This document shows, one piece after another, positions 1 to 64,000 of a stretch of DNA of 64,000 nt; position 1 is the stretch's first letter, and each line of letters opens with the position of its first letter. A program made the position numbers and the translations under genes. Source of the DNA: Micromonospora sp. WMMD1155. GTDB lineage: Bacteria > Actinomycetota > Actinomycetes > Mycobacteriales > Micromonosporaceae. Location: positions 594,501 through 658,500 of the forward strand of contig NZ_CP120742.1 of the NCBI RefSeq assembly GCF_029581275.1, read 5' to 3'. Below the pieces are notes generated by a model, which was not told where the DNA came from, did no database searches, and worked only from the letters and a program-made list of their open reading frames with translations.

Positions 1-2
1 GC

Positions 3-581
3 CACCCCCTGCTGATCGGCGCCGAGAAGATCTCCGTGCTGGACCGGGTCTGCTACCTGTACCGGCAGGGTCGGCAGGGCGCGATCACGTCCACCCGCAG
101 CGGCCGGCACTTCGACGCGTTCGCCCAGTACGAGCGACTGTTCGAGTGGGTCGCCCGCAAGCACCCGGACGAGCGGCTGCAGGCCGAGCTGTTCCAGCTG
201 ATGATCAACCACTATCTGGTGGTGGTGGGTAACGACGGGCGGCTGCACCCGCACCTGCGGCGGGACTTCTTCCACCGGGCCGCCGAGCACTACCGCCGGT
301 ACCTGCCCACCGGCGGTCATCCGCTGCCGTCGGGCGTGGCCGGGCTCAAGCACCGCCTCGTCGGGCGCGGCGACTGGCTGGCGTACTCGGCTCTGCGGCA
401 GGCGCACCGCGTCGCCGGTCGCCTGCGTCGTCCCGGCCCGGCCGGCGGCGTCGACACCGGCACCGGCTCGGTCACCGCCGACGACGACCCGGGCCGAGTG
501 GCGGACACCGCGACGACGGATGACGGCGAGGCCGTCGCGACCCAGCGGCGCGACGCGCTGGCCGGGAGCCGCCTGCCGTGA
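3..581 (+). CDS. C-terminal part of a GT2-type glycosyltransferase (5' end outside window)
   Basis: The reading frame is open from the left edge, so only the last 192 residues are visible and the start is missing. The visible part is an all-alpha, Arg/His/Tyr-rich region (VCYLYRQGRQGAITST, then LFEWVARKHPDERLQ and HYLVVVGNDGRLH) that resembles the helical tail after the catalytic domain of GT2 enzymes found with CDP-glycerol-type polymerases in actinobacterial wall-glycan loci. The last 50 residues are Thr/Asp/Ala-rich and probably disordered. It lies 133 bases before pseI on the same strand, so a role in building a nonulosonic-acid-containing wall polymer is plausible. The family call is from sequence style alone, and the catalytic DxD region cannot be seen here. 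Confidence 0.5.
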   Translation, partial: HPLLIGAEKISVLDRVCYLYRQGRQGAITSTRSGRHFDAFAQYERLFEWVARKHPDERLQAELFQLMINHYLVVVGNDGRLHPHLRRDFFHRAAEHYRRYLPTGGHPLPSGVAGLKHRLVGRGDWLAYSALRQAHRVAGRLRRPGPAGGVDTGTGSVTADDDPGRVADTATTDDGEAVATQRRDALAGSRLP

Positions 582-714
582 CCGTCCCCACCGCACCACA
601 CGCCGGGGGCCGGGTCGGCTCCCGGCGCCCTGGTTCTCCAGGTCGTCCACCCGCCGGGCGGACGACGACAGCACCACCGCACCCCGGTGCGGGCGTACCC
701 GAGCAGAGGTCGGA

Positions 715-1767
715 ATGACGGCGACAATCAAGATCGGACCGCACGCGGTCGGTGCCGGGGAGCGACCGTTCGTGGTCGCCGAGATGTCCGGCAACCACAA
801 CGGTGACCTGAACCGGGCACTGGCCATCGTGGACGCGGTGGCCGAGAGCGGGGCGCACGCGCTGAAGCTCCAGACGTACCGCCCGGACACCATCACGATC
901 GACGTCGACACCCCGGCGTTCCGGATCTCCAACGGGCACGAGTTGTGGGGCGGCGAGAACCTGTACCGCCTCTACGAGCGGGCGCACACCCCGTACGAGT
1001 GGCACGCCCCGATCTTCGAACGGGCCCGCGAGCGCGGTCTGACCGTGTTCTCGTCACCGTTCGACGCGACAGCCGTGGAGCTGCTGGAGTCGTTGGACGC
1101 GCCCGCGTACAAGATCGCTTCTTCGGAGTTGGTCGACCTGCCGCTGATCCGGCTCGTGGCCGGCACGGGCAAGCCGATGGTCATCTCCACGGGCATGGCG
1201 ACGGTCGCCGAGATCGACGCCGCGGTGCGGACCGCCCGGGACGGTGGCGCGGCGGGCATCGTCCTGCTGGCCTGCACCGCGTCCTACCCGGCGCCGCCGG
1301 CCGACAGCAACCTGCGCCGGCTGCCGGTGCTGGCCGGCGCGTTCGACGTGCCGGTGGGTCTCTCCGACCACACGCCGGGCATCGGGGTGGCGGTCGCCTC
1401 GGTGGCGCTCGGCGCCTGCTTCATCGAGAAGCACGTCACGCTGGACCGGGCCGACGGCGGCGTGGACTCGGACTTCTCCCTGAACCCGGCGGAGCTGGCG
1501 GCCCTGGTCGCCGAGTCCGGCCGCGCGTACTCGGCGCTGGGTGGCACCGCGATCGGCCCGACACCGGCCGAGCGGGAGGGGCTTCGGTTCCGCCGTTCGC
1601 TGTTCGTGGTCGAGGACGTACGCGCCGGTGACCCGGTCACCGTCCACAATGTGCGGTCGATCCGACCGGCCGGTGGGCTGGCTCCGGTGGAGATCGACCG
1701 GGTGCTGGGCCGTACCTTCACCACCGACGTCCCCCGCGGCACCCCGCTGAGCTGGGACCTGATCTGA
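715..1767 (+). CDS. pseI: Pseudaminic acid synthase (NeuB/PseI family)
   Basis: This enzyme condenses phosphoenolpyruvate with 6-deoxy-AltdiNAc to form the nine-carbon pseudaminic acid in the cytoplasm. The 350-residue protein has the family layout: a TIM barrel opening with AEMSGNHNGD (residues 22-31), KLQTYRPDTI, FSSPFD, YKIASSELVDLPL, the LSDHTPG segment and FIEKHVTLDR with metal-ligand histidines, then a C-terminal antifreeze-like SAF domain (about 290-350, RRSLFVVEDVRAGD). The length is normal. The ATG at 715 is chosen because an AGAGGT-like site lies just before it and the family N-terminus begins here; the frame stays open upstream without family similarity. PseI is preferred over NeuB or legionaminic acid synthase because PseB, PseC, PseF-like, PseG and PseH-like genes follow within 13 kb. 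Confidence 0.88.
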   Translation: MTATIKIGPHAVGAGERPFVVAEMSGNHNGDLNRALAIVDAVAESGAHALKLQTYRPDTITIDVDTPAFRISNGHELWGGENLYRLYERAHTPYEWHAPIFERARERGLTVFSSPFDATAVELLESLDAPAYKIASSELVDLPLIRLVAGTGKPMVISTGMATVAEIDAAVRTARDGGAAGIVLLACTASYPAPPADSNLRRLPVLAGAFDVPVGLSDHTPGIGVAVASVALGACFIEKHVTLDRADGGVDSDFSLNPAELAALVAESGRAYSALGGTAIGPTPAEREGLRFRRSLFVVEDVRAGDPVTVHNVRSIRPAGGLAPVEIDRVLGRTFTTDVPRGTPLSWDLI

Positions 1768-1781
1768 GCATCGACACGGGG

Positions 1782-1805
1782 CCGGGCTGAGCAACGGCAG
1801 CCCGG
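1782..1805 (+). terminator. Hairpin after pseI
   Basis: An 8-base perfect stem (CCGGGCTG and CAGCCCGG) with an 8-base loop lies 15 bases after the pseI stop. There is no T tract, which is usual for actinobacterial terminators. The flanking 15-mer GGGGCCGGGCTGAGC is repeated at 1778 and 1812. Confidence 0.5.
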
Positions 1806-1861
1806 CGCCGTGGGGCCGGGCTGAGCGGCCGGACGCGACGGCGCTGAACGGCCGTTGTCCC

Positions 1862-1941
1862 CAAGATCCGCGCAACATCAGGGATGTTGGTGCCTCCGCC
1901 ACGTGGGAGGCAGCACCATCAGGGAAGTTGCTCGGATCTTG
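1862..1941. repeat. 80-base imperfect palindrome, copy A
   Basis: This 80-base intergenic element begins CAAGATCCGCGCAAC and ends with the near-complement GTTGCTCGGATCTTG. An inner stem is formed by GCCTCC and GGAGGC. A second element of exactly 80 bases lies at 15664-15743 and matches at about 65 of 80 positions, with the outer arms best conserved. Length conservation, nested stems and intergenic position suggest a MITE- or REP-like interspersed element, or a structured RNA. There is no coding capacity. Confidence 0.75.
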
Positions 1942-2020
1942 GCGCGGCGCGGCGCGGCGCGGCGCAGGGCGGGGCCGGGCGGCGCGGCGCAGGGCCGGGC
2001 GGGGCCGGGCGGCGCGGGGG
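1942..2020. repeat. GGCGC/GGGCC low-complexity tract
   Basis: About 80 bases made almost only of G and C in tandem GGCGC units, followed by alternating GGGCCGGGCGG blocks. It abuts the 80-base palindrome and lies between pseI and the end of the convergent acyl operon. It is probably a slippage-prone simple repeat; no function can be read from it. Confidence 0.65.
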
Positions 2021-2048
2021 AACGAACCCGCGTGCGGCGGGTCGGCAC

Positions 2049-2480
2049 CTAGTCGTGCGCGCGGGTCGCGGGGGCGAAGCCGACGGTGACCACCAGGTCG
2101 GCCACCCGCAGGGTTCGCCAGAGGGCGCCGTCGTGCGCCGGAACGCCCAGCCCGTGCCGACGCCACCAGGTCGCGATCGGCACGTCGGCCAGCTTGCAGC
2201 AGCACTCGGCCCGGGTCCACCGGGCCCAGAACTCGCCGGTGCCGAACCGGCGGGCCAGCGCCGGCGGCACCGGCGCGTCGGCGCGCTCCGCGTCGATCGC
2301 CACCCGCCACCCGGGGACCGGTGGGCCGTACCAGCCGACACAGCGTCCGTCGCCGAGGTGACTACGGGTCAGGGCGTCGGCCAGGGCCGCCGGCGACCCG
2401 ATGCGCAGGTGCCGCTCGGCGGCGGCCAACAGGCCCGGCACCGGACGCAGACCCGGCCGCAGGTCAGATGGCGGCGGCAC
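2049..2480 (-). CDS. Small 4'-phosphopantetheinyl transferase-like protein
   Basis: A 143-residue protein with a compact version of the phosphopantetheinyl transferase signature: VAIDAERA for the (I/V)G(I/V)D-E metal site, then WTRAECCCKL for the W/F-x-x-K-E-x-x-x-K motif with the catalytic-type Glu and Lys kept. Enzymes of this type load phosphopantetheine from CoA onto carrier proteins. It is the last gene of a four-gene minus-strand operon whose first gene is an acyl carrier protein, which supports the call. The GTG at 2480 overlaps the reductase stop by 17 bases; a later start cannot be excluded because the ribosome site is weak. The protein is close to AcpS in size and much shorter than Sfp-type enzymes. 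The Lys before the key Glu is replaced by Ala, so activity is not assured. Confidence 0.6.
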   Translation of the reverse strand: MPPPSDLRPGLRPVPGLLAAAERHLRIGSPAALADALTRSHLGDGRCVGWYGPPVPGWRVAIDAERADAPVPPALARRFGTGEFWARWTRAECCCKLADVPIATWWRRHGLGVPAHDGALWRTLRVADLVVTVGFAPATRAHD

Positions 2481-3210
2481 CGTCCACCACGATGACCTGG
2501 CCGTTGATGTTCGTGTGCTCGCACAGCAGCATCCGGACCACGGGCGTGACCTCCTCCGGCTCGGTCAGGTGCCCGGTCGGCGTGCGGCGCACGATCTGGT
2601 CGAGCTGGGTCGGGCCGAGCACGGCGGACATCTCCGAGGCGAAGAAGCCGGGCGCGACCGAGTTCACCAGCATCCGGCCGCCCAACTCCCGAGCCAGCGA
2701 GCGCGTGGCGGCGTCCATGCCGCCCTTGGTGGCCGAGTACGCGACCAGGCCCGGGAAGCCGCGCTGCCCACAGATCGAGGTGATGTTGACGATCCGCCCG
2801 CGTAGCCCCTTGGCGAGCATCCGGCGGATCACCAGCCGGGTCAGTTGCAGCGGGGCGGTCAGGTTGGTCTCGATGATCCGCGCGATGTCGTCGTCGGCGG
2901 TGTGCGCGTGCAGCGAGTCCTGCCCCGTCGCGGCGTTGTTCACGACGCCGTCGATCGGGCCGAGGTGCTGTTCGGCGGCACGGACGAAGCTCTGCGCGGC
3001 GCGCAGGTCGGTGACGTCCACCGAGCCGACGTGCACCTGGTCGGGGTGCTCGGCGGCGAGCTTCTCCAGCTCCGGGGTGACGGTACGGGCGAACGCGGCC
3101 ACCCGTACGCCGGCGTCGAGCAGGTCGGTGACGATGGCCAGGCCCAGCCCTCGGGAGCCACCGGAGACGAGGACCACGGAGCTGGGTGGGACGAGCTGGT
3201 TGTCAGACAT
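2464..3210 (-). CDS. SDR reductase, FabG-like 3-oxoacyl-ACP reductase
   Basis: A 248-residue classical short-chain dehydrogenase. It has the cofactor motif GGSRGLGL (17-24), NNAA (91-94), Ser145 in NITSICG, and the catalytic YSATK with Tyr158 and Lys162. The length and the C-terminal GQVIVVDGG-type ending fit the FabG subfamily, which reduces 3-oxoacyl chains on acyl carrier protein with NADPH. Third gene of the minus-strand operon: its ATG overlaps the acyl ligase stop by 8 bases and its end overlaps the PPTase-like gene. Next to an ACP and a ligase, the simplest reading is reduction of a 3-oxoacyl-ACP to a 3-hydroxyacyl-ACP. The substrate is inference; a free keto-sugar substrate is the main alternative. 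Confidence 0.75.
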   Translation of the reverse strand: MSDNQLVPPSSVVLVSGGSRGLGLAIVTDLLDAGVRVAAFARTVTPELEKLAAEHPDQVHVGSVDVTDLRAAQSFVRAAEQHLGPIDGVVNNAATGQDSLHAHTADDDIARIIETNLTAPLQLTRLVIRRMLAKGLRGRIVNITSICGQRGFPGLVAYSATKGGMDAATRSLARELGGRMLVNSVAPGFFASEMSAVLGPTQLDQIVRRTPTGHLTEPEEVTPVVRMLLCEHTNINGQVIVVDGAAAI

Positions 3211-4468
3211 CGCTCTTCAGGGTCTCCTTGACGGGAATCTCGGTCAGCACACGGATCCGACGCGGTACCGCGTGCTCGGGAAGCCGGTCGGCGCACCAGC
3301 GGACCAGCGCGGCCTCGTCGACGTCCAGGTGCTCGGCGGGGGCGAGAACCACCTCGGCGACCACCATCCGGCCGAGCACCGGCGCACGGCGGCCGGTGAC
3401 GCGGGCCCAGGCCACCGCCGGATGCTCGGTGAGCACACCGCGGACCACTCCGGCGGAGACCTTGCTGCCGCCGACGTTGATCTCGTCGGAGTCCAGTCGG
3501 CCGGTGATCAGCACCCGGCCGTCGAGCACCTGCACCCGGTCCCCGGTGCGGACCGGGCCGGCCAGTCCGGCCCCGTGGAACGGGGAGGTGACGACCAGCT
3601 CGTCGTCCACCACCGAGAGCGTCGGCCGGCCCGGGGTGTCCCGGTCCAGCCAGTCGACCGGGAACCCGGCTCGCCCGTCGTGCACCACGATGGACGCCCC
3701 CACCTCGGAGGACGCGTAGATCCAGGAGATCCGGGCCGCGGGGAAGACGTCCCGGAGCTGGTCCAGGATCGCCTGGTCCACCGGCTCGCCGCCGAGGGTG
3801 ATCTGGCGCAGCGGCACCCGCGCCAACGCGGCGGCGTCGCGGTAGAGGGTGCGCCGCCAGAAGGTGGGGGTGCCGGAGGCGGCGTCGACGCCGTGGGCGG
3901 CCGCGACAGCGGGCCAGTCGTCCAACTCGTCCGGCTCGACCACCACCAGGTGCTGGCCGGGCTGGGTCAACGACAGGGTGACGACCTGCCACCAGGCGTA
4001 CGTGCCGGGGGCGTACGGGCAGAGCCACGTCCGATCGGGCTGGTCGGCACGCACTGTGGTCAGCGTGTCGAGGGTGTGCCCGACCCGCTTGGGACGCCCG
4101 GTCGAGCCCGAGGTCAGCAGCCACAGCCGGCCGGCTTCGGCGGCTCGCGGCCGGGCCGGGACGCTCGGGTGCACTCCCTCGCCGTCGAGGACGCCGACGG
4201 TGAACCCGGCGTCGAGCAGTTCGGCACGCATCGCCGCGTCGACCCGGCTCACGGTGCTGAGCAGCAGCTCGGTGCCGTGCACGGCGTGCTGCCGGGCGGC
4301 GGCGAGCGCGTGCACGGCGGAGTGGGCGAGCACCGCGCCCGGGTCGGGGAGCGTCGGCAGCGGCAGCGCCCGCCAGGTCAGCGCGGTGCCGCCGACGACG
4401 AGCCGGTTGTCGACGCCAGCCGGCTCCGGGCCCGCCGGTGGCCGGTGGCCCGTCGTCGCGACCGTCAC
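3203..4468 (-). CDS. AMP-forming acyl ligase (ANL superfamily), likely acyl-ACP ligase
   Basis: A 421-residue ANL adenylating enzyme. The ATP P-loop LLTSGSTGRPK lies near residues 117-127, SSEVGA matches the A5 region, TGDRV is the A7 motif and TGRLDSDEINVGG is the hinge region. The C-terminal VKETLKSDV carries the A10-type lysine. It is about 100 residues shorter than typical acyl-CoA synthetases, mainly at the N-terminus, like stand-alone ligases that charge a partner carrier protein. The GTG start overlaps the ACP stop in GTGA, so ACP and ligase are probably made in equal amounts. Expected reaction: a short carboxylic acid plus ATP gives acyl-AMP, which is then transferred to the ACP thiol. 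The substrate cannot be read from sequence. Confidence 0.75.
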   Translation of the reverse strand: MTVATTGHRPPAGPEPAGVDNRLVVGGTALTWRALPLPTLPDPGAVLAHSAVHALAAARQHAVHGTELLLSTVSRVDAAMRAELLDAGFTVGVLDGEGVHPSVPARPRAAEAGRLWLLTSGSTGRPKRVGHTLDTLTTVRADQPDRTWLCPYAPGTYAWWQVVTLSLTQPGQHLVVVEPDELDDWPAVAAAHGVDAASGTPTFWRRTLYRDAAALARVPLRQITLGGEPVDQAILDQLRDVFPAARISWIYASSEVGASIVVHDGRAGFPVDWLDRDTPGRPTLSVVDDELVVTSPFHGAGLAGPVRTGDRVQVLDGRVLITGRLDSDEINVGGSKVSAGVVRGVLTEHPAVAWARVTGRRAPVLGRMVVAEVVLAPAEHLDVDEAALVRWCADRLPEHAVPRRIRVLTEIPVKETLKSDV

Positions 4469-4716
4469 TGGTGCTGTAGCTCGACGAGGAAGTCGAGGAC
4501 GTCCCCGACGGTGGCGATACGGCGCAGGCCGGGTGCGTCGAAGTTGAGCTCCTCCCCCGTCTCGTCCTCCACCCGCAGGGCCAGCTCGGAGAAGTCCAGC
4601 GACCGGAAGCCGATCTCGCGCAGCTGCGCGGCGTCGTCAGCGGGCAGCTCCTTGTCCTGATTCTTCAGCACCTGAGCCATGAGGTCGCGGATCTGCGCGC
4701 GACTCAATTCGTTCAT
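4465..4716 (-). CDS. Acyl carrier protein
   Basis: An 83-residue acidic helical protein with the carrier-protein pattern: IGFRSLDFSELAL places the phosphopantetheine-accepting serine at residue 39, followed by the acidic recognition helix ALRVEDETGEEL and a FDAPGLRRIATVGDVLDFL tail. The usual D-S-L is R-S-L here. The ATG at 4716 is chosen because the match to the family begins at MNELSRAQIR; a start at 4746 would add ten residues with no family match. First gene of the operon ACP-ligase-reductase-PPTase. TAGACT lies 13 bases before the ATG and could be a -10 box. It is not the housekeeping fatty-acid ACP, since fab genes are absent. Confidence 0.85.
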   Translation of the reverse strand: MNELSRAQIRDLMAQVLKNQDKELPADDAAQLREIGFRSLDFSELALRVEDETGEELNFDAPGLRRIATVGDVLDFLVELQHQ

Positions 4717-4816
4717 GCGCCGGAGTCTACAACCCAACGAATGCATATCTGCTTTGCCGGTAGGCCCGGGTAGGGTGCCGGGACCGGACGTGAACAGCCA
4801 AGAAAGCGAGACGCAC
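4717..4816. promoter_or_regulatory. Divergent promoter region between the ACP operon and the pseH-like gene
   Basis: A 100-base region separates the divergent ACP and GNAT genes. On the minus strand TAGACT sits 13 bases before the ACP start; on the plus strand TAGGGT lies at about 4771. Both resemble actinobacterial -10 boxes, but I see no convincing -35 partner. Shared control of the two units is inferred from the divergent layout. Confidence 0.35.
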
Positions 4817-5326
4817 GTGCTGCGCGAAGCGACAGCGGACGACGTTCACCTGATGTTGTCCTGGCGTAATCAGGAAACCAACCGCCAGGTCAGCAAGACC
4901 AGTCACGAGATCACCGCCGAGGAGCACGCCCGGTGGTGGTCGGCGGTCCGGGACGACCCGTCCCGGCGGGTTCTGATGTACGTCCGAGAGGACCGACCCT
5001 GCGGGGTGGTCACCTTCTTCGACCTGCGGTTGGACGGCCCACGGACGGGAGCGTGGGGCTTCTATCTGGACGCCGACGGGCTGGACGGGAGGGGCGAGAC
5101 GCTGCCTGCCTGGCTGGGGGTCATGCGGGAGGCCGTGGAGTATGCCTTCGACGGGCTGCACCTGGACCGCCTGGACGGGGAGGTGCTCGCGCACAATACC
5201 GTCGTACGGCAGATGAACCGACGTTTCCGATTCGTCGAGGGCACCCCACGCCAGGAGTCGTCCAACGGTCGGGAAATCACGGTCATCCCGATTTCCCTGG
5301 CCCGGGCCGACCGTCGCCAACGCTGA
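4817..5326 (+). CDS. pseH: GNAT N-acyltransferase, PseH-like
   Basis: A 169-residue GNAT protein. It begins VLREATADDVHLML, the family opening, then LSWRNQETNRQVSKTSHEIT, a central beta strand GVVTFFDLRLDG, a GAWGFYLD segment and LPAWLGVMREAVEYAFDGL, and ends with the N-terminal-amine-transferase-like LHLDRLDGEVLAHNTVVRQMNRRFRFVEG. This is the pattern of PseH, which acylates the 4-amino group of UDP-4-amino-4,6-dideoxy-AltNAc. GTG at 4817 is chosen by fit to the family; GTG at 4790 would add nine residues. The Q/R-A-x-G-x-G/A acyl-CoA loop is poorly conserved, which fits either divergence or a carrier-protein donor. It is divergent from the ACP operon by 100 bases. Confidence 0.7.
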   Translation: MLREATADDVHLMLSWRNQETNRQVSKTSHEITAEEHARWWSAVRDDPSRRVLMYVREDRPCGVVTFFDLRLDGPRTGAWGFYLDADGLDGRGETLPAWLGVMREAVEYAFDGLHLDRLDGEVLAHNTVVRQMNRRFRFVEGTPRQESSNGREITVIPISLARADRRQR

Positions 5327-5374
5327 TTGCGGAGCATATTTCCGCTGCCGACGGAATTCATTAACCGAAAATGC

Positions 5375-5419
5375 CCCCGGTGGACATCAGCCGTTCACGA
5401 ACGGCGGTGTCCACCGGGG
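5375..5419. terminator. Long bidirectional hairpin terminator
   Basis: A 12-base perfect outer stem (CCCCGGTGGACA and TGTCCACCGGGG) encloses a second perfect 7-base stem (GCCGTTC and GAACGGC). It lies between the ends of the convergent pseH-like gene and the membrane protein gene, where a terminator serving both is expected. This is one of the strongest hairpins in the window. Confidence 0.8.
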
Positions 5420-5430
5420 TGCGGGGTGGG

Positions 5431-7167
5431 TCAGGCGCGCCGCCAGGCAGCCCAGTGCTGCGCCGGGTTACCGCCGAGCCGGACGAAGCCGTACGCGGTT
5501 CCGTCCCAGTCGTCGGCCTGCCCGGGCGCCCAGCGGGCGAACACCACCTGCGCGGCGGCCGGCGGCTGTCCGAGGCCGAACCAGCGGACGTCGGTCCAGG
5601 TCACCTGGTGACTGAGGTTGAACCGCAGGACGTAGTGCACACCGGTCGAGGCCCACACCCGCTCGCCGGGGCGTACGCCGACGTCGGCCACCGAGGGCGT
5701 CGGCGCGGTGCTCGCGACGGTGGGCCGCACGATGCGGTGATCGATGACCTGCATGGTCACCAGGTTGGCCACGACGAGCACGCCGAGCATCGGCATCCGT
5801 AGTCGGGGAACCAGGACGGCGGCGACCAGCAGCAGACAGCCGGCGATGCCGACCAGCGACCCGACCACCGGCCGCATCTCCCGCCACCCACCGGTCAACG
5901 CCACCAGGTCCGGTGCGCTGAAACCGCCGTAGCGCAGGTGGTGGCCACGACTGGCCACGTACGCGAGCCGGACGGCGATCAGCGCGCCACCGGCGACCAG
6001 CAGGGCCACCGCGACCGCCACCCGGCGCAGAACCACCCGGCGACCGGCGGTGAGGAGCACCCCGAGCCCCACCAGCAGCCAGAACGGCGCCAGCATCTGC
6101 ACGTAACGGCCGTAGATCGCGTCCAGCGGCTTGCCGGTGATGCCGGCCAGGATCACCGAGGCTCCACCGGCCACCCCGACGGTCACCACCAGCGCCACGC
6201 CCATCGTCCAGCGGGTCGCGTCGCCCTGCCGTGGCCGCCACAGCTCGCGTACGGCGGAGGCCCAGGCCACTCCCGCCAACCCGAATGTGATCACCACGAG
6301 GTACCAGAGTTGGGTGGCGACGGCGGCACCGACCCGGACCACCCCCTGCGCGGAGGCGACCGCCTCGACGGTGCCACCGCCGGGGGTGCTGCCGAGCAGG
6401 TAGACCTTGTCGCCGAGGTAGCGGATGGCGGCCGCGTTGACCAGCGCCATGGCGAGCACCGGCAGCAGCGCCGCGAGGACCGTGGGTGGGCTGATCCGCC
6501 GGCGCACGAACAGCAGCAGGACCAGCCCGGCGTGCACCGCCACGATCACCAGGCCCCGGGAGTGCAGCAGGTGGAACCCGCCGACCAGCAGACCGACGGT
6601 GGCGGCGGCGAGCGGACCGGGCCGCTCGATCCAGCGGTGCACGGCGAGCAACCAGGCCACCACCAGCGGAGCCATCACCGTGTCGATCATCGCGATGCCG
6701 GCGTAGAAGGCGGTGGCCGGCAGGGTCGCCGCCGCGACCGCTCCGAGCAGCGCATACGACCGGGGCAGCCGGAGCAGGCGGCGACCGAGCAGGTACGCCA
6801 ACGGCAGCAGCGTCGAGTTGATCATTGCGTTGATCAGTTGGACGATCCGGTAGCTGTCGGAGAAGTCCCGGTCCCCGAGGAACGCCGGCGAGATCAGCAT
6901 CGGGTAGCCGACCCGCCGCAGCAGGTCGTTCTCACTGCTGAAACCGCCCGGCCCGCCGGCCAGGGCACGGGCGGTGTTCAGGTAGCTGTCCTCGTCGGTG
7001 TGCGCGATCGGCAACACGATGTGCCGGGACAGCCACATCCGCCAGGCGACGCTGAGCACCCAACCGACGACCAACAGCACCGGCACCACCCAACGCCGGG
7101 TGGACACGGGGTCCGGTGTCGCCGCGACGACCTCCGGCCGTTCGATCACGTCGCTACCGGATGCCAT
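5431..7167 (-). CDS. Polytopic membrane protein, GT-C glycosyltransferase-like
   Basis: A 578-residue integral membrane protein with about 11 to 13 hydrophobic segments. After the first segment comes AHTDEDSYLNTARAL, an acidic first extracytoplasmic loop of the kind that carries the catalytic acidic residues in GT-C enzymes, which use polyprenyl-phosphate sugars. The last 120 residues form a soluble domain outside the membrane. The ATG at 7167 is preferred to a TTG at 7170 because GGAGG lies 6 to 7 bases upstream. It lies on the opposite strand between pseH and pseB, so a role in assembling or decorating the exported glycan is likely but unproven. It could also be an uncharacterised family without transferase activity. 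Confidence 0.5.
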   Translation of the reverse strand: MASGSDVIERPEVVAATPDPVSTRRWVVPVLLVVGWVLSVAWRMWLSRHIVLPIAHTDEDSYLNTARALAGGPGGFSSENDLLRRVGYPMLISPAFLGDRDFSDSYRIVQLINAMINSTLLPLAYLLGRRLLRLPRSYALLGAVAAATLPATAFYAGIAMIDTVMAPLVVAWLLAVHRWIERPGPLAAATVGLLVGGFHLLHSRGLVIVAVHAGLVLLLFVRRRISPPTVLAALLPVLAMALVNAAAIRYLGDKVYLLGSTPGGGTVEAVASAQGVVRVGAAVATQLWYLVVITFGLAGVAWASAVRELWRPRQGDATRWTMGVALVVTVGVAGGASVILAGITGKPLDAIYGRYVQMLAPFWLLVGLGVLLTAGRRVVLRRVAVAVALLVAGGALIAVRLAYVASRGHHLRYGGFSAPDLVALTGGWREMRPVVGSLVGIAGCLLLVAAVLVPRLRMPMLGVLVVANLVTMQVIDHRIVRPTVASTAPTPSVADVGVRPGERVWASTGVHYVLRFNLSHQVTWTDVRWFGLGQPPAAAQVVFARWAPGQADDWDGTAYGFVRLGGNPAQHWAAWRRA

Positions 7168-7531
7168 CAACGCCTCCAGGGTTGCCAGCCGGATCGGGCC
7201 CGCGCGGACTCCGCGGGCAGGTCGGCCCGCGTCGGTGACGCTCGGGATGAACCACCCGCACCGGGCGGTTCGGGTGTCGGATGAACGCGGGAGGTGGCCG
7301 CGAGAAGGGCCGCCGAGTCTCCCGCGCGGCCACTGTAACGGCCTCGACCGGACTGGTCAGGCCGGTTGCGGGCTACGGGGAAGTGTTCGCCCGCACGGTG
7401 CCCGGCATTCACGGGGGTAGGGGTCGCGGTTAACCGGCGAGCGCCGAGGAGTTAACCCGCCGTCGTTAGCGTCGCACCCCGGTCGGCCGGCCGAGGGCCG
7501 CTCGTTCATCCACGAACACGGGAGCACCAAA
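7168..7531. other. 364-base intergenic region upstream of the pseB operon
   Basis: Divergent control region between the GT-C-like gene (minus) and pseB (plus). The left half has no recognisable motif. The right half holds two GTTAACC sites 22 bases apart (7429 and 7451) and a GGGAG ribosome site for the TTG start of pseB. I find no credible open frame in it. Confidence 0.6.
7429..7458 (+). promoter_or_regulatory. GTTAACC direct repeat, candidate operator
   Basis: GTTAACC at 7429-7435 and again at 7451-7457, spaced exactly 22 bases (two helical turns), about 75 to 100 bases upstream of pseB. Each core GTTAAC is itself palindromic, and this is AT-rich for the region. Two regulator dimers bound on the same DNA face would fit, but no regulator gene lies in the locus. 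Confidence 0.4.
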
Positions 7532-8515
7532 TTGAGTGAGTTGAATGGATCGTCCATTCTGATCACCGGGGGAACGGGTTCCTTCGGCAGGACCTTCCTC
7601 CAGCACATCCTCACCGAGGCCGACCCCGCCCGCGTGGTGGTGTTCTCCCGCGACGAACTCAAGCAGTACGAGCTGCGTCAGCAACTGGGCGACGACCCGC
7701 GGCTGCGCTGGTTCATCGGCGACATCCGCGACCGGCACCGCCTCACCCGGGCCATGCACGGCGTCGACCACGTGGTGCACGCCGCCGCCCTGAAGCAGGT
7801 GGACACCGCGGAGTACAACCCCTCCGAGTACATCGCCACCAACATCACCGGCTCGCAGCACGTCGTCGACGCGGCGATCGAGGCCGGTGTCCGCAAGGTC
7901 ATCGCGCTCTCCACCGACAAGGCGTCCAGCCCGATCAACCTGTACGGCGCGACGAAGCTGGTCGGCGACAAGCTGTTCGTCTCGGCCAACCACTACGCCG
8001 CCCAGCACCCCACCCGGTTCGCCGTGGTGCGCTACGGCAACGTGGTGGGCAGCCGCGGCTCGGTCGTCCCGCTGTTCCGCCGGCTCGCCGCCGAGGGCAA
8101 GAGTCTGCCGATCACCGACAAGCGGATGACCCGCTTCTGGATCACGCTGGACCAGGCCGTCCAGTTCGTCATGGACTCGTTCGACCAGATGCAGGGCGGC
8201 GAGCTGTTCGTGCCGCGTATCCCGAGCATGCGCATCCTCGACCTGGTCGAGGCCGTGGCACCGGACGCCACCACCCACGAGGTCGGCATCCGTCCGGGCG
8301 AGAAGCTGCACGAGGAGATGATCGCTCCCGACGACAGCCGGCGGACGCTGCGCGCCGACGGCCGGTTCATCGTCCAGCCGACCATCGCCACCTGGGGTTA
8401 CCAGCCGCCGGTCGACTGCGACCCGGTTCCGGACGGCTTCGCCTACCAGTCGGACACCAACGACGAGTGGCTCACCGTCGAGCAACTGCGCGACATGCTC
8501 GGCATCACCGCATGA
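7532..8515 (+). CDS. pseB: UDP-GlcNAc 4,6-dehydratase (inverting)
   Basis: First enzyme of pseudaminic acid synthesis: it converts UDP-GlcNAc to the 4-keto-6-deoxy-L-altro sugar by 4,6-dehydration with 5-epimerisation. The 327-residue extended-SDR protein has NAD motif GGTGSFG (13-19), FSRDELKQYELRQ, AAALKQVDTAEYNP, and the catalytic segment STDKASSPINLYGATK with Asp129, Lys130, Tyr138 and Lys142. The D-K-Y set marks FlaA1/PseB enzymes as opposed to retaining dehydratases. The TTG at 7532 has GGGAG 8 bases upstream and the family N-terminus starts there. First gene of an operon; its stop overlaps pseC as ATGA. Confidence 0.92.
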   Translation: MSELNGSSILITGGTGSFGRTFLQHILTEADPARVVVFSRDELKQYELRQQLGDDPRLRWFIGDIRDRHRLTRAMHGVDHVVHAAALKQVDTAEYNPSEYIATNITGSQHVVDAAIEAGVRKVIALSTDKASSPINLYGATKLVGDKLFVSANHYAAQHPTRFAVVRYGNVVGSRGSVVPLFRRLAAEGKSLPITDKRMTRFWITLDQAVQFVMDSFDQMQGGELFVPRIPSMRILDLVEAVAPDATTHEVGIRPGEKLHEEMIAPDDSRRTLRADGRFIVQPTIATWGYQPPVDCDPVPDGFAYQSDTNDEWLTVEQLRDMLGITA

Positions 8516-9669
8516 CGGGGATGCTCCCGTACGGCCGACAGTCGGTCACCGAGGAGGACATCGCCGCCGTCGCCGACGTGCTGCGCGGCGACTGGCTCAC
8601 CACCGGACCGCAGGTGGACGCCTTCGAGGCCGACCTCGCCCGGTGGACCGGCGGCGTGGGCGTCACCACCGTCTCCAACGGCACGGCGGCGCTGCACGTC
8701 GCGTACGCGGCCGCCGGGGTGGGGCCGGGTGACGAGGTGGTCGTCTCGCCGATGACGTTCGTGGCGACGGCCAGCAGCGCCGCCGCCCTCGGCGCGACGA
8801 TCGTGTTCGCCGACGTGGAGGACGAGACCTTCTGCCTCGACCCGGCCGCGGCAGCCGACGCGGTCACCTCGCGTACCCGGGTCGTCGCCGCCGTCGACTA
8901 CGCCGGCCACCCGGCCGACTACGACGCGTTGCGGACGTCCATGCTGGGCTCCGACGCGCTGCTGCTCGGCGACGCGGCGCACTCGATCGGCGGCACGTAC
9001 CACGGTCGACCGGTGGGCTCCCTCGCCGACCTGACCACGTTCTCGTTCTTCCCCACCAAGAACCTGACCACCGCCGAGGGCGGCGCCGTCGCGGCGCTCG
9101 ACCCGGAGGTCCTGAAGCGGGCCCGCCGTTTCCGCGGCGTCGGCGTGGTTCGCGACAGTCACGAGCTCCGCCACCCCGACGAGGGCGGCTGGTACTACGA
9201 GGTGCCCGAGTTCGGGTTGAACTACCGCCTGCCCGACGTGCTCTGCGCGCTGGGCCGCACCCAACTGCGCCGCCTCGGCGAGTTCAAGGCGCGCCGGGAC
9301 GCCCTGGTCGCCCGCTACGACGAGGCACTGGCCGAGCTGGACGGTGTGCTGACGCCGCACCGCAAGTCGTGGGCCGACCCGGTCTGGCACCTCTACCCGA
9401 TCCGGGTGCTCGACGGGCGTCGCCGCGAGGTGTACGACCGGATGCGCGCCGCCGGCATCGGCGTCCAGGTCAACTACGTCCCGGTGCACTGGCACCCGGT
9501 CTTCGCCGACCTCGGCTACCGGCGCGGGTCCTGCCCGGTGGCCGAGTCGTTCTACTCGCAGCAGCTGTCGTTGCCGCTCTACCCGGGGCTCAGCGACACC
9601 GACCAGGATCGCGTCATCGACGCGCTGACCTCGGCCCTGCGGGCCGGCTCGGTGCGTACCGCCGCCTGA
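8512..9669 (+). CDS. pseC: UDP-4-amino-4,6-dideoxy-AltNAc transaminase
   Basis: Aspartate-family PLP aminotransferase (DegT/DnrJ/EryC1), 385 residues, that aminates the PseB product at C4 using glutamate. Motifs: LPYGRQSVTEEDIAAV at the N-terminus (typical of PseC), SNGTAALHVA, VSPMTFVATASS, LGDAAHSIGGTY, and FFPTKNLTTAEGG with Lys183 forming the Schiff base. ATG at 8512 is used because it overlaps the pseB stop by 4 bases and MLPYGRQ matches the family start. The length is normal and all key residues are present. Confidence 0.92.
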   Translation: MTGMLPYGRQSVTEEDIAAVADVLRGDWLTTGPQVDAFEADLARWTGGVGVTTVSNGTAALHVAYAAAGVGPGDEVVVSPMTFVATASSAAALGATIVFADVEDETFCLDPAAAADAVTSRTRVVAAVDYAGHPADYDALRTSMLGSDALLLGDAAHSIGGTYHGRPVGSLADLTTFSFFPTKNLTTAEGGAVAALDPEVLKRARRFRGVGVVRDSHELRHPDEGGWYYEVPEFGLNYRLPDVLCALGRTQLRRLGEFKARRDALVARYDEALAELDGVLTPHRKSWADPVWHLYPIRVLDGRRREVYDRMRAAGIGVQVNYVPVHWHPVFADLGYRRGSCPVAESFYSQQLSLPLYPGLSDTDQDRVIDALTSALRAGSVRTAA

Positions 9670-9679
9670 TGGGAACCTG

Positions 9680-10528
9680 ATGCACCACGCCAACCACTTC
9701 TACGGCCACGCCCACGTGCTGGCCCGCTACGCCGGCCTCGGCGACCGGCACCCGCCGCGGATCAACGGGTACGTGCAGCACGGCTGGAACATCGGCGACG
9801 GTCTGGCCCCCGGCCACCCGTACGCCGAGCGCACCCCCAGCCTGCTCTGGTCGGAGCAGACCCGTCGGCGAGCCTGGTCGGTGGGTCGGCGCAACGTGGT
9901 CGTCATCGGGGCGCCGTTCACCTACCTGCTGGCCATGCGCCCGGAGGACCCACCGGCGCAGGAGCGGGAGGGCACCATCTGGTACCCGTTCCACGGCTGG
10001 GAGGGTCAGCACGTGAAGGGCGACCACCGCGCGCTGATCGCCCTCATCCAGGCCACCGAACCGGGCCCGGTCACGGTCTGCCTCTACTGGCACGAGTACC
10101 GGATGCGCGGCGTCCGCCGCCTCTACGAGCGGGCCGGGTTCCGGGTGATCTGCCACGGCTACCGGGGGCACTGGTGGAAGGACACCGACCCGGAGTTCCT
10201 GGACCGGCAACTGACCGAGCTGCGTCGGCATCGGCGGGTGGCCTCCAACCGGCTGACCAGCGCCATCTTCTACGGCATCGCGGCGGGTTGCGAACCGGCG
10301 GTCTACGGCGACCCGATGATCCTGTCCAACGAGGACCCGACCTTCGGCGGCACCGCCCGCATCCGCCGCCAGTGGCCGGAACTGCACGGCACCGCTGTCG
10401 ACCTGCCCACCGCGGTCCGGATCGCCCGCGCCGAACTGGGCACCGACCACCGCTGCACGCCGGCCGAGCTGCGCGAGCTGCTCGGTTGGGCGAACCTCCA
10501 GGAGGAAGAGGACGACCGTGACGACTGA
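9680..10528 (+). CDS. Candidate GT-B-like glycosyltransferase of the pseudaminic acid operon
   Basis: A 282-residue soluble protein without a clear named family. Residues 20-110 give INGYVQHGWNIGDG, LLWSEQTRRRAWSVG and NVVVIGAPFTYLL, the pattern of an N-terminal Rossmann half in which an acceptor-bound GT-B enzyme recites HG.., W(S).., G.PF; the second half has CLYWHEYRMRGVRRLY, then RLTSAIFYGIAAGCEPAVYGDPM, similar to the E/G-P donor-site helix of capsule and glycerophosphate transferases. Placed between pseC and pseF inside the operon, it is the best candidate for the transferase that uses CMP-Pse. ATG at 9680 has GGGA 8 bases upstream. It overlaps the next gene by 11 bases. The function is inferred mainly from context. 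Confidence 0.5.
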   Translation: MHHANHFYGHAHVLARYAGLGDRHPPRINGYVQHGWNIGDGLAPGHPYAERTPSLLWSEQTRRRAWSVGRRNVVVIGAPFTYLLAMRPEDPPAQEREGTIWYPFHGWEGQHVKGDHRALIALIQATEPGPVTVCLYWHEYRMRGVRRLYERAGFRVICHGYRGHWWKDTDPEFLDRQLTELRRHRRVASNRLTSAIFYGIAAGCEPAVYGDPMILSNEDPTFGGTARIRRQWPELHGTAVDLPTAVRIARAELGTDHRCTPAELRELLGWANLQEEEDDRDD

Positions 10529-12341
10529 GACGGCACCCGCCGGCCGCATCACCCTGCCGGGCGGCGAGATGCTGGCCTGGTCCGACCTGCCGCAGAAGCG
10601 GTTGGCCGACGGTGGGCCCCTCGCCGCGCTCGCCACCCGGCTCGTGCCTCCCGGCGCCCGGGTCCTGGTGGCCGGGCCGCACGACCCGGCCCTGCTCGAC
10701 CAGCTCGGTCACGCCGAGGTGACCTGCCTGCTGCGCAGCCACCCGGACGCGGTCGCGCTCGCGAACCGGGCCGCCCACGTGGTGGTGGGTGGCCCGAGCG
10801 GGCTGCCCGCCGACGAGACGTACGACGTGGTGATCGCCGCCGCCGGTCTGGACCCGGTGGAGTCGGTGGAGGGCACCCGGCTCGGCTGGGACGCCGTGCT
10901 GGCAAGACTCGTCGCCGCCGTACGACCCGGTGGCGCGCTGCTCCTGCGCCTGGACAATCCGCTCGGTCTGCACCGACTCGTCTCCACCACCCCCTGGTAC
11001 GCCGCCCGGGACGACTCCGCCTGGGTGATCGGCGGGGTGCTGGACCGCGGCCACCCGGCCAACCGCGCCCAGCTCCGCGAACGGCTCACCGAGGCGGGGC
11101 TGCGGCCGGACGCGTGCTGGGCCGCGTACCCCGATGCCGGCAGCCCGACCGCCCTGCTCGACGCCGACCACCTCGACCGGGACGCCGGCTCCGGTCTCTT
11201 CGACGCCGTGCTGCACGGGGCGTGCGCGGGCGGTTCCACGAGGGACACCGTGCTCCAGGACCCGGCCCGGCTGGCGGTGGATGCGCTGCACGCCGGACGC
11301 GCCGCCGACCTCGCGCCGGGCTGGCTGGTGCTCGCCCACCGGCCCGCCGACGGCGGGGAGCGCCCGCCCGCCGCCGACCAGGACCTGCCGGTGGCGCTGA
11401 TCCAGACCGGGCGTCCCGGCATCGGCGTGTCGGAGGTGCTGCACGGCCCGTCGGGTCGGCGGTGGGGGCTCACCCCGACCACCGGCAGGCAGACGCCGCC
11501 CGCCGCGCCGTTCGCCAGCCGCGAGGCCGCGTACCGGGACGCGGACGCGCTGTCCGGGCCGGTGCCGTCCGGCCGGCTGCTGCGTACCCTGCTGCTCGAC
11601 GCGGCGCTGCGCCGCGACCTGGCGACCCTCCGCACGCTCCTGCACGGGTACGCGGGCTGGCTCGCCGCCCAGGCCGACGGCGACGGCCGGATCGCCGGGG
11701 CGGCGGCGCTGGCCGGCACCGACAACGTGGTGGTCGACGGCGACCGGTACGCGGTGCTCGACCCGAGCTGGCGAGCCACCGGCGCGTTGCCGGCCGACGT
11801 GGTGCTGGCCCGCGGGCTGTGGCGGTTCGCGGCGGGTCTGCTCACCGGCGGGTACGCCCACCCGTGGTCGTCCACCCTCGACGTCGCGGGTCTGACCGTG
11901 GTGCTCGGCGGACTCGCCGGTCACGACCTCGACCGCGCGACGGTCAGCGAGGCGGTGCAGACCGAGGCCGCCATCGCCGCCGCCCTGCACGGGTTGGACC
12001 CCGACGGCACCGTCGACCTCGCCGCCGAGATGCAGAGCGTCGCACCGACCGACCCGCCGATCGGGTCGCGCAGCTACCAGCAGCTCCGCGAGGCGTGGCT
12101 GCGCCAGCGCGAGGAGATCACCCGACTGGCCGCGCTGACCGCGTGGACCGAGGAACTGCTCACCTCGCGGGAGCGGGCGCTACGCCGCGCCGAGACGACG
12201 ATCGGCCTGCTCAGCGGCTCGATCAGCTACCGGGTCGGCCGACTCGCCATCACTCCGGCCCGGCTGGCCAAACGCGGCGCCCGTGCCGCCAAGCGGCGGG
12301 CCACCGCCGTGCTCGCTCCGAAGCAGGAGGAGCAGCAGTGA
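10518..12341 (+). CDS. Multidomain methyltransferase-like/kinase-like glycan protein
   Basis: A 607-residue protein with three visible parts. Residues about 30-200 form a degenerate SAM-methyltransferase fold (RVLVAGPHDPALL in place of the glycine-rich loop, then DVVIAAAGLDPV and VRPGGALLLRLDNPLG). Residues about 290-480 hold a pseudokinase-like segment with GTDNVVVDGDRYAVLDPSW, the counterpart of the N-L-V-D...D-x-E-W motif seen in methyltransferase/kinase fusions of polysaccharide loci. Residues 515-607 form a coiled coil followed by a basic tail (LLSGSISYRVGRLAITPARLAKR) also common at the ends of membrane-associated glycan enzymes. GTG at 10518 follows GGAGG. The lost SAM loop argues for a scaffold or chain-length role at least as much as for methylation. 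Confidence 0.5.
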   Translation: MTTETAPAGRITLPGGEMLAWSDLPQKRLADGGPLAALATRLVPPGARVLVAGPHDPALLDQLGHAEVTCLLRSHPDAVALANRAAHVVVGGPSGLPADETYDVVIAAAGLDPVESVEGTRLGWDAVLARLVAAVRPGGALLLRLDNPLGLHRLVSTTPWYAARDDSAWVIGGVLDRGHPANRAQLRERLTEAGLRPDACWAAYPDAGSPTALLDADHLDRDAGSGLFDAVLHGACAGGSTRDTVLQDPARLAVDALHAGRAADLAPGWLVLAHRPADGGERPPAADQDLPVALIQTGRPGIGVSEVLHGPSGRRWGLTPTTGRQTPPAAPFASREAAYRDADALSGPVPSGRLLRTLLLDAALRRDLATLRTLLHGYAGWLAAQADGDGRIAGAAALAGTDNVVVDGDRYAVLDPSWRATGALPADVVLARGLWRFAAGLLTGGYAHPWSSTLDVAGLTVVLGGLAGHDLDRATVSEAVQTEAAIAAALHGLDPDGTVDLAAEMQSVAPTDPPIGSRSYQQLREAWLRQREEITRLAALTAWTEELLTSRERALRRAETTIGLLSGSISYRVGRLAITPARLAKRGARAAKRRATAVLAPKQEEQQ

Positions 12342-13105
12342 GCGGGACGGCTGCGCCGGACCGGGTCGACGCGGCGCCCCGGATCATCGGCATCGTGCAG
12401 GCGCGAATGGGGTCGTCCCGACTGCCCGGCAAGGTGCTCCGTCCGCTCGCCGGTCGTTCCGTGCTCGGCCGGGTGGTCCGCGCCGCCTCCGACAGCGGGG
12501 TCCTGGCCGACCTGGTGGTCGCGACCAGCACCGACCCGATCGACGACGCCGTGGTGGCCGAGTGCGACCAGCTGGGCGTGGCGTACCACCGGGGTCCGGT
12601 CGACGACGTGCTGGACCGGTTCCTGGGTGCGCTCGCCGCGCACCCCGGCGACGCGGTCATGCGCTTCACCGCCGACTGCCCGCTGCTCGACCCGGAGATC
12701 ATCACCCTGGTCGCGTCGGTGTACCGGGCGGTCCCCGGGCTGGACTACGCCAGCACGTCGATCGCCCGCACCCTGCCCCGCGGGCTGGACGTCGAGATCG
12801 TCCGAGCGGAGACGTTGCGTACCGTCGGTCGGCTCGCCACCGACCACCACCGGGTGCACGTGACCTCGTACGCGTACACCCATCCGGAGCTGTTCCGGGT
12901 CCTCGGCGTGACGCTCACCCCGGACCGCTCCGCGCTACGGCTGACCCTCGACACCGAGCAGGACTGGGCGCTGGTCAGCGCGATCACCGACCACTTCGGC
13001 GACGTCAGCGTGCCGCTGGCCAAGCTCACCGACTGGCTCGACGGGCAGCCCCACCTGCGCGCGCTCAACGCCGACGTACGGCAGAAGCGGTTGGAGGAGT
13101 CCTGA
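12338..13105 (+). CDS. pseF: Cytidylyltransferase of SpsF/PseF type (CMP-pseudaminic acid synthetase candidate)
   Basis: A 255-residue nucleotidyltransferase beginning IIGIVQARMGSSRLPGKVL (residues 16-34), the signature of SpsF-like cytidylyltransferases, followed by VVATSTDPIDD, GVAYHRGPVDDVLDRF and MRFTADCPLLDPEII with the metal-binding Asp. In this locus it should activate pseudaminic acid with CTP. It starts at GTG in a GTGA overlap with the previous stop, with AGGAGGAG upstream. It is closer to SpsF than to the canonical PseF subgroup, so the symbol rests partly on the presence of all other Pse steps and the absence of another CMP-sugar synthetase. Confidence 0.75.
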   Translation: MSGTAAPDRVDAAPRIIGIVQARMGSSRLPGKVLRPLAGRSVLGRVVRAASDSGVLADLVVATSTDPIDDAVVAECDQLGVAYHRGPVDDVLDRFLGALAAHPGDAVMRFTADCPLLDPEIITLVASVYRAVPGLDYASTSIARTLPRGLDVEIVRAETLRTVGRLATDHHRVHVTSYAYTHPELFRVLGVTLTPDRSALRLTLDTEQDWALVSAITDHFGDVSVPLAKLTDWLDGQPHLRALNADVRQKRLEES

Positions 13106-13110
13106 GCACC

Positions 13111-14163
13111 TTGCGGGTCGGGTTACGGTGCGACGCGGGGCCACGACGAGGCGTCGGCCACCTCGTCCGCTGCCTGGCGCTCGCCGAGGAATTCCTCGCC
13201 CGAGGCGCCCACGTGGCCGTGTTCGGCACCGTCGAACGGCTCGACTGGGCCACCGCCGAGCTGGCCGCGCGGGGTATCCCCCGGCACCCGGGCCCGGACA
13301 CGCCGGACGGGCTGGTCGAGGCAGCTCGCCGACACGAGCTGGACGTGATGGTCCTCGACTCCTACGAACTGGACCCGGCCGGGGCAGGCGCCCTGCGCGA
13401 CGCCGGAGTGTTCACCCTCGCCGTGATCGACGGGGACAGCCGAGGACAGGTCGCCGACCTCTACCTCGACCAGAACTTCGGCGCGCGACTACCGGAGCTG
13501 CCCGGACGCCTGCTCGCCGGCAACGACTACGCCCTGCTCCGTGACTCCGTGATCGCCGCCCGACCACCGGTCCCTCCGCCGCCCACGGCGGTCAGCCGCC
13601 CCCGGGTGCTGGCCTTCTTCGGCGGGACGGACGCCGTCGGCGCGGCCCCGTTGCTGACCCGGATCCTGGTGGCCACCGGTCATCCGATGGACCTGACGGT
13701 CATCGTGGGCCGACCGGAGATCGAGGCGGAGGTGGAGGACGTCGCCCCCGGCCGTGGACAGGTCATCCGACCGGTTCCGCCCACCACCTCGCTTCCGGCC
13801 CTGATCACCGAGGCCGACCTGGTGGTCAGCGCCGCCGGCACGTCCACCTGGGAACTGTGCTGCCTCGGCGCACCCGCCGCGCTGGTCTGCGTGGTCGACA
13901 ACCAACGCGAGTCGTACGCCCGCGTGGTGCGCCACGGCCTCGCCGCCGGTCTCGGGGAGCTGCCGGAGCTGACCGCCACCGGAGTCGCTGGACGGGCCAC
14001 CCGCGCGACGGCGGCGCGGACCCTGCACGGGCTGCTCAGCTCACCGCAGCGGCGCGCGACCCTCGCCGCGCGGGCCTGGGCGACGATCGACGGGCGGGGC
14101 CGGGCACGGGTCGTGGACGCGGTGTTCGAAGCCGTCCGCCCACCCGCCGCCTCCACGCCGTGA
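13111..14163 (+). CDS. pseG: UDP-2,4-diacetamido-2,4,6-trideoxy-altropyranose hydrolase
   Basis: GT-B-fold hydrolase that releases UDP from UDP-6-deoxy-AltdiNAc just before the PseI step. With TTG at 13111 the 350-residue protein starts MRVGLRCDAG and places the catalytic-type histidine of RRGVGHLVRCLALA at residue 17. Later motifs: LDSYELDP, FFGGTDAVGAAP and VVSAAGTSTWELCCLGAPAALVCVVDNQ, the UDP-binding region. GGAGG at 13093 is 13 bases before this TTG; a CTG at 13102, 4 bases after GGAGG and overlapping the pseF stop as CTGA, would add three residues and is a real alternative. The 3' end is part of a duplicated segment. Confidence 0.85.
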   Translation: MRVGLRCDAGPRRGVGHLVRCLALAEEFLARGAHVAVFGTVERLDWATAELAARGIPRHPGPDTPDGLVEAARRHELDVMVLDSYELDPAGAGALRDAGVFTLAVIDGDSRGQVADLYLDQNFGARLPELPGRLLAGNDYALLRDSVIAARPPVPPPPTAVSRPRVLAFFGGTDAVGAAPLLTRILVATGHPMDLTVIVGRPEIEAEVEDVAPGRGQVIRPVPPTTSLPALITEADLVVSAAGTSTWELCCLGAPAALVCVVDNQRESYARVVRHGLAAGLGELPELTATGVAGRATRATAARTLHGLLSSPQRRATLAARAWATIDGRGRARVVDAVFEAVRPPAASTP

Positions 14164-14212
14164 TCGACGCCGTCCGCCCACCCGCTCCCGCCGCCTCCAC
14201 GCCGTGATCGAC
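14131..14212. repeat. Tandem duplication across the pseG stop codon
   Basis: Unit 1 (14131-14168, 38 bases) and unit 2 (14169-14212, 44 bases) are identical apart from a 6-base insertion in unit 2. Each contains CCTCCACGCCGTGATCGAC, so the pseG stop context is present twice; the stop is in unit 1. It looks like a recent slippage or recombination event. Confidence 0.8.
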
Positions 14213-14280
14213 TCCAGGTCGGCGATGTGGGGGTGTCCGGGCAGCGGGATGCCACCACCTCGCCGAGGTGGAGTCAATCA
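14205..14280. terminator. Inverted repeat/hairpin after pseG
   Basis: Arms 14205-14225 (TGATCGACTCCAGGTCGGCGA) and 14260-14280 are complementary at 18 of 21 positions, with a 34-base loop. It could end the pse operon. The long arms and loop would also fit a small mobile-repeat relic. Confidence 0.55.
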
Positions 14281-14351
14281 TCCCGTCGGGGAGCGGACCG
14301 CCGCGACGTCCGACTAGCACGGGTGTACGAAAGTGCTGCTAGGGTGGCCGC

Positions 14352-14987
14352 ATGACGCAGGCCGCCTATCAGCCGTCGATGCTCGACCTGACCGACGCCG
14401 GGCCGACAGTGGGCCCGCTGCCCGGCGGGCTCCGCCGACACCAGCTCAGCCGGGGCGCCTGGGTCGACCACCTCCCCGGCTGGGTGCACGGCTCCGACAC
14501 GGTCCTCGACACCCTGCTGACCGAGGTGCCCTGGCGGGCCGAACGCCGCACCATGTTCGACAACGAGGTCGACGTGCCCCGCCTGCTCTGCTGGTACGAC
14601 GCCGACCGGCAACTCCCCCACCCCGTGCTCACCGCCGCACGAAGGGCGCTGACCAGGCACTACGCGCCCGAGTTGGGGGAGCCATTCGTCACCGCCGGCA
14701 TGTGCCTCTACCGCTCCGGGCGCGACAGCGTGGCGTGGCACGGCGACACCATCGGCCGCTCGGCGCACACCGACACCGTCGTTGCGATCGTCTCCTTCGG
14801 CGCGCCCCGGCCCCTGCTGCTCCGCCCGCGCGGCGGCGGTGACAGCCTCCGCTTCCCGGTGGGCCACGGTGACCTGATCGTCATGGGCGGCTCCTGCCAA
14901 CGCACCTGGGAACACGCCATCCCGAAGACCACCCGCCCGGTCGGCCCTCGGGTCAGCGTCCAGTTCCGCCCGATCAACGTCGCCTGA
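14352..14987 (+). CDS. AlkB-like 2-oxoglutarate/Fe(II) dioxygenase
   Basis: A 211-residue double-stranded beta-helix oxygenase. The iron ligands are visible as His130 and Asp132 in VAWHGDTIG and His188 in TWEHAIPK; the 2-oxoglutarate-binding Arg pair is GPRVSVQFR (Arg200 and Arg206). The family removes alkyl groups from damaged DNA or RNA by oxidation. WRAERRTMFDNEVDVPRL is the nucleotide-recognition lid of bacterial AlkB homologues. Its promoter region (14281-14351) is separate from the pse operon, and no functional tie to glycan synthesis is apparent. ATG at 14352 follows a GGGTGG-like site. Confidence 0.8.
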   Translation: MTQAAYQPSMLDLTDAGPTVGPLPGGLRRHQLSRGAWVDHLPGWVHGSDTVLDTLLTEVPWRAERRTMFDNEVDVPRLLCWYDADRQLPHPVLTAARRALTRHYAPELGEPFVTAGMCLYRSGRDSVAWHGDTIGRSAHTDTVVAIVSFGAPRPLLLRPRGGGDSLRFPVGHGDLIVMGGSCQRTWEHAIPKTTRPVGPRVSVQFRPINVA

Positions 14988-15012
14988 GTGCCCTCTCGTT
15001 CGACACGCGCCC

Positions 15013-15531
15013 TCAGAGCATGCCGGCGAGTTTGTAGAGGACCAGCGAACCGGCGACGGCGACGTTCAGGCTCTGACCATGCCCGATCATCGGAATCTCC
15101 ACGGCCGCGTCCAACTGGTCGAGGGCCTCGGGTGGGATGCCGCTCGACTCGTGCCCCAGCAGCACCACGGTGCGCCCCCGGGCGGCGGGCAGGTCACCGA
15201 GCCGGACGGCCTCGTCGGCCAACTCCACCCCGAGGATCCGGGCGCCACCGGCCCGTTCGGCGGCCAACCACCGCAGCGGACTACCGACCCGGTGGACGCA
15301 GCCCGGCCGGCGCAGGGTGTTGCCGCGGGCCAGGGCCTCGTCCACCCACCGGAACGGCGGCACGGCCAGGCAGGCGCCGACCGCGTCGCAGGTACGCAGG
15401 AGGGTGCCCAGATTCGCACCGTGCAGCGGCCACAGCGGGGCGGCGATCAGGTGCCCCCAGCAGCGATGTCGACGGGGTCGGCGGGCGGCACGCACCTCGC
15501 GCGGCGGCCGGACCCGGATGGCGGCGCTCAC
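15013..15531 (-). CDS. SpoU/TrmH-family RNA 2'-O-methyltransferase
   Basis: A 172-residue SPOUT methyltransferase with the three family motifs in order: HGANLGTLLRTCDAVG (motif 1, with the Asn-Arg pair), VLLGHESSGIPPEALDQ (motif 2) and IPMIGHGQSLNVAVAGSLVLY (motif 3). These form the trefoil knot that binds S-adenosylmethionine and methylates ribose in tRNA or rRNA. It is a single-domain form without the N-terminal RNA-binding extension of 23S rRNA enzymes, so a tRNA substrate is more likely. The GTG at 15531 has a poor ribosome site; no better in-frame start is seen. Confidence 0.8.
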   Translation of the reverse strand: MSAAIRVRPPREVRAARRPRRHRCWGHLIAAPLWPLHGANLGTLLRTCDAVGACLAVPPFRWVDEALARGNTLRRPGCVHRVGSPLRWLAAERAGGARILGVELADEAVRLGDLPAARGRTVVLLGHESSGIPPEALDQLDAAVEIPMIGHGQSLNVAVAGSLVLYKLAGML

Positions 15532-15663
15532 GCCGCGTCGGCGACTCCGCCGGACAGAAGAGAGTTCATGTGAGAGGTGCTTGGCGGCGCACCCGGGCCA
15601 TCATCGACGACAGAGCCCTCATCCTAACGCGCAAACCTCTCGCATGCCCGTGGGTCCAAACGT

Positions 15664-15743
15664 CAAGATCCGCGCAACGTCAGGGAAAGTGCTGCCTGCC
15701 GCACGTCGGAGGCAGCAACTACACCGAAGTTGCGCGGATCTTG
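15664..15743. repeat. 80-base imperfect palindrome, copy B
   Basis: Second copy of the element at 1862. The outer arms CAAGATCCGCGCAAC and GTTGCGCGGATCTTG are perfectly complementary over 15 bases here, and an inner stem pairs GCTGCCT with AGGCAGC. It lies between the ends of the SpoU and parC genes, with a G-rich tract after it as in copy A. Confidence 0.78.
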
Positions 15744-15786
15744 AGGCTGCGCGGGGTGGGGGCACGCCGGGGCGTGCGGGGTGGGG

Positions 15787-18270
15787 TCAGTCGCGCTCGA
15801 TCAGGTGACCCACCACCGTCGGGCCGAGCATCACGGCGAAGCCGGAGCCGTCGCGGCGAGGGTCCGCCGCCGGCAGCTCCACCGGCTCGCCCGTGCCGGT
15901 GGCACCGACCGGGCGCGGGCCGACCCAGGCGACCGCCACGTCCGTCTCACCCTTGAGGAAGCGGTGCGCGCGCACCCCACCGGTCGCCCGCCCCTTGGCC
16001 GGGTACGCCTTGAACGGTGTCACCTTGACCGTCGCCCCGGTGGAGGTGACGACCATCGGCTCGCCATGGCCGGGGTCGTCGGTACGCACCGCCCCGAAGA
16101 ACACCACCCGCGCCCCGGTCGGCAGGTTGATGCCGGCCATCCCGCCGCCCTTGAGGCCCTGCGGACGGACCAGCCCGGCCGAGAAGCGCAGCAGTGCCGC
16201 ATCCGAGGTGACGAACGTCAGCGTCTCGTCGCCGTCGGTCAGCCAGGTCGCCCCGATCACCTCGTCGCCGTCGCGAAGACCGATGACCTCGAACTCGTCG
16301 GAGCGTACCGGCCACTCCGGCGCGCAGATCTTCACCACGCCCAGCCGGGTGCCCAGGGCCAGCCCGGGTGAGCCCTCCGCCTGCCCGCCAAGCGGGGCCA
16401 GGCCGACGACGGTCTCCCCCGCCTCCAACGGCACCAACTCGGCCGCGGACATGCCGCCGCGCAGCGACACGGTGCCCGCCTGCTCCGGCAACACCGGCAG
16501 CGGCAGGACGTCGACCTTGAAGGCCCGACCCGCGCTGGTCAGCAGCAGAACCCGACCACGGGCGGTGGAGTGCACGATCGCGCGTACCGTGTCGTGCTTG
16601 ACCCGGCCGTTGCGTCGACGCCCCTCGGCGCTCTCCTCCGACTCCGCCGCCGTCCGGGCGACCAGCCCGGTCGCGGACAGGATGACCTGGCACGGGTCGT
16701 CGGCGACCTCCAGCGGACCGGCCGGTGCGGACGCGGCCAGCACCTCCTTCAGGTCGCCGTCGACAAGCGTCGTACGCCGTTCGGTGCCGAACTGCTTGAC
16801 CACCGCCGCCAGCTCGTCGGAGACCACCTTCCGCAGCACCCGCTCGTCGTCGAGGATCCTGCTCAGCTCGGCGATCTCGGCGCGCAGCCGCTCCTGCTCG
16901 GTCTCCAACTCGATCCGGTCGAACTTCGTCAGCCGGCGCAGCGGAGTGTCCAGGATGTAGGTGGCCTGGATGTCGGAGAGACCGAACCGGCTCATCAGCC
17001 CGTCCTTCGCGGCCTGCGCGTCGTCGCTGCCCCGGATCAGCCGGACCACCTCGTCGATGTCCAGCAGCGCGATCAGCAGACCGTCGACCAGGTGCAGCCG
17101 CTCCTGCCGCTTACGCCGCCGGTACGTCGTGCGCCGGGTGACCACCTCGTACCGGTGGGCCAGGAAGACCTCCAACAGCGCCTTCAACCCGAGGGTGCGC
17201 GGCTGCCCGTCGACCAGGACCAGGTTGTTGACGCCGAACGACTGCTCCAAGGGGGTCAGCCGGTAGAGGTCGGCGAGCAGCGCCTGCGGGTTGACGCCGA
17301 CCTTGCACTCCACCACGAGGCGGGTGCCGCTCTCCCGGTCGGTGAGGTCCTTGACGTCGGCGATGCCGGTCAGCCGCTTGGTCTTCGTGACCTCGTTGGT
17401 GATCGCCGCGATGACCTTCTCCGCGCCGACGCCGTAGGGCAGCTCGACCACGGTGATCGCCTGGCGACCCCGGCTGCCCTCGATCGGGCCGATCTCCACC
17501 TTGCCGCGCATCCGCACCACGCCGCGCCCGGTCTCGTACGCCCGGCGGACCTCGTCCAGGCCGAGCAGCACGCCACCGGTGGGCAGGTCGGGGCCGGGGA
17601 CGAACTCCATCAGCTTGTCCAGGGTGGCGTCCGGGTGGTTGATCAGCCAGCGGGCGGCCTGGACGACCTCGGCGAGGTTGTGCGGGATCATGTTGGTGGC
17701 CATCCCGACCGCGATCCCGGACGCACCGTTGACCAGCAGGTTGGGGAAGGCCGCCGGCAGCACTGTCGGCTGGGTCAGCGAGCCGTCGTAGTTGGGCTCG
17801 ACGTCGACGGTGTCCTCGCCCAGCTCACCGACGAGCAGCATGGCCTCGCGGGACATCCGGGCTTCCGTGTATCGGCTGGCAGCCGGGCCGTCGTCTGGAG
17901 ATCCGAAGTTGCCGTGCCCGTCGATGAGGGGCACGTTGAGCGAGAAGTCCTGTGCGAGGCGGACCATCGCGTCGTAGATCGCGGTGTCGCCGTGCGGATG
18001 GTACTTTCCCATCGCATCCCCGACAATTCGGGCAGACTTCACGTGCCCTCGGTCGGGGCGGTAGCCCTGCTCGTACATCGACCAGAGGATGCGCCGGTGC
18101 ACGGGCTTGAGCCCGTCGCGGGCGTCGGGCAGGGCGCGGGAGTGGATGACCGAGAACGCGTACTCCAGGTAGGAGTCGGAGACCTCGGTGACCAGCGGAT
18201 TGTCGAAGACCCGCGCGCCGGCCTGGTCGAACGAGGAGAGGTCGACCTTGTTTTCCTTGCGGCGTGCCAT
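15787..18270 (-). CDS. parC: Type IIA DNA topoisomerase subunit A (ParC-like)
   Basis: An 827-residue breakage-reunion subunit. The active tyrosine is Tyr134 in AASRYTEARMS. The quinolone-binding region reads GKYHPHGDTAIYDAM, with Thr96 and Asp100 at the positions of E. coli GyrA Ser83 and Asp87. The C-terminal half has the beta-pinwheel repeats, but I see no GyrA box (QxRGGxG), which argues for a decatenase-type second enzyme and against gyrase. With the ATPase subunit directly upstream (32-base gap) it forms the second type II topoisomerase known from actinobacteria. ATG at 18270 with GGGGAGAG upstream. Confidence 0.85.
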   Translation of the reverse strand: MARRKENKVDLSSFDQAGARVFDNPLVTEVSDSYLEYAFSVIHSRALPDARDGLKPVHRRILWSMYEQGYRPDRGHVKSARIVGDAMGKYHPHGDTAIYDAMVRLAQDFSLNVPLIDGHGNFGSPDDGPAASRYTEARMSREAMLLVGELGEDTVDVEPNYDGSLTQPTVLPAAFPNLLVNGASGIAVGMATNMIPHNLAEVVQAARWLINHPDATLDKLMEFVPGPDLPTGGVLLGLDEVRRAYETGRGVVRMRGKVEIGPIEGSRGRQAITVVELPYGVGAEKVIAAITNEVTKTKRLTGIADVKDLTDRESGTRLVVECKVGVNPQALLADLYRLTPLEQSFGVNNLVLVDGQPRTLGLKALLEVFLAHRYEVVTRRTTYRRRKRQERLHLVDGLLIALLDIDEVVRLIRGSDDAQAAKDGLMSRFGLSDIQATYILDTPLRRLTKFDRIELETEQERLRAEIAELSRILDDERVLRKVVSDELAAVVKQFGTERRTTLVDGDLKEVLAASAPAGPLEVADDPCQVILSATGLVARTAAESEESAEGRRRNGRVKHDTVRAIVHSTARGRVLLLTSAGRAFKVDVLPLPVLPEQAGTVSLRGGMSAAELVPLEAGETVVGLAPLGGQAEGSPGLALGTRLGVVKICAPEWPVRSDEFEVIGLRDGDEVIGATWLTDGDETLTFVTSDAALLRFSAGLVRPQGLKGGGMAGINLPTGARVVFFGAVRTDDPGHGEPMVVTSTGATVKVTPFKAYPAKGRATGGVRAHRFLKGETDVAVAWVGPRPVGATGTGEPVELPAADPRRDGSGFAVMLGPTVVGHLIERD

Positions 18271-18302
18271 GACTCAGCTCTCCCCCAGAACACAACAGGT
18301 GA

Positions 18303-20360
18303 TCATGCGTCGATCGCTTCCCGGTCGACCCGGTCGGCGGAGTCGATCAGCCAGTTGCGGCGCGGCTCGACCTTCTCGCCCATCAGGAGTTCGAGGATCC
18401 GCTCGGCGGCGTCGACGTCGTCGAGGGTGATCCGGCGGACGGCGCGGGTGGCCGGGTTCATCGTGGTGTCCCACAACTCGTCGGCGTCCATCTCACCGAG
18501 ACCCTTGAACCGTGGGATGGGCGTGACGATCTGCTTGCCGGCCTTCTCCAGCTTGCGGACCGTCGTCTCCATCTCGACCTGGGTGTAGGTGTAGACGGTC
18601 TGCGGGTTGCGCCCCTTGGTGGTGATCTTGTGCAGGGGCGGCATCGCGGCGTAGAGCCGACCGGCCTCGATCAACGGGCGCATGTAGCGGGCGAAGAGCG
18701 TGATCAGCAGCGTACGGATGTGGGCGCCGTCCACATCGGCGTCGGCCATGATCAGCACGCGGCCGTAGCGGAGCGCGGAGAGGTCGAACGTGCGCCCCGA
18801 GCCGGCCCCGAGGACCTGGACGATGGCCGCGCACTCGGCATTGTCCAACACCTGCTGGAGGTTGGCCTTCTGCACGTTGAGGATCTTGCCCCGGATGGGC
18901 AGCAGCGCCTGGTATTCCGACGAGCGCGCCATGCGGCTCGTCCCGAGGGCGCTGTCACCCTCCACGATGAACAACTCGCTGCGGTCGATGCCCGTCGCGC
19001 GACAGTCGACGAGCTTCGGCGGCATGGACGCGCCCTCCAGGGCGGTCTTGCGCCGGGCGGCGTCCTTCTGTTGCTTCTGAGTGAGCCGGACCCGGGCCGC
19101 GTCGACGATCTTCTGCAGGACGGTGCGCGCCTCGGCCTTGGTGCGCCGGTCCTCCAGCCACGCCTTGACGTGCGCGTCGACCAGACTCTGGATGACCTTG
19201 GTGATGCCGGTGGTGGACAGCTCGTCCTTGGTCTGCGAGGTGAACTGCGGCTCCGGGATCCGCACGTGCACCACGGCGGTCATCCCCTCCAGGACGTCGT
19301 CCAGGGTGGGCGGCTCCTCCTTGGCCTTTAGCAGGCCGCGGGTGTTGCGGACCGCGTCGGCGAGGGAGCGGACGAGGGCCCGCTCGAAGCCCTTGCGGTG
19401 GGTGCCGCCGTGCGCGTTGCGGATGGTGTTGGTGAAGCACTCGACGGTGCGCTCGTAGCCGGTGCCCCAGCGGAACGCCACCTCGACCTCGGCGCGGCGC
19501 TGCACGTTGGACTGCATGACGCCGTTGGCGTCGGCGGCGTTCTCCCGGTAGGTGCCCTCGCCGTTGACCAGCAGGGTGCCGGAGACCGGCCGGTCGCCGG
19601 CCGGGGCGAGGAACTCCACCATGTCGCTCAGCCCGTTGGGGTAGTGGAACCGCTCCTCGGCGGGCGTCTCGCCGGTCAGGTCGCGCAGCACGTACGTCAC
19701 GCCGGGCACCAGGAACGCCGTGTTGCGCAGCTTCATCCGGACCGCGTCGACGTCGAGTGCGGCGCCGGTCTCGAAGTAGCGGGCGTCGTGCCACCAGCGG
19801 ATCGACGTGCCGGTGCGCTGCCCGCGCTTAACCGCGCCGACGACCTGGAGCCCGGGGCCGGCGGTGAAGGGCGCGTCCGGCCCGTCGCCGTCGAAGACCC
19901 CTGGCACGCCGTGCCGGAAGGACATCGCGTGGATCTTGCCGGCGCGGCGGACGGTCACGTCGAACCGGCGCGACAGCGCGTTGACCGCCGAGGCGCCCAC
20001 GCCGTGCAGGCCGCCGGAGGTCTTGTAGCCGGAGCCGCCGAACTTGCCGCCGGCGTGCAGCCGGGTGAGCACCAGCTCGACGCCGGAGATGCCGGACTTG
20101 GCGTGCACGTCGGTGGGGATGCCCCGACCGTCGTCGTCGACCTGCACCGAGCCGTCGGCGTGCAGGATCACCTCGACCGTGCTGGCGTGACCGGCGACAC
20201 CCTCGTCGGTGGAGTTGTCGAGGATCTCGTTGACGAGGTGACCCACGCCACGGCTGTCGGTGGAACCGATGTACATGCCGGGCCGCTTGCGGACGGCGTC
20301 CAGCCCCTCGAGGTGGGTGAGGTCATCGGCCCCATACAGGGTGTCAGGCTCTGCGGTCAA
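18303..20360 (-). CDS. parE: Type IIA DNA topoisomerase subunit B (ParE-like)
   Basis: A 685-residue ATPase/TOPRIM subunit. GHKL ATPase motifs: EILDNSTDE (catalytic Glu and Mg-binding Asn), DDGRGIPT, and GGLHGVGASAVNALS for the lid. TOPRIM motifs: ELFIVEGDSALG and MADADVDGAHIRTLL. The tail GLGEMDADELWDTTM is typical. It pairs with the ParC-like subunit to unlink daughter chromosomes. The TTG start at 20360 is chosen since the family N-terminus begins at TAEPDTLYGADDLTHLEGLD and GGGGAG lies about 10 bases upstream; no ATG or GTG fits better. Confidence 0.85.
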   Translation of the reverse strand: MTAEPDTLYGADDLTHLEGLDAVRKRPGMYIGSTDSRGVGHLVNEILDNSTDEGVAGHASTVEVILHADGSVQVDDDGRGIPTDVHAKSGISGVELVLTRLHAGGKFGGSGYKTSGGLHGVGASAVNALSRRFDVTVRRAGKIHAMSFRHGVPGVFDGDGPDAPFTAGPGLQVVGAVKRGQRTGTSIRWWHDARYFETGAALDVDAVRMKLRNTAFLVPGVTYVLRDLTGETPAEERFHYPNGLSDMVEFLAPAGDRPVSGTLLVNGEGTYRENAADANGVMQSNVQRRAEVEVAFRWGTGYERTVECFTNTIRNAHGGTHRKGFERALVRSLADAVRNTRGLLKAKEEPPTLDDVLEGMTAVVHVRIPEPQFTSQTKDELSTTGITKVIQSLVDAHVKAWLEDRRTKAEARTVLQKIVDAARVRLTQKQQKDAARRKTALEGASMPPKLVDCRATGIDRSELFIVEGDSALGTSRMARSSEYQALLPIRGKILNVQKANLQQVLDNAECAAIVQVLGAGSGRTFDLSALRYGRVLIMADADVDGAHIRTLLITLFARYMRPLIEAGRLYAAMPPLHKITTKGRNPQTVYTYTQVEMETTVRKLEKAGKQIVTPIPRFKGLGEMDADELWDTTMNPATRAVRRITLDDVDAAERILELLMGEKVEPRRNWLIDSADRVDREAIDA

Positions 20361-20436
20361 CTGGTCGTACTCCCCGGTCTCGGCGGTGTGCAGCCGGTCA
20401 CCGGCGACATCAGCCGGCGTGGCGCGCCGCAGCGAG

Positions 20437-20453
20437 CCTAGCCCGAGGCTAGG
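20437..20453. promoter_or_regulatory. Perfect 7-base inverted repeat upstream of parE
   Basis: CCTAGCC-CGA-GGCTAGG, about 77 bases before the parE TTG, in the divergent region that also serves the ABC-2-like gene. It could be an operator or a leader hairpin; no known consensus matches. Confidence 0.35.
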
Positions 20454-20612
20454 ACAAGTGTCGGAGGCCCCGCGCGACCCGCCGCGCGTCGGTGCGCAGA
20501 CGTGAGCCAGGAAACAGCCTCCGGGTGATCACGGGACCACGCAGAGAGACAGTCGCCGGTACGCTCACGACGATCGCGGCCGATCGAGTGCACGAGTCAG
20601 GAGGCGGTCGGG

Positions 20613-21341
20613 GTGGACGAGACGACACGTGCGGCTCTGCGGCGTTCCCTCGGCACGCGTGCCCGGCGTTGGCTGCTCGCCGGCACAGTGCTCGCCGGTC
20701 TGCTGGCCGCCGTGGCGCTGGTCGCGGCGGCGGCTCCCGCCGACCGGACGTTCGCCGCACTGTCGGAGACGGTGCAGAGCCTGATGTCGGTCGTGACGCC
20801 GCTCTTCGGCATCCTGCTCGTCCGCGACCTGCGCGGGGCGCGGGCCGACCTCGGCCGCCGAGCGGGGTCGCCGGCCCAGCCCGGCCCGGTCCGGGTCCTG
20901 CCCAGTGTGCTCGCGGTGGGGTTGCCGGCCGTCGCCGTCGCCGTCGCCGGAGTGCTGATCTGCGCCGCGACGCTGGCCCTCACCCCGGCCGCCGTCGCCG
21001 ACGAGCCGTGGCGGCACGCCGGGACGGTGGCGGTGGGCAGCGTGCTGGTGCAGATCGTCGCCGGTTTGGTCGGCACCGGGCTGGGTCTGCTGCTGCGGTC
21101 GACTGTGGTCGCGTTCCTCGCCACGATCGTCCTGCCGTTGGGCCTGTTCGCGCTGCTGGGCGGCGTGGAGGCCGCGCAGCCGTGGCTGACCCCGTTCGGC
21201 AGCGTGCGCAACCTGCTCTCCGGGGACATGAGCCTGCTGCGGTGGGCGCAGTGGTTGTGCGTACTGCTGCTCTGGGGTGTCGGTCTGAACATCGCCGGAG
21301 CGATGGTGCTGAAGCGCCGCGGCGGCCCGGCCGGCGGCTAG
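20613..21341 (+). CDS. ABC-2-type permease-like membrane protein
   Basis: A 242-residue protein with six hydrophobic segments (starting at about residues 21, 51, 94, 139, 163 and 217) and a cytoplasmic DLRGARADLGRRAG loop after the second, the arrangement of ABC-2-type exporter permeases. No ATPase subunit lies beside it, so it is an orphan or has lost transport activity. Substrate unknown. GTG at 20613 has AGGAGG 7 bases upstream. Confidence 0.5.
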   Translation: MDETTRAALRRSLGTRARRWLLAGTVLAGLLAAVALVAAAAPADRTFAALSETVQSLMSVVTPLFGILLVRDLRGARADLGRRAGSPAQPGPVRVLPSVLAVGLPAVAVAVAGVLICAATLALTPAAVADEPWRHAGTVAVGSVLVQIVAGLVGTGLGLLLRSTVVAFLATIVLPLGLFALLGGVEAAQPWLTPFGSVRNLLSGDMSLLRWAQWLCVLLLWGVGLNIAGAMVLKRRGGPAGG

Positions 21342-21510
21342 CCCGGCGTTTCCACCCGGCTGACACGGGTCCGTCTCGGCGAGGCGGGCCCGCGTTCGCG
21401 TGCGTGTCCTTCATCGAACGAATCTGTTACGGGCCATTGACGCCCGTTGCACGGGGGTGATGTGATCTCGCTCTCAGAGAATCTTTCATCTTTCGATGGA
21501 TGGGGGCCCC

Positions 21511-22767
21511 ATGCCCAGGTTCCGGCGTACCGCGCTCGCCGCGGGACTGACGATCGCCATGGCAGCGCTGTCGACAGCCGTCGCGCTGCCCGCACCCGCG
21601 TCCGCCGCGCTACCCACCGCCGCGGTGGCCCTCGGGGACAGCTTCATCAGCGGCGAGGGCGCCGGGGCGTACACCCCGGTGGTCGACGCCAACGGGGTCA
21701 CGCAGGGCTTCCCCGGCTGGACGGCGGCGAACAACAACGCGTTCTTCTGCCACCGCTCGGCGAACGCCTCGCTGCACCAGGCCAACCTGCCGGGCATCCA
21801 GAACCGGTTCAACCTGGCCTGCTCCGGCGGCCAGCCACACGACATCGCCAACGCGTCGCAGGCGCGCACCAACGGTCGCACCGTGGCGGCGCAGCTCGAC
21901 CAGCTCCGCGCCGTCGCGCAGACCCAGGACATCGACCTGGTGCTGATCGGCCTCGGGTCCAACAACAGCTCGTTCACCTTCGGCAGCGTCGCGGAGAAGT
22001 GCGCCAACCGCTTCATCGCCGACGCGTGGACCGGCTGGTGGGAGTTCTGGGCCTACCTGGGCGGCCCGGTCGAGCAGAAGCCGTGCAGCGACGCCGACCT
22101 GGCCACCGCCGCGCAGCTCAGCGCCGCGACCGCGGAGACCACCGCGGCGGTACGCCAGATCCTGACCACCCTGGACCAGGTGGACGCGGACGGGCAGCAC
22201 CGGGTGGTGTTCCAGGACTACACGAACCCGCTGCCGCTGGACCTGAACCCACAGTTCCACGAGGAGGACGGCCGCGACGACACCCGGGACAAGTTCCGTG
22301 ACCTGGGCGCCGAGCGGTACGCGGGCGGCTGCCCGATCCACCGGGCCAGCCTCGCCCCCGGTCACCGCTTCTCGCAGGGCCTGGGCACCATCGTGAAGTC
22401 CACCCGGGACACTCTGGCCGCCGAGTTCCCGGCCGACGACCTGGTGTACCTGAACGTGCAGCAGGCCTTCAACGGCGCCCGGCTGTGTGAGCAGACGAGC
22501 AGCCCGTCGGGCGCGCTGGCGACCCCGATCCGGCTTCAGGACGGCGCGACCGGCACCTTCGTCACCAGCCTCGCCGGCAAGGACAAGATCGCCATCCAGC
22601 GGATCGCCAACACCTGCGTGAGCTACTTCCAGACCTGCCAGGAGTCGTGGCACCCGAACGCCACCGGGCACCAGGTGCTCGGTGCGTGCCTGAGCGGCGC
22701 TGCCACCACCAGCGCCCGGTCGGTGGCCTGCGTACGCGCCGGCAACGGAACGATCTCCGTCTCCTGA
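21511..22767 (+). CDS. Secreted SGNH/GDSL hydrolase
   Basis: A 418-residue exported esterase/lipase-like protein. A Sec signal peptide covers residues 1-32 (RFRR basic start, Ala/Leu core, cleavage after ASA). The SGNH blocks are GDSFISGEG with nucleophile Ser44, the Gly of CSGGQPHD, GLGSNNSSF for the Asn block, and SWHPNATGH near the C-terminus supplying the catalytic His. Several cysteines suggest disulfides outside the cell. ATG at 21511 has GGGGG just upstream; ATGs at 21496 and 21500 lack a site. Likely substrates are acyl esters of lipids or polysaccharides; I cannot be more exact. It forms its own transcription unit, ended by a strong hairpin. Confidence 0.8.
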   Translation: MPRFRRTALAAGLTIAMAALSTAVALPAPASAALPTAAVALGDSFISGEGAGAYTPVVDANGVTQGFPGWTAANNNAFFCHRSANASLHQANLPGIQNRFNLACSGGQPHDIANASQARTNGRTVAAQLDQLRAVAQTQDIDLVLIGLGSNNSSFTFGSVAEKCANRFIADAWTGWWEFWAYLGGPVEQKPCSDADLATAAQLSAATAETTAAVRQILTTLDQVDADGQHRVVFQDYTNPLPLDLNPQFHEEDGRDDTRDKFRDLGAERYAGGCPIHRASLAPGHRFSQGLGTIVKSTRDTLAAEFPADDLVYLNVQQAFNGARLCEQTSSPSGALATPIRLQDGATGTFVTSLAGKDKIAIQRIANTCVSYFQTCQESWHPNATGHQVLGACLSGAATTSARSVACVRAGNGTISVS

Positions 22768-22782
22768 ACCGGCTCGTCAGCC

Positions 22783-22812
22783 GGAGGGCTCCGCCGCCGG
22801 GCGGGGCCCTCC
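22783..22812 (+). terminator. Terminator hairpin after SGNH hydrolase gene
   Basis: GGAGGGC and GCCCTCC form the outer stem and CCGCC with GGCGG the inner stem (each side has one mismatch between them). It lies 16 bases after the stop. Confidence 0.75.
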
Positions 22813-22869
22813 GTCGCGTCCCACCGGCTGCGGCTACCCGCCGGTAACGTCGGGTCGTAAGCTGAGCCG

Positions 22870-23733
22870 ATGAACGGGGAGCCGGAGTACGCGCAGGAGT
22901 TCGTCGACGTCGACGGTGGCCGGTTGGGTCTGCACGTCTATCCGGAGCCGCCCGGCACGACGGACGCCCCGGTGGTGGTGATCTGGCCCGCCATGGGGGT
23001 CCGCGCCCGCTACTACCGGCCCTTCGCCGCCGAACTACGCGCCGCCGGCCTGGCCGTCGTCGTGGCCGACCTCCGTGGCACCGGCACGAGCACCCCCGCG
23101 CCGAGCCGGGCCGACCGGTACGGCTACTCGGAGCTGGCCGGCGACATCGGCGCCGTCCTGGCGGCGCTCAAGCCCCGACTCGACGGACGCCGCCGGCTCC
23201 TGCTCGGGCACTCCCTCGGCGGGCAGGCCGCGCTGCTGCATCTCGCCCTGCGCGGCGAAGACGAGGTGGACGGGCTGGCGCTGATCGCGGTCGGCATCCC
23301 GTACTGGCGAAGCTATCCGGGTCGGCGGGGCCTCGGCGTGCTGCCGTACACCCAGGGGATCGCCGCCACCGCGGCGCTGCTGCGGGTCTGGCCGGGCTGG
23401 GGCTTCGGCGGCCGGCAGGCGCGCGGCGTCATCCGCGACTGGGCCCACACCGCGCGGACCGGCCGTTTCCCGCGCCTCGACGGCGCGGACACCGAAGCGG
23501 CGGTACGCGCGGTGCGAACCCCGGTGCTCGCCGTCAGCGTGGACGCCGACCAGTTCACCCCGCACGAGACGATGGACCATCTCTGCGCGAAGCTCACCGG
23601 CGCCCCGGTGACCCGGGAGCGCTACACCCGGGAGCAGGCCGGTGCGCCACTGGACCACTTCACCTGGGTCCGGGCGAGCACGCGGCTGGCGCGGCGGATC
23701 GCCGAGTTCGTCGACGACCTGCCGCCCCGCTGA
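22870..23733 (+). CDS. Alpha/beta hydrolase (serine aminopeptidase S33/monoglyceride lipase-like)
   Basis: A 287-residue alpha/beta hydrolase without a signal peptide. The nucleophile elbow is GHSLGG with Ser115; WPAMGVRARYY occupies the oxyanion-loop position after strand 3, and the late PLDHFTW supplies a candidate His. The pattern ADLRGTGTSTPAPSRADRYGYSELA places it with the S33-like lysophospholipase/acylglycerol group. Substrate unknown. A standalone gene whose end faces the small acidic protein gene at 23762. Confidence 0.7.
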   Translation: MNGEPEYAQEFVDVDGGRLGLHVYPEPPGTTDAPVVVIWPAMGVRARYYRPFAAELRAAGLAVVVADLRGTGTSTPAPSRADRYGYSELAGDIGAVLAALKPRLDGRRRLLLGHSLGGQAALLHLALRGEDEVDGLALIAVGIPYWRSYPGRRGLGVLPYTQGIAATAALLRVWPGWGFGGRQARGVIRDWAHTARTGRFPRLDGADTEAAVRAVRTPVLAVSVDADQFTPHETMDHLCAKLTGAPVTRERYTREQAGAPLDHFTWVRASTRLARRIAEFVDDLPPR

Positions 23734-23761
23734 GACGTACCGGCCGATCCGGCCGGGCGGC

Positions 23762-23932
23762 TCACTCGTCCTGGTCCAGCGGCACCAGCTCGTCGTCGCG
23801 TTCCACCTGGATCGCGGCGTGGTCCCTGCGCGGCGCGACCTCAGCCGTGTTCCGGTGCGGGTCGTTGTCGGGGTGCATGAGCACGGCGTCTGTTTTGGGG
23901 GTCTTCTCCCGGCTCTCGTCCGGCTGCGACAT
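23762..23932 (-). CDS. Small hydrophilic protein, unknown
   Basis: A 56-residue charged protein (MSQPDESREKTPKTDAVLM start; DDELVPLDQDE end) with no hydrophobic segment. ATG at 23932 is well supported by GAGGGG 6 bases upstream. It is divergent from the membrane protein gene at 24130. I do not recognise the family; its low complexity suggests a disordered protein. Confidence 0.55.
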   Translation of the reverse strand: MSQPDESREKTPKTDAVLMHPDNDPHRNTAEVAPRRDHAAIQVERDDELVPLDQDE

Positions 23933-24129
23933 CGCGTTCCCCTCTCGTCGGCGTCGCTTGCGGAGGTACCCGCCATCGCGCGAAGGACTCCTGCCGGGGG
24001 CGACCCGACCCACGACGCCCGCAACGTCCCCCACCTGCCGGTACGGCAGCGGATCGGCCCGTGCGGGGCGGGGTTAGCCGCCCGAGCGGCGGGTAAGCCG
24101 CACCGCCCGACACGGCGGAAGGGGATCAC

Positions 24130-24759
24130 ATGTCCGAACGGCACACCGCACTGCGTTCGATGCACGATCTGGGCCTGGCGGCCTGGTTCGGCGGCTCCCT
24201 CATGGGTGCCTTCGGCGTCAACGGCGCAGCGGCGAAGATCAGCGACTCGACCCAGCGACTCCCGGTCGCGTCGGCGGGATGGTCCAAGTGGACCCCGGTC
24301 AACGCGGCGGCGATCGGCGCCCACCTGGCCGGCGCGGTCGGCGAACTGGTGACGGAGAGCCCACGGGTGGCGGCACAGTCCGGCGTCGGCCGCGCCAGCG
24401 CCATCAAGACCGCGTTGACGATCGGCGCGCTGGCGGTGACCGGCTACAGCCGACTGGTCGGCATGCGATTGGAGAAGGCCGGCGGCCCGTCGGTGAGCGG
24501 CGCCACTGAGCCGAACCACCAGACGCCGGCCGGCGTGGCCTCCTCGCAGCGGCAGATGAAGCTGCTCCAGTGGGCCATCCCGGCGCTGACCGGGACCCTG
24601 GTGGTGGTCACCGCGTACATGGGTGAGCAGCAGAAGCCGGGGCAGGTGTTCCGGGGGATGCTCGGCCGGGCCGGTGGGATGAGGGGCGCCTCGAAGACGA
24701 TGATCAAGATGGCCGGGATGAGCAACGGCAAGCGGCCGATGGCGATGGCCGGACGCTGA
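24130..24759 (+). CDS. Conserved membrane protein, unknown
   Basis: A 209-residue protein with three hydrophobic stretches (HDLGLAAWFGGSLMGAFG near the start, TALTIGALAVTGYSRLVGM at about 96, and WAIPALTGTLVVVTAYMG at about 148) and a basic Gly/Met-rich tail. It resembles actinobacterial proteins of unknown function with this opening. ATG at 24130 follows AAGGGG. No operon partner; a terminator hairpin follows. Confidence 0.6.
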   Translation: MSERHTALRSMHDLGLAAWFGGSLMGAFGVNGAAAKISDSTQRLPVASAGWSKWTPVNAAAIGAHLAGAVGELVTESPRVAAQSGVGRASAIKTALTIGALAVTGYSRLVGMRLEKAGGPSVSGATEPNHQTPAGVASSQRQMKLLQWAIPALTGTLVVVTAYMGEQQKPGQVFRGMLGRAGGMRGASKTMIKMAGMSNGKRPMAMAGR

Positions 24760-24772
24760 ACGTCGGACCGGT

Positions 24773-24807
24773 GAGCGTCCCGCCGCCACCTCGACGGCGG
24801 GGCGCTC
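24773..24807 (+). terminator. Terminator hairpin
   Basis: GAGCG-T-CCCGCCG pairs with CGGCGGG-G-CGCTC across a 9-base loop, with one central mismatch. It begins 14 bases after the membrane protein stop. Confidence 0.75.
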
Positions 24808-24867
24808 TCCGGCCCTCCGCGGGCTCGTCGGCGTGACGACGGTGGCCCGCGGCGACGCGGACGCGCA

Positions 24868-24947
24868 GGACGGCACATCGTCCCGTTCGGTCCGCCGCTT
24901 TCGGCGGACGCGCGGGGACGGCACATCGTCCGCCGGTTCCGGCGGAC
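24868..24947. repeat. Duplicated GGACGGCACATCGTCC with hairpins
   Basis: The 16-mer GGACGGCACATCGTCC occurs at 24868 and 24916 (48-base period). Each copy is followed by a GTCCGCC/GGCGGAC-type hairpin (about 24890-24909 and 24930-24947). It lies just upstream of the next coding start, so it may be a structured leader. Confidence 0.55.
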
Positions 24948-24964
24948 CGACGAGCGGGGTGGCC

Positions 24965-25336
24965 ATGGCGGCGCACGAGGGACGCAGGGGCGACGACGAC
25001 CGGCTGGAGCCGGAGGCGGTGAATCCGTGGGGCACCGGCGACGGCTTCGACGCCGACGCGCCCTGGGGCACTGACGAGGACTCGCCGATGGACGAGGGCA
25101 GCGAGGAGACCGCGGTGCCCGAGGGACGGCGCGGGGAGCGGCGCGCGGGCGCCCCGACGGGCCGCCACGACCCGGCCGGACGGCACGGTTTCGGCTCGGT
25201 GGAACCCACCCGTGCCCCGATGGCCGGACCGGGCGCCCCACCGGATCCCGCGCCCAGCGGACGGACCTTCCCCGACGACGCCGACATCGGCGAGTCGACG
25301 CAGGACGCGTTGCGCGCCCGGGGCCGGCGCTCCTAG
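24965..25336 (+). CDS. Hydrophilic low-complexity protein, unknown
   Basis: A 123-residue acidic, Gly/Pro/Asp-rich protein without membrane segments. It carries a duplicated NPWGTGDGFDADAPWGTDED motif (two PWGT units 12 residues apart) and ends ESTQDALRARGRRS. The frame is open from 24833, but ATG at 24965 has a GGGGTGG site and avoids reading through the hairpin repeats. It is probably disordered. I do not recognise a family. Confidence 0.45.
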   Translation: MAAHEGRRGDDDRLEPEAVNPWGTGDGFDADAPWGTDEDSPMDEGSEETAVPEGRRGERRAGAPTGRHDPAGRHGFGSVEPTRAPMAGPGAPPDPAPSGRTFPDDADIGESTQDALRARGRRS

Positions 25337-25342
25337 GAGCCG

Positions 25343-26254
25343 TCAGCCGGTGGCCGACGTGGCCGGCGCCCGGTCGTCGATCATCGTCTCGTGGAGCAGT
25401 TGCGCCAGCCGGGTGGCATCGCGTTGGGCCTGCCCGGCGCAGCAGTTGTTGAACAGCACGTGCAGGTCGTCGGCGTCGGCGGCCACCTCGGCCAGCAGCC
25501 CGGCCCAGTGCCGGAGTTCGTCCTCGGCGTACGCGTACCGGAACTTCTCCTGCTTGTCACCGCCGCCCCACGCCGCACTGTGGCCATGGAACCGGACGAT
25601 CGCCGGCTGCGCCGTCGTGGTCAGGATCGGGGGCACCGACGAGGGGTGCCCCTGCGGCATGTCCACGCAGACCAGGGACAGGTCGTGTTCGCGCAACAGA
25701 TCCAGCGTGTCCGCTGCCGCCGGGCCGTCGAACCAGGACCCGTGCCGCAGCTCCACGCCGACCCGCCACGGCCGGCAGCGCTGCGCCAGCTCCACGATCC
25801 GGCGCTCGGCGGCGGCGCTGCGCACCAGCCACGGCGGAAACTGCACCATCACCGCGCCCAGCTTGCCGGCCGCCGCGATCGGGTCGAGGGCCGCACGGAA
25901 GCGGGCCCACAGCTCGTCGTACGCCTGCGGCGGCAGGTCGCGTCGGCGGATCCGGCTCGGGCCGGCGGCCGGGCGTAGGTCCCGGGGCAGCGCGGCGACC
26001 GGCGTCGGGTGACCGGTGAAGAGGCTGAAGGCCTTGACGTCGAACGTGAAGTCGTCCGGAGTGGCGTCGACCCAGCCGTGGGTGGTCTCGGGGACCGGGA
26101 CCGCGTAGTAGGACGTGTCCACCTCGACCAGTGGGAACCGCCCCGCGTAGAAGCCCAGCCGGCGGGCCGGCGTGTTGGCCGATCGCGGGTACCACCCGGA
26201 GCGCAGCAACGACTGGTCCGCCCAGGACGACGTGCCCACCTTGATGACACCCAT
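25343..26254 (-). CDS. DUF72 (YecE-like) protein
   Basis: A 303-residue TIM-barrel protein of the DUF72 family: it starts IKVGTSSWADQSLLRSGWYP, then LVEVDTSYYAVP, FTFDVKAFSLFTGHP, MVQFPPWL, VGVELRHGSWF, VCVDMPQG and ends with VLFNNCCAGQAQRDA. These match the family core, whose biochemical role is unsettled; a DNA- or RNA-linked role has been proposed. ATG at 26254 is used, as homologues start at this VGTSSW region; an upstream GTG at 26290 is less likely. The end lies 6 bases from the convergent unknown gene. Confidence 0.8.
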   Translation of the reverse strand: MGVIKVGTSSWADQSLLRSGWYPRSANTPARRLGFYAGRFPLVEVDTSYYAVPVPETTHGWVDATPDDFTFDVKAFSLFTGHPTPVAALPRDLRPAAGPSRIRRRDLPPQAYDELWARFRAALDPIAAAGKLGAVMVQFPPWLVRSAAAERRIVELAQRCRPWRVGVELRHGSWFDGPAAADTLDLLREHDLSLVCVDMPQGHPSSVPPILTTTAQPAIVRFHGHSAAWGGGDKQEKFRYAYAEDELRHWAGLLAEVAADADDLHVLFNNCCAGQAQRDATRLAQLLHETMIDDRAPATSATG

Positions 26255-26379
26255 GTCATTCAGTGGACAACCACGGGCGTGGATCGGCAACCGCTGGCGG
26301 TGTCGGGGCCGGAAAGTGTCGGTGCCCCGTTCTACGGTGACACCCGAGGTTCGAACGGACAGCGACGAGGGGTGGCGCC

Positions 26380-26883
26380 ATGACCGGCATCGAGCAGCTC
26401 ACCGGTGAGCGGGCCGATCTGCTAGAGACACTGCGCAAGCACCGGGGCTTCCTCCTGCACACGGTCAACGGGCTCACCGACGAGCAGGCGGCGGCCCGTC
26501 CCACCGTCAGCGGGCTCTGCCTCGGTGGCCTCGTCAAGCACGTGACCAACGTCGAGCACCGCTGGATGCTCTTCGCCGAGGGCGGCGCGGAGGCGATGGA
26601 GCGCGCCGAGGTCGACTGGGTCGGTCAGTTCCGGATGGCACCGGGCGAGACCCTGGCCGGGCTGGTCGCACGTTTCCAGGAGGTGGCCGACCACACCGAC
26701 GAGCTGCTCACGACCCTCGACCTGGACGCGGCGCACCCGTTGCCGCAGGCGCCCTGGTTCGAGCCGGGCGCGAGCTGGACGGTTCGGCGGGTGTTGCTGC
26801 ACCTGATCGCCGAGACGTCCCAGCACGCGGGGCACGCCGACATCCTGCGGGAGTCGATCGACGGCGCCCGGACCATGGGCTGA
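26380..26883 (+). CDS. DinB/DUF664-family protein
   Basis: A 167-residue four-helix-bundle protein of the DinB superfamily, with GLVKHVTNVEHRWML (first histidine) and VLLHLIAETSQHAGHADILRE (paired histidines), which together form the usual metal site. Members include mycothiol- and bacillithiol-dependent transferases and detoxification enzymes; in an actinomycete, mycothiol is a plausible cofactor. ATG at 26380 has GAGGGG upstream. Divergent from the DUF72 gene. Confidence 0.75.
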   Translation: MTGIEQLTGERADLLETLRKHRGFLLHTVNGLTDEQAAARPTVSGLCLGGLVKHVTNVEHRWMLFAEGGAEAMERAEVDWVGQFRMAPGETLAGLVARFQEVADHTDELLTTLDLDAAHPLPQAPWFEPGASWTVRRVLLHLIAETSQHAGHADILRESIDGARTMG

Positions 26884-26901
26884 CGGACGTCTCTCGGCCA
26901 C

Positions 26902-28959
26902 TCAAGGCAGGCGGTGGCGGTGCGCTGTGGTCCGGTCCCTCGCGTACGCGTCGGAGCGATCCCAGCGGCCCGGGATGTCGAGCAGCTCCAACCGACCGAA
27001 TCCCTCCGGCACCGCCGGGTTGACCAGCAGGTTGTCGCCGGTGGGTCGCAGCCCCAGCATGGTGCCCAGCAGCATCAGCAACGCCCCCGACGACCACGCC
27101 TGCGGGCGACCGGCCGCCGGCACCTGGACGGGATACTTGGTCAGGGACCGATCGTGGCCGGCGATCATCTCCGGCACCGCGCCACCGAGGGTCTGTGCCA
27201 GGTCGAAGACGCCGGCCGCGATCGTGGCCGCGTGGGCGTCGAACCGGTAGCGGCGCAGCCCGGCGGCGATCAGGGCGTTGTCCGCCGGCCACACCGCGCC
27301 CAGGTGTGACCCCATCGGGTTGTACGGCCGCTGCCCGGTGGCGAAGGTCCGCACCCCCCAACCGCTGAACAACCGCGACCCGACCAGGTGCTCGGCGACG
27401 AAACCGGCGCGGTCGTCCGCGACGATCCCGCTCCACAGCAGGTGCCCCATGTTGGACGACAACGCGTCGACCGGCTCGCCGTACGGGTCGAGGGCCAACG
27501 CGTAGTACTCCTGGTGCGGCAGCCAGAAGTCCCGGTTGAAGCGTTCCTTGAGCGCCGCGGCCTCCCGCTCCAGCCGGTCGGCGTACGCGGGGTCGCCCCA
27601 GAACTCCCGCGCCAGCCGGGCGCCACGCCTCTTCGCGTCGTACGCGTAGCCCTGCAACTCGCAGGTGGCGCGGGGGAAGGCGGGTTCCTGGCCGTGCGCG
27701 TCCGTGATCGCGTCCGGCGTGTCCTTCCAACACTGGTTGATCGCGCCGCTGCGGTCGTTGCGCGTCTGGTAGCGCACGTAGCCGTCTCCGGTCAGGTCGC
27801 CGTACTCGTCGATCCAGTCCAACGCCATGCGGGCCGGTTGGCGCAGTTCGTGCACCAGGTCCGCGTCACCGGACCAACGCTCGTACTCGTCGAGCAGGAT
27901 CACGAAGAGCGGGGTGGTGTCCGCCGCGCCGTAGTACAACGCGTTCGCCCGGTCGCCGAACGCGCCGGACTCGCCGTAGCGCAGGTGGGCCAGGATCTTG
28001 CCCGGCTCCTCGTCCAGGTCGTCGTCGAGTCGAGCACCCTGGAGGAACGCCAGCATCCGCAGTGTCGCGGGAGCCAACTCGGGGGTGAACGCCATCGTCT
28101 GCAGGCAGGTGATGATGCTGTGCCGTCCGCACAACCACATCGTCCACGGCAGACCGGCGATCGGCACCCGTTCGCGCAACGACCACGGCTTGTACCGCAG
28201 CGCCGCCAGGTCGGCCAGGGCTCCCCGGTACATCTCCTCCAGACCGTCGCGTTCGGCGACCAGCGTCGGAGCCCGGCCCATCCAGTCCGCCAGGTCCTCA
28301 CGCATCCCGCCCCGCACGGCCCGCTGGTGCGACTCCAGGGAGGCGCGTACGTCCCGGCCGCCTTCGCCGCCCATGTTCATGGCGATGTGCAGGTCGGTCT
28401 CCCACTTGCCATCCGGGGGCACCCGGATCCGGAACGTCATCCCCTGCTCGTCCACCTCGACCGGAGCGGTGCTCTGCACTGTGGTCTGGCGGACGAACCG
28501 TTGCCGCTGGTAGCGCAGCACGAGCTGGCGCTTGGCCGAGTCGGGGGTGACCTCGACGACCCGCCGCCGGAGATGACCGATCTCCGCGATGTCGGTGAAG
28601 TCGCTGCCCATCTCCAACCGCACGGTGAACTCGGCCGTCTCCGGCGAGTGGTTGAGCACGGTGATGTTCTCGTGGGCACAGTCGTGGATCGAGCGGTGCC
28701 GGATGATCGACACGTCGGCGTCGACGTAGTGGCTCGCCGCACCGGGGACCAGGAAGAACCGGGTCTCGAAATACGTCATGTCGTCACGGGACAACGCGTT
28801 GATCCGTTCGCCGTCGATGGTGAGCACCCAGTGCGACAGGAAACGGGTGTCGTACGCGAAGAGACCGACGGGTGTCCGCGCGTCGGCCTCGATGTCCCCC
28901 TGGGCGTCGCTGATGGCGAACACGTTGCCGGCGATGACGTGCAACAGTTCCTGCTTCAC
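26902..28959 (-). CDS. Glycogen debranching enzyme-like (amylo-alpha-1,6-glucosidase family)
   Basis: A 685-residue protein with two parts. Residues 1-210 form the GDE_N_bis domain (VGLFAYDTRFLSHWVLTIDGE); residues 240-670 form an alpha/alpha toroid with PIAGLPWTMWLCGRHSIITC, LAHLRYGESGAFGD, NQCWKDTPDAITDAHG and SNMGHLLWSGIV. In related GH63/GH133-like enzymes, acidic residues in the GxxDS/W-K-D regions are catalytic. It probably hydrolyses alpha-glucan or trehalose-type branches in the cytoplasm. The GTG start at 28959 overlaps the upstream SCP2-like gene as GTGA, so the two are cotranscribed. Confidence 0.75.
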   Translation of the reverse strand: MKQELLHVIAGNVFAISDAQGDIEADARTPVGLFAYDTRFLSHWVLTIDGERINALSRDDMTYFETRFFLVPGAASHYVDADVSIIRHRSIHDCAHENITVLNHSPETAEFTVRLEMGSDFTDIAEIGHLRRRVVEVTPDSAKRQLVLRYQRQRFVRQTTVQSTAPVEVDEQGMTFRIRVPPDGKWETDLHIAMNMGGEGGRDVRASLESHQRAVRGGMREDLADWMGRAPTLVAERDGLEEMYRGALADLAALRYKPWSLRERVPIAGLPWTMWLCGRHSIITCLQTMAFTPELAPATLRMLAFLQGARLDDDLDEEPGKILAHLRYGESGAFGDRANALYYGAADTTPLFVILLDEYERWSGDADLVHELRQPARMALDWIDEYGDLTGDGYVRYQTRNDRSGAINQCWKDTPDAITDAHGQEPAFPRATCELQGYAYDAKRRGARLAREFWGDPAYADRLEREAAALKERFNRDFWLPHQEYYALALDPYGEPVDALSSNMGHLLWSGIVADDRAGFVAEHLVGSRLFSGWGVRTFATGQRPYNPMGSHLGAVWPADNALIAAGLRRYRFDAHAATIAAGVFDLAQTLGGAVPEMIAGHDRSLTKYPVQVPAAGRPQAWSSGALLMLLGTMLGLRPTGDNLLVNPAVPEGFGRLELLDIPGRWDRSDAYARDRTTAHRHRLP

Positions 28960-29363
28960 GACCGACCCCCCCGAGCGGCCGGCGCGGCCCGACCCGCCAG
29001 GGCGGCCCGGCCCAGCTCCCGAGGGTGGCGGGCGTCGGCCGGGCCGGCGAAGATTCGCCGCAGCACCAGCAGCAGGCGCATCTCGCCCCGCATCGTCAGC
29101 TCGTTGCGCAGCATCGCGGCGCCGGGATGCAGCTCACCGTTGACCATGCGGTCGAACACCCAGCGGTCCGCGCGGACCACCAGGTCGGCGTCGTCAGCCG
29201 AGCGGGTCACCCGGACGTGCTGATCGGCGACGGTCAGGTACCAGTGGTCGGTGAAGCCGTCGCCGCGGACGTCCAGCCGCAGCGTGCCCGCTGTGGTCTC
29301 CGGCAGGTCGGGGCGCCGACCGGCGTCCAACTGTCGCAGGTACTGCTCTGCCGTCGCGCCCAT
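28956..29363 (-). CDS. SCP2-like sterol-carrier-domain protein
   Basis: A 135-residue protein with one SCP2-like domain: GTLRLDVRGDGFTDHWYLTVADQ for the beta sheet, ADLVVRADRWVFDRMVNGELHP for the ligand-binding tail, and MLRNELTMRGEMRLLLVLRRIF. SCP2 domains bind lipids or act as small-molecule pockets. It is upstream of and overlaps the debranching-like gene; the functional link is unclear. The C-terminal 30 residues are Ala/Gly/Arg-rich. ATG at 29363 with GGGGAGGGG upstream. Confidence 0.65.
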   Translation of the reverse strand: MGATAEQYLRQLDAGRRPDLPETTAGTLRLDVRGDGFTDHWYLTVADQHVRVTRSADDADLVVRADRWVFDRMVNGELHPGAAMLRNELTMRGEMRLLLVLRRIFAGPADARHPRELGRAALAGRAAPAARGGRS

Positions 29364-29458
29364 CAGGTCCCCTCCCCACGGTTCTCCGCAGGATCACCCG
29401 CTCGCGGGTGAGGCCGCCTCATCCGAAACGGGTGAAGCCACGGGAGGTGCCGGCCCGG

Positions 29459-29968
29459 TCAACCGGTTTCGAGCAGTCCGCGCAGGTAGGCGGCCTGACC
29501 CACGTGTTGCAGGTCGTCCTCGGCGACGCTGACCAGCCGGACGCCGAGGGTCACCGGCGGGTCCCACGCCTCGTCCACGACGCGGTCCAGGTCCGCCGGG
29601 CGCAGACCGGCCAGGAACTCTCCGGTACGCGACGCGACCGCCCCGTAGTAGTCGATCAACGCCTGCGCGCTCTCCGGCCGTACCGCCGCGACCTGCGCGG
29701 GTGAATGCCCGTAGCCGGTGTCGTCGGGGTCGGCGGTGAGGCCGAACCGTCCGGCCCAGTCGCCACTCACCCAGATCTGCTCGGCGTCGAGCAGCTCGGC
29801 GACGTGATGGTCCTGCACCCGGGTGAGGTGCCAGACCAGCCAGCCGATCGAGTTGTGGCCCCCTGCCGGTTGGTGGCGCAGATGCTCCGGGCTGAGGCCG
29901 TCCACCGCCGCGCGGACGAGGTCGGGCAGCCGGTCGTAGGTTTCGGTCAACAGATCACTCACGTCCAC
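29459..29968 (-). CDS. DinB-superfamily protein
   Basis: A 169-residue DinB protein. It starts VSDLLTETYDRLPDLV and has NSIGWLVWHLTRVQDHHVAELL (first metal histidine and HH pair) and VSVAEDDLQHVGQAAYLRGLL (late histidine). This is the DUF664-like subgroup common in actinobacteria, possibly thiol-dependent. GTG at 29968 is fixed by GGAGG a few bases upstream. It is related only distantly to the DinB protein at 26380. Confidence 0.75.
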   Translation of the reverse strand: MDVSDLLTETYDRLPDLVRAAVDGLSPEHLRHQPAGGHNSIGWLVWHLTRVQDHHVAELLDAEQIWVSGDWAGRFGLTADPDDTGYGHSPAQVAAVRPESAQALIDYYGAVASRTGEFLAGLRPADLDRVVDEAWDPPVTLGVRLVSVAEDDLQHVGQAAYLRGLLETG

Positions 29969-30046
29969 CGGGCACGCCTCCTGGTCGGTTTCCGGTCAGG
30001 TACCGCCGAGGGCGGGTGCCCAAACCTCGGCCAGTACGGTGATCGA

Positions 30047-30562
30047 ATGGTCGCGGCGGTGGAGTTGTACCTGGACCCGGACGCCACCCGCCGGATCCGG
30101 GTGCTGTGGGACGCGCTGGAGACCGAGGGCGTGCAGAGCATGCGCTCACTGCTGGAGCAACGTCACCGTCCGCACGTCTCGTTGGCGGTGGCGCCCCGCT
30201 TCGATCCGGAGGCGGTCGCCGCGGCCCTGCACGGCACGGTGGTGGCCGCTCCCCTACGGCTCGAATTCCAGCACGCCGGCCAGTTCGTCGGTCGGGTGCT
30301 CTGGCTCGGCCCGACGCCCACCCCGGAGCTACTGGCCCACCACCGCACGGTCCACGACCGGCTCACCGCCGCCGGCATCCCGTTGACCGAGCACTACCAG
30401 CCGGGCCGCTGGGTGCCGCACTGCACGCTCTCCATGCGGGTGCCGAACGCGCTGATGGCCGCCGCGGTGCGCCGCTGCCTGGAGGTGTTGCCGCTGAGCG
30501 CGACAGTGGTCGGGGCGGCCCTCACCGACCACGCGCGGGGCATCGCCCACCCGCTCCCCTGA
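30047..30562 (+). CDS. 2'-5' RNA ligase/cyclic phosphodiesterase-like protein
   Basis: A 171-residue 2H-phosphoesterase. The two catalytic motifs are HVSLAV and HCTLSM in separate lobes (HxS and HxT). The family cleaves or ligates 2'-5' and cyclic phosphate ends of RNA or nucleotides. ATG at 30047 is chosen because MVAAVELYLDP begins the first strand; the frame is open far upstream without family similarity. Divergent from the DinB gene. Confidence 0.75.
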   Translation: MVAAVELYLDPDATRRIRVLWDALETEGVQSMRSLLEQRHRPHVSLAVAPRFDPEAVAAALHGTVVAAPLRLEFQHAGQFVGRVLWLGPTPTPELLAHHRTVHDRLTAAGIPLTEHYQPGRWVPHCTLSMRVPNALMAAAVRRCLEVLPLSATVVGAALTDHARGIAHPLP

Positions 30563-30746
30563 CGCTTTGCGGAAATGTCCGGTTTGGCGGGCGTCAGTCG
30601 GGAAACTGAAAACAAGCGGTGATTATGCGCTCTGACGTGGGATGGTTCGACGTAGATGCCGTCCTGCCGAGCGTGGTTCGCCCGGCCTGTGGCGCGGGGC
30701 TCCCGCCGCGCCGCCCTCGGCGGCCTCCACGAGAGGGGCAGTGCCT

Positions 30747-30932
30747 ATGCAGGCTCAGCGCAGGCCACCGCGAGCGGAGCGGAGCCAGACCCGGGACGAC
30801 CGGACCGCCGGCGGCCTGACCGGGGCGGCCACGCCCCTGACCATCTGGGCCGCCGCCGTCCTGCTCGGCCGGATCAGCGCCGGCGACGACGACATCGAGG
30901 ACGAGCGGCACATCCTGCGCGGCATCGAGTGA
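30747..30932 (+). CDS. Small protein with a hydrophobic segment, unknown
   Basis: A 61-residue protein: a basic N-terminus (RRPPRAERSQTRDDR), one hydrophobic segment (ATPLTIWAAAVLLG) and an acidic tail (DDDIEDERHILRGIE). A strong GAGAGGGG site lies 8 bases before the ATG, which supports translation. Its stop is 15 bases from the convergent CorA stop. Family unknown; probably membrane-associated. Confidence 0.5.
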   Translation: MQAQRRPPRAERSQTRDDRTAGGLTGAATPLTIWAAAVLLGRISAGDDDIEDERHILRGIE

Positions 30933-30947
30933 TCCCCGCCGGGCGGC

Positions 30948-32078
30948 TCACAGCCAGCCGCGCCGCTTGAAGATCAGATAGAGGGTCCCGCAGACCAGCA
31001 GCATCAACAGCAGCGCGAACAGGTAACCGAAGCGCCAGTGCAACTCCGGCATGTGGACGAAGTTCATTCCGTACACGGTGCCGATGAGCGTGGGAGCGAA
31101 CAGGATCGCCGCCCAGGACGAGACCTTCTTCAGCTCCTCGTTCTGCGCGTAACTGGCCGCCGTGAGGCTCCGCATCTCCTCGTTCTGCTGCTGCGAGACG
31201 AGTGTGGCGTTGACGGTGAGGATGTTCTGCAACAGGTGCCGAAACCCGTCGACGCGTTCCACCACCTGGGTCAGGTGGTCGGTCACGTCCCGCAGATAGC
31301 GGCGCAGCTCCTCGTCCGTGTCGGCACCGCCCGCGCCGTCGGCCAGCGCGTCGAGCACCGCGAGCAGGGGTCGCGCGGCGCGCTGAAACTGGATCACCTC
31401 CCGGCTCAGACCGTAGATGCGCCGGCTCGCGTTCGGGTCGCCGCCGAACACCTGGGTCTCGATCTCGTCGATGTCGTTCTCCAGCCCGGCCACGACCGGC
31501 GCGTACCCGTCGACGACCTGGTCGAGGATCGCGTACAGGACCGCGTCGGGGCCCCGGGCGAGCATCTGCGCCTCGACCTCCATGCGCCGCCGCACCGCGG
31601 CCAGATCCGGTGCCTCACCGTGCCGGACGGTGATCACGAAACCCGGCCCGATGAACAGGTGCAACTCGGAGAACTCGACCTCCTCCCGAAGGTCGTCGTA
31701 GCGGGCGGCGCGTAGCACCACGAACAGCGTCTCGCCGTAGCGTTCCAGCTTGGGCCGCTGGTGGGCGTTGATCGCGTCCTCGACCGCCAGGTCGTGCAGC
31801 CGGAACTCCCGCGCCAGCGAGGTGATCTGCTCGATGTCGGGCCGGTACAGCCCGATCCAGGCCATCGCGCCGTCCTGCTCCTGTAGGCAGCGGTACGTCT
31901 CGGCCAGGCCGGACGGCGAGGCGAACCGGTGCCCGTGGAGGTAGACGGCGCTGTCCACCAGGCCACCGGCGGGCGGAGCGGGCGGCTCCGTGGACGGTGG
32001 CACGCCGACAGTGGTCTCGTACTCGTCGAGTTGGCGACCGAAGCCACCACCCGGGCGGAAGCGACGGCCACCGACCAT
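30948..32078 (-). CDS. corA: CorA-family Mg2+/divalent cation channel
   Basis: A 376-residue CorA protein. The cytoplasmic funnel domain (about 40-310) is followed by two membrane helices, the first ending in the selectivity motif YGMN (FVHMPEL loop, reading [16 protein letters not shown]), and a short basic tail KRRGWL. The GMN signature and C-terminal position are diagnostic of the pentameric magnesium channel; a Co2+ or Ni2+ specificity is not excluded. The ATG at 32078 has a GGGGAGGGGACAGG leader. It is divergent from the APC transporter with 186 bases between. Confidence 0.88.
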
Positions 32079-32264
32079 GCCCCTGTCCCCTCCCCAGTGA
32101 GGCCCGGTCCGGCACACTCCCGCCAACCCGGGGGCGCTGCTTCCCCGGTGTCCCGAGCGCGAAACCCGCAGTGGGGCGAGGTGGGTTCCGCGCACCGGCG
32201 GACGGGCGCGTCGCCCAGGGCGGATACTCACGGTGACCAGGGGCGGTATGACGGGGGCGCGCCG

Positions 32265-34205
32265 GTGGAGGTCGACGGACGCGCGGGCCGGCTGCGGGAG
32301 TGGCTGCTGCGTGCCGGCGCGGAGGAACCCGTGCAGCACCCGGGGCCGCACGGGCGTCCACCGGAGCACCGGCACCACCCCTGGTGGAAGGTGATGTGCC
32401 TGACCGGTGTCGACTACTTCTCGACGTTGGGCTACCAGCCGGGCATCGCGGCCCTCGCCGCCGGGGCGCTCTCGCCGGTGGCGACCCTGGTGCTGGTGCT
32501 GGTGACCCTGCTGGGCGCGCTGCCGGTCTACCGACGGGTGGCGGCGGAGAGCCCACACGGTGAGGGTTCCATCGCGATGCTGGTACGCCTGCTGAGCTAC
32601 TGGCCGGGCAAACTGCTGGTGCTGGTGCTGCTCGGCTTCGCGGCCACCGACTTCATCATCACCATCACCCTCTCGGCCGCCGACGCGACCGCGCACATCG
32701 ACGAGAACCCGTTCTGGCCGAGCGCGCTCAAGGGGCACGAGGTGCTGCTCACGCTGCTGCTCGTGGCACTGCTGGGCGCGGTGTTCCTCAAGGGATTCAC
32801 CGAGGCCATCGGGATCGCCGTCGTCCTGGTCGCGGTCTACCTGACGCTGAACGCGGTGGTGGTCGCCGACGCGCTGTGGCGGGTGGTGACGCACCCGAGC
32901 GCGGTCGAGGACTGGACCACCGCGTTGACCACCGGCCACGGCGATCCGTGGATGGTGGTCGCGTTGTCGTTGTTGGTCTTCCCGAAGTTGGCGCTGGGTC
33001 TCTCCGGCTTCGAGACCGGGGTGGCCGTGATGCCGAGCGTGCGGGGCGACCCGCGGGACACCGAGGCGCGACCGCTGGGCCGCATCCGTGGCGCTCGCCG
33101 CCTGCTCACCACCGCCGCCGTGATCATGAGCGTCTTCCTGATCACCAGCAGCGTGACGACCACGATCCTGATCCCACCGGAGGCGTTCCAGCCCGGCGGG
33201 CCGGCGAACGGCCGGGCACTGGCCTACCTGGCGCACGCGCATCTCGGGGAGGTGTTCGGCACCGTCTACGACCTGTCCACCATCGGGATCCTCTGGTTCG
33301 CCGGGGCGTCGGCGATGGCCGGGCTGCTCAACCTCGTACCCCGCTATCTGCCCCGCTACGGCATGGCGCCGACCTGGGCGCGGGCGGTCCGGCCGCTGGT
33401 GCTGGTCTTCACCGCGGTGGCGTTCCTGATCACGGTCGTCTTCGAAGCCAGCGTGGACGCGCAGGGTGGCGCGTACGCGACAGGGGTTCTGGTGTTGATC
33501 ACCTCGGCGGCGACGGCCGTGACCCTCGCGGCGGTGCGGCACCGGCAGCGCGGCCGCACGATCGCGTTCGGCACCATCGCGGTGATCTTCGTCTACACCA
33601 CGCTGGCGAACGTGGTGGAACGCCCCGACGGCGTCAAGATCGCGGCCTGTTTCATCGGCGGGATCATCGTGGTCTCGCTGCTCTCCCGGTTGTCCCGCGC
33701 CTTCGAGCTGCGGGTCGACCGCGTCGAGCTGGACCCGGTGGCGACCCGGATGATCAGCGAGCGTGACGGACGACGGATCCGCCTCATCGCCCACGAGCCG
33801 GACGGTCGGGACGAGGCGGAGTACCAGGCCAAGCTGGCGCAGACCATGGCGGACAACGACTTCCCCGACGCCGGCGACGTGCTCTTCGTGGAGGTGCGGG
33901 TCACCGACCCGTCGGACTTCGAAACCGAATTGGTGGTGACCGGCCGCCTGGTCGGCGGCCACCACTCGGTGCTCAGTGTGACCAGCTCCGCGGTGCCCAA
34001 CGCGCTCGCCGCCCTGCTGCTGGAGATCCGGGACCGGACCGGTCGGCGCCCCCACATCTACTTCGAGTGGACCGAGGGCGGCCCGGGCCGCAACGTCCTG
34101 CGCTACCTGGCGTTCGGGCAGGGTGAGATCGCCTCCGTCACCCGGGAGATCCTGCGCCGTCACGAGCCCGATCCGCGCCGACGGCCACACGTGCACGCCG
34201 GCTGA
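32265..34205 (+). CDS. APC-superfamily amino acid/cation transporter
   Basis: A 646-residue protein with about 12 membrane helices (residues 45-480) and a 150-residue cytosolic C-terminal domain. The opening [27 protein letters not shown] is the discontinuous first helix typical of the APC permeases in this subgroup, and [21 protein letters not shown] is helix 6. The C-terminal part (residues 490-646) is a soluble domain. The GTG at 32265, with GGGGG seven bases before it, is used; ATG at 32395 would remove 43 residues. Substrate unknown; this subgroup has also been annotated as K+ uptake-like. Confidence 0.7.
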
Positions 34206-34290
34206 CCGGAGTGCCGGCCACCCGTCTCCCCTGGTGAGCGTGGTCATAACGACTGGACGACCCACCCGTGCCTGCTGCTAGCCTCGGCGC

Positions 34291-34420
34291 AGGTCATGAG
34301 CGCCAGCGCGAAGCCCCGGCTCGCTGGCCGGCAACCCTCCTCCGCGGTGGGGTGCCCCGGGTGAAGACCAGGCATCGACAGGACGTCGGTGCAAGCGTGG
34401 CCTGGCACCCAGGTCAGCAC
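34291..34420 (+). promoter_or_regulatory. SAM-IV riboswitch
   Basis: The RNA begins GGTCATGAGCGCCAGCG, then GAAGCCCCGGCTCGCTGG, CCGGCAACCCTCCTCCGCGG, GGGGTGCCCCGGGTGAAGACC and a pseudoknot region. This is the actinobacterial SAM-IV aptamer: GGTC pairs with GACC for P1, CCAGCG with CGCTGG for P2, and GCAACCCTCC/GGTGGGGTGCC for the SAM-binding core. It binds S-adenosylmethionine and lowers downstream expression. The 3' border is approximate. It precedes a leader peptide and a three-gene ABC importer, which implies control of sulfur amino acid uptake. Confidence 0.88.
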
Positions 34421-34435
34421 AGACCCGGGAGAACC

Positions 34436-34576
34436 ATGCGCATCCTCAGCACCGCCCCGCCGACCGGCATCGCGGACGTCCGCGTCGGTCGTCCCTCGCC
34501 GGCACTGATCCGGCGACGGCACGTGGACATGATGCGAATGTGCAGCGCCGCGTGTCGTCGCGGCAGCACGCACTAG
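34436..34576 (+). CDS. Cys-containing leader peptide
   Basis: A 46-residue short frame with a GGGAG site 5 bases before the ATG. The end reads RRRHVDMMRMCSAACRRGSTH, matching the conserved RRHVDL-x-R-x-x-SA-x-CR pattern of leader peptides found before sulfur-metabolism genes in actinobacteria. Two cysteines in the last 11 residues would stall ribosomes when cysteine is scarce. It lies directly after the SAM-IV riboswitch and 104 bases before the solute-binding gene. The peptide most likely works by being translated. Confidence 0.75.
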   Translation: MRILSTAPPTGIADVRVGRPSPALIRRRHVDMMRMCSAACRRGSTH

Positions 34577-34605
34577 CGCAGCCCTCTTCCCGAACCTCCC
34601 TCACC

Positions 34606-34626
34606 GGTACGCCCATCGGGCGCACC
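34606..34626 (+). terminator. Possible attenuator hairpin
   Basis: GGT-A-CGCCC pairs with GGGCG-C-ACC over a 3-base loop, 30 bases after the leader peptide stop and 54 before the solute-binding gene. It lacks a T tract. It could be the attenuator worked by riboswitch and leader peptide. Confidence 0.4.
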
Positions 34627-34679
34627 GCCGGCGACGCACATCCCGTGCGTGCCGGTACGCGACCTTCTCGGAGACACCC

Positions 34680-35558
34680 GTGCGACTTCTTCCTGCCCTG
34701 ACCCGTGCCACCGCCCTGGGCGCAGCCGCCGTCCTGGCCGCCACCGCGCTCACCGCCTGCGGCGGCGACAGCTCGTCCGACAGCGGCGCCAACCCGTACG
34801 GCCTGGCGCAGCCGGGCGTGCTGCGGGCCGGCACGCTCACCGACGCCCCGCCGAACGTGTACCTCAAGGACGGCAGGTTCACCGGCTTCGACAACGACCT
34901 ACTGACCGCCGTGGCCGGCAAGCTCGGCCTCCGCGTCGAGTTCGTCGGCACCGACTTCTCGGCGTTGCTCTCCCAGGTCAACAACCACAAGTTCGACGTC
35001 GGCAGCTCCTCGATCACCATCACCGAGGCACGGAAGAAGACCGTCGACTTCGGCAACGGCTACGACTTCGGTTACTTCGGTCTGGACGTCCCGGCGGGCT
35101 CGCCGATCACCGGCTTCGACCAGCTCGCCGGCAAGCGGGTCGTGGTGGTGCAGGGCACCGTGCAGGACGACTACGCCACCGGCAAGCAGCTCGACCCGGT
35201 GCGGGTGCCGGACTACAACGGCGCGATCAACCAGCTCAAGGCCGGCACCGCCGACGCGTGGATCGCCCCGGCGGAGATCGGCGAGAAGTCGGCCGCCGAC
35301 AGCAACGGCAAGATCACCGTGGCGGCCAAGCAGCTCAGCCCGGCACCGACCGCGTACGCCGTCGCGAAGGGCGGCGACGAGCTGCGCGAGGCGCTGAACA
35401 AGGCTCTCGACGAGGTCATCGCGGACGGCACCTGGAGCCGGTTGCAGGCCCAGTACTACCCGGGCCGCCCGATCCCGGCGGACTTCAAGCCGGGCAGCGG
35501 CGCGGCCACGCCGTCGGCGGCCACGTCAGCCGCGCCGTCGGCGTCGGCCGCCTCCTGA
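34680..35558 (+). CDS. ABC transporter solute-binding lipoprotein, polar amino acid/cystine type
   Basis: A 292-residue lipoprotein. The signal peptide ends in the lipobox LTAC (Cys near 27), followed by a Ser/Gly linker and the family-3 binding fold: GVLRAGTLTDAPPNV, FTGFDNDLLTAVAGKLGL, VGSSSITITEARKKTVDFGNGY, GKRVVVVQGTV and NQLKAGTADAWI. The C-terminal 20 residues are an Ala/Ser-rich tail. GTG at 34680 has GGAG upstream. With the permease and ATPase it makes a complete importer; riboswitch and leader peptide suggest cystine, cysteine or methionine as substrate. Confidence 0.85.
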   Translation: MRLLPALTRATALGAAAVLAATALTACGGDSSSDSGANPYGLAQPGVLRAGTLTDAPPNVYLKDGRFTGFDNDLLTAVAGKLGLRVEFVGTDFSALLSQVNNHKFDVGSSSITITEARKKTVDFGNGYDFGYFGLDVPAGSPITGFDQLAGKRVVVVQGTVQDDYATGKQLDPVRVPDYNGAINQLKAGTADAWIAPAEIGEKSAADSNGKITVAAKQLSPAPTAYAVAKGGDELREALNKALDEVIADGTWSRLQAQYYPGRPIPADFKPGSGAATPSAATSAAPSASAAS

Positions 35559-35596
35559 GCGGTGACGAGCGAGCAGGACGGTAGGAGAGGCGACCG

Positions 35597-36370
35597 ATGG
35601 ATCCGTTGAGCACCCTCTGGGAGACGTTCTTCGACCTCGACGCGATGCGCGAGGCGCTGCCCGAGATGCTGACCGTCGGGTTACCGAACACGCTGATCCT
35701 GGCGGTCTCCGCCGCCCTGCTCGGCTCGGTGCTGGGCCTGCTGCTGGCCGTCGCCGGGATCTCCCGCAGCCGGTGGTTGCGCTGGCCGGCGCGCGTCTAC
35801 ACCGACGTGTTCCGGGGGCTGCCGGCCGCGGCGACGATCCTGCTGATCGGCGTCGGGCTGGCCCCGCTGGGCATGCAGGTCTGGGGTCCGGACCCCTACC
35901 CGTTGGGGATCCTGGCGCTGTCGCTGATCGCCGCCGCGTACATCGGGGAGATCTTCCGCTCCGGCATCCAATCGGTGGAGGCCGCCCAGTTGGAGGGCGC
36001 CCGCGCGCTCGGCTTCTCCTGGAGCGACTCGATGCGGCTGGTGATCATCCCGCAGGGCGTCCGGCGGGTCCTGCCGGCCTGGGTCAACCAGCTCATCGCG
36101 CTGATCAAGGACTCCAGCCTGGTCTACTTCCTCGGCCTGGTGGCCAGCCAACGGGAGCTGTTCCGGATCGGGCAGGACTACGCGGCCACCACCGGCAACG
36201 AGTCCGCGCTGCTCCTGGCCGGGCTCTTCTACCTGGCGCTGACGGTACCGCTGACGCACGTCGTCAACTGGATCGACAGGCGGCTGCGCCACGGCCGGCC
36301 GGCCGCCGCGCCGACCGACGAGGACGACGACCTCCCGTTGCCCGCCACCGTTCAGGGAGACCGGCGATGA
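35597..36370 (+). CDS. ABC transporter permease, polar amino acid type
   Basis: A 257-residue permease with five to six helices. The HisMQ-type N-terminal region MLTVGLPNTLILAVSAALLG and the EAA-like coupling loop EGARALGFSWSDSMRLVIIPQGVRR (ATPase contact) identify it. The highly charged C-terminal tail is cytoplasmic. It lies 38 bases after the solute-binding gene and overlaps the ATPase gene by 4 bases. Confidence 0.88.
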   Translation: MDPLSTLWETFFDLDAMREALPEMLTVGLPNTLILAVSAALLGSVLGLLLAVAGISRSRWLRWPARVYTDVFRGLPAAATILLIGVGLAPLGMQVWGPDPYPLGILALSLIAAAYIGEIFRSGIQSVEAAQLEGARALGFSWSDSMRLVIIPQGVRRVLPAWVNQLIALIKDSSLVYFLGLVASQRELFRIGQDYAATTGNESALLLAGLFYLALTVPLTHVVNWIDRRLRHGRPAAAPTDEDDDLPLPATVQGDRR

Positions 36371-37110
36371 CCACCGACACCACCACCTCGGTCAGCCTCG
36401 ACGTCCGCGACGTGCACCTCGCCTTCGGGCCGAACCGGGTGCTGCGCGGCGTCGACCTGACCGTGCCGCGCGGCGCGACGGCCTGCGTGATCGGCCCGTC
36501 CGGGTCCGGCAAGTCCACACTCCTGCGCACCGTCAACCGACTGATCGAGCCGGACCGTGGCGACGTGCTGTTGGACGGGCGCAGCGTGCTGGGCGACGAC
36601 CCGGACGGCCTGCGGCAGCGGGTCGGGATGGTCTTCCAGCAGTTCAACCTGTTCCCGCACATGAGCGTGCTCCGCAACGTCACCCTCGCACTGCGCCGGC
36701 TGCGCAAGCTCGGCCAGGACGAGGCGGAGGCCGTCGCCCGGGCCCAACTGGACCTGGTGGGGTTGGCGGCCAAGGCCGACGCACGACCGGCGCAGCTCTC
36801 CGGCGGTCAGCAGCAACGGGTGGCGATCGCCCGGGCGCTGGCGCTGCGGCCCGAGGTGATGCTCTTCGACGAGGCCACCTCGGCGCTCGACCCGGAGCTG
36901 GTCAAGGGTGTGCTCGGGGTGATGGCCGACCTGTCCGCCGCGGGCATGACCATGGTGGTGGTCACCCACGAGATGGGCTTCGCCCGGCAGGTCGCCGACA
37001 CCGTCGCCTTCATGGACCGGGGAGTCGTGCTGGAGGCCGGGCCGCCCGAGGCGGTCTTCGAACGGGCCGAGCACCCCCGGCTTCGCCGGTTCCTGTTCCA
37101 GGTGCTCTGA
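36367..37110 (+). CDS. ABC transporter ATP-binding protein, polar amino acid type
   Basis: A 247-residue ATPase with Walker A GPSGSGKST (about 42-50), Q-loop VFQQFNLFPH, signature LSGGQQQR, Walker B VMLFDEATSALD and H-loop VVVTHEMGFA. It is the energy-coupling subunit of the amino acid importer. Its ATG overlaps the permease stop (ATGA), and tandem hairpins follow the stop. Confidence 0.92.
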   Translation: MTTDTTTSVSLDVRDVHLAFGPNRVLRGVDLTVPRGATACVIGPSGSGKSTLLRTVNRLIEPDRGDVLLDGRSVLGDDPDGLRQRVGMVFQQFNLFPHMSVLRNVTLALRRLRKLGQDEAEAVARAQLDLVGLAAKADARPAQLSGGQQQRVAIARALALRPEVMLFDEATSALDPELVKGVLGVMADLSAAGMTMVVVTHEMGFARQVADTVAFMDRGVVLEAGPPEAVFERAEHPRLRRFLFQVL

Positions 37111-37159
37111 GCCGCGACGGCTCCCCGGTGCGCTGAGCCGCCACGGCTCCCCGGTGATC
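37108..37159. repeat. Two 26-base tandem repeats, each a hairpin
   Basis: Units 37108-37133 and 37134-37159 share TGAGCCG-N-N-ACGGCTCCCCGGTG. Each contains a GAGCCG/CGGCTC hairpin (37109-37123 and 37135-37149). Unit 1 begins with the ATPase stop codon and unit 2 reaches the stop of the convergent antiporter gene. It probably arose by duplication of a terminator. Confidence 0.75.
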
Positions 37160-38732
37160 ACTCATCGGGTCCGCGCCCCAGCAGCCGGATCTCCTCGTTG
37201 TCCAGGGCGGCCTGGAGTTCCTGCAACACCAGGTCGTCGATCTCCCGGTTGTCGCGCAGTCGGGTGACCTCCCGACGCTTGTGGGCGAGGACGCGCAGGC
37301 GTAACTGACGTTCCAGCCGCCGCTCCTCGGCGGTGCTCCCGCCGCTCTCGTTGAGGTCCTCCAGGTGCCGCTGGTACTCGGCTCGCAGCCGATGGACCGA
37401 CTCCTCCTGCGCGCCGACCTCGGCCGCCACCTGCGGCAGAGCGGCGAGGCCCGCCTCGGTGGCCCGGCGCTGGGCATGCCGGGTCTCGTCGACGCGTCCG
37501 GGGTCGCCGACCAGCCCCGCCCAGCGCACGACCAGCGGCAGGGTGGCGCCCTGCAGCAGCATGATCAGCACGATCACCAGCGCGGTGACGAAGATGATCA
37601 GGTCGCGCTCGACCACCGGTTGACCGTCGACGGTCACCGTCGGTACGGCCAGGGCGGCGGCGAGCGACACCGCGCCCCGGAACCCGGACCAGCCGGCGAC
37701 TGTCCCCACCCGCCAGGCCGAGGGCCCCTGGCTCGGGTCCATGATCCGGCGACGTCGCAGCCTCGCGATCTGCGCGGTCAGGTAGACGAAGAACAGCCGG
37801 GTGCCGATGACGACGAGCGTCACCACGAGCACGATCACCAGGGCGCGCCCGGGCGAGGTGCTGGTGATGCCCCGCACCGCGCGGGGTATCTGCGTGCCGA
37901 GAAGGACGAACAGCCCACCGTTGATCAGGAACGTGGACAGGTCCCAGAACGCGAACGCCAGCACCCGGGACCGGGCGCGGATCACCCGTGGACCGGCGTA
38001 GGACAGCACCAGACCGGAGACCACCACCGCCAGCACACCGCTGGCGTGCACGGCGTCGGCCAGCAGGAACGCGGCGAACGGCGTGAGCACGCTCAGCGCG
38101 CCCTCCCGAAGCGGGTCGTCGAGCCGTTTGCGGACCAGCACCACGGCCGCCCCCACCAGCACACCGGCCAGTACGCCGCCGACGCTGGCGCCGACGAACT
38201 CCTCACCGATGCCCAGCACGCCCGGTTCCGCGCTGTGGGTGAGCAGAGCCACGGTGACCGCGAAGACCACCAGGGCGGTGCCGTCGTTGATCAGACTCTC
38301 GGCGTGCAGGGTGGTGAGCAGCTTTCGGGGCAGCCGTTTCGCGAGCCCCGTGACCGCCGCGGCGTCGGTCGGGGCGAGGACCGCCCCGAGCACCCAGGCG
38401 GCGGCCGGGTTCACCCCCAACGCCTGCGCGGTGAACGACACGGTGACCAGGGTGAGCACCACCAGCAGCACGGCGAGTGACCCGATCACCGGGAGGTTGG
38501 CCCGGATCTCGCGCAGACTGATGGTGAGGCTCTCCCGGTACAGGATCGCCGGGAGGAAGATCAGCAGCACCAGCTCGGGTTCCAGTGCCACGTCGGACAG
38601 CGGGGGCGTCAGGCCGAGCAGCACTCCGAACGCGATGAGCAGGACCGGCGGGGCCACCCGGTACCGTCCGCCGAGCGTGGTGCCGATCAGGACGGTGACG
38701 CCCAGCACCACGATCATGACGAGCGCCTGCAC
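37158..38732 (-). CDS. CPA1-family Na+(K+)/H+ antiporter
   Basis: A 524-residue protein with about 12 helices and a 115-residue charged cytoplasmic tail with coiled-coil character. Motifs: LIFLPAILYRESLTI, LAPTDAAAVTGLAKRLPRKL (the ion-binding Asp of CPA1), ESLINDGTALVVF (the conserved ND) and GWSGFRGAVSLAAALAVP (helix 10 Arg). It exchanges Na+ or K+ for protons across the membrane. GTG at 38732 is supported by AAGGGGG 6 bases upstream. Confidence 0.88.
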   Translation of the reverse strand: MQALVMIVVLGVTVLIGTTLGGRYRVAPPVLLIAFGVLLGLTPPLSDVALEPELVLLIFLPAILYRESLTISLREIRANLPVIGSLAVLLVVLTLVTVSFTAQALGVNPAAAWVLGAVLAPTDAAAVTGLAKRLPRKLLTTLHAESLINDGTALVVFAVTVALLTHSAEPGVLGIGEEFVGASVGGVLAGVLVGAAVVLVRKRLDDPLREGALSVLTPFAAFLLADAVHASGVLAVVVSGLVLSYAGPRVIRARSRVLAFAFWDLSTFLINGGLFVLLGTQIPRAVRGITSTSPGRALVIVLVVTLVVIGTRLFFVYLTAQIARLRRRRIMDPSQGPSAWRVGTVAGWSGFRGAVSLAAALAVPTVTVDGQPVVERDLIIFVTALVIVLIMLLQGATLPLVVRWAGLVGDPGRVDETRHAQRRATEAGLAALPQVAAEVGAQEESVHRLRAEYQRHLEDLNESGGSTAEERRLERQLRLRVLAHKRREVTRLRDNREIDDLVLQELQAALDNEEIRLLGRGPDE

Positions 38733-38838
38733 AGCGTACCCCCTTGATCGTCGCCGGCGGTGGATGCGCCGGTGGTTCCATCTGACCGCACCCACCGGCG
38801 GGTTCCGAGGGGAATCGGCAAGTAGCCGTGGGCGGCGG

Positions 38839-41800
38839 TCAGCGGGTCGCGGTGGCGGCGCGGCCCCGGGCGGTGACCGCGCGGGCGACCCGGCGATGAG
38901 CTGCCGACTCCTCTTCGCGGCCCAGCGCGGCCGCCAGGGCGGCGAGGTGCCCGGCCACCGGGCCGACGGTGAGCACGCCGCTGCCGGCGGCCAGTTCCTC
39001 CGCCGCCGGCGACAGTTCGACGTAGACCCGTTGCATCGTGTCCCGGTCACCGAGGGCACGCGCCGCCTGGCCGACGAGGCAGAGCCGCGCCTCCCGCAGA
39101 AGGTCGTGCGGCCCGTCCGGAAGGGCCGACAGGGCCGCTGCCGCGGCGTCCCGGTCGCCGTCGGCCAGCAGCAGCAACGGCCGGATCCACGGCTCGTGCG
39201 GCCCCCAGTCCAGGCCCGCCCAGTCGGTCCCGCCCGGGCCGGGGAGCGGCTGGTCGACACCGTCGGCCCCGTCGTCGACGGCGTCGGCCAGCCGGAGGCC
39301 GAGCAGCGCGAGCGGAAGCAACCCCCGGGTCAGGCCCGGCATGCCGTCGGCGGGCAGCCGGCCGGCCGCTTCGCGGTAGGCGTCCGCCGCCGCGGCCGAC
39401 TCCCCGTCGAGGGCCCGGCGCAGTGCGGCGAACCACCTGGTGAAGACGGCGACCAACGGCAGGTCGTACCGCTCGGCGAGGCGGTCGGCGGCGCGGGCGT
39501 GCTCGTCGGCGGCGGGCCGGTCGGCCAGCGCGCAGTACGCCTGGACCAGGACGAGGTGGCCGAGCACCTCGAAGGTCACCAACCGGTGCCGGGCGGCGAG
39601 TTCGACCAGCTCGACACCGATCCGGGCCCGGTCGGCCGCCAGGCCGACGCGCTGGAAGGTGTGCATGAAGCGGGCGTTGAGCGCGAAGGCCAGCAGCCCG
39701 GGGTCGCCGATCGTCCGGGCGATCGTCTCGGCCTCGGACGCCGCCCGGCGACCACTGTCGGTGGTGGTGCCGCGCAGCTCCAGCGCGAGGGTGCTGAGCA
39801 GTCGGCTGCGCCGGGCCGAGCCGGTCGGACCGAGAGCGGTCAGGGCCAACTCGGCGGCTCGGACGATGTGCCCGGAGAGCCTGTCGTCGTCGTTGCGCGT
39901 CCAGACGGCGGGTACGTCGAAGCCGGCCAGCACCTCCTCGACCAGCAGCGGGTCGCCGAGGGACTGGGCGGTGGTGATCGCCTCGGCTCGTCGCCCCCGC
40001 GCCTCGGCCAGCCTCCCGGTCACGGCCAGCGCGCGCCCCAGTCCGAGCAGCGCGGTCAGCCGTTCGCGCTGTTCGACACCGCCGGCGTGGTCGTACGCCT
40101 CGATCACCTGCCCCCACAGGCGGGCCGCCTCATGCGGGTTCCCACCGCGCTCGGCCTGCTCGGCGGCGGTGCGGGCGTACGCCCCGGCGCGACCGGCAGC
40201 GGCCCGTCCGCCCGCGCGCAGCAGGTGGTACGCCATCGCGGCGGGCTCGACGGGGTCTCGTCGTCGCAGCTCCTCGGCGATGGCGGCGTGCCAGGCGGCC
40301 CGGCGGGGTGTGGACAGGTCGGCGTAGAGCGTGTCGCGGACCAGGATGTGGGTGAAGCGCAGCCGCCCGTCGGGCTCCCGCTCGGTGAGGAAGCCGGCCT
40401 GCAGGGCGCGGTCGACGGCGTCCAGCACCATCGCGGGATCCCCCGCCAGGGAGGTGAGGACCTCCAGGTCGAGATCACGGCCGAGCACGGCGGCCTGCCG
40501 CAGGACGGTGCGTGTCGGCGTGGGTAGCTGGGCCGACCGGTGTCGGATCACGTCGCGTACCCCGGGCGGCACCGAGGCCAGTGCGGCCTCCCCCTCGCTC
40601 GCGTACAACTGGGCCAGCTCGCGGACGAAGAACGGGTTGCCGCCGCTGCGGTCGTGGATCAACCGGGCGGTGGCCGGGGCGAGTGCCGGGCCGACGACGG
40701 CGCGGGCCAACTCGCCGGTCGCCGACGCGGACAGGCCGGCGAGGTACTCCCGGGTCGGCTCCAGCCCGGCGACGCGGGCCAGCGCGGCGGTCAGCTCCGG
40801 GCTGATCTCGGTGGCCCGGTAGGTGCCGAGGACGAGCACCGGCCCGGTGGCCGGGTGTGGACCGGTGAGCAGGGCGGTCAGCAGGTCCAGGGTGTCACCG
40901 TCGGCGCGGTGCAGGTCGTCGAGGACCACGAGCAGCGGCCCTCGCTCGGCGCCCGACGCGATCACCGACGCCACCGCCCGGTGGCGACGGAACCGCCCAC
41001 CGGCGAGGTCGCCCGAGTCGTCGTCGGCCCCCACCTCGCCGCTCAGCCCGGTGAGCGCGTCGCTGACCTGGGTCCACGGCCAGGCCGGCGGTGCGCCCTC
41101 GTACTCCGGGCTGCGGCCCCACGCCGTGGTCCAGCCCTCGGCGGCGAGCCGCTGGGCCAGCGTCTCGGCCATCGCGGTCTTGCCGGCACCCGGGTCGCCG
41201 GAGAGGAGCGCGAGGGTGGGCCTGCGGCGTCGGAGTGCGGTCTCGGCGGCGTGCCACAGCCGGTCCAACTCCCCGGATCGGCCGACGAACGGACGCCGCC
41301 GTGGCGGCTCGGCCCCTGCGGGCCCCCGGAGGCTGGGAGTGGCGGCGGCGTCGAGGGCCGGGGTGAGATGCGGCGCCTGGGCCAGGACGTCGGCTTCCAA
41401 CCTCCGCAACTCGGGCCCGGGGTCGACCCCCAGCTCGGCCACCAGGACGGTACGTGCCTCGCGCAGCGCGGCGAGGGCGTCCCCCTGCCGACCGGCGCGG
41501 TACCGGGCCACCGCGAGCAACCGCCAGGCGTCCTCCCGCAGCGGATGGTTGGCCAGGTGAGCCGGCAGGTCGGCGGCGGCTTCGTCCGGGCGGCCCAGGG
41601 CCAGCAACGCCTCGGCCCGCCGCTCGACGGCCAGCATCCGCAGCTCGTTCAGTCGGTTGATCTCCGCAGCCGCCCAGACCTCGTTCGCGCAGTCGGCGTA
41701 CGCGGGCCCGCGCCAGAGCCGGAGTGCGCCGTCCAGGGCGGTCAGCGCCGGTTCGGGACGTCCGGCCGCGAGCAGTCGGCCCGCCTCGCCGACTGCCGCC

Positions 41801-42150
41801 TCGAACCGGCCGGCGTCCACCGCGTCCGGAGCGACGCGCAGCACGTACCCGGTCGACTCGGTGACCAGGACCCGGGGCGGCTGCCGGGGTGGCCGATCGG
41901 GCTCCAGGGCCCGGCGCAGATCGGCGACGAAGGTCCGGATCGCGCCCAGCGCGCCCTCCGGCGCGACCTCCCACAGGTCGTCGACCAGACGCCGCACCGG
42001 CACCACCCGCCCGTGGGCGATCAACAGCCGAGCCAGCACCAGGCGGTGTCGGTGTCCGCGCAGCGGTGCCGGACCGCGCTCCGTCATGGCGGTCACCGGC
42101 CCGAGGACGCCGAAGGTCACCGCCTCCGGTGCCGTCGACTGCCTGGTCAT
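38839..42150 (-). CDS. SARP-family regulator fused to an AAA/STAND-type ATPase and TPR-like domain
   Basis: A 1103-residue regulator. Residues 10-105 form an OmpR-like winged-helix DNA-binding domain, 110-255 the bacterial transcriptional activation domain, and about 290-600 a nucleotide-binding domain with Walker A GDPGAGKT and Walker B LLVVLDDLHRADGDTL. The remainder is helical and TPR-like. This is the AfsR/large-SARP layout. Large SARPs activate secondary metabolism or stress genes, but no biosynthetic cluster is visible in the window. It is divergent from the hydrolase at 42301 and may control it. Confidence 0.85.
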   Translation of the reverse strand: MTRQSTAPEAVTFGVLGPVTAMTERGPAPLRGHRHRLVLARLLIAHGRVVPVRRLVDDLWEVAPEGALGAIRTFVADLRRALEPDRPPRQPPRVLVTESTGYVLRVAPDAVDAGRFEAAVGEAGRLLAAGRPEPALTALDGALRLWRGPAYADCANEVWAAAEINRLNELRMLAVERRAEALLALGRPDEAAADLPAHLANHPLREDAWRLLAVARYRAGRQGDALAALREARTVLVAELGVDPGPELRRLEADVLAQAPHLTPALDAAATPSLRGPAGAEPPRRRPFVGRSGELDRLWHAAETALRRRRPTLALLSGDPGAGKTAMAETLAQRLAAEGWTTAWGRSPEYEGAPPAWPWTQVSDALTGLSGEVGADDDSGDLAGGRFRRHRAVASVIASGAERGPLLVVLDDLHRADGDTLDLLTALLTGPHPATGPVLVLGTYRATEISPELTAALARVAGLEPTREYLAGLSASATGELARAVVGPALAPATARLIHDRSGGNPFFVRELAQLYASEGEAALASVPPGVRDVIRHRSAQLPTPTRTVLRQAAVLGRDLDLEVLTSLAGDPAMVLDAVDRALQAGFLTEREPDGRLRFTHILVRDTLYADLSTPRRAAWHAAIAEELRRRDPVEPAAMAYHLLRAGGRAAAGRAGAYARTAAEQAERGGNPHEAARLWGQVIEAYDHAGGVEQRERLTALLGLGRALAVTGRLAEARGRRAEAITTAQSLGDPLLVEEVLAGFDVPAVWTRNDDDRLSGHIVRAAELALTALGPTGSARRSRLLSTLALELRGTTTDSGRRAASEAETIARTIGDPGLLAFALNARFMHTFQRVGLAADRARIGVELVELAARHRLVTFEVLGHLVLVQAYCALADRPAADEHARAADRLAERYDLPLVAVFTRWFAALRRALDGESAAAADAYREAAGRLPADGMPGLTRGLLPLALLGLRLADAVDDGADGVDQPLPGPGGTDWAGLDWGPHEPWIRPLLLLADGDRDAAAAALSALPDGPHDLLREARLCLVGQAARALGDRDTMQRVYVELSPAAEELAAGSGVLTVGPVAGHLAALAAALGREEESAAHRRVARAVTARGRAATATR

Positions 42151-42300
42151 GGCACCAGGCTAGGGCGCGCCCGGGGGCGAGGGCCGGCCGGTGCTGATCC
42201 GACGCTGACCGTCCGCTGATCGGCACGGAGCAGGCTCGATCACGTACGACGAGGCGGGGCGACCGCCCCAGCCGGCACTGCTCACCAGAGAGGTTCTCCC

Positions 42301-43179
42301 GTGGACCCCAGGATCAACGGATTCGACTACCGACGCGTGAGCGTCGCGGACGGTGTGGCGCTCAACGTCGCAGTGGGCGGATCCGGACCAGCTGTCGTGC
42401 TGCTGCACGGTTTTCCGCAGACGCACCTCATGTGGCGGCACGTCGCCGCCGACCTGGCCGCCGACCACACGGTGATCTGCCCAGACCTGCGCGGCTACGG
42501 CGACAGCGACAAGCCCGCCGACACCGACGGCACCGGGTACGCCAAGCGCACCATGGCCGCCGACGTCGTGGCGCTGGCCGGCGCGCTCGGCCACGAACGG
42601 TTCGCGCTGGCGGGCCACGACCGGGGTGCGCTCGTGGCGTTCCGCGCCGGTCTGGACCACCCGGCGTCGGTCAGCCGGCTCGCGTTGCTCGACGTGGTGC
42701 CGACCCTGGACATGTGGGGGGTGCTGCACGGCACCTCCGCGGCTGTCGCGTTCCACCTGTACCTCATGGCGCAGCCGCCCGGGCTGCCGGAGGAGTTGAT
42801 CGGTGGCCGCCCGGACGCCTTCTTCGGCCACTTCCTCGACGCCTGGACCCGTGACCCGGCGGCGATGCCGGCGGACGTGCGGGCGGCCTACCTGCGGGCG
42901 TCGCGTGACGCGGTGACCTCGATCGTCGCCGACTATCGCGCGTCGGCCGGCATCGACGTGGTCCACGACACCGCCGACCGCGAGGCCGGCAACACGCTGC
43001 GCATGCCGGTGACGGTGCTCCAGCAGGACTGGGGTGCCGCGCTGGGCTACGACGCGGCCGGGGTGTGGCGGGCCTGGGCACCCGACCTGGAGCACCGGAC
43101 GGTCACCTCCGGGCACTTCATGGCGGAGGAGGCGCCGGCCGAGGTCGTCCGGGAGCTGCGGGCGCTGCTCGACCGCTGA
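42301..43179 (+). CDS. Alpha/beta hydrolase related to fluoroacetate dehalogenase/epoxide hydrolase
   Basis: A 292-residue alpha/beta hydrolase. HGFPQTHLMW is the oxyanion region, DLRGYGDSDKP follows strand 4, and GHDRGALVAFR carries an Asp nucleophile (Asp107) and the Arg pair of dehalogenase and epoxide hydrolases. TSGHFMAEEAP provides the late His. The halide-site tryptophan expected in fluoroacetate dehalogenases (HWFFL...QP) is leucine here (FHLYLMAQP), so a defluorinating role is doubtful; an epoxide, ester or haloacid substrate is possible. GTG at 42301. Divergent from the SARP gene by 150 bases, which suggests it is a target. Confidence 0.7.
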   Translation: MDPRINGFDYRRVSVADGVALNVAVGGSGPAVVLLHGFPQTHLMWRHVAADLAADHTVICPDLRGYGDSDKPADTDGTGYAKRTMAADVVALAGALGHERFALAGHDRGALVAFRAGLDHPASVSRLALLDVVPTLDMWGVLHGTSAAVAFHLYLMAQPPGLPEELIGGRPDAFFGHFLDAWTRDPAAMPADVRAAYLRASRDAVTSIVADYRASAGIDVVHDTADREAGNTLRMPVTVLQQDWGAALGYDAAGVWRAWAPDLEHRTVTSGHFMAEEAPAEVVRELRALLDR

Positions 43180-43536
43180 CCGATCGGCGGCCCGACCACA
43201 CCACCATCACCTTGGGTAAGATAGGCGACACCCGGGGTAACGATCATGGTGGCGTGGCCGGGCCGCCGCGCTCCATCCGGCCCAGCGTGCGGCGACCGGG
43301 CCCGAACGGGCCCTGACCTGCGGCAATGCGACGTGACACGCAGTGGACGACAACCGGTCATCGGTGATACACAGGCAGATAACCGGCAGCCAACGACGTC
43401 GAGTCGATCCCTCTCCTCGCCTTACGACCGTCCAACCGCGCCGCACCAGCGCCGGCATGCCGCTCCACAGTCGCGATCGGACGGCACCGACGCGTCGGGC
43501 CGCTGCGGGAGGCCGTTCCTCGACCAGGGAGTTGCC
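43180..43536. other. 357-base intergenic region
   Basis: It contains a GGGCCC-GAAC-GGGCCC terminator hairpin at 43298-43313 that would end the hydrolase gene, then a stretch without recognisable motifs and the ribosome site AGGGAG before the GTG at 43537. I see no credible coding frame; the frame of the next gene is open upstream but without coding character. Confidence 0.6.
43298..43313 (+). terminator. GGGCCC hairpin terminator
   Basis: Six-base perfect stem GGGCCC-GAAC-GGGCCC, 119 bases after the hydrolase stop. No T tract. Confidence 0.55.
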
Positions 43537-43986
43537 GTGGGAACCCTCCGGATCCGATCCCGACACCAACCGTACGAGATCGCCGTCCTGACCGCGGCAC
43601 CCGTCTGCGGCGTTCTGATGATGACCCTCGACGTTCGGCCGACCTCCGTGCAGACGGCCATGCCCGGGCCCATCCAGGCCGCCTGGGAGCTGGGGCTGAT
43701 CGCGGTGGGTGTGGGCGGGTTGCTGGGCATCCTGTGGCCCGGCCGGCTCTCCACCGGGCTCGGCCTCGAACTCGCGTCGGTGCTGGTGCTCGGCACGATC
43801 ACCGGCATGTACGCGGTGGCCCTGGTGACCATGTCGGGCCGACAGTCCCTCGTCGCGACGTCGTTCGTCATCGCGGTGACGGTCGGGTCGCTGTGGCGGG
43901 CCACGCAGATCGCCGTCGACCTGCGTCGCCTGGCCCGGGCTTGCGAATGCCTGAATTACGAACCCCTGGAGGCAGGTGTCACGTGA
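43537..43986 (+). CDS. Four-helix membrane protein, holin-like
   Basis: A 149-residue protein with four hydrophobic segments (about 13-29, 48-68, 77-102 and 109-128) and a short charged C-terminal tail. It is followed, with a one-base overlap (TGATG), by a one-helix coiled-coil protein. Four-helix plus one-helix pairs of this size occur in actinophage lysis cassettes. No endolysin or other phage gene is present, so it may instead be a chromosomal pair of other function. GTG at 43537 is preferred because AGGGAG precedes it. Confidence 0.5.
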   Translation: MGTLRIRSRHQPYEIAVLTAAPVCGVLMMTLDVRPTSVQTAMPGPIQAAWELGLIAVGVGGLLGILWPGRLSTGLGLELASVLVLGTITGMYAVALVTMSGRQSLVATSFVIAVTVGSLWRATQIAVDLRRLARACECLNYEPLEAGVT

Positions 43987-44378
43987 TGACCTCCCCGGCG
44001 CCGGCCGCACCCCACTGGGTGCAGCTGGCGCTCAGTGTGCTCGGCATCCTCGGTGGCAGCACCGGCCTCGCCGCTATCGCCACCGTGGTGGTGCAGCGCG
44101 GCAAGTTCAAGGCCGACGCCGCCGACACCCTCACCGAGGCCGCTCTCACCCTGGTGCAGCCGTTGCAGACCCGGATCACCCAGCTGGAGGGCGAGGCGCT
44201 GAACGCCCGATCCGAGCTGGGCGTGCTCCGCGAACAGGTCAACCAGTTGCAGTTCGTGGTCCGGGTGCTCACCCGGACGTTGGACCGCTGGCGGGCCGCG
44301 ATCCGAGCCCCGGACGCCACCCTACGGAAGATCCGCGCGACGGTGGCGGAGACCGACCGCGCGACCGAGGAGCGCTGA
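43986..44378 (+). CDS. Single-helix coiled-coil membrane protein, holin partner-like
   Basis: A 130-residue protein: one N-terminal hydrophobic segment (WVQLALSVLGILGGSTGLAA, about 10-35), then a heptad-rich region (about 45-105, LTLVQPLQTRITQLEGEALN and REQVNQLQFVVRVLTRTLDR) and a charged tail. It resembles phage-type second-holin/DUF2746-like proteins in layout. Coexpressed with the four-helix protein upstream (one-base overlap). Confidence 0.5.
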   Translation: MTSPAPAAPHWVQLALSVLGILGGSTGLAAIATVVVQRGKFKADAADTLTEAALTLVQPLQTRITQLEGEALNARSELGVLREQVNQLQFVVRVLTRTLDRWRAAIRAPDATLRKIRATVAETDRATEER

Positions 44379-44418
44379 CCACCCGCGTTCCCGGCGCGGC
44401 CGACCGGCAGTGAAGACC

Positions 44419-46584
44419 TCAGGCGGAGCCCTGGATACGGGCGCGAAGCTCGTCGACCGCCGCCCGGAACTCGGGGTCGGACTCGCCCGGATGGTGCCCC
44501 CGCATCGGCGGTGGACAGCGCTCTCCCGGGGCCGGTAGCAGGTCCGACGGATCCCGCAACCGTCGGTCGACTCGACCGGCCGGATCGGTCGGGTCCGGGG
44601 GTGGATCACCGGGCCGATGGGCGGCGAAGATCCAGCCACCGATGGGATCGGTGTCCCGCCACAAATTGAGCCATCGCCACCCGACCCGCTCCCCGACCTG
44701 CCGTAGGACCTCCTCGTTCAGGTAGGCGGGGAAGATCCGGGCGTACAGGCGGTCCAGCGGCGAGCCGTAGGTGAGCAGCGCGACCCGCGTACGGACGCGC
44801 GGAGGCAGCCGCAGCACCGCGAGAGCGAGCAACACGGACCCGTGGCTGTGCCCACAGAGCAGCACCCCGGCGTGCCGCTCGGTCAGTTGGGTGATCCGGT
44901 GCGCCAGCTCCGGTACCGCGCGGTCGGCGTAGCTCGGCGGCGCGAACGGGTGCGCGGCCCGGGGCCAGAAGGTGCCCAGGTCCCACAGGATGCCGACGTG
45001 CCGGCGGAACCACGCCGTCCGGTAGGCGAACACCCCACCCAGGAGCAGGGCGACCACCGCCGCCGTCGCGAAGTAGCTACCCAGGGCGAGCCCCATGCCC
45101 GCCACTCCGACCGGAAGCCCGAGGAACCGCGTCGCCAGCTCGTCGGGTGTCAGGTCGAACAGCCGCAACAGAGAGGTGGCCAGGCCGATCGCGGTGAGGG
45201 CCGCCCACGCGACGCAGAGAAGCCCCAACCACTCGGCGAACCGCGCCCGGGCGACCGCCCTCGTCACCTGACGCAGCCGCCCGACGCCCCGCGGCGGCAC
45301 GGTCGGGAAGTCGCGCGCCGTGATCGCCGCCGCCGCGCGGCGACGGCGTCGCCGACTCAGCAGGGTCAACGCCCCGCACACCAGGACGCCGGCGATGACG
45401 TGCAGGAAGAACGCCAGGATCGTCCACTGGTACGGCAGCGGCGGTCCGCCCTCGCCGCGGTAGCCGTCCAGCAGGTTCCCGCTCTGGTAGACGAGGTTGG
45501 CGGAGAACACTCCGGCGAGGCCGACCCCGAAGGCCGCGACCACCGCCGCGCCCAATCCGCGCGACAGCGCGCGGCGACGGTCCCCTCGGCCGTGATGCCA
45601 CAGCACCAGCGCACTCAGCGCCACCAGCAGCGTCATCTCCCCGAGCAGTGCCCAGCTCGCGATCGAGTCGTATCCGGGCAGCCCGTCCGACGAGGGCCAG
45701 GCCCGCTCGTCCAGGACGACGGTGGCGAGGGTGGCCGCGGTCAGGCCGACGGCCACCGCGCGGAGCGTCTTGGCGGTCCGGGTGATCGTCCCCGTCATTG
45801 CCGCCCGATCGAGCAGGCCGGGCACGACGAGCAGCCCGGCACAGGCCAGCAGCACCGCGACGCTGAGCGTCAACAGCAGGGCCGACGTGGCCGTCGCGCC
45901 GCCTGCGGTACGGGCGGCGAGCAGGATCAGATCGAGCATGGCGAGCGCGGCCGCCACGTGGATCGCCCGCAACCTATCCACCAGTGGCTCGACGACCCAC
46001 AGGGGTTTGCCGGCCGGGCGGGGCCGTCGGGCGCCGAGCAACCGGAGGAACGCGACGGCGGCGATGGGCAGGAGCGACAGGACGGCGAGCCGCAACCCGA
46101 CCTGACGCCCGTCGAGCCCGCCCACCGCGTCGAACGGGCCCCGGCAGCGCGCCGCGCCCAGACACCGCCAGGCGATCAGGTCGAGGGCGACTCCGGCGGT
46201 GCACACCACGTACAGCACGGTGAGGTCGAGCGCGAGGAGCCGGCACAGCGTGGTGACCCACTCACCGCCGCGGCGGGCCGTGGGCCGCATCCACACCGCC
46301 AGGTTGCTGAGCATGAACGGCAGCAGGAGGACCAGGGAGAGGGTCCGGGCCACGGTGCCCGAGGGCAGGTCACCCCAGCGGTACGCCTCGACCGTCATCC
46401 CGTCCGGGCTGTCGTCGGACCGGTCGGCGCGGTGGAAGCCCCCGCTGGCGTCGCCTGCCACCTGGTGGACCGGCGCCTGATCGAGGATGACTCGGGGCTC
46501 CGCCCCGGACACGCCGTGCACCCGCAGCTCCACCACGTCGTGCTCGCGCGGTGGGTCATCGTGCTGCCCTTCCCCCTCCGGCAT
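44419..46584 (-). CDS. Multi-spanning membrane protein with a split alpha/beta hydrolase
   Basis: A 721-residue protein. The N-terminus has ELRVHGVSGAEPRVIL, with the HG of an alpha/beta hydrolase strand 3 and oxyanion loop. Residues about 75-525 hold ten or more membrane segments. The C-terminal 200 residues contain LLCGHSHGSVLLALAVL, the GxSxG nucleophile elbow, then LTYGSPLDRLYARIFP and LWRDTDPIGGWIF with a possible late Asp. The hydrolase seems split by the membrane domain. LtrA lies 6 bases upstream in the same operon. Function unknown. Confidence 0.6.
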   Translation of the reverse strand: MPEGEGQHDDPPREHDVVELRVHGVSGAEPRVILDQAPVHQVAGDASGGFHRADRSDDSPDGMTVEAYRWGDLPSGTVARTLSLVLLLPFMLSNLAVWMRPTARRGGEWVTTLCRLLALDLTVLYVVCTAGVALDLIAWRCLGAARCRGPFDAVGGLDGRQVGLRLAVLSLLPIAAVAFLRLLGARRPRPAGKPLWVVEPLVDRLRAIHVAAALAMLDLILLAARTAGGATATSALLLTLSVAVLLACAGLLVVPGLLDRAAMTGTITRTAKTLRAVAVGLTAATLATVVLDERAWPSSDGLPGYDSIASWALLGEMTLLVALSALVLWHHGRGDRRRALSRGLGAAVVAAFGVGLAGVFSANLVYQSGNLLDGYRGEGGPPLPYQWTILAFFLHVIAGVLVCGALTLLSRRRRRRAAAAITARDFPTVPPRGVGRLRQVTRAVARARFAEWLGLLCVAWAALTAIGLATSLLRLFDLTPDELATRFLGLPVGVAGMGLALGSYFATAAVVALLLGGVFAYRTAWFRRHVGILWDLGTFWPRAAHPFAPPSYADRAVPELAHRITQLTERHAGVLLCGHSHGSVLLALAVLRLPPRVRTRVALLTYGSPLDRLYARIFPAYLNEEVLRQVGERVGWRWLNLWRDTDPIGGWIFAAHRPGDPPPDPTDPAGRVDRRLRDPSDLLPAPGERCPPPMRGHHPGESDPEFRAAVDELRARIQGSA

Positions 46585-46590
46585 CGGCGG

Positions 46591-47781
46591 CTACCGGGCC
46601 GGCCGACCGGCGGCGTCGGAACGTCCGGCACCCTGCCACGGTAGTGGCATCGCGTCGACCAGGACGATCAGCAGCAGCACCCCGGCGACGACCGCGCTGC
46701 TGGCGAGCTGCGGGAGCTTCCAGGTCGCCAGCCCGGCCACGATGATTGCCGGCACACCGACCAGTCGCGCCCAGGGCAGACCGCTGTCGACAGCGGCCGC
46801 GAGCAGGATCCGGGCGGTCAGGAACAGCGCGGGACCGATCACGCCCACGGCCAACTGTCCGTTGTCGCGGGCGCCTGGGTCGTCGATCGTCATCTCTATC
46901 GCGACCGAGGTGGCCAGCACCCCGGCGATCATCACCAGGTGCAGGTAGCCGGCCATCAGCGCCAGCATGCTGCCCGGCGGCCCGGCCGCCACCACGGCGG
47001 CACCCAGCCGCGTACCGGCGGGCACCAGGTAGAGCCGGGCCAGGGCCACCGCGGTCACGAACGCCAGAGCGAACGCCAGGGTGCTCTCCCGATCCATGCC
47101 GGAGCCGCTGTACGTCACGCCGGCGATCAGGATCAGTTCGCCCAACGCGATGATGAAGATCTGCTGGTAGCGCTCGGAGAGGTGGTCCCCGTTCACCTGA
47201 AGCTCCGGCCAGGTGCTGCGCCCGAGCCACGGGAACGGCCAGCGCAGCCGCGCGAGGGCGTACTCCAGCAGCAGTGCGAGCGCCCAGAGGATCTCCCGGG
47301 CCGGGGCGACGAACGCCCCGACGATCCAGAGCACGCCGGAGATCGCGAACCAGGTCGCCACCCGCACGCTGCGCACCTGCAGCTGATGCCCCCGCAGCGC
47401 CGGGATCAACAGCGCGCCCCGGCCCAGGTGGATGGCGACGTAGGCGACGGCGAACACCGGGGCGTGCGAGTCGAACGCGGTGGGCACGGCCGCGGCCATC
47501 AGCAGACCGCCGAACATCACCCAGAGCAGGAGTACGACGATCAGCGGGGCCCGCGGGTCGAACCAGTCCGCCGACCACGCGGTCACGAACCACACCCACC
47601 AGAGCGCCGCCAAGAGGATCAACACCCGGAAGCCGCCGACCATGCTGGTGTCGTCGAGCAACGCCCGGGACAACCGGGTCAGCGCGAAGATGAACGCCAG
47701 GTCGAAGAAGAGTTCCAGGAACGACGTCCGGCGGGGATTCTCCCGGCGCTGGAGCAGCCGGTCGGCAAACCCGTTCGTCAT
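46591..47781 (-). CDS. LtrA-family membrane protein
   Basis: A 396-residue polytopic protein with about 11 helices and the LtrA family marks: SFLELFFDLAFIFALTRLS near the N-terminus, YVAIHLGRGALL, GDHLSERYQQIFIIALGELILIAG (the conserved central segment) and a Pro/Gly-rich last third. The family was named for a low-temperature requirement in Listeria; its biochemical role is unknown. ATG at 47781 has AGGAAAGG upstream. It forms a two-gene operon with the split-hydrolase membrane protein. Confidence 0.8.
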   Translation of the reverse strand: MTNGFADRLLQRRENPRRTSFLELFFDLAFIFALTRLSRALLDDTSMVGGFRVLILLAALWWVWFVTAWSADWFDPRAPLIVVLLLWVMFGGLLMAAAVPTAFDSHAPVFAVAYVAIHLGRGALLIPALRGHQLQVRSVRVATWFAISGVLWIVGAFVAPAREILWALALLLEYALARLRWPFPWLGRSTWPELQVNGDHLSERYQQIFIIALGELILIAGVTYSGSGMDRESTLAFALAFVTAVALARLYLVPAGTRLGAAVVAAGPPGSMLALMAGYLHLVMIAGVLATSVAIEMTIDDPGARDNGQLAVGVIGPALFLTARILLAAAVDSGLPWARLVGVPAIIVAGLATWKLPQLASSAVVAGVLLLIVLVDAMPLPWQGAGRSDAAGRPAR

Positions 47782-47871
47782 CGCCCGCCTTTCCTGACGT
47801 CAACTGCCGCCCCAGTCGTACCACCTGAGCAGCCGGGCCCGGGCGCGTTCTCTCAGGCCGGGCCGTCGTCA

Positions 47872-48813
47872 TCAGCGGGTGGTGGCGACGGCGGGCCGGG
47901 ACATCAGGTCCGATGCCACGTCCCAGAGCCGCTCGGCGTTGCCCGGGTCGACCGCGTACGCGGCCACACCGCTGTAGTCGGCGGGCCGCTCGGTCACGAC
48001 CACGGCCTCGGCGCAGTCCTCGAAGTAGCGACCGCCGATGCCGTCGAGCAGCGGGGACGCGGCGAGCAGCACCGAGGTCGCGGCACCCTGCTGCGGAGTC
48101 TTCTGCCGCTCCTTCGGTGTGCGCAGCCCACCGGTGTGCTTCTGCAGGCCGGTGGCGACGGCACCGGGGTTCAGCGCGTTGGCGTGGATGCCCTCGCCGG
48201 ACCAGCGGCGGGTCACCTCGACGGCGAGCAACGCCTCGGCGCTCTTGGACTGCCCGTACGCCAGCAACGGGTCGTACGGGCGGAACGCGAAGTGCAGGTC
48301 GTCGAAGATCACCGGGGAGAAGAGGTTGCCGCTGGAGCTGACCGACACGACCCGGGCGCCTCCGGCGGCGGCGAGCGCGTCGTGCAGGCCGACGGTCAAC
48401 GCGAAGTGCCCCATGAAGTTGGTGGCGAACTGCATCTCCCAGCCCTCGGGCGTGCGCTCCAACTCCGGCAGCGCCATGATCCCGGCGTTGTTGACCAGGA
48501 TGTGCAGCGGCTGGTCCCAGGCGGCGACGAACCGGCGTACCGAATCCTGGTCGGCCAGGTCCAGCTCGCGGGCGGTGACCCGGTCCGCGCCGATGCCGGC
48601 CGCGATGTCGGCGGCGGCCTGCTCGCCGGCGGCGACCCGGCGTACCCCGAGCACCACCTCGGCACCGGCGGCGGCCAGCGAGCGGGCGGTCTCGACGCCG
48701 ATACCGGCGGCCCCTCCGGTGACGACGGCCCGCAGGCCGGTCAGGTCGACCCCGGCGATGACCTCGTCGGCGGTCGAGGCGAAGCCGAACGGGGTCACGA
48801 TTCGCTCAGTCAT
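47872..48813 (-). CDS. Short-chain dehydrogenase/reductase
   Basis: A 313-residue SDR of the retinol-dehydrogenase/WW-oxidoreductase-like type. Motifs: VVTGGAAGIG for NADP, ILVNNAGIMALPE, VVSVSSSGN with catalytic Ser and YGQSKSAEALL with Tyr and Lys. Substrate unknown. It is divergent from an XRE/MmyB regulator by 131 bases, the usual arrangement for a regulator and its target. Confidence 0.8.
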   Translation of the reverse strand: MTERIVTPFGFASTADEVIAGVDLTGLRAVVTGGAAGIGVETARSLAAAGAEVVLGVRRVAAGEQAAADIAAGIGADRVTARELDLADQDSVRRFVAAWDQPLHILVNNAGIMALPELERTPEGWEMQFATNFMGHFALTVGLHDALAAAGGARVVSVSSSGNLFSPVIFDDLHFAFRPYDPLLAYGQSKSAEALLAVEVTRRWSGEGIHANALNPGAVATGLQKHTGGLRTPKERQKTPQQGAATSVLLAASPLLDGIGGRYFEDCAEAVVVTERPADYSGVAAYAVDPGNAERLWDVASDLMSRPAVATTR

Positions 48814-48944
48814 CTCTGTCCCATCTTCCGGTCACGCTTACGCCAGCCACTGTCACCCAATCAGCGGGCGGTGTCCGGGTCCTGGTTTTCCTGGTAGTGG
48901 CAGGACCAGGATGGGCGGTCGGCCACCGCTCCTACGATGGGCTG

Positions 48945-49766
48945 ATGAGCACGGCCGGGCCGCTCGGCGAGTACCTGCGTGCCCGGCGCGAGCTGATCGG
49001 GCCGGGCGACGTCGGGCTGCCCGCGCACGGCCGACGGCGGGTGCCCGGCCTGCGGCGCGAGGAGGCGGCTCTGCTCGCCGGCATCAGCGCCGACTACTAC
49101 CTGCGGTTGGAGCAGGGCCGGGACCGGCACCCGTCGGCGCAGGTGCTCGACGCGCTGGCCCGGGCGCTGCTGCTGGACGCGGAGGCCACCGCGCATCTGC
49201 ACCGCCTAGGCGGGCCGGTCCCGACCCGCCGCCCGACGCGCCGGGCGGAGCGGGTGCCGACCGGCGTCCGGCAGCTGGTCGGGTCGTGGACCGAGACACC
49301 CGCGTTCGTGCACGGCCGGTATCTGGACGTGCTCTTCGCCAATCCCCTGGCGACCGCTCTGGCACCCGTCTTCAGCGCCGGGGTGAACCTGCTGCGCGCG
49401 GTCTTCCTGGACCCGAGCGTGCCGGCGCTCTACCCCGCCCTGACGGCGGTCGCGGCGAACGCGGTGGCCGGACTGCGCGCGCAGGTCGGCCCCGAGACGG
49501 ACGACCCCCGCCTCACCGACCTGGTCGACGAGCTGACGGCCGGCAGCGAACGGTTCCGACGGCTGTGGGCCCGGCACGACGTCAGCGCCCGCGCCGGCGG
49601 TGGGTCACGGGTGTTCCGGCATCCACAGGTGGGCGAGTTGGAGCTGCGCTACGAGAAGTTCATCGTCAGCGGCACCACCCAGTCGCTCGTCGTCTACCAC
49701 GCCGAGCCGGGCAGCCCGTCGGCGCGCACCCTGGCCCGGCTGGCCCCGACCACTGGGCCGGGCTAA
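48945..49766 (+). CDS. XRE-family regulator with MmyB-like ligand-binding domain
   Basis: A 273-residue regulator: the N-terminal helix-turn-helix (about 5-80, GLRREEAALLAGISADYYLRLEQGRDRHPS) is followed by a MmyB-like PAS domain (about 110-265) with PAFVHGRYLDVLFANPLATAL and ending in LVVYHAEPGSPSA. Such proteins often regulate a divergent SDR, as here (48813). ATG at 48945 lacks a good ribosome site, so leaderless translation is possible. Its stop overlaps the convergent TetR stop by 4 bases. Confidence 0.85.
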   Translation: MSTAGPLGEYLRARRELIGPGDVGLPAHGRRRVPGLRREEAALLAGISADYYLRLEQGRDRHPSAQVLDALARALLLDAEATAHLHRLGGPVPTRRPTRRAERVPTGVRQLVGSWTETPAFVHGRYLDVLFANPLATALAPVFSAGVNLLRAVFLDPSVPALYPALTAVAANAVAGLRAQVGPETDDPRLTDLVDELTAGSERFRRLWARHDVSARAGGGSRVFRHPQVGELELRYEKFIVSGTTQSLVVYHAEPGSPSARTLARLAPTTGPG

Positions 49767-50530
49767 CCGGTGGTCGCCCGCTCGGCGACGACCACCGCGA
49801 TCCCGTCGAGGACGCGTTGCAGACCGAACTCGAAGGCGTACTCCGGGCCGTACGCGCCGCCGTGCCGCTGACCCGCCGCGGTGCCGACCCGGGATGCGGT
49901 CGGGTAGCTGTCGGCCGTCATGAAGGTCTCCAGCCAGGGCGCGTGCGACTGCCACCACTGGCCGTCGGTCATGCCGGTCTCGCGTTCCAGGTCGACCACC
50001 TCGGAGGCGGCCCGCGCCGCGCTCTTCACGTGGCCGAGCACGAGGGTGAGCACCGCGTCCATCTCGACGTCGCTGAGCCCGATGTCGGCGACCGCGCCGA
50101 GTTCGTGGTCGTACTTCGCCATCAGGTGCGGGCCGAGCACCGGTCGGGTCGTCTCGGCGCGCAGCATCCAGGGATGCCGCTGGTAGAGCGCCAGGTTGTC
50201 GCGTGCGATCCGGTCCAGCCGGGCCCGCCAGTCGCCCTCGACGGCGGGGCGGGGCATCTCGCCGTACGCGCTGTCGATCATGACGGCGACGAGTTCGGCC
50301 TTGCCCGGCACGTAGGTGTAGACCGACATCGTGCCGACGCCCAGCGCCTCGCCGACCCGGCGCATCGTCAACGCGTCGAGACCCTCCGCGTCGGCGATCT
50401 CGGTGGCGGCCCGCACGATCCGGTCGACGCTGAGCCCCGGCCCCGCGCTACGGCTGGCCGGCTCCCGGGTGCGCCAGAGGATGGCCAGGCTCCGGGCCGG
50501 GTCCGCGGTCGCCTTGCGCTCACTCGCCAT
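49763..50530 (-). CDS. TetR/AcrR-family regulator
   Basis: A 255-residue repressor. The HTH is IVRAATEIADAEGLDALTMRRVGEALGVGTMSVYTYVPGK (about 36-75), with a TetR C-terminal helical domain of the kind that follows in multidrug and tetracycline repressors. It does not face an exporter gene; the divergent neighbour is a sensor kinase gene 149 bases away, and the target may be that gene or itself. Confidence 0.85.
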   Translation of the reverse strand: MASERKATADPARSLAILWRTREPASRSAGPGLSVDRIVRAATEIADAEGLDALTMRRVGEALGVGTMSVYTYVPGKAELVAVMIDSAYGEMPRPAVEGDWRARLDRIARDNLALYQRHPWMLRAETTRPVLGPHLMAKYDHELGAVADIGLSDVEMDAVLTLVLGHVKSAARAASEVVDLERETGMTDGQWWQSHAPWLETFMTADSYPTASRVGTAAGQRHGGAYGPEYAFEFGLQRVLDGIAVVVAERATTG

Positions 50531-50679
50531 GGTGCGGCAATCCTAACAACGCGGGCGTACGCCGTACGCCGACCGGACGCGGCACGCGCCGACCCGCTCA
50601 ACCGGTAGTGCTGGGCATACCCCGGAGAGTGGATCTGGACGGCTGGGGCGGCCCCTCGCCCGCGATTAGCGTCTCTGGC

Positions 50680-51972
50680 ATGACCCCGGAACGTCCTTCG
50701 CACCTGGCCGAGGCGCTGCGCCGCCGCGACTGGCTGATCTCCGCCTGGCCCTGGAGGGCGCTGGCCTACCTGGTCAGCACCGTGCCGATCGCGGGCGTGC
50801 TCGCCGTCGGGCTGCTCATCGTCGGCGCGCCCCTGCTCGCCGCCGTCAACGGGCTGCTGCTGCACGACCGCCCGCCGGGCGTTGCGCTCATGCTGTTCCT
50901 GGCGGTCGGCAGCCTCTCCGTGCTGGCACTGGCGCCGATCGTCAGTTTCCCGGTGGCCGCCGTCGAGCGGTGGCGACTGCGCCTCGTGGACGGTCGTCCG
51001 TTGCCCCCGTCGCCGTGGCCGGGCCCGGCCGCCCGGTACCGCACCGCCGCCGGATGGCGGGAGGTGGCGTACCTGTTCTGGCTGGGCGGGGTCACCCCGA
51101 TCACGTACTGGGTGTTCCTGCTGCTGCTGGTGTTCGACGTACTGCTGATCACCAGCCCCTGGCTGGCCGGCGATCCGGACAACCCGGTGGTGATCTGGCA
51201 GGCGGTCGATACCGCCGCCGAGGCCGTCCCGTACGCGATAGTGGGCGTGCTGCTCCTGCCGGTCCTCTGCTATGCGGCCGGTCTGTTCACCGCCGTGCAG
51301 GCCACCGTGGCCCGCTGGGCGCTGACCTGGCCGGTCGACGCGGCGGCGTTGCGCGAGGTCGCCCGCTCCCGTACCCGCCTGGTCAGCGCCTACGAGGCCG
51401 AGCGGCGCCGGATCGAGCGGGACCTGCACGACGGCGCGCAGCCCCGGCTGACCAGCCTCACCCTCCAGCTCGGCCTGGCCCGGCTGGACGTACCCGAGGA
51501 CTCCCCCGCCGCCCGACCCCTCGCCGTGGCGCACGACCAGGCTCGGGGACTGATGGTGATGCTGCGCCAACTCGTGCACGGCATCCGCCCGCAGAGCCTC
51601 ACCGACCTCGGTCTGGCCGGGGCCGCACAGGAGTTGGCCGACGCGTCCACCGTCGCGGTCACCGTCCACGCCGACCTCGACGGCGAACTGCCGGAGATCG
51701 TCGAGACGACCGCGTACTTCGTGGTGTCCGAGGCGCTGGGAAACGTGGTCCGGCACTCCGGTGCGACCCGCGCCGACGTACGCCTCGCCCGGACCGGTGG
51801 CGACCTGGTGGTCGAGGTGTCCGACGACGGCCGGGGCGGCGCCGACCCGACCGCGGGCACGGGCCTGACCGGGCTCGCCGACCGGGTCGCCGCCGTGGAC
51901 GGTCGGCTGCTGCTGTCCAGCCCGCCCGGCGGGCCTACCCTGGTCCGGGTGGAGCTGCCGTGCCGTCGCTGA
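50680..51972 (+). CDS. NarL-type sensor histidine kinase
   Basis: A 430-residue sensor with two pairs of hydrophobic segments in the first 230 residues and no extracytoplasmic domain of note. The HisKA_3 phosphoacceptor is ERDLHDGAQ (His near 250). The ATPase domain has VSEALGNVVRHS (N box), SDDGRGG (G1) and GTGLTGLADRVAAV (G2). This is the class that pairs with LuxR-type response regulators, and the next gene overlaps by 13 bases. ATG at 50680. Confidence 0.88.
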   Translation: MTPERPSHLAEALRRRDWLISAWPWRALAYLVSTVPIAGVLAVGLLIVGAPLLAAVNGLLLHDRPPGVALMLFLAVGSLSVLALAPIVSFPVAAVERWRLRLVDGRPLPPSPWPGPAARYRTAAGWREVAYLFWLGGVTPITYWVFLLLLVFDVLLITSPWLAGDPDNPVVIWQAVDTAAEAVPYAIVGVLLLPVLCYAAGLFTAVQATVARWALTWPVDAAALREVARSRTRLVSAYEAERRRIERDLHDGAQPRLTSLTLQLGLARLDVPEDSPAARPLAVAHDQARGLMVMLRQLVHGIRPQSLTDLGLAGAAQELADASTVAVTVHADLDGELPEIVETTAYFVVSEALGNVVRHSGATRADVRLARTGGDLVVEVSDDGRGGADPTAGTGLTGLADRVAAVDGRLLLSSPPGGPTLVRVELPCRR

Positions 51973-52625
51973 CCCGGGTGGTGCTCGCCGAGGACGAGGT
52001 GCTGCTGCGCGAGGGCCTGGTCGCACTGCTGACCCGTTTCGACTTCACTGTGTGCGCCGCCGTCGGCTCCGCGCCGGACCTGCTGGACGCGGCCCGCGAG
52101 CACCGACCTGACCTGGTGCTGACCGACATCCGGATGCCGCCCGGGCGTCGCGACGACGGGCTCCGCGCGGCTGTCGCGTTACGCGCCGAGCAACCCCACC
52201 TGCCGGTCGTGGTGCTCAGCCAGTACGTGCAGACCGGGTACGCGGCGGCGCTGCTGGACAGCGGCGACGGCCAGCGGGTGGGCTACCTGCTCAAGGACCG
52301 GGTGGCCGAGGTCACCGAGTTCGTCGACACGCTGCGTCGGGTCACCTCCGGCGGCACGGCCATCGACCCGGACGTGGTCCGGCAACTCCTGCACCGGCCG
52401 CGCGACCCGCTCGGCGCGCTGTCCGCCCGGGAACGCGAGGTGCTGGCGTTGCTGGCCGAGGGACGGTCGAACGCGTCGATCGCCTCCCGGCTGCACGTCA
52501 CCGAGGCGGCGGTGGGCAAGCACGTCGGCAACATCCTGCTGAAGCTCGACCTGCCGCCGAGCGACGACACCAACCGTCGGGTGCTCGCGGTCCTCACCTA
52601 CCTGCGGGCCGACCCAGTGGCCTGA
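51960..52625 (+). CDS. NarL/LuxR-type response regulator
   Basis: A 221-residue response regulator. Acidic pocket VVLAEDEVLL and phosphoacceptor VLTDIRMPPG (Asp near 55), with the conserved Lys in YLLKDRV, are followed by a LuxR HTH (about 153-215, LSAREREVLALLAEGRSNASIASRLHVTEAAVGKHV). GTG at 51960 overlaps the kinase gene by 13 bases, so the pair is cotranscribed. The signal and targets are not visible. Confidence 0.88.
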   Translation: MPSLTRVVLAEDEVLLREGLVALLTRFDFTVCAAVGSAPDLLDAAREHRPDLVLTDIRMPPGRRDDGLRAAVALRAEQPHLPVVVLSQYVQTGYAAALLDSGDGQRVGYLLKDRVAEVTEFVDTLRRVTSGGTAIDPDVVRQLLHRPRDPLGALSAREREVLALLAEGRSNASIASRLHVTEAAVGKHVGNILLKLDLPPSDDTNRRVLAVLTYLRADPVA

Positions 52626-52728
52626 CCAGCACCGGGTCGAGATCGAGCCGGTCGCTTCGGGGCGTAGATTCTCCTCCGCGGTACCGCCGCCGCATCGGGG
52701 CGCGGACCAGGGAGATGGGGGCACGGGC

Positions 52729-53790
52729 ATGGCGGAGGCGCTGCGGGTTGGTCTGCTGGGGTACGGGTTGGCGGGTCGGGTGTTCCACGCACCGCTGATC
52801 GCCGCGACGCCCGGGCTGCGGCTCGACGCCATCGTGACCCGCGATCCGCAGCGGCGCGAGCAGGCCGGGCAACTGTTCCCGGACGCCCGCCTGGTCGACG
52901 ACGCCGACGAGCTGTGGCGTACCCCTGACGATCTGGACCTGGTCGTGGTGGCGACGCCGAACCGGCTCCACGTGCCGATGGCGCGGGTGGCGCTCGCGGC
53001 CGGGCTGCCGGTCGTCGTGGACAAGCCGTTGGCCGCGACGGCCGCGGAGGGCCGCGCGCTCGTCGACGAGGCGACCGAGCGTGGCGTGCCGTTGACGGTG
53101 TTCCAGAACCGGCGCTGGGATGGTGACTTCCTGACCGCGCGCCACCTGGTGGAGCGGGGCGAGTTGGGACGGGTGCTGCGCTTCGAGTCCCGGTTCGAGC
53201 GTTTCCGTCCGACGATCAAGCCGGGTTGGCGGGAGCTGGCCGGTCCCGAGGAGGCCGGCGGGGCTCTCTTCGACCTGGGCGCGCACCTCGTCGACCAGGC
53301 GGTGCAGCTCTTCGGCCGGGTCGATCGCGTCTACGCGGAGGTGGACCGTCGTCGCGCGGGCGCGGCGGTCGACGACGACGCCTTCGTGGCGTTGACCCAC
53401 GCGAACGGGGTGCACTCGCACCTCTGGATGGGTGCGATCACCGCGCAGCTCGGGCCCCGCCTGCGGGTGCTGGGTGATCGGGCCGGCTACACCACGTACG
53501 GGCTGGACGTGCAGGAGGCGGCGCTGCACGCCGGTGGCCGTCCGGACCAGCCCGGCTGGGGTGAGGTCCCGCCGGAGCGGTACGGCATGCTCGGCGTCGA
53601 CGGTGAGCTGCGTCCGGTGCCGACCGAGCCCGGGTCGTACCAGAGCTTCTACGCCCAGGTGGCGACGGCGTTGCGCGACGGTACGCCGATGCCGGTGGAC
53701 CCCCGGGACTCGATCACGACCGTCCAGTTGATCGAGCTGGCGCACCGGTCGGCGGCCGAGGGTGTGGTGCTGCCGGTCCCCACCGTCTGA
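52729..53790 (+). CDS. Gfo/Idh/MocA-family oxidoreductase
   Basis: A 353-residue NAD(P)-dependent oxidoreductase: N-terminal Rossmann domain with VGLLGYGLAGRVFHAPLI, WRTPDDLDLVVVATPNRLH and DKPLAATAAEG (EKP-type catalytic Lys region), then the C-terminal beta-sheet domain with FQNRRWDGDFLTA and GGALFDLGAHLVDQAVQLFG. The family acts on sugars or inositols. Single gene, substrate unknown; GAGATGGGGG precedes the ATG. Confidence 0.85.
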   Translation: MAEALRVGLLGYGLAGRVFHAPLIAATPGLRLDAIVTRDPQRREQAGQLFPDARLVDDADELWRTPDDLDLVVVATPNRLHVPMARVALAAGLPVVVDKPLAATAAEGRALVDEATERGVPLTVFQNRRWDGDFLTARHLVERGELGRVLRFESRFERFRPTIKPGWRELAGPEEAGGALFDLGAHLVDQAVQLFGRVDRVYAEVDRRRAGAAVDDDAFVALTHANGVHSHLWMGAITAQLGPRLRVLGDRAGYTTYGLDVQEAALHAGGRPDQPGWGEVPPERYGMLGVDGELRPVPTEPGSYQSFYAQVATALRDGTPMPVDPRDSITTVQLIELAHRSAAEGVVLPVPTV

Positions 53791-53826
53791 CGTCGCCGCG
53801 CCGGAACCGATCTGACCTGGACTGCC

Positions 53827-53851
53827 GGGGCAGGCCCTCAGGGCCCACCCC
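53827..53851 (+). terminator. Terminator hairpin
   Basis: GGGG-CA-GGCCC pairs with GGGCC-CA-CCCC around a short loop, 37 bases after the Gfo/Idh/MocA stop. Confidence 0.6.
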
Positions 53852-53894
53852 GGTCACCAGATGGACGGAAACGGTCCAACTCGGTCAGAAACCC

Positions 53895-55097
53895 ATGCAA
53901 GTATGCGATTCTCCACCGGTGAACGATGTCAAGGTCACCACGTTGGACTCCCCGAGGAGCGCACCCGGGGTGAGGGGTCGTGTGGACCACCTCGACGGCA
54001 TCCGCGGCATCGCCATCCTGGCGGTCTGCGCCGTCCACTGGATCGGCCAGCGGCTCCCCGGCTTCGAGGGTGGCTACATCGGAGTCGACCTCTTCTTCGT
54101 CCTCAGCGGCTTCATCATCACCACGCTGCTCGTCAAGCGGGTGCAGCCGTACGGGCGCTTCCTCCGAAACCGCGTACGGCGGCTCTACCCACCGCTGGTC
54201 GGCGCGCTAATGGGCATCACCGCGCTGACCTGGCTGCTACCCGACAGCGCCCTCTCCCCGGAGACGCCCCTGCGCCACGGTCTCGTGGCCGCGGTCCAGG
54301 CGTCCTCGCTGTGGATCACACTGGGCGGCGCCCCGATCGACCCCTTCTCGATGACGTGGTCGCTCTCGGTGGAGTGGTACTTCTACCTGCTCTGGCCCCT
54401 GGCGGTGCTGCGGCTCCGCCGCCTGCCGGCGGCCCGCGCCGCACGCCTCACACTGCTCGCCGCCGGGGGTGTCTATCTCGTCGCGGCCGTCCAGCCCGGC
54501 TGGTGGTTCTACTATGGCCCCCTCGCCCACACCAGCGAACTGCTGGTCGGCGCCGCGATCGCCTTCCCGCTGGCCCACGGCTGGACACCGAGGCTCCGGA
54601 TCGACGGTCGCCTCCTCCTGGTGGCCGCGTTCACGTTCGTGGCACTGTGGACGACGTTCGGCAGTGATCCCTACTCGCCAGCCTACCGCCTGGTCGCACT
54701 CCCGCTGACCGTCGGCTGTGCCGTGCTGTTCATCCTCTCCGGCTACGAGGCCCGTCCGCCGGGCCCGGCTCGGCTGCTGTCCTGGCGACCGCTGGTGGCG
54801 GCCGGGCGGATCAGTTACAGCCTCTACCTCTGGCACACCCTCCCCATCGTGCTGCTGAGCAGGAACTGGCTCGGCCTGCCCAGCATCACGGTCGGCGTGA
54901 TCGGCATCGGCATCGCGGTGGGAGGCACCGCCCTCAGCTACCACCTGCTGGAACGGCCGTTCCTGCGGCCGCGCGGCAACGAGTTGTCGGTGAGCCGCGA
55001 GCAGGCGGCGGCCTCGTCCATCCGCCCCCGCGGCGCGCACCGACCGGAGCGGGTCGCGGCCGGGGCACCCGGGCGCGGGGCGGTCCTCCTCCCCTGA
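53895..55097 (+). CDS. OafA/YrhL-type membrane acyltransferase
   Basis: A 400-residue acyltransferase-3 protein with about ten membrane helices. The first helix carries RVDHLDGIRGIAILAVCAVHW with the family's catalytic His, followed by GVDLFFVLSGFIITTLLV, RRLYPPLVGAL, TWSLSVEWYFYLLWP and ISYSLYLWHTLPIVL. These enzymes O-acetylate surface polysaccharides or wall polymers. ATG at 53895 is used; GTG at 53919 is an alternative. The C-terminal 50 residues are cytoplasmic and Arg/Ala-rich. No SGNH partner domain, unlike OatA. Confidence 0.85.
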   Translation: MQVCDSPPVNDVKVTTLDSPRSAPGVRGRVDHLDGIRGIAILAVCAVHWIGQRLPGFEGGYIGVDLFFVLSGFIITTLLVKRVQPYGRFLRNRVRRLYPPLVGALMGITALTWLLPDSALSPETPLRHGLVAAVQASSLWITLGGAPIDPFSMTWSLSVEWYFYLLWPLAVLRLRRLPAARAARLTLLAAGGVYLVAAVQPGWWFYYGPLAHTSELLVGAAIAFPLAHGWTPRLRIDGRLLLVAAFTFVALWTTFGSDPYSPAYRLVALPLTVGCAVLFILSGYEARPPGPARLLSWRPLVAAGRISYSLYLWHTLPIVLLSRNWLGLPSITVGVIGIGIAVGGTALSYHLLERPFLRPRGNELSVSREQAAASSIRPRGAHRPERVAAGAPGRGAVLLP

Positions 55098-55108
55098 GCG
55101 CGAGGATG

Positions 55109-55276
55109 TCACTCCTGGCGAGGGTTCCCCTCGGAGGGCGCCTCGTCCGGGGCTCGCGCGTCGTCGTCGGTCAGCGCGTCGTCGTCGGACGAGGCGGCGA
55201 GGTCGGCGAGTAGGCGCTCGGCCTCCCGGACCTCCTCGTCGAGCCTGGGGTTCTCCTCAGCGGGACCCTGCGACAT
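55109..55276 (-). CDS. Small acidic protein, unknown
   Basis: A 55-residue acidic protein (LDEEVREAERLLADLAASSD, then DDDALTDDDARAPDE). GGAGGT 6 bases before the ATG supports translation. It contains no membrane segment and is probably helical then disordered. Its end lies 11 bases from the acyltransferase stop. Family not recognised. Confidence 0.5.
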   Translation of the reverse strand: MSQGPAEENPRLDEEVREAERLLADLAASSDDDALTDDDARAPDEAPSEGNPRQE

Positions 55277-55353
55277 GGGCGACCTCCATCGGGCACGACC
55301 GGCAGACCTCCGTGTACCCGACCTCGGGGCGTAGACACGAGCCCGCCGCCAAG

Positions 55354-55420
55354 CCTTGACCACGTGATGAAAGTAGCTGAATCCGCTCTGCGGGACCTAT
55401 TTCTCATCGCCTGATCAAGG
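55354..55420. promoter_or_regulatory. Inverted repeat with AT-rich centre
   Basis: CCTTGACCACGTGATGAAA (55354-55372) is complementary at 15 of 19 positions to 55402-55420. It lies about 80 bases upstream of the small acidic protein gene. The centre is unusually AT-rich for this DNA. It may be an operator or the stem of a long leader RNA. Confidence 0.4.
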
Positions 55421-55535
55421 AGGTCGAATATCGGCCGCTGAGCGTCCGGCGGACCGGTTCACCGAGCACCGGGCCGGTCGGCGCGCCCCGGGCTGCGGGA
55501 GCCCGGGAGCGTTGCCGACCCGGCCCGGTGCCGGA

Positions 55536-55757
55536 TCAGCGCTGCTTGAGCTCGCGCCAGGATGGGTGGGTGCCGCGCCAGGCGTCGGCGAGGATGGCCG
55601 CCGAGGCCCGGCTGGGGCACTGCTGCACCCGCTCACGACCCGACGCCCCACCGATCTGGGCGCGGACCTCCCAACCCTGCCCGTCAGTACGGATATACAC
55701 GTCCCTGCGCCCGCGCGGAGTCGTGTCTCCGTTCCACCAGTGCTCCTCGACCTTCAT
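55536..55757 (-). CDS. Small soluble protein, unknown
   Basis: A 73-residue protein starting MKVEEHWWNGDTTPRGRRD, with VYIRTDGQGWEVRAQIGG and RERVQQCPSRASAAILADAW; it looks like a compact beta-then-helix domain common in actinobacteria. ATG at 55757 sits after an AT-rich stretch. Single gene. I cannot name a family. Confidence 0.5.
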   Translation of the reverse strand: MKVEEHWWNGDTTPRGRRDVYIRTDGQGWEVRAQIGGASGRERVQQCPSRASAAILADAWRGTHPSWRELKQR

Positions 55758-55914
55758 TTGCCGACCGTATAGCAATTTTTGCGCAGAGGGTACGGCGCAG
55801 CAGGGTGGATACCAGGGCGATGCTCCCAATTCCGGCGCACTTCAACCTGACCGTTACCAGGGAGGAACCGCAACGGCGGCTCCTCCCTGGTCTGAGTAAC
55901 GGATCAGGCGCGAA

Positions 55915-57948
55915 TCACATGCCGCTGAGCACCCCGGCCAGGGTGTTGGCCAAGGCGTCCTGCCCGGAGGGGCTGGGGTGGGGCGAGCCCCCCTCGGCGG
56001 TGATCTGAAGGTCACCGGGAGTGAACGGTGGCGGCATCGCCACCCGGACGGCGGGGTCGAACGGGACGCCGAGCTGGATGGCCCAGTTGAGGTCATTGAT
56101 CACGCCGCGCACGCTGCCCACCCAGAGCGGATCGATCAGGGGTTGCAGTGTCGACACCGGTGCCGCCGGCAGGTACGAGTGCGTCGCGGTCGGCAGCAGC
56201 GACTTGAGCTTGGCCCAGGCGTACTGGCCGACGTCGACGTTGGCGGGAGTGATGTCGTAGTACAGCATCCACACCACCTTGTCCGCGCCGGCACCGAGCA
56301 GTGAGTTGACGATGGTGGTGGCGTCGGCGGTGATGCCGGCGTACTGCGCCGGGCCGTCGTAGCGTGGCACCCCGATGTTGATGTAGTAGTCCTCGCCGAC
56401 CGGCAGGTCGAGCCAGAAGTTGCAACCACCGCCGCTGGTGACGATGCCGGCCTTGCCTCCCACGGCGGCCCACTCGAAGCGGAACACCCCGTACGGGTCC
56501 AGGGTTTCCGCCGCGAACTCGAGACCACGACACATGGCCAGCCGGGTCAGGACCGTGGTCCAGTTGGTGTTGTTCACGCCGCCGGTGGTGGCGTGGTACG
56601 CGTCGTGCCCGTCCGCCTTGGCCTTGGCGATCCGCGCGGTGGCGAGGCCGAGCGGGCTGGCGACCCGTCCCCAGGCGTTTCCGCAGGCGTCGGGGCCGGC
56701 GCGGCCGGCGATGATGTCACCGGTGCCGTAACCGGTGCGGGCGTAGTTGTCGTAGTCGACGACGCTGCCGTCCATGTCGAAGTAGCGCCGCCCGTAGCTG
56801 TAGACGCCGTTGTTGCCGGGCATGCCACGGCCGTCGAACGAGGTCATCGGGCAGCCGGGGCCCACGCCGAAGCCGAACTGGTGGTGCGCCGAGCTGATGG
56901 AGTCCCCGGTGAGGGTCAGGACCGTGTCGTCGGAGACCGTCTGCACCTCCCGGCAGCGGATCCGGTCCTTGTTCGCGTCCACCAGGGTCGGGTTGCCGCT
57001 CACGTTCGGGCAGCCGGTCGGCGGCGGGGGTGGCGGAGGCGGCGGTCCTCCGGTAGGTCCGGTGGGCGGGTCGGTCGGATCGGTCGGCTCGGTGGGTGAC
57101 GCCGACTCGCTGGGAGACGCCGAATCCGATGGCGAGGCGCTGCCCGACGGCGACGTGCTCTCCGACGGGGAGGCACTGCCGGACGGGGACGCACTGTCCG
57201 AGGGCGAGGCACTGTCCGAGGGCGAGGCACTGTCGGAAGGCGACGCGCTGTCCGACGGCGAAGCGCTGTCCGACGGCGACGCGCTGTCCGACGGCGAAGC
57301 GCTGTCCGACGGCGACGCGCTGTCCGACGGCGAAGCGCTGTCCGACGGCGACGCGCTGTCCGACGGCGAAGCACTGTCCGACGGCGACGCGCTCCCGGAC
57401 GGCGAGGACGTACCCGAGGGCGAGGCCGAGCCGGACGGCGAGGCACTGTCGGAGGGGCAGGGCGATCCCGTGGGCGACGCGGTTCCGGTGGGCGACGCGG
57501 TCGAGGTGGGCGCTGTCGCTGTCGCTCCGGGTGCCCGCTGCACCACCGGATCGGCCGTCACCGGCGGACGGGTTTCCCGGGTCGGCGACGTCGAGGCCGA
57601 CGGCGATTCCGTCGGGTCCGGGCAGTCGGCGGTGGTGGCGGCAGCCTGGGTACGGATCTGCGCGAGCCGCGCCTCGACCTCGGCGGGGAGTTTCCCGCCT
57701 GGCTTGACGCACGGGTCGAGCAGCCAGGTCGTGCCCTCCAACTGACGGGTGCACGGCGGCGCCTCGTACGACACCGGCTCGGGCTTCGCCGCAGCGGAGG
57801 TGGGCGGGGCGCCGCCGGCCACGGTGGCGACCGCCGTGGTGACCGCCACGACCATCACCGCCACAGCGGCGGCGAAGAGGGCATTGTGGGTGTGGACTGA
57901 CCTGGTGGGTCGCGGTCCTGGCGGTCCGCTCGGATCCAGTTGGCTCAT
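55915..57948 (-). CDS. Secreted SGNH hydrolase with Pro-Ser-Asp repeat linker
   Basis: A 677-residue exported or membrane-anchored protein. An N-terminal hydrophobic segment (about 24-44) is followed by a Cys-containing region (PPCTRQLEGTTWLLDPC). Residues about 160-300 are Pro/Ser/Thr-rich, including about eleven consecutive PSDSAS units. A polyproline run (PPPPPPPPP) then leads to the hydrolase domain (about 320-677) with LTGDSISSAHHQF (GDS, nucleophile Ser), GMPGNNGVYSYG for the Gly/Asn blocks, and SPHPSPSGQDALA supplying the His. The linker probably spans the cell wall. Likely an esterase acting on wall or extracellular polymers. Confidence 0.75.
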   Translation of the reverse strand: MSQLDPSGPPGPRPTRSVHTHNALFAAAVAVMVVAVTTAVATVAGGAPPTSAAAKPEPVSYEAPPCTRQLEGTTWLLDPCVKPGGKLPAEVEARLAQIRTQAAATTADCPDPTESPSASTSPTRETRPPVTADPVVQRAPGATATAPTSTASPTGTASPTGSPCPSDSASPSGSASPSGTSSPSGSASPSDSASPSDSASPSDSASPSDSASPSDSASPSDSASPSDSASPSDSASPSDSASPSDSASPSDSASPSGSASPSESTSPSGSASPSDSASPSESASPTEPTDPTDPPTGPTGGPPPPPPPPPTGCPNVSGNPTLVDANKDRIRCREVQTVSDDTVLTLTGDSISSAHHQFGFGVGPGCPMTSFDGRGMPGNNGVYSYGRRYFDMDGSVVDYDNYARTGYGTGDIIAGRAGPDACGNAWGRVASPLGLATARIAKAKADGHDAYHATTGGVNNTNWTTVLTRLAMCRGLEFAAETLDPYGVFRFEWAAVGGKAGIVTSGGGCNFWLDLPVGEDYYINIGVPRYDGPAQYAGITADATTIVNSLLGAGADKVVWMLYYDITPANVDVGQYAWAKLKSLLPTATHSYLPAAPVSTLQPLIDPLWVGSVRGVINDLNWAIQLGVPFDPAVRVAMPPPFTPGDLQITAEGGSPHPSPSGQDALANTLAGVLSGM
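57239..57382. repeat. Four 36-base tandem repeats (two PSDSAS units each)
   Basis: Units start at 57239, 57275, 57311 and 57347. Each is GGCGACGCGCTGTCCGAC then GGCGAAGCGCTGTCCGAC; only unit 4 differs, by a single base. More diverged 18-base units flank them from about 57120 to 57440. The near-identity implies recent slippage or concerted evolution and probable length variation. Confidence 0.85.
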
Positions 57949-57982
57949 GCCGTCCTCCAGGGACTGAAGTGCACCGGTGGGT

Positions 57983-58013
57983 GTTACCGCACGGTAGGCA
58001 TGCGTCCGGTAAC
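57983..58013. promoter_or_regulatory. GTTACCG/CGGTAAC inverted repeat upstream of SGNH gene
   Basis: Seven-base perfect arms separated by 17 bases, 35 to 65 bases before the SGNH hydrolase ATG. The short gap between this gene and the LAL regulator gene makes an operator plausible. Confidence 0.4.
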
Positions 58014-58031
58014 CCGGTAGATCAGTCGTCC

Positions 58032-60695
58032 TTACCTACTGTGGACGGTCGAGTGCGACGGGTGACCTGCCACCGCCGCAGGCTGGTCGTGGCCGAGCAC
58101 GACCGCCAACTCCTTCCGGTTGCGGACACCGAGCTTGGTGAAGACCCGGGCCAGGTTGTTGTTGACGGTGTTGACGGACAGTCCGAGCCGGTCGGCGATG
58201 CTGCGGCTGGGCAGCGTCACGGCGAGCATGGCCACGTCCCGCTCCCGACGGGTGAGACTCGCCTGCTCGACACCGGGAGTGTCGGCGGCAAGCAGTGGCG
58301 TGCGCACGGACCGGCATTCCCGGGCCAGCGTCGCGGCCCGTTGGGCCACCGCCACCCGTGGTCGGCCGTGCCGGGCATACGCACGCGAAGCCGCACCGAG
58401 CACCTCAGCCGCGAGCAGGGTGTGGCCGCAGGCGACGAGGTCGTCAGCGGCCGTCTCCAGTGTCGGCCCGTCATCGCTGGCCAGACCGTCAGCCGCGCTG
58501 GCCAGCGTGGCCGCGATTCCGCCGATCCGGTCGGCAAGGTCGACCAGCCGGTCCCGCACCGGCTCCGGCTCGCCGAACCGGGCGCACTCGTAGAGCGCCA
58601 CCGCCTCGATGGTCGGCTGCTCACTGTCCCGGGCCAGGTCGGCGGCGTTGCGGGCGGTTCGGATCGCGGCGGTGAGATCGCCCTGGGCCACCTCCACCCA
58701 GGCCCGGTTCAGTTCCACCCAGGGGTGGAAGACTCGGTTGGCGGCTCGGGCCCGTGCGTCGGCCGCCGCCAGCCACCGGCGTGCTCCCGGCAGGTCACCG
58801 GCGAGGGCACGGACGCCGGCCAGCTCGGCCCAGTAGGTGCGCACCAGGTGGTACTGGTCGTTCTCCTCCACCAACGCGATGGCCTCCCGCAGGTCCGCCT
58901 CGGCGGCGTCGAGCCGGCCCTGTGTCTTGCCGATGATCCCTCGGAACCCCGCCCAGACGGCGACCATCCCTCGCGCGTCGCTGGCCACGGCGTCGCGATA
59001 GCCCTGGTCGGCCAGCTCGGCCGCCCCGGTCAGCTGTCCGGCGGCGTAACGGGCGTAGCAGAGCCCCAGGCCGACCTGGGCCTCGTTCCACGGCAGCCGC
59101 TCCGGCTCGGCGGCGAGCACCGCCCGGCCCTGCTCGGCCAGTTCCGCGGCGAGGCCGAGTCGGCCGAGCATCCCGGCCGCCGACGCCGCCCCCATTGTCG
59201 CCCAGCTCGCGGCACGGACGCCGGTGTCGGATCGGTTCAACACGGCCTGGCCCACCGTCAGCGCCGCCTCGCACCGCCCGTCGTAGAACAGCACCCACGA
59301 ACGGGTGGCCTCGGTGAGGTCGTGGCCCGGTGCGCCTTCCGGCACCATCAGCAGCGTCTCGTGTGCCTCGTCGATGCGATCGAGCCCCCAGTAGAGCAGC
59401 CCGGCCCTGGTGATCGCCCAGATCGCCAGCCGCTTGCTGCCCGACGGCGGGGTCGGCGGGAGCATGTCGAACGCCTCCTGGCTCCGTGCCTGGTACTGCA
59501 GGACCCGGGCCAGCAGCCACTGCGCCTCCCAGCCCTGCCCCGCGTCGTACGCCGTGCGGACCAACCGCTCGGCCAGGTCGATGTCGAACCGTTCGAGCGC
59601 CTGCCGAGCGGCGGCCAGCGCGATGCCCGGGTGACGAACCGTTCCGGAGCGCAGTTGCCACACCCCGGCGACCAGCGCGTCGTCGCGGCGGCGCAGCGGC
59701 ATGCTGGCCAGTACGTCGACGAGCTGCCCGAAGACCGTGCGGGCGCGGCTGGCCGGCATGCTGGCCCGTAGCGCTTCACCGTAGAGCGGGTGGGCCATGC
59801 GCAGGGCCGTCCGAGCTCCGGAGCGTTCCGCTACCGCCATGCCGCTCCGCTCGGCGGCCTCGATGGCGGCCGGGTCGGTACACCGTTCCAGCAGGGCCAG
59901 GGGCAGTGGTTCACCGCAGGCCACCACCTCGAGCACCCGCCGGGCGGCGGGTTCCAGTGCCCGCAGCCGGGCACTGACCAGCTCGGCCAGCCGAGGGCTG
60001 CCCGACGCGGTACCGCGCCAACGCCAGACTCCGCGAGACTCGCTCAACCCACCGGTGTCCATCGCGTCGGCGAGCAGCTCCCGGAGCAGCAGCGGATTCC
60101 CGTCGGCGAGGTGCGTCAGCCGACGACGGCTGATCGCGTCGAGCGGGCCGGGTGCCGCCTCGTCGAGCAGGTGCTCCACAGCGGTTGCCGGCAGAGGGCG
60201 CACGTCCAGTCGTCGGCCCGATCCGGCCCACAACGAGGTGAGGGCGTCGGAGAGCGGTTCACCGGCCCGGACCGTCGCCACCGCGACCGCCAACCCGTGC
60301 ACCGCGAGTTGGTGCAGCAGCCCGGCCGAGGGTTCGTCCAGCAGGTGCGCGTCGTCGATGCCGATCACCACCGGCCGGTCGCCGGTCCGGCGGGCGAAGT
60401 CCCGCTCCACGCTGACCACCAATCCCACCGGATCGGCACGGGGACGGGTCGGCGCGGGTATCAGATGGGAGACGGCACCGAACGGGATGGACCGCGCCGC
60501 ACCGGTCGCCGACACCCAGTGGCACTCCACGCCGTCGTCGGCGGCGCGGGCCAACGCCTCGCGCAGCAGGCGCGTCTTGCCCACCCCGGCGTCGCCGACC
60601 AGCACCAGCCCCGGCAGGCGCGCCGACACGACGTCCTCGATGGTCTTCAGCTCGTCGTCGCGCCCGACGAGTGTCCATTCGCCACGTCCCGACAT
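58032..60695 (-). CDS. LuxR-family LAL-type regulator
   Basis: An 887-residue large ATP-binding LuxR-type regulator. Residues 10-250 hold the AAA domain with Walker A VGDAGVGKTRLLR and Walker B VIGIDDAHLLDEP. A long TPR-like middle follows (about 330-790). The C-terminal HTH reads ASLTRRERDVAMLAVTLPSRSIADRLGLSVNTVNNNLARVF (about 815-875). Such proteins control catabolic or secondary-metabolite genes after ligand binding to the middle region. The ATG at 60695 has GGTGAGGG upstream; GTG at 60707 would add four residues. It may control the SGNH gene downstream. Confidence 0.88.
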   Translation of the reverse strand: MSGRGEWTLVGRDDELKTIEDVVSARLPGLVLVGDAGVGKTRLLREALARAADDGVECHWVSATGAARSIPFGAVSHLIPAPTRPRADPVGLVVSVERDFARRTGDRPVVIGIDDAHLLDEPSAGLLHQLAVHGLAVAVATVRAGEPLSDALTSLWAGSGRRLDVRPLPATAVEHLLDEAAPGPLDAISRRRLTHLADGNPLLLRELLADAMDTGGLSESRGVWRWRGTASGSPRLAELVSARLRALEPAARRVLEVVACGEPLPLALLERCTDPAAIEAAERSGMAVAERSGARTALRMAHPLYGEALRASMPASRARTVFGQLVDVLASMPLRRRDDALVAGVWQLRSGTVRHPGIALAAARQALERFDIDLAERLVRTAYDAGQGWEAQWLLARVLQYQARSQEAFDMLPPTPPSGSKRLAIWAITRAGLLYWGLDRIDEAHETLLMVPEGAPGHDLTEATRSWVLFYDGRCEAALTVGQAVLNRSDTGVRAASWATMGAASAAGMLGRLGLAAELAEQGRAVLAAEPERLPWNEAQVGLGLCYARYAAGQLTGAAELADQGYRDAVASDARGMVAVWAGFRGIIGKTQGRLDAAEADLREAIALVEENDQYHLVRTYWAELAGVRALAGDLPGARRWLAAADARARAANRVFHPWVELNRAWVEVAQGDLTAAIRTARNAADLARDSEQPTIEAVALYECARFGEPEPVRDRLVDLADRIGGIAATLASAADGLASDDGPTLETAADDLVACGHTLLAAEVLGAASRAYARHGRPRVAVAQRAATLARECRSVRTPLLAADTPGVEQASLTRRERDVAMLAVTLPSRSIADRLGLSVNTVNNNLARVFTKLGVRNRKELAVVLGHDQPAAVAGHPSHSTVHSR

Positions 60696-60806
60696 GCCGA
60701 CCCTCACCTCGCCCTCGGGACAGCCCTACCGCCCACCCTATGGGTAGGTCCGGCGCTTCCGCTCGACAGCGGTCGATGGCCGGCGAGGGCTGTCACGGGT
60801 CGACCG

Positions 60807-61886
60807 TCACCCCCGGGTGGTCAGGAGGTAGTCGTCGGCCTCGGGGCTCCAACGCAGGTCCAGCACGCCGGCGGTGGCAGCGGCCTTGCAGAACTGCAGG
60901 AAGCTGCGGTAGCCGAGCTTCTTCTCGCTGAAGTCCGGGCGGGCCCGGCGCACCTGGTTCTTCAAGCCGGACAACGCCACCGGGTTGCCGCCACTGCCCA
61001 GGTCCGCCACGACGCCCCGGAGCAGGCCGAACGCCACCTCGCGATCGCCGTGCTCGGGCAGCGAGACCTCGGGGTCGCCCTTGGCCGGGCCCTCGGCCAG
61101 CTCGACGACCGTGCGCTCGGCGAGGTGGCGCAGCAGCTCGCCGAAGGTACGGAAGCCGTAGTCCGACTCGCTGAACGTCGGGTCCTTGCGGAGCAGGGTG
61201 CGCTTGAGCCGGGATGCGGTGACCTCGCCGTTGGCGCTGCCCTGCAACCCGGCCACCGTCTGGGCGACCAGCACGGCGAGGGTGTCCACGTCCCGGCCGG
61301 GCTCCTCACCGGCGGGTCGCCGGTCCACCTCGGGCTCGGGCTCGGGCGGTCGCTGGTCGACGCCGGCCTGCCGGGCGGGATGGGCCCGCTGGCCACGGGT
61401 CGGCGGGATGTCCACGCCCTCCAGCCGGTCGTAGTAGAGGAACTCGTCGCAGGCCGGCGGGAGCAGCGCCGACGTGGATCCCTCGACCCCGACGCCGATG
61501 ACCCGTTTGTTCAGCTCGCGCAGCTTGTGCACCAGCGGCGTGAAGTCGCTGTCCCCACTGCAGATCACGAAGGTGGAGATGTAGTCGCGCTCGAACGCCA
61601 ACTCGATGGCGTCGACCGCCATCTTGATGTCCGCGGCGTTCTTGCGGGAGGCGCCCATCCGTTGCGGAATCTCGATCAGTTCGACGTGTGACCGGGTGAG
61701 CATGCGACGGTCCTCGTCGAAGTACGACCAGTCCGCGTACGCCCGGCGGACCACCACCCGGCCTCGTTCGGCCAGCGCGTCGGCGATGGGCCGAAAGTCG
61801 AAGTCCGCGCCGCCACGGTGATCGCGCGCGCCCAGCGCGAGGTTCTCGTAGTCGAGGAACAGGGCGATCCGGTCTTCTTGATCCAC
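60807..61886 (-). CDS. NYN-domain protein with two OST-HTH/LOTUS domains
   Basis: A 359-residue protein. Residues 1-150 form a NYN (PIN-like) nuclease fold: IALFLDYENLALG (Asp and Asn), KMAVDAIELAF and FVICSGDSDFTPLV for the acidic metal site, then RVIGVGVEGSTSALLPPACDEFLYYD. A linker rich in Pro/Glu leads to two LOTUS-like RNA-binding domains (about 215-270, SRLKRTLLRKDPTFSESDYGFRTFGELL, and 290-350, FSEKKLGYRSFLQFC). The pairing implies RNA binding with cleavage. GTG at 61886 is in-family; the ribosome site is weak. Confidence 0.8.
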   Translation of the reverse strand: MDQEDRIALFLDYENLALGARDHRGGADFDFRPIADALAERGRVVVRRAYADWSYFDEDRRMLTRSHVELIEIPQRMGASRKNAADIKMAVDAIELAFERDYISTFVICSGDSDFTPLVHKLRELNKRVIGVGVEGSTSALLPPACDEFLYYDRLEGVDIPPTRGQRAHPARQAGVDQRPPEPEPEVDRRPAGEEPGRDVDTLAVLVAQTVAGLQGSANGEVTASRLKRTLLRKDPTFSESDYGFRTFGELLRHLAERTVVELAEGPAKGDPEVSLPEHGDREVAFGLLRGVVADLGSGGNPVALSGLKNQVRRARPDFSEKKLGYRSFLQFCKAAATAGVLDLRWSPEADDYLLTTRG

Positions 61887-62105
61887 GGGAGTCAGCCTAC
61901 GCCCGGCGTGAGCTGGTCGAGGCAGACGACACACGACACCTCAACTCGACGTCCGTCCATTTCTTGCGGCCTGATCGTCGCTTCTTTTCGTTGTTTGCTC
62001 GCTGCCTTGCAGCGTGGTGTTTAGTGCTGACATCATGGCGATCGATGTCGGGCGTCGGGGGCGCCGGGCGGACCTCCCACCACCATCCACCCAGGAGGGT
62101 CACCG

Positions 62106-64000
62106 ATGTTTCGGATCATCATGCCGGTGCGGGGACGCCCCGGCCGGCCGGCCGCCACCGTGACGGCGCTCGCGGCCGGCCTCACCCTGCTGGTCGTCGC
62201 TCCCACAGTGGCCGTCGCCGGCCCGAGCGGCACCCCCGGCGCGACACCCGTCGTCACCCGCGCCGCCCTCGACCCGGCGTTGGTCGCCGGGCGCGGCGCG
62301 AACGTCGGCTTCGTCGAGCAGGAAGCCGAGAACGCCCGCACCAACGGCGAGGTCATCGGCCCCGACCGGACCGCCTACACCCTGCCGTCGGAAGCCTCCG
62401 GCCGCCGGGCGGTCCGGCTCACCCCCGGGGAGTACGTGGAGTTCGTCCTGCCCAGCGCCGCCAACGGGATCACCGTGCGGTACAGCATCCCGGACGCGCC
62501 GCGAGGCGGCGGGATCACCGCGCCGCTGCGGGTCGCGGTGAACGGCAAGCACGTGCGCACCATGACGCTCACCTCGCAGTACTCGTGGCTCTACAACCAG
62601 TACCCGTTCACCAACGACCCGCAGGCGGGTCTGCTGCACCCGGACTGGTGGATCACCGAGTGCCAGTGCGTACCGGCGGCCACCACGCCGTACCCGAGCA
62701 TCAGCAAGCCCTTCCGGCCCACCCACTTCTACGACGAGCAGCGACTCCTGCTCGGGCGCACCTACCGGGCCGGCGACCGGATCCGGCTCACCGCGCCACC
62801 CGGCAGCACGGCCGCCTGGACGGTCATCGACCTGCTCGACTCCGAACTGGTCGCCCCGCCGCACGTCCGGCTGCTCGCGGCGAACGTCCTCGCGTTCGGC
62901 GCCGACCCGACCGGCCGCCGGGACTCCGCCGACGCCCTGGACAAGGCCATCGCCTTCGCCCGGCGCGCCCACCTGAAGGTCTACCTCCCGCCGGGCACCT
63001 ACCAGGTCAACCGGCACATCATCGTCGACGACGTGACGATCGAGGGTGCCGGCAACTGGCACACCGTCATCAAGGGCCGTGAGGTCGCCCTGCCGACGCC
63101 CGCCCCGGACGGCTCGGTGCACACCGGCGTCGGGTTCTACGGGCGGGACGCCGCCGACGGCGGCAGTCGCAACGTCCACCTCTCCGGCTTCGCCATCGAG
63201 GGAGACGTCCGGGAACGCATCGACACCGACCAGGTCAACGCGATCGGTGGCGCGATGAGTGACTCGACGATCGACGGGCTCTACCTGCACCACACCAAGG
63301 TGGGTGTGTGGTTCGACGGGCCCATGCGCAACGTCTGGGTCACCAACTCCATCATCGTCGACCAGATCGCCGACGCGTTGAACTTCCACACCGGCGTGAC
63401 CGACTCCGTGGTCGCCCACAACTTCGTCCGCAACACCGGTGACGACGGCCTGGCCATGTGGTCGGAGAAGACGGCGAACGCGCGCAACACCTTCGACCAC
63501 AACACCGTGCAGTCGCCGACCCTGGCCAACGGCATCGCCATCTACGGCGGCACCGACACCACCGTCTCGCGCAACCTCGTCGCCGACCCGGTCCGCGAGG
63601 GCAGCGGCATCCACGCCGGATCCCGCTTCGGGGCGGAGCCGTTCACCGGGCACCTGCGGATCACCGACAACACCACCGCCCGCGCCGGCACGTACGAGCT
63701 GAACTGGAACATCGGACTGGGCGCGATCTGGATCTTCGCGTTGGACCGCAGCATCGACGCGGCCATCCAGGTGACCGGCGACGCGTACCTCGACAACACG
63801 TACAACGCGATCATGCTGGTCAGCGACTGGCCGGTGAAGGACCTCTACTCGATCACCAACGTCCAGTTCCGGGACATCCGGGTCGACGGCACCGGCACCT
63901 CGGTGGTCAGCGCCCGCGCGGCCGGGTCCGCCTCGTTCGCCAACGTGGACGCGCGCAACGTCGGCGCGGTAGGCGTCAACAACTGCGGGTCGTTCCACTT
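62106..64000 (+). CDS. Secreted GH87-like alpha-1,3-glucanase/mycodextranase (3' end outside window)
   Basis: Open from ATG 62106 to the right edge (631 codons), with AGGAGGGT 7 bases upstream. A signal peptide covers about residues 1-38. Residues about 60-255 form a carbohydrate-binding-like beta domain (VGFVEQEAENARTNG). From about 260 a right-handed parallel beta-helix starts with NVLAFGADPTGRRDS and IIVDDVTIEGAGNWHTVIKG. Asp residues in IADALNF and TGDDGLAMW are spaced 23 and 24 apart, matching, as I recall, the three catalytic Asp of GH87 enzymes. It should degrade alpha-1,3-glucan of fungal walls or dental-type mutan outside the cell. The frame covers several antisense frames. Confidence 0.75.
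   Translation, partial: MFRIIMPVRGRPGRPAATVTALAAGLTLLVVAPTVAVAGPSGTPGATPVVTRAALDPALVAGRGANVGFVEQEAENARTNGEVIGPDRTAYTLPSEASGRRAVRLTPGEYVEFVLPSAANGITVRYSIPDAPRGGGITAPLRVAVNGKHVRTMTLTSQYSWLYNQYPFTNDPQAGLLHPDWWITECQCVPAATTPYPSISKPFRPTHFYDEQRLLLGRTYRAGDRIRLTAPPGSTAAWTVIDLLDSELVAPPHVRLLAANVLAFGADPTGRRDSADALDKAIAFARRAHLKVYLPPGTYQVNRHIIVDDVTIEGAGNWHTVIKGREVALPTPAPDGSVHTGVGFYGRDAADGGSRNVHLSGFAIEGDVRERIDTDQVNAIGGAMSDSTIDGLYLHHTKVGVWFDGPMRNVWVTNSIIVDQIADALNFHTGVTDSVVAHNFVRNTGDDGLAMWSEKTANARNTFDHNTVQSPTLANGIAIYGGTDTTVSRNLVADPVREGSGIHAGSRFGAEPFTGHLRITDNTTARAGTYELNWNIGLGAIWIFALDRSIDAAIQVTGDAYLDNTYNAIMLVSDWPVKDLYSITNVQFRDIRVDGTGTSVVSARAAGSASFANVDARNVGAVGVNNCGSFH

Follow-up and report, generated by a model that had tools for sequence, protein, structure and literature searches.

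A putative exchangeable N-acylation module in the pseudaminic acid locus of Micromonospora sp. WMMD1155

We suggest that a PseH-like GNAT, an acyl carrier protein (ACP), an adenylate-forming (ANL) ligase and a FabG-like short-chain reductase (SDR), encoded side by side in Micromonospora sp. WMMD1155, probably work as a single exchangeable unit for N-acylation in the pseudaminic acid (Pse) pathway. The best reading of the gene neighbourhoods and trees described below is that this module provides an acyl group other than acetyl, with which a Pse precursor is N-acylated.

Gene content of the locus

The window, a stretch of 64,000 nucleotides, contains the following genes of interest:

715..1767, plus strand: PseI, pseudaminic acid synthase (TIGR03586, 454 bits, cut-off 340)
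2049..2480, minus strand: small PPTase-like protein, 143 aa, the optional last gene of the cassette
2464..3210, minus strand: FabG-like SDR (PF00106, 156.6 bits)
3203..4468, minus strand: ANL ligase, 421 aa (PF00501, 64.5 bits; PF13193, 44.2 bits)
4465..4716, minus strand (longer ORF to 4746): ACP with a GFRSLDF motif (PF00550, above cut-off)
4817..5326, plus strand: PseH-like GNAT of the cassette type, GNAT-A (PF13302, TIGR03585)
7532..8515, plus strand: PseB, UDP-GlcNAc 4,6-dehydratase (inverting) (TIGR03589, 495 bits, cut-off 408)
8500..9669, plus strand: PseC-like aminotransferase, start uncertain (TIGR03588, 391.9 bits, below the cut-off of 423.5)
12338..13105, plus strand: PseF-like cytidylyltransferase (best matches kdsB-type families; TIGR03584, 28 bits, cut-off 205.7)
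13087..14163, plus strand: PseG-like hydrolase (TIGR03590, 128.4 bits, below the cut-off of 153.55)

The initial annotation had described four overlapping minus-strand genes beside a divergent PseH-like GNAT, placed within a full Pse locus, and both parts of this description held: the open reading frames overlap their neighbours by 17, 8 and 4 bases, PseB and PseI, which together define a Pse biosynthesis locus, both score above cut-off, and PseC, PseG and PseF-like genes are also present. The cautious wording "F-like" was apt given the TIGR03584 score. The phosphopantetheine serine of the ACP and the 100-base gap to the GNAT gene were likewise reproduced, with both starts being choices: the residue is Ser39 from ATG 4716 and Ser49 from the longer ORF, and the gap is 100 bases with ATG 4716 for the ACP and GTG 4817 for the GNAT.

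The ACP (PF00550, 27.1 bits, cut-off 20.8) belongs to its family by both domain and modifiable serine, the latter lying in a G-F-R-S-L-D-F motif kept in at least 98% of 51 rows. Both AMP-binding domains of the ligase score above cut-off and its core motifs (the P-loop-like TSG.TGRPK, YASSE and the C-terminal K418 region) are kept in at least 98% of 52 rows, as are S145, Y158 and K162 of the SDR. The best NCBIfam model for the SDR is the 3-oxoacyl-ACP reductase model TIGR01830 (3oxo_ACP_reduc), below the cut-off of which it falls (172.3 vs 297.75 bits), and it may act on another substrate. The GNAT (PF13302, 30.4 bits) is narrowly below the PseH cut-off (TIGR03585, 82.8 vs 93.1 bits) and its fold resembles solved PseH (PDB 4xpk, 4ri1); the fold and the 82.8-bit score would also fit an acetyl-CoA enzyme. 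Loss of the CoA pyrophosphate motif (P-loop) in GNAT-A was considered as a sign of ACP use and dropped, as GNAT-A and its counterpart GNAT-B are both degenerate there, and no motif separating ACP from CoA use was found in the GNAT sequences. Comparison by eye with PseH suggests that the catalytic Tyr may be replaced by Asn in GNAT-A and by His in GNAT-B.

For the small protein, a PPTase-like identity was upheld by structure and residues, and not by sequence families. The window's 143-aa protein matched no Pfam or NCBIfam family and no PDB entry by sequence, and only one of 28 family members matched PF01648, weakly (0.0048). At the same time, its confident structure model (pLDDT 90) has PPTases as the best solved-structure matches, and D63, E65, W88, T89, E92 and K96 are invariant in the 28 members. 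D63/E65 and the WTxxExxxK pattern correspond to the Mg-binding acidic pair and motif of the 4'-phosphopantetheinyl transferase superfamily; the usual Lys before the Glu is not kept. The initial annotation had counted this gene as part of the set, but the gene does not define it: it was not found beside 2/2 Kribbella cassettes and 3/3 cassettes of genus g47, and it is dispensable to the cassette.

Occurrence and exchange of the cassette

In 250 Micromonosporaceae genomes, presence was scored at thresholds of 1e-45 (ligase), 1e-90 (PseI) and 1e-60 (LuxE); this sample and a phylum sample of 396 were both drawn from larger groups. The ligase of the window's kind (A-type hereafter) was found in 38 of the 250 genomes, all 38 with PseI, and in the phylum sample, where 13 genomes have PseI, the three genomes with the cassette all carried it. 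Co-occurrence with Pse genes had been predicted, with a cassette occurring mostly without them named in advance as the contrary case, and the prediction was borne out. Among 46 loci taken from named genomes, 45 have a Pse core gene on the same stretch as the cassette, and the genome with the single exceptional locus has PseI and PseB elsewhere. Contigs were scanned for cassettes with six peptide patterns, which miss diverged copies. In one incomplete assembly (G052), PseB and PseC were present and PseI was not found.

Cassette order and the divergent GNAT are retained in several actinobacterial genera, and on this evidence we consider the gene set to be more than a chance association. GNAT and ACP genes are divergent in 50/50 loci and close together in 48, and in Actinophytocola the GNAT lies beside the cassette at a site separate from PseI and PseB. 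When Micromonospora is taken by itself, one change is enough to account for the A-type on its PseI and PseB trees. Co-occurrence within the genus was for this reason not accepted as proof by itself, and independent events were therefore sought outside Micromonospora.

The other Pse producers of the family sample all have a LuxE that belongs to a different set, referred to here as lux-type and composed of ACP, SDR, ligase, LuxE and LuxC. Among 106 PseI-positive Micromonosporaceae genomes, 38 were A-type and 68 had LuxE, with none having both and none neither; 30 further genomes of the same genus agreed (20 A-type without LuxE, 10 non-A with LuxE). LuxE was found in neither the window's genome nor any of the 38 A-type genomes at 1e-60, and no LuxC was found in the stretch read. 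GNAT-A replaces GNAT-B, a second GNAT being kept in 0/33 A-type loci. The window's ligase and ACP gave no tblastn match (1e-4) to their lux-type counterparts, and its SDR is 31–35% identical to the lux-type ones. In 64/68 genomes LuxE and PseI are no more than 30 kb apart, though LuxE sometimes sits in a separate cluster. In the four B2-like genomes whose lux stretch was read (G006, G068, G069, G356), this stretch is 22–27 kb from PseI and clustered with PseC-like aminotransferases, its LuxE being 68–69% identical to B1 LuxE; G069 and G071 retain remnants of the B1 set. The idea that B2 loci have no cassette, so that GNAT-B uses acetyl-CoA, was weakened by the presence of LuxE elsewhere in 6/6 B2 genomes. 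Given such separate clusters in some lux-type genomes, complementarity need not mean that the lux set serves Pse there.

On the GNAT tree (56 rows), cassette type is sorted by one change (SH-aLRT 99), while on the PseI tree (48 rows) it takes at least three, with Actinophytocola and seven lux genomes without PseI present only in the former. For groups picked after the trees were seen, AU tests rejected a single A-type clade for PseI (p = 1.3e-5), a single clade holding every Micromonospora GNAT (p = 1.2e-5) and a single clade of g74 GNATs (p = 1.3e-53). The PseB, PseC and PseG trees hold Micromonospora of types A and B together, and PseB and PseC also hold g74 together; the PseG comparison covers Micromonospora only, the g74 lux PseG being outside the stretches read. 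The wide trees are quick ones, with SH-aLRT only and without a mixture model, and gave long-branch warnings for G663, Nocardioides and G152. Since the GNAT tracks the cassette while PseB and PseC track the host lineage, the GNAT and the ACP-ligase-SDR genes are best described, on these trees, as a module swapped at least twice. The proposal that the cassette belongs with Pse biosynthesis and with the GNAT thus gains from both co-occurrence and joint movement.

Proposed route and related systems

We propose that the ligase would activate a preformed short acid and load it onto the ACP, that the SDR would reduce the ACP-bound acid (in the simplest case at a 3-oxo group), and that the GNAT would transfer the acyl to the amino group at position 4 of the UDP-sugar, later N7 of Pse. 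As the gene set includes no ketosynthase, the acid has to have another source. Where the small PPTase is present, it would activate the ACP, and the Pse produced would bear a group other than acetyl at N7. With about one chance in three, 3-hydroxybutyryl is the best single guess for this group, by analogy with Acinetobacter, where Pse carrying it is known.

The same module could handle another acid, the ligase loading a hydroxy or dihydroxy acid (e.g. dihydroxybutyrate, a glyceric acid) or the SDR working as a dehydrogenase, so that the final group is not 3-hydroxybutyryl. We give this only slightly less than an even chance; it is a sub-case of the N-acylation reading, and the two likelihoods overlap. 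According to PMC7874193, a putative Pse derivative with a mass of 376.14 Da occurs in Aeromonas piscicola AH-3, whose island contains pseH, ACP, reductase, ligase, LuxE and LuxC genes. By our computation, a C4H6O3 acyl replacing an acetyl of Pse5Ac7Ac (316.127) gives 376.148, and 3-hydroxybutyryl gives 360.153. However, the AH-3 island is a lux-type set from another phylum, and further formulas also fit.

In Aeromonas Group II flagellar glycosylation islands generally, ACP, 3-oxoacyl-ACP reductase, AMP-dependent synthetase, luxE and luxC are placed downstream of pseH in the same text (PMC7874193). The likeness, drawn from published gene descriptions and not from sequences, consists of an ACP, a 3-oxoacyl-ACP-reductase-like SDR and an ANL ligase beside the PseH gene in a Pse locus, and lux-type Micromonospora loci (L097, L059) have the same five gene kinds in the order that this source lists. 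Unlike these, the window set is without LuxE and LuxC, has a GNAT of a different clade and carries the extra small PPTase. Carrier-protein genes near pseH are thus already known in Aeromonas, the window set being a variant, and the earlier statement that no such system had been described can stand, if at all, only for this precise combination of genes among actinobacteria.

In Acinetobacter, a swap of psaG/psaH against psaD/psaE is tied to acetyl or 3-hydroxybutanoyl at N7 of Pse in the accessible text of PMC6586298 and PMC9676051; "acyl carrier" is absent from the main texts of both. The likeness lies in a gene swap linked to the N7 acyl group, with the difference that Acinetobacter, as described there, exchanges two genes and Micromonospora retains its PseG-like gene. 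By its title, PDB entry 5ktc of FdhC has CoA and 3-[(R)-3-hydroxybutanoylamino]-3,6-dideoxy-D-galactose bound as products, and the structure contains CoA. FdhC was matched weakly by a broad GNAT-A profile (8.8e-5), a match lost with the genus-only profile and absent for GNAT-B. In the dlt system, the ligase DltA charges the small carrier DltC and D-alanine is esterified to a surface polymer, a comparable decoration route but one without GNAT or SDR. Pse has been reported in actinomycete walls. Within the open-licence PMC literature, we found no paper in which pseudaminic acid, 3-hydroxybutyryl and acyl carrier protein all appear, only titles unrelated to the topic for pseudaminic with Micromonospora, and no structure of an actinobacterial wall Pse. 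The accessible part of PMC6113628 gives teichuronic or teichulosonic acid as the main wall polymer of Kribbella and does not name Pse, and that of PMC9912281 names no actinobacterial Pse.

We consider it rather unlikely that the cassette acyl goes elsewhere on the Pse polymer or glycan, as an ester or lipid tail, with the GNAT an ordinary acetyl-CoA PseH linked to it by block recombination. The authors of the Aeromonas and Enterobacteriaceae surveys do assign genes of this kind to fatty-acid or liposugar synthesis, the former suggesting a liposugar role (accessible text of PMC7874193, PMC4875605), and relatives of the ligase-SDR pair (34–44% identity), one of the three with an ACP, occur in other clusters, with no Pse genes in the stretches read. 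Against this, we saw no O-acyltransferase that moves together with the cassette, A-type loci no longer have GNAT-B, and the GNAT follows the cassette in two lineages, which PseI, PseB and PseC do not. That the genes are chance neighbours serving unrelated metabolism is very improbable: the ligase superfamily is ubiquitous, with some match in 151/151 genomes, but every genome in which we found a close orthologue is PseI-positive (except G052, with PseB and PseC in an incomplete assembly), order and orientation are kept across several genera, and co-occurrence already disfavours chance.

Extending the N-acylation reading, A-type and lux-type sets may be non-orthologous, interchangeable carrier-protein donors for the Pse N-acyl step in actinobacteria, each paired with a GNAT clade of its own that takes the acyl from ACP and not CoA, and every Pse producer of the Micromonosporaceae sample having one or the other. 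We hold this tentatively, at somewhat less than even. If true, the acyl type of the surface sugar would be predictable from genome sequence alone.

The N-acyl groups of nonulosonic acids are highly varied and contribute to cell-surface recognition. A transferase and supply genes moving together would offer a direct genetic handle, and a chemical difference is predicted between close relatives. The module also suggests how the "fatty acid" genes found in the flagellar glycosylation islands of Aeromonas and enterobacteria might be understood, and it probably decides which acyl group decorates the surface sugar of this soil bacterium.

The A-type cassette and the pseudaminic acid locus

All four genes on the minus strand, and the GNAT that diverges from them, are real open reading frames, as claimed in the initial annotation; the remaining steps of pseudaminic acid (Pse) synthesis, which it placed nearby, were found in the locus as PseI, PseB, PseC-like, PseF-like and PseG-like genes.

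Features of the Pse locus in the window
1941-2019: tandem repeat of GGCGC type; lies between PseI and the cassette operon's end
2049-4716, minus strand: A-type cassette (ACP, ANL ligase, FabG-like SDR, small PPTase-like protein)
4817-5326, plus strand: PseH-like GNAT (GNAT-A)
5431-7170: large protein between the GNAT and PseB, without a family match
9680-10528 and 10518-12341: two proteins that matched no Pfam or NCBIfam family convincingly
14117-14212: ~44-base tandem repeat at the PseG-like gene's 3' end

Most of the same-genus loci that were read carry the proteins at 9680-10528 and 10518-12341 alongside the Pse core; they are candidate Pse-transfer or Pse-modification proteins. The 5431-7170 protein is present in most A-type loci (it was not found in L064, L085, L086, L100 and L103) and absent from the stretches of all 14 non-A Micromonospora genomes.

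The proposed tie between cassette and Pse genes held in the genomes sampled. At thresholds of 1e-45 for the ligase and 1e-90 for PseI, all 38 ligase-bearing genomes among 250 Micromonosporaceae carried PseI (106 PseI-positive in total). In 396 genomes of the phylum the ligase was present in three, each PseI-positive (13 PseI-positive in total). Within the genus (91 genomes searched) a ligase orthologue was present in 38 and PseI exceeded the cut-off in 51; PseI accompanied the ligase in 37 of the 38, and in the sole other genome, G052, PseB and PseC lie on a contig that breaks off at that point. Named genomes, when scanned, yielded 47 loci, from which L185 (26% identity) was discarded as unrelated; a Pse core gene lies on the same stretch in 45 of the 46 kept. 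Their hosts are Micromonospora, Verrucosispora, Kribbella, Marmoricola, Nocardioides albus, Actinophytocola and one titled only Micromonosporaceae bacterium; in the Actinophytocola genome PseI and PseB sit on other contigs.

A lux-type cassette in the same interval

Of the 53 same-genus genomes that were typed, 8 have LuxC, LuxE and a different ANL ligase, SDR and ACP between PseI and PseB (as at L097:5066-9700 and L059:5088-9760), a lux-type cassette that takes the place of the window's. No cassette was found between PseI and PseB in six further genomes, two of which hold cassette remnants. With the thresholds used (1e-60 for LuxE), the 106 PseI-positive family genomes divide into 38 A and 68 lux, none with both and none with neither. 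LuxE was detected in 84 of the 250 family genomes, namely 68/106 with PseI and 16/144 of the remainder; its distance from PseI in the 68 is <15 kb in 41, 15–30 kb in 23 and farther in 2, with different contigs in 2. This split calls for caution: in four genomes resembling those without an interval cassette (G006, G068, G069, G356; four stretches read), the lux set is clustered with PseC-like aminotransferases.

Among the 16 PseI-negative LuxE genomes, 14 were read: a gene like the GNAT of non-A genomes (GNAT-B) adjoins the lux-type ACP in 7, and a PseC-like aminotransferase (30–36% identity) is present in 11. Because of these genes, the lux module probably serves other amino sugars in addition.

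At L212, L215, L216, L218, L220, L222 and L223, in genomes without PseI, the GNAT-B-like gene adjoining the lux-type cassette is divergent, and six of the seven stretches carry a PseC-like aminotransferase; these cassettes probably act in the N-acylation of a different amino sugar. In L089, a polysaccharide-like cluster holds a more distant ACP-ligase-SDR set (8030-10990) next to a pair of hexapeptide transferases; no Pse genes lie on that stretch.

Inheritance of the GNAT with the cassette

Compared with the window's proteins, those of the 14 non-A genomes are 79–87% identical for PseI and 85–95% for PseB, against 43–50% for the GNAT, and GNAT-B was retained in none of the 33 A-type loci examined. 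In the multi-genus GNAT tree, the 19 A-type GNATs cluster together (SH-aLRT 99), with one cassette-type change; the PseI tree requires three such changes, and AU tests rejected the alternatives. The PseB and PseC trees hold Micromonospora together and genus g74 together, and the PseG tree holds Micromonospora together. By these trees g74 is the cleanest independent case of a cassette swap: G210 is A-type, G189 and G229 are lux-type, and PseI, PseB and PseC of all three are nearest kin. GNAT and cassette thus moved as a unit in at least two swaps.

Second PseI genes occur at L227, L229, L230 and L236, in G189, G229, G210 and G159; the stretches around them gave no match to any further Pse gene.

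Proposed acyl chemistry and precedents

The genomic patterns support reading GNAT and cassette as an exchangeable N-acylation module of the Pse pathway. The acyl chemistry that we infer would, in its simplest course, have the ligase load the ACP, the SDR reduce the acyl group while on the ACP, and the GNAT transfer it to the 4-amino sugar. In Acinetobacter, 3-hydroxybutyryl is an established substituent at Pse N7, and gene exchange determines which group the sugar carries (PMC6586298, PMC9676051).

Aeromonas Group II flagellar islands hold the same gene set as the lux-type cassette, listed in the same order, and an ACP, a reductase and a ligase next to pseH are already published for them (PMC7874193), with similar genes in enterobacterial flagellar islands (PMC4875605); both papers interpret these as fatty-acid genes. 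The former also describes a putative Pse derivative of 376.14 Da in A. piscicola AH-3, by mass arithmetic Pse5Ac7Ac + 60 Da; a C4H6O3 acyl replacing one acetyl gives 376.148, a fit of arithmetic, not structure, that concerns the lux-type set. The flagellar glycan of this strain has an unexplained 102-Da unit (PMC7874193), the nominal mass of that C4H6O3 acyl, the group that would explain the 376-Da derivative. As far as searches of open-licence papers go, four points are new: the A-type set together with its PPTase, the link of that set to Pse in actinobacteria, the complementary distribution of A and lux types, and the co-inheritance of GNAT and cassette. In Kribbella, an A-type carrier, the main wall polymer is a teichuronic or teichulosonic acid (PMC6113628), which fits with Pse ending up in the wall but points to no particular acyl group.
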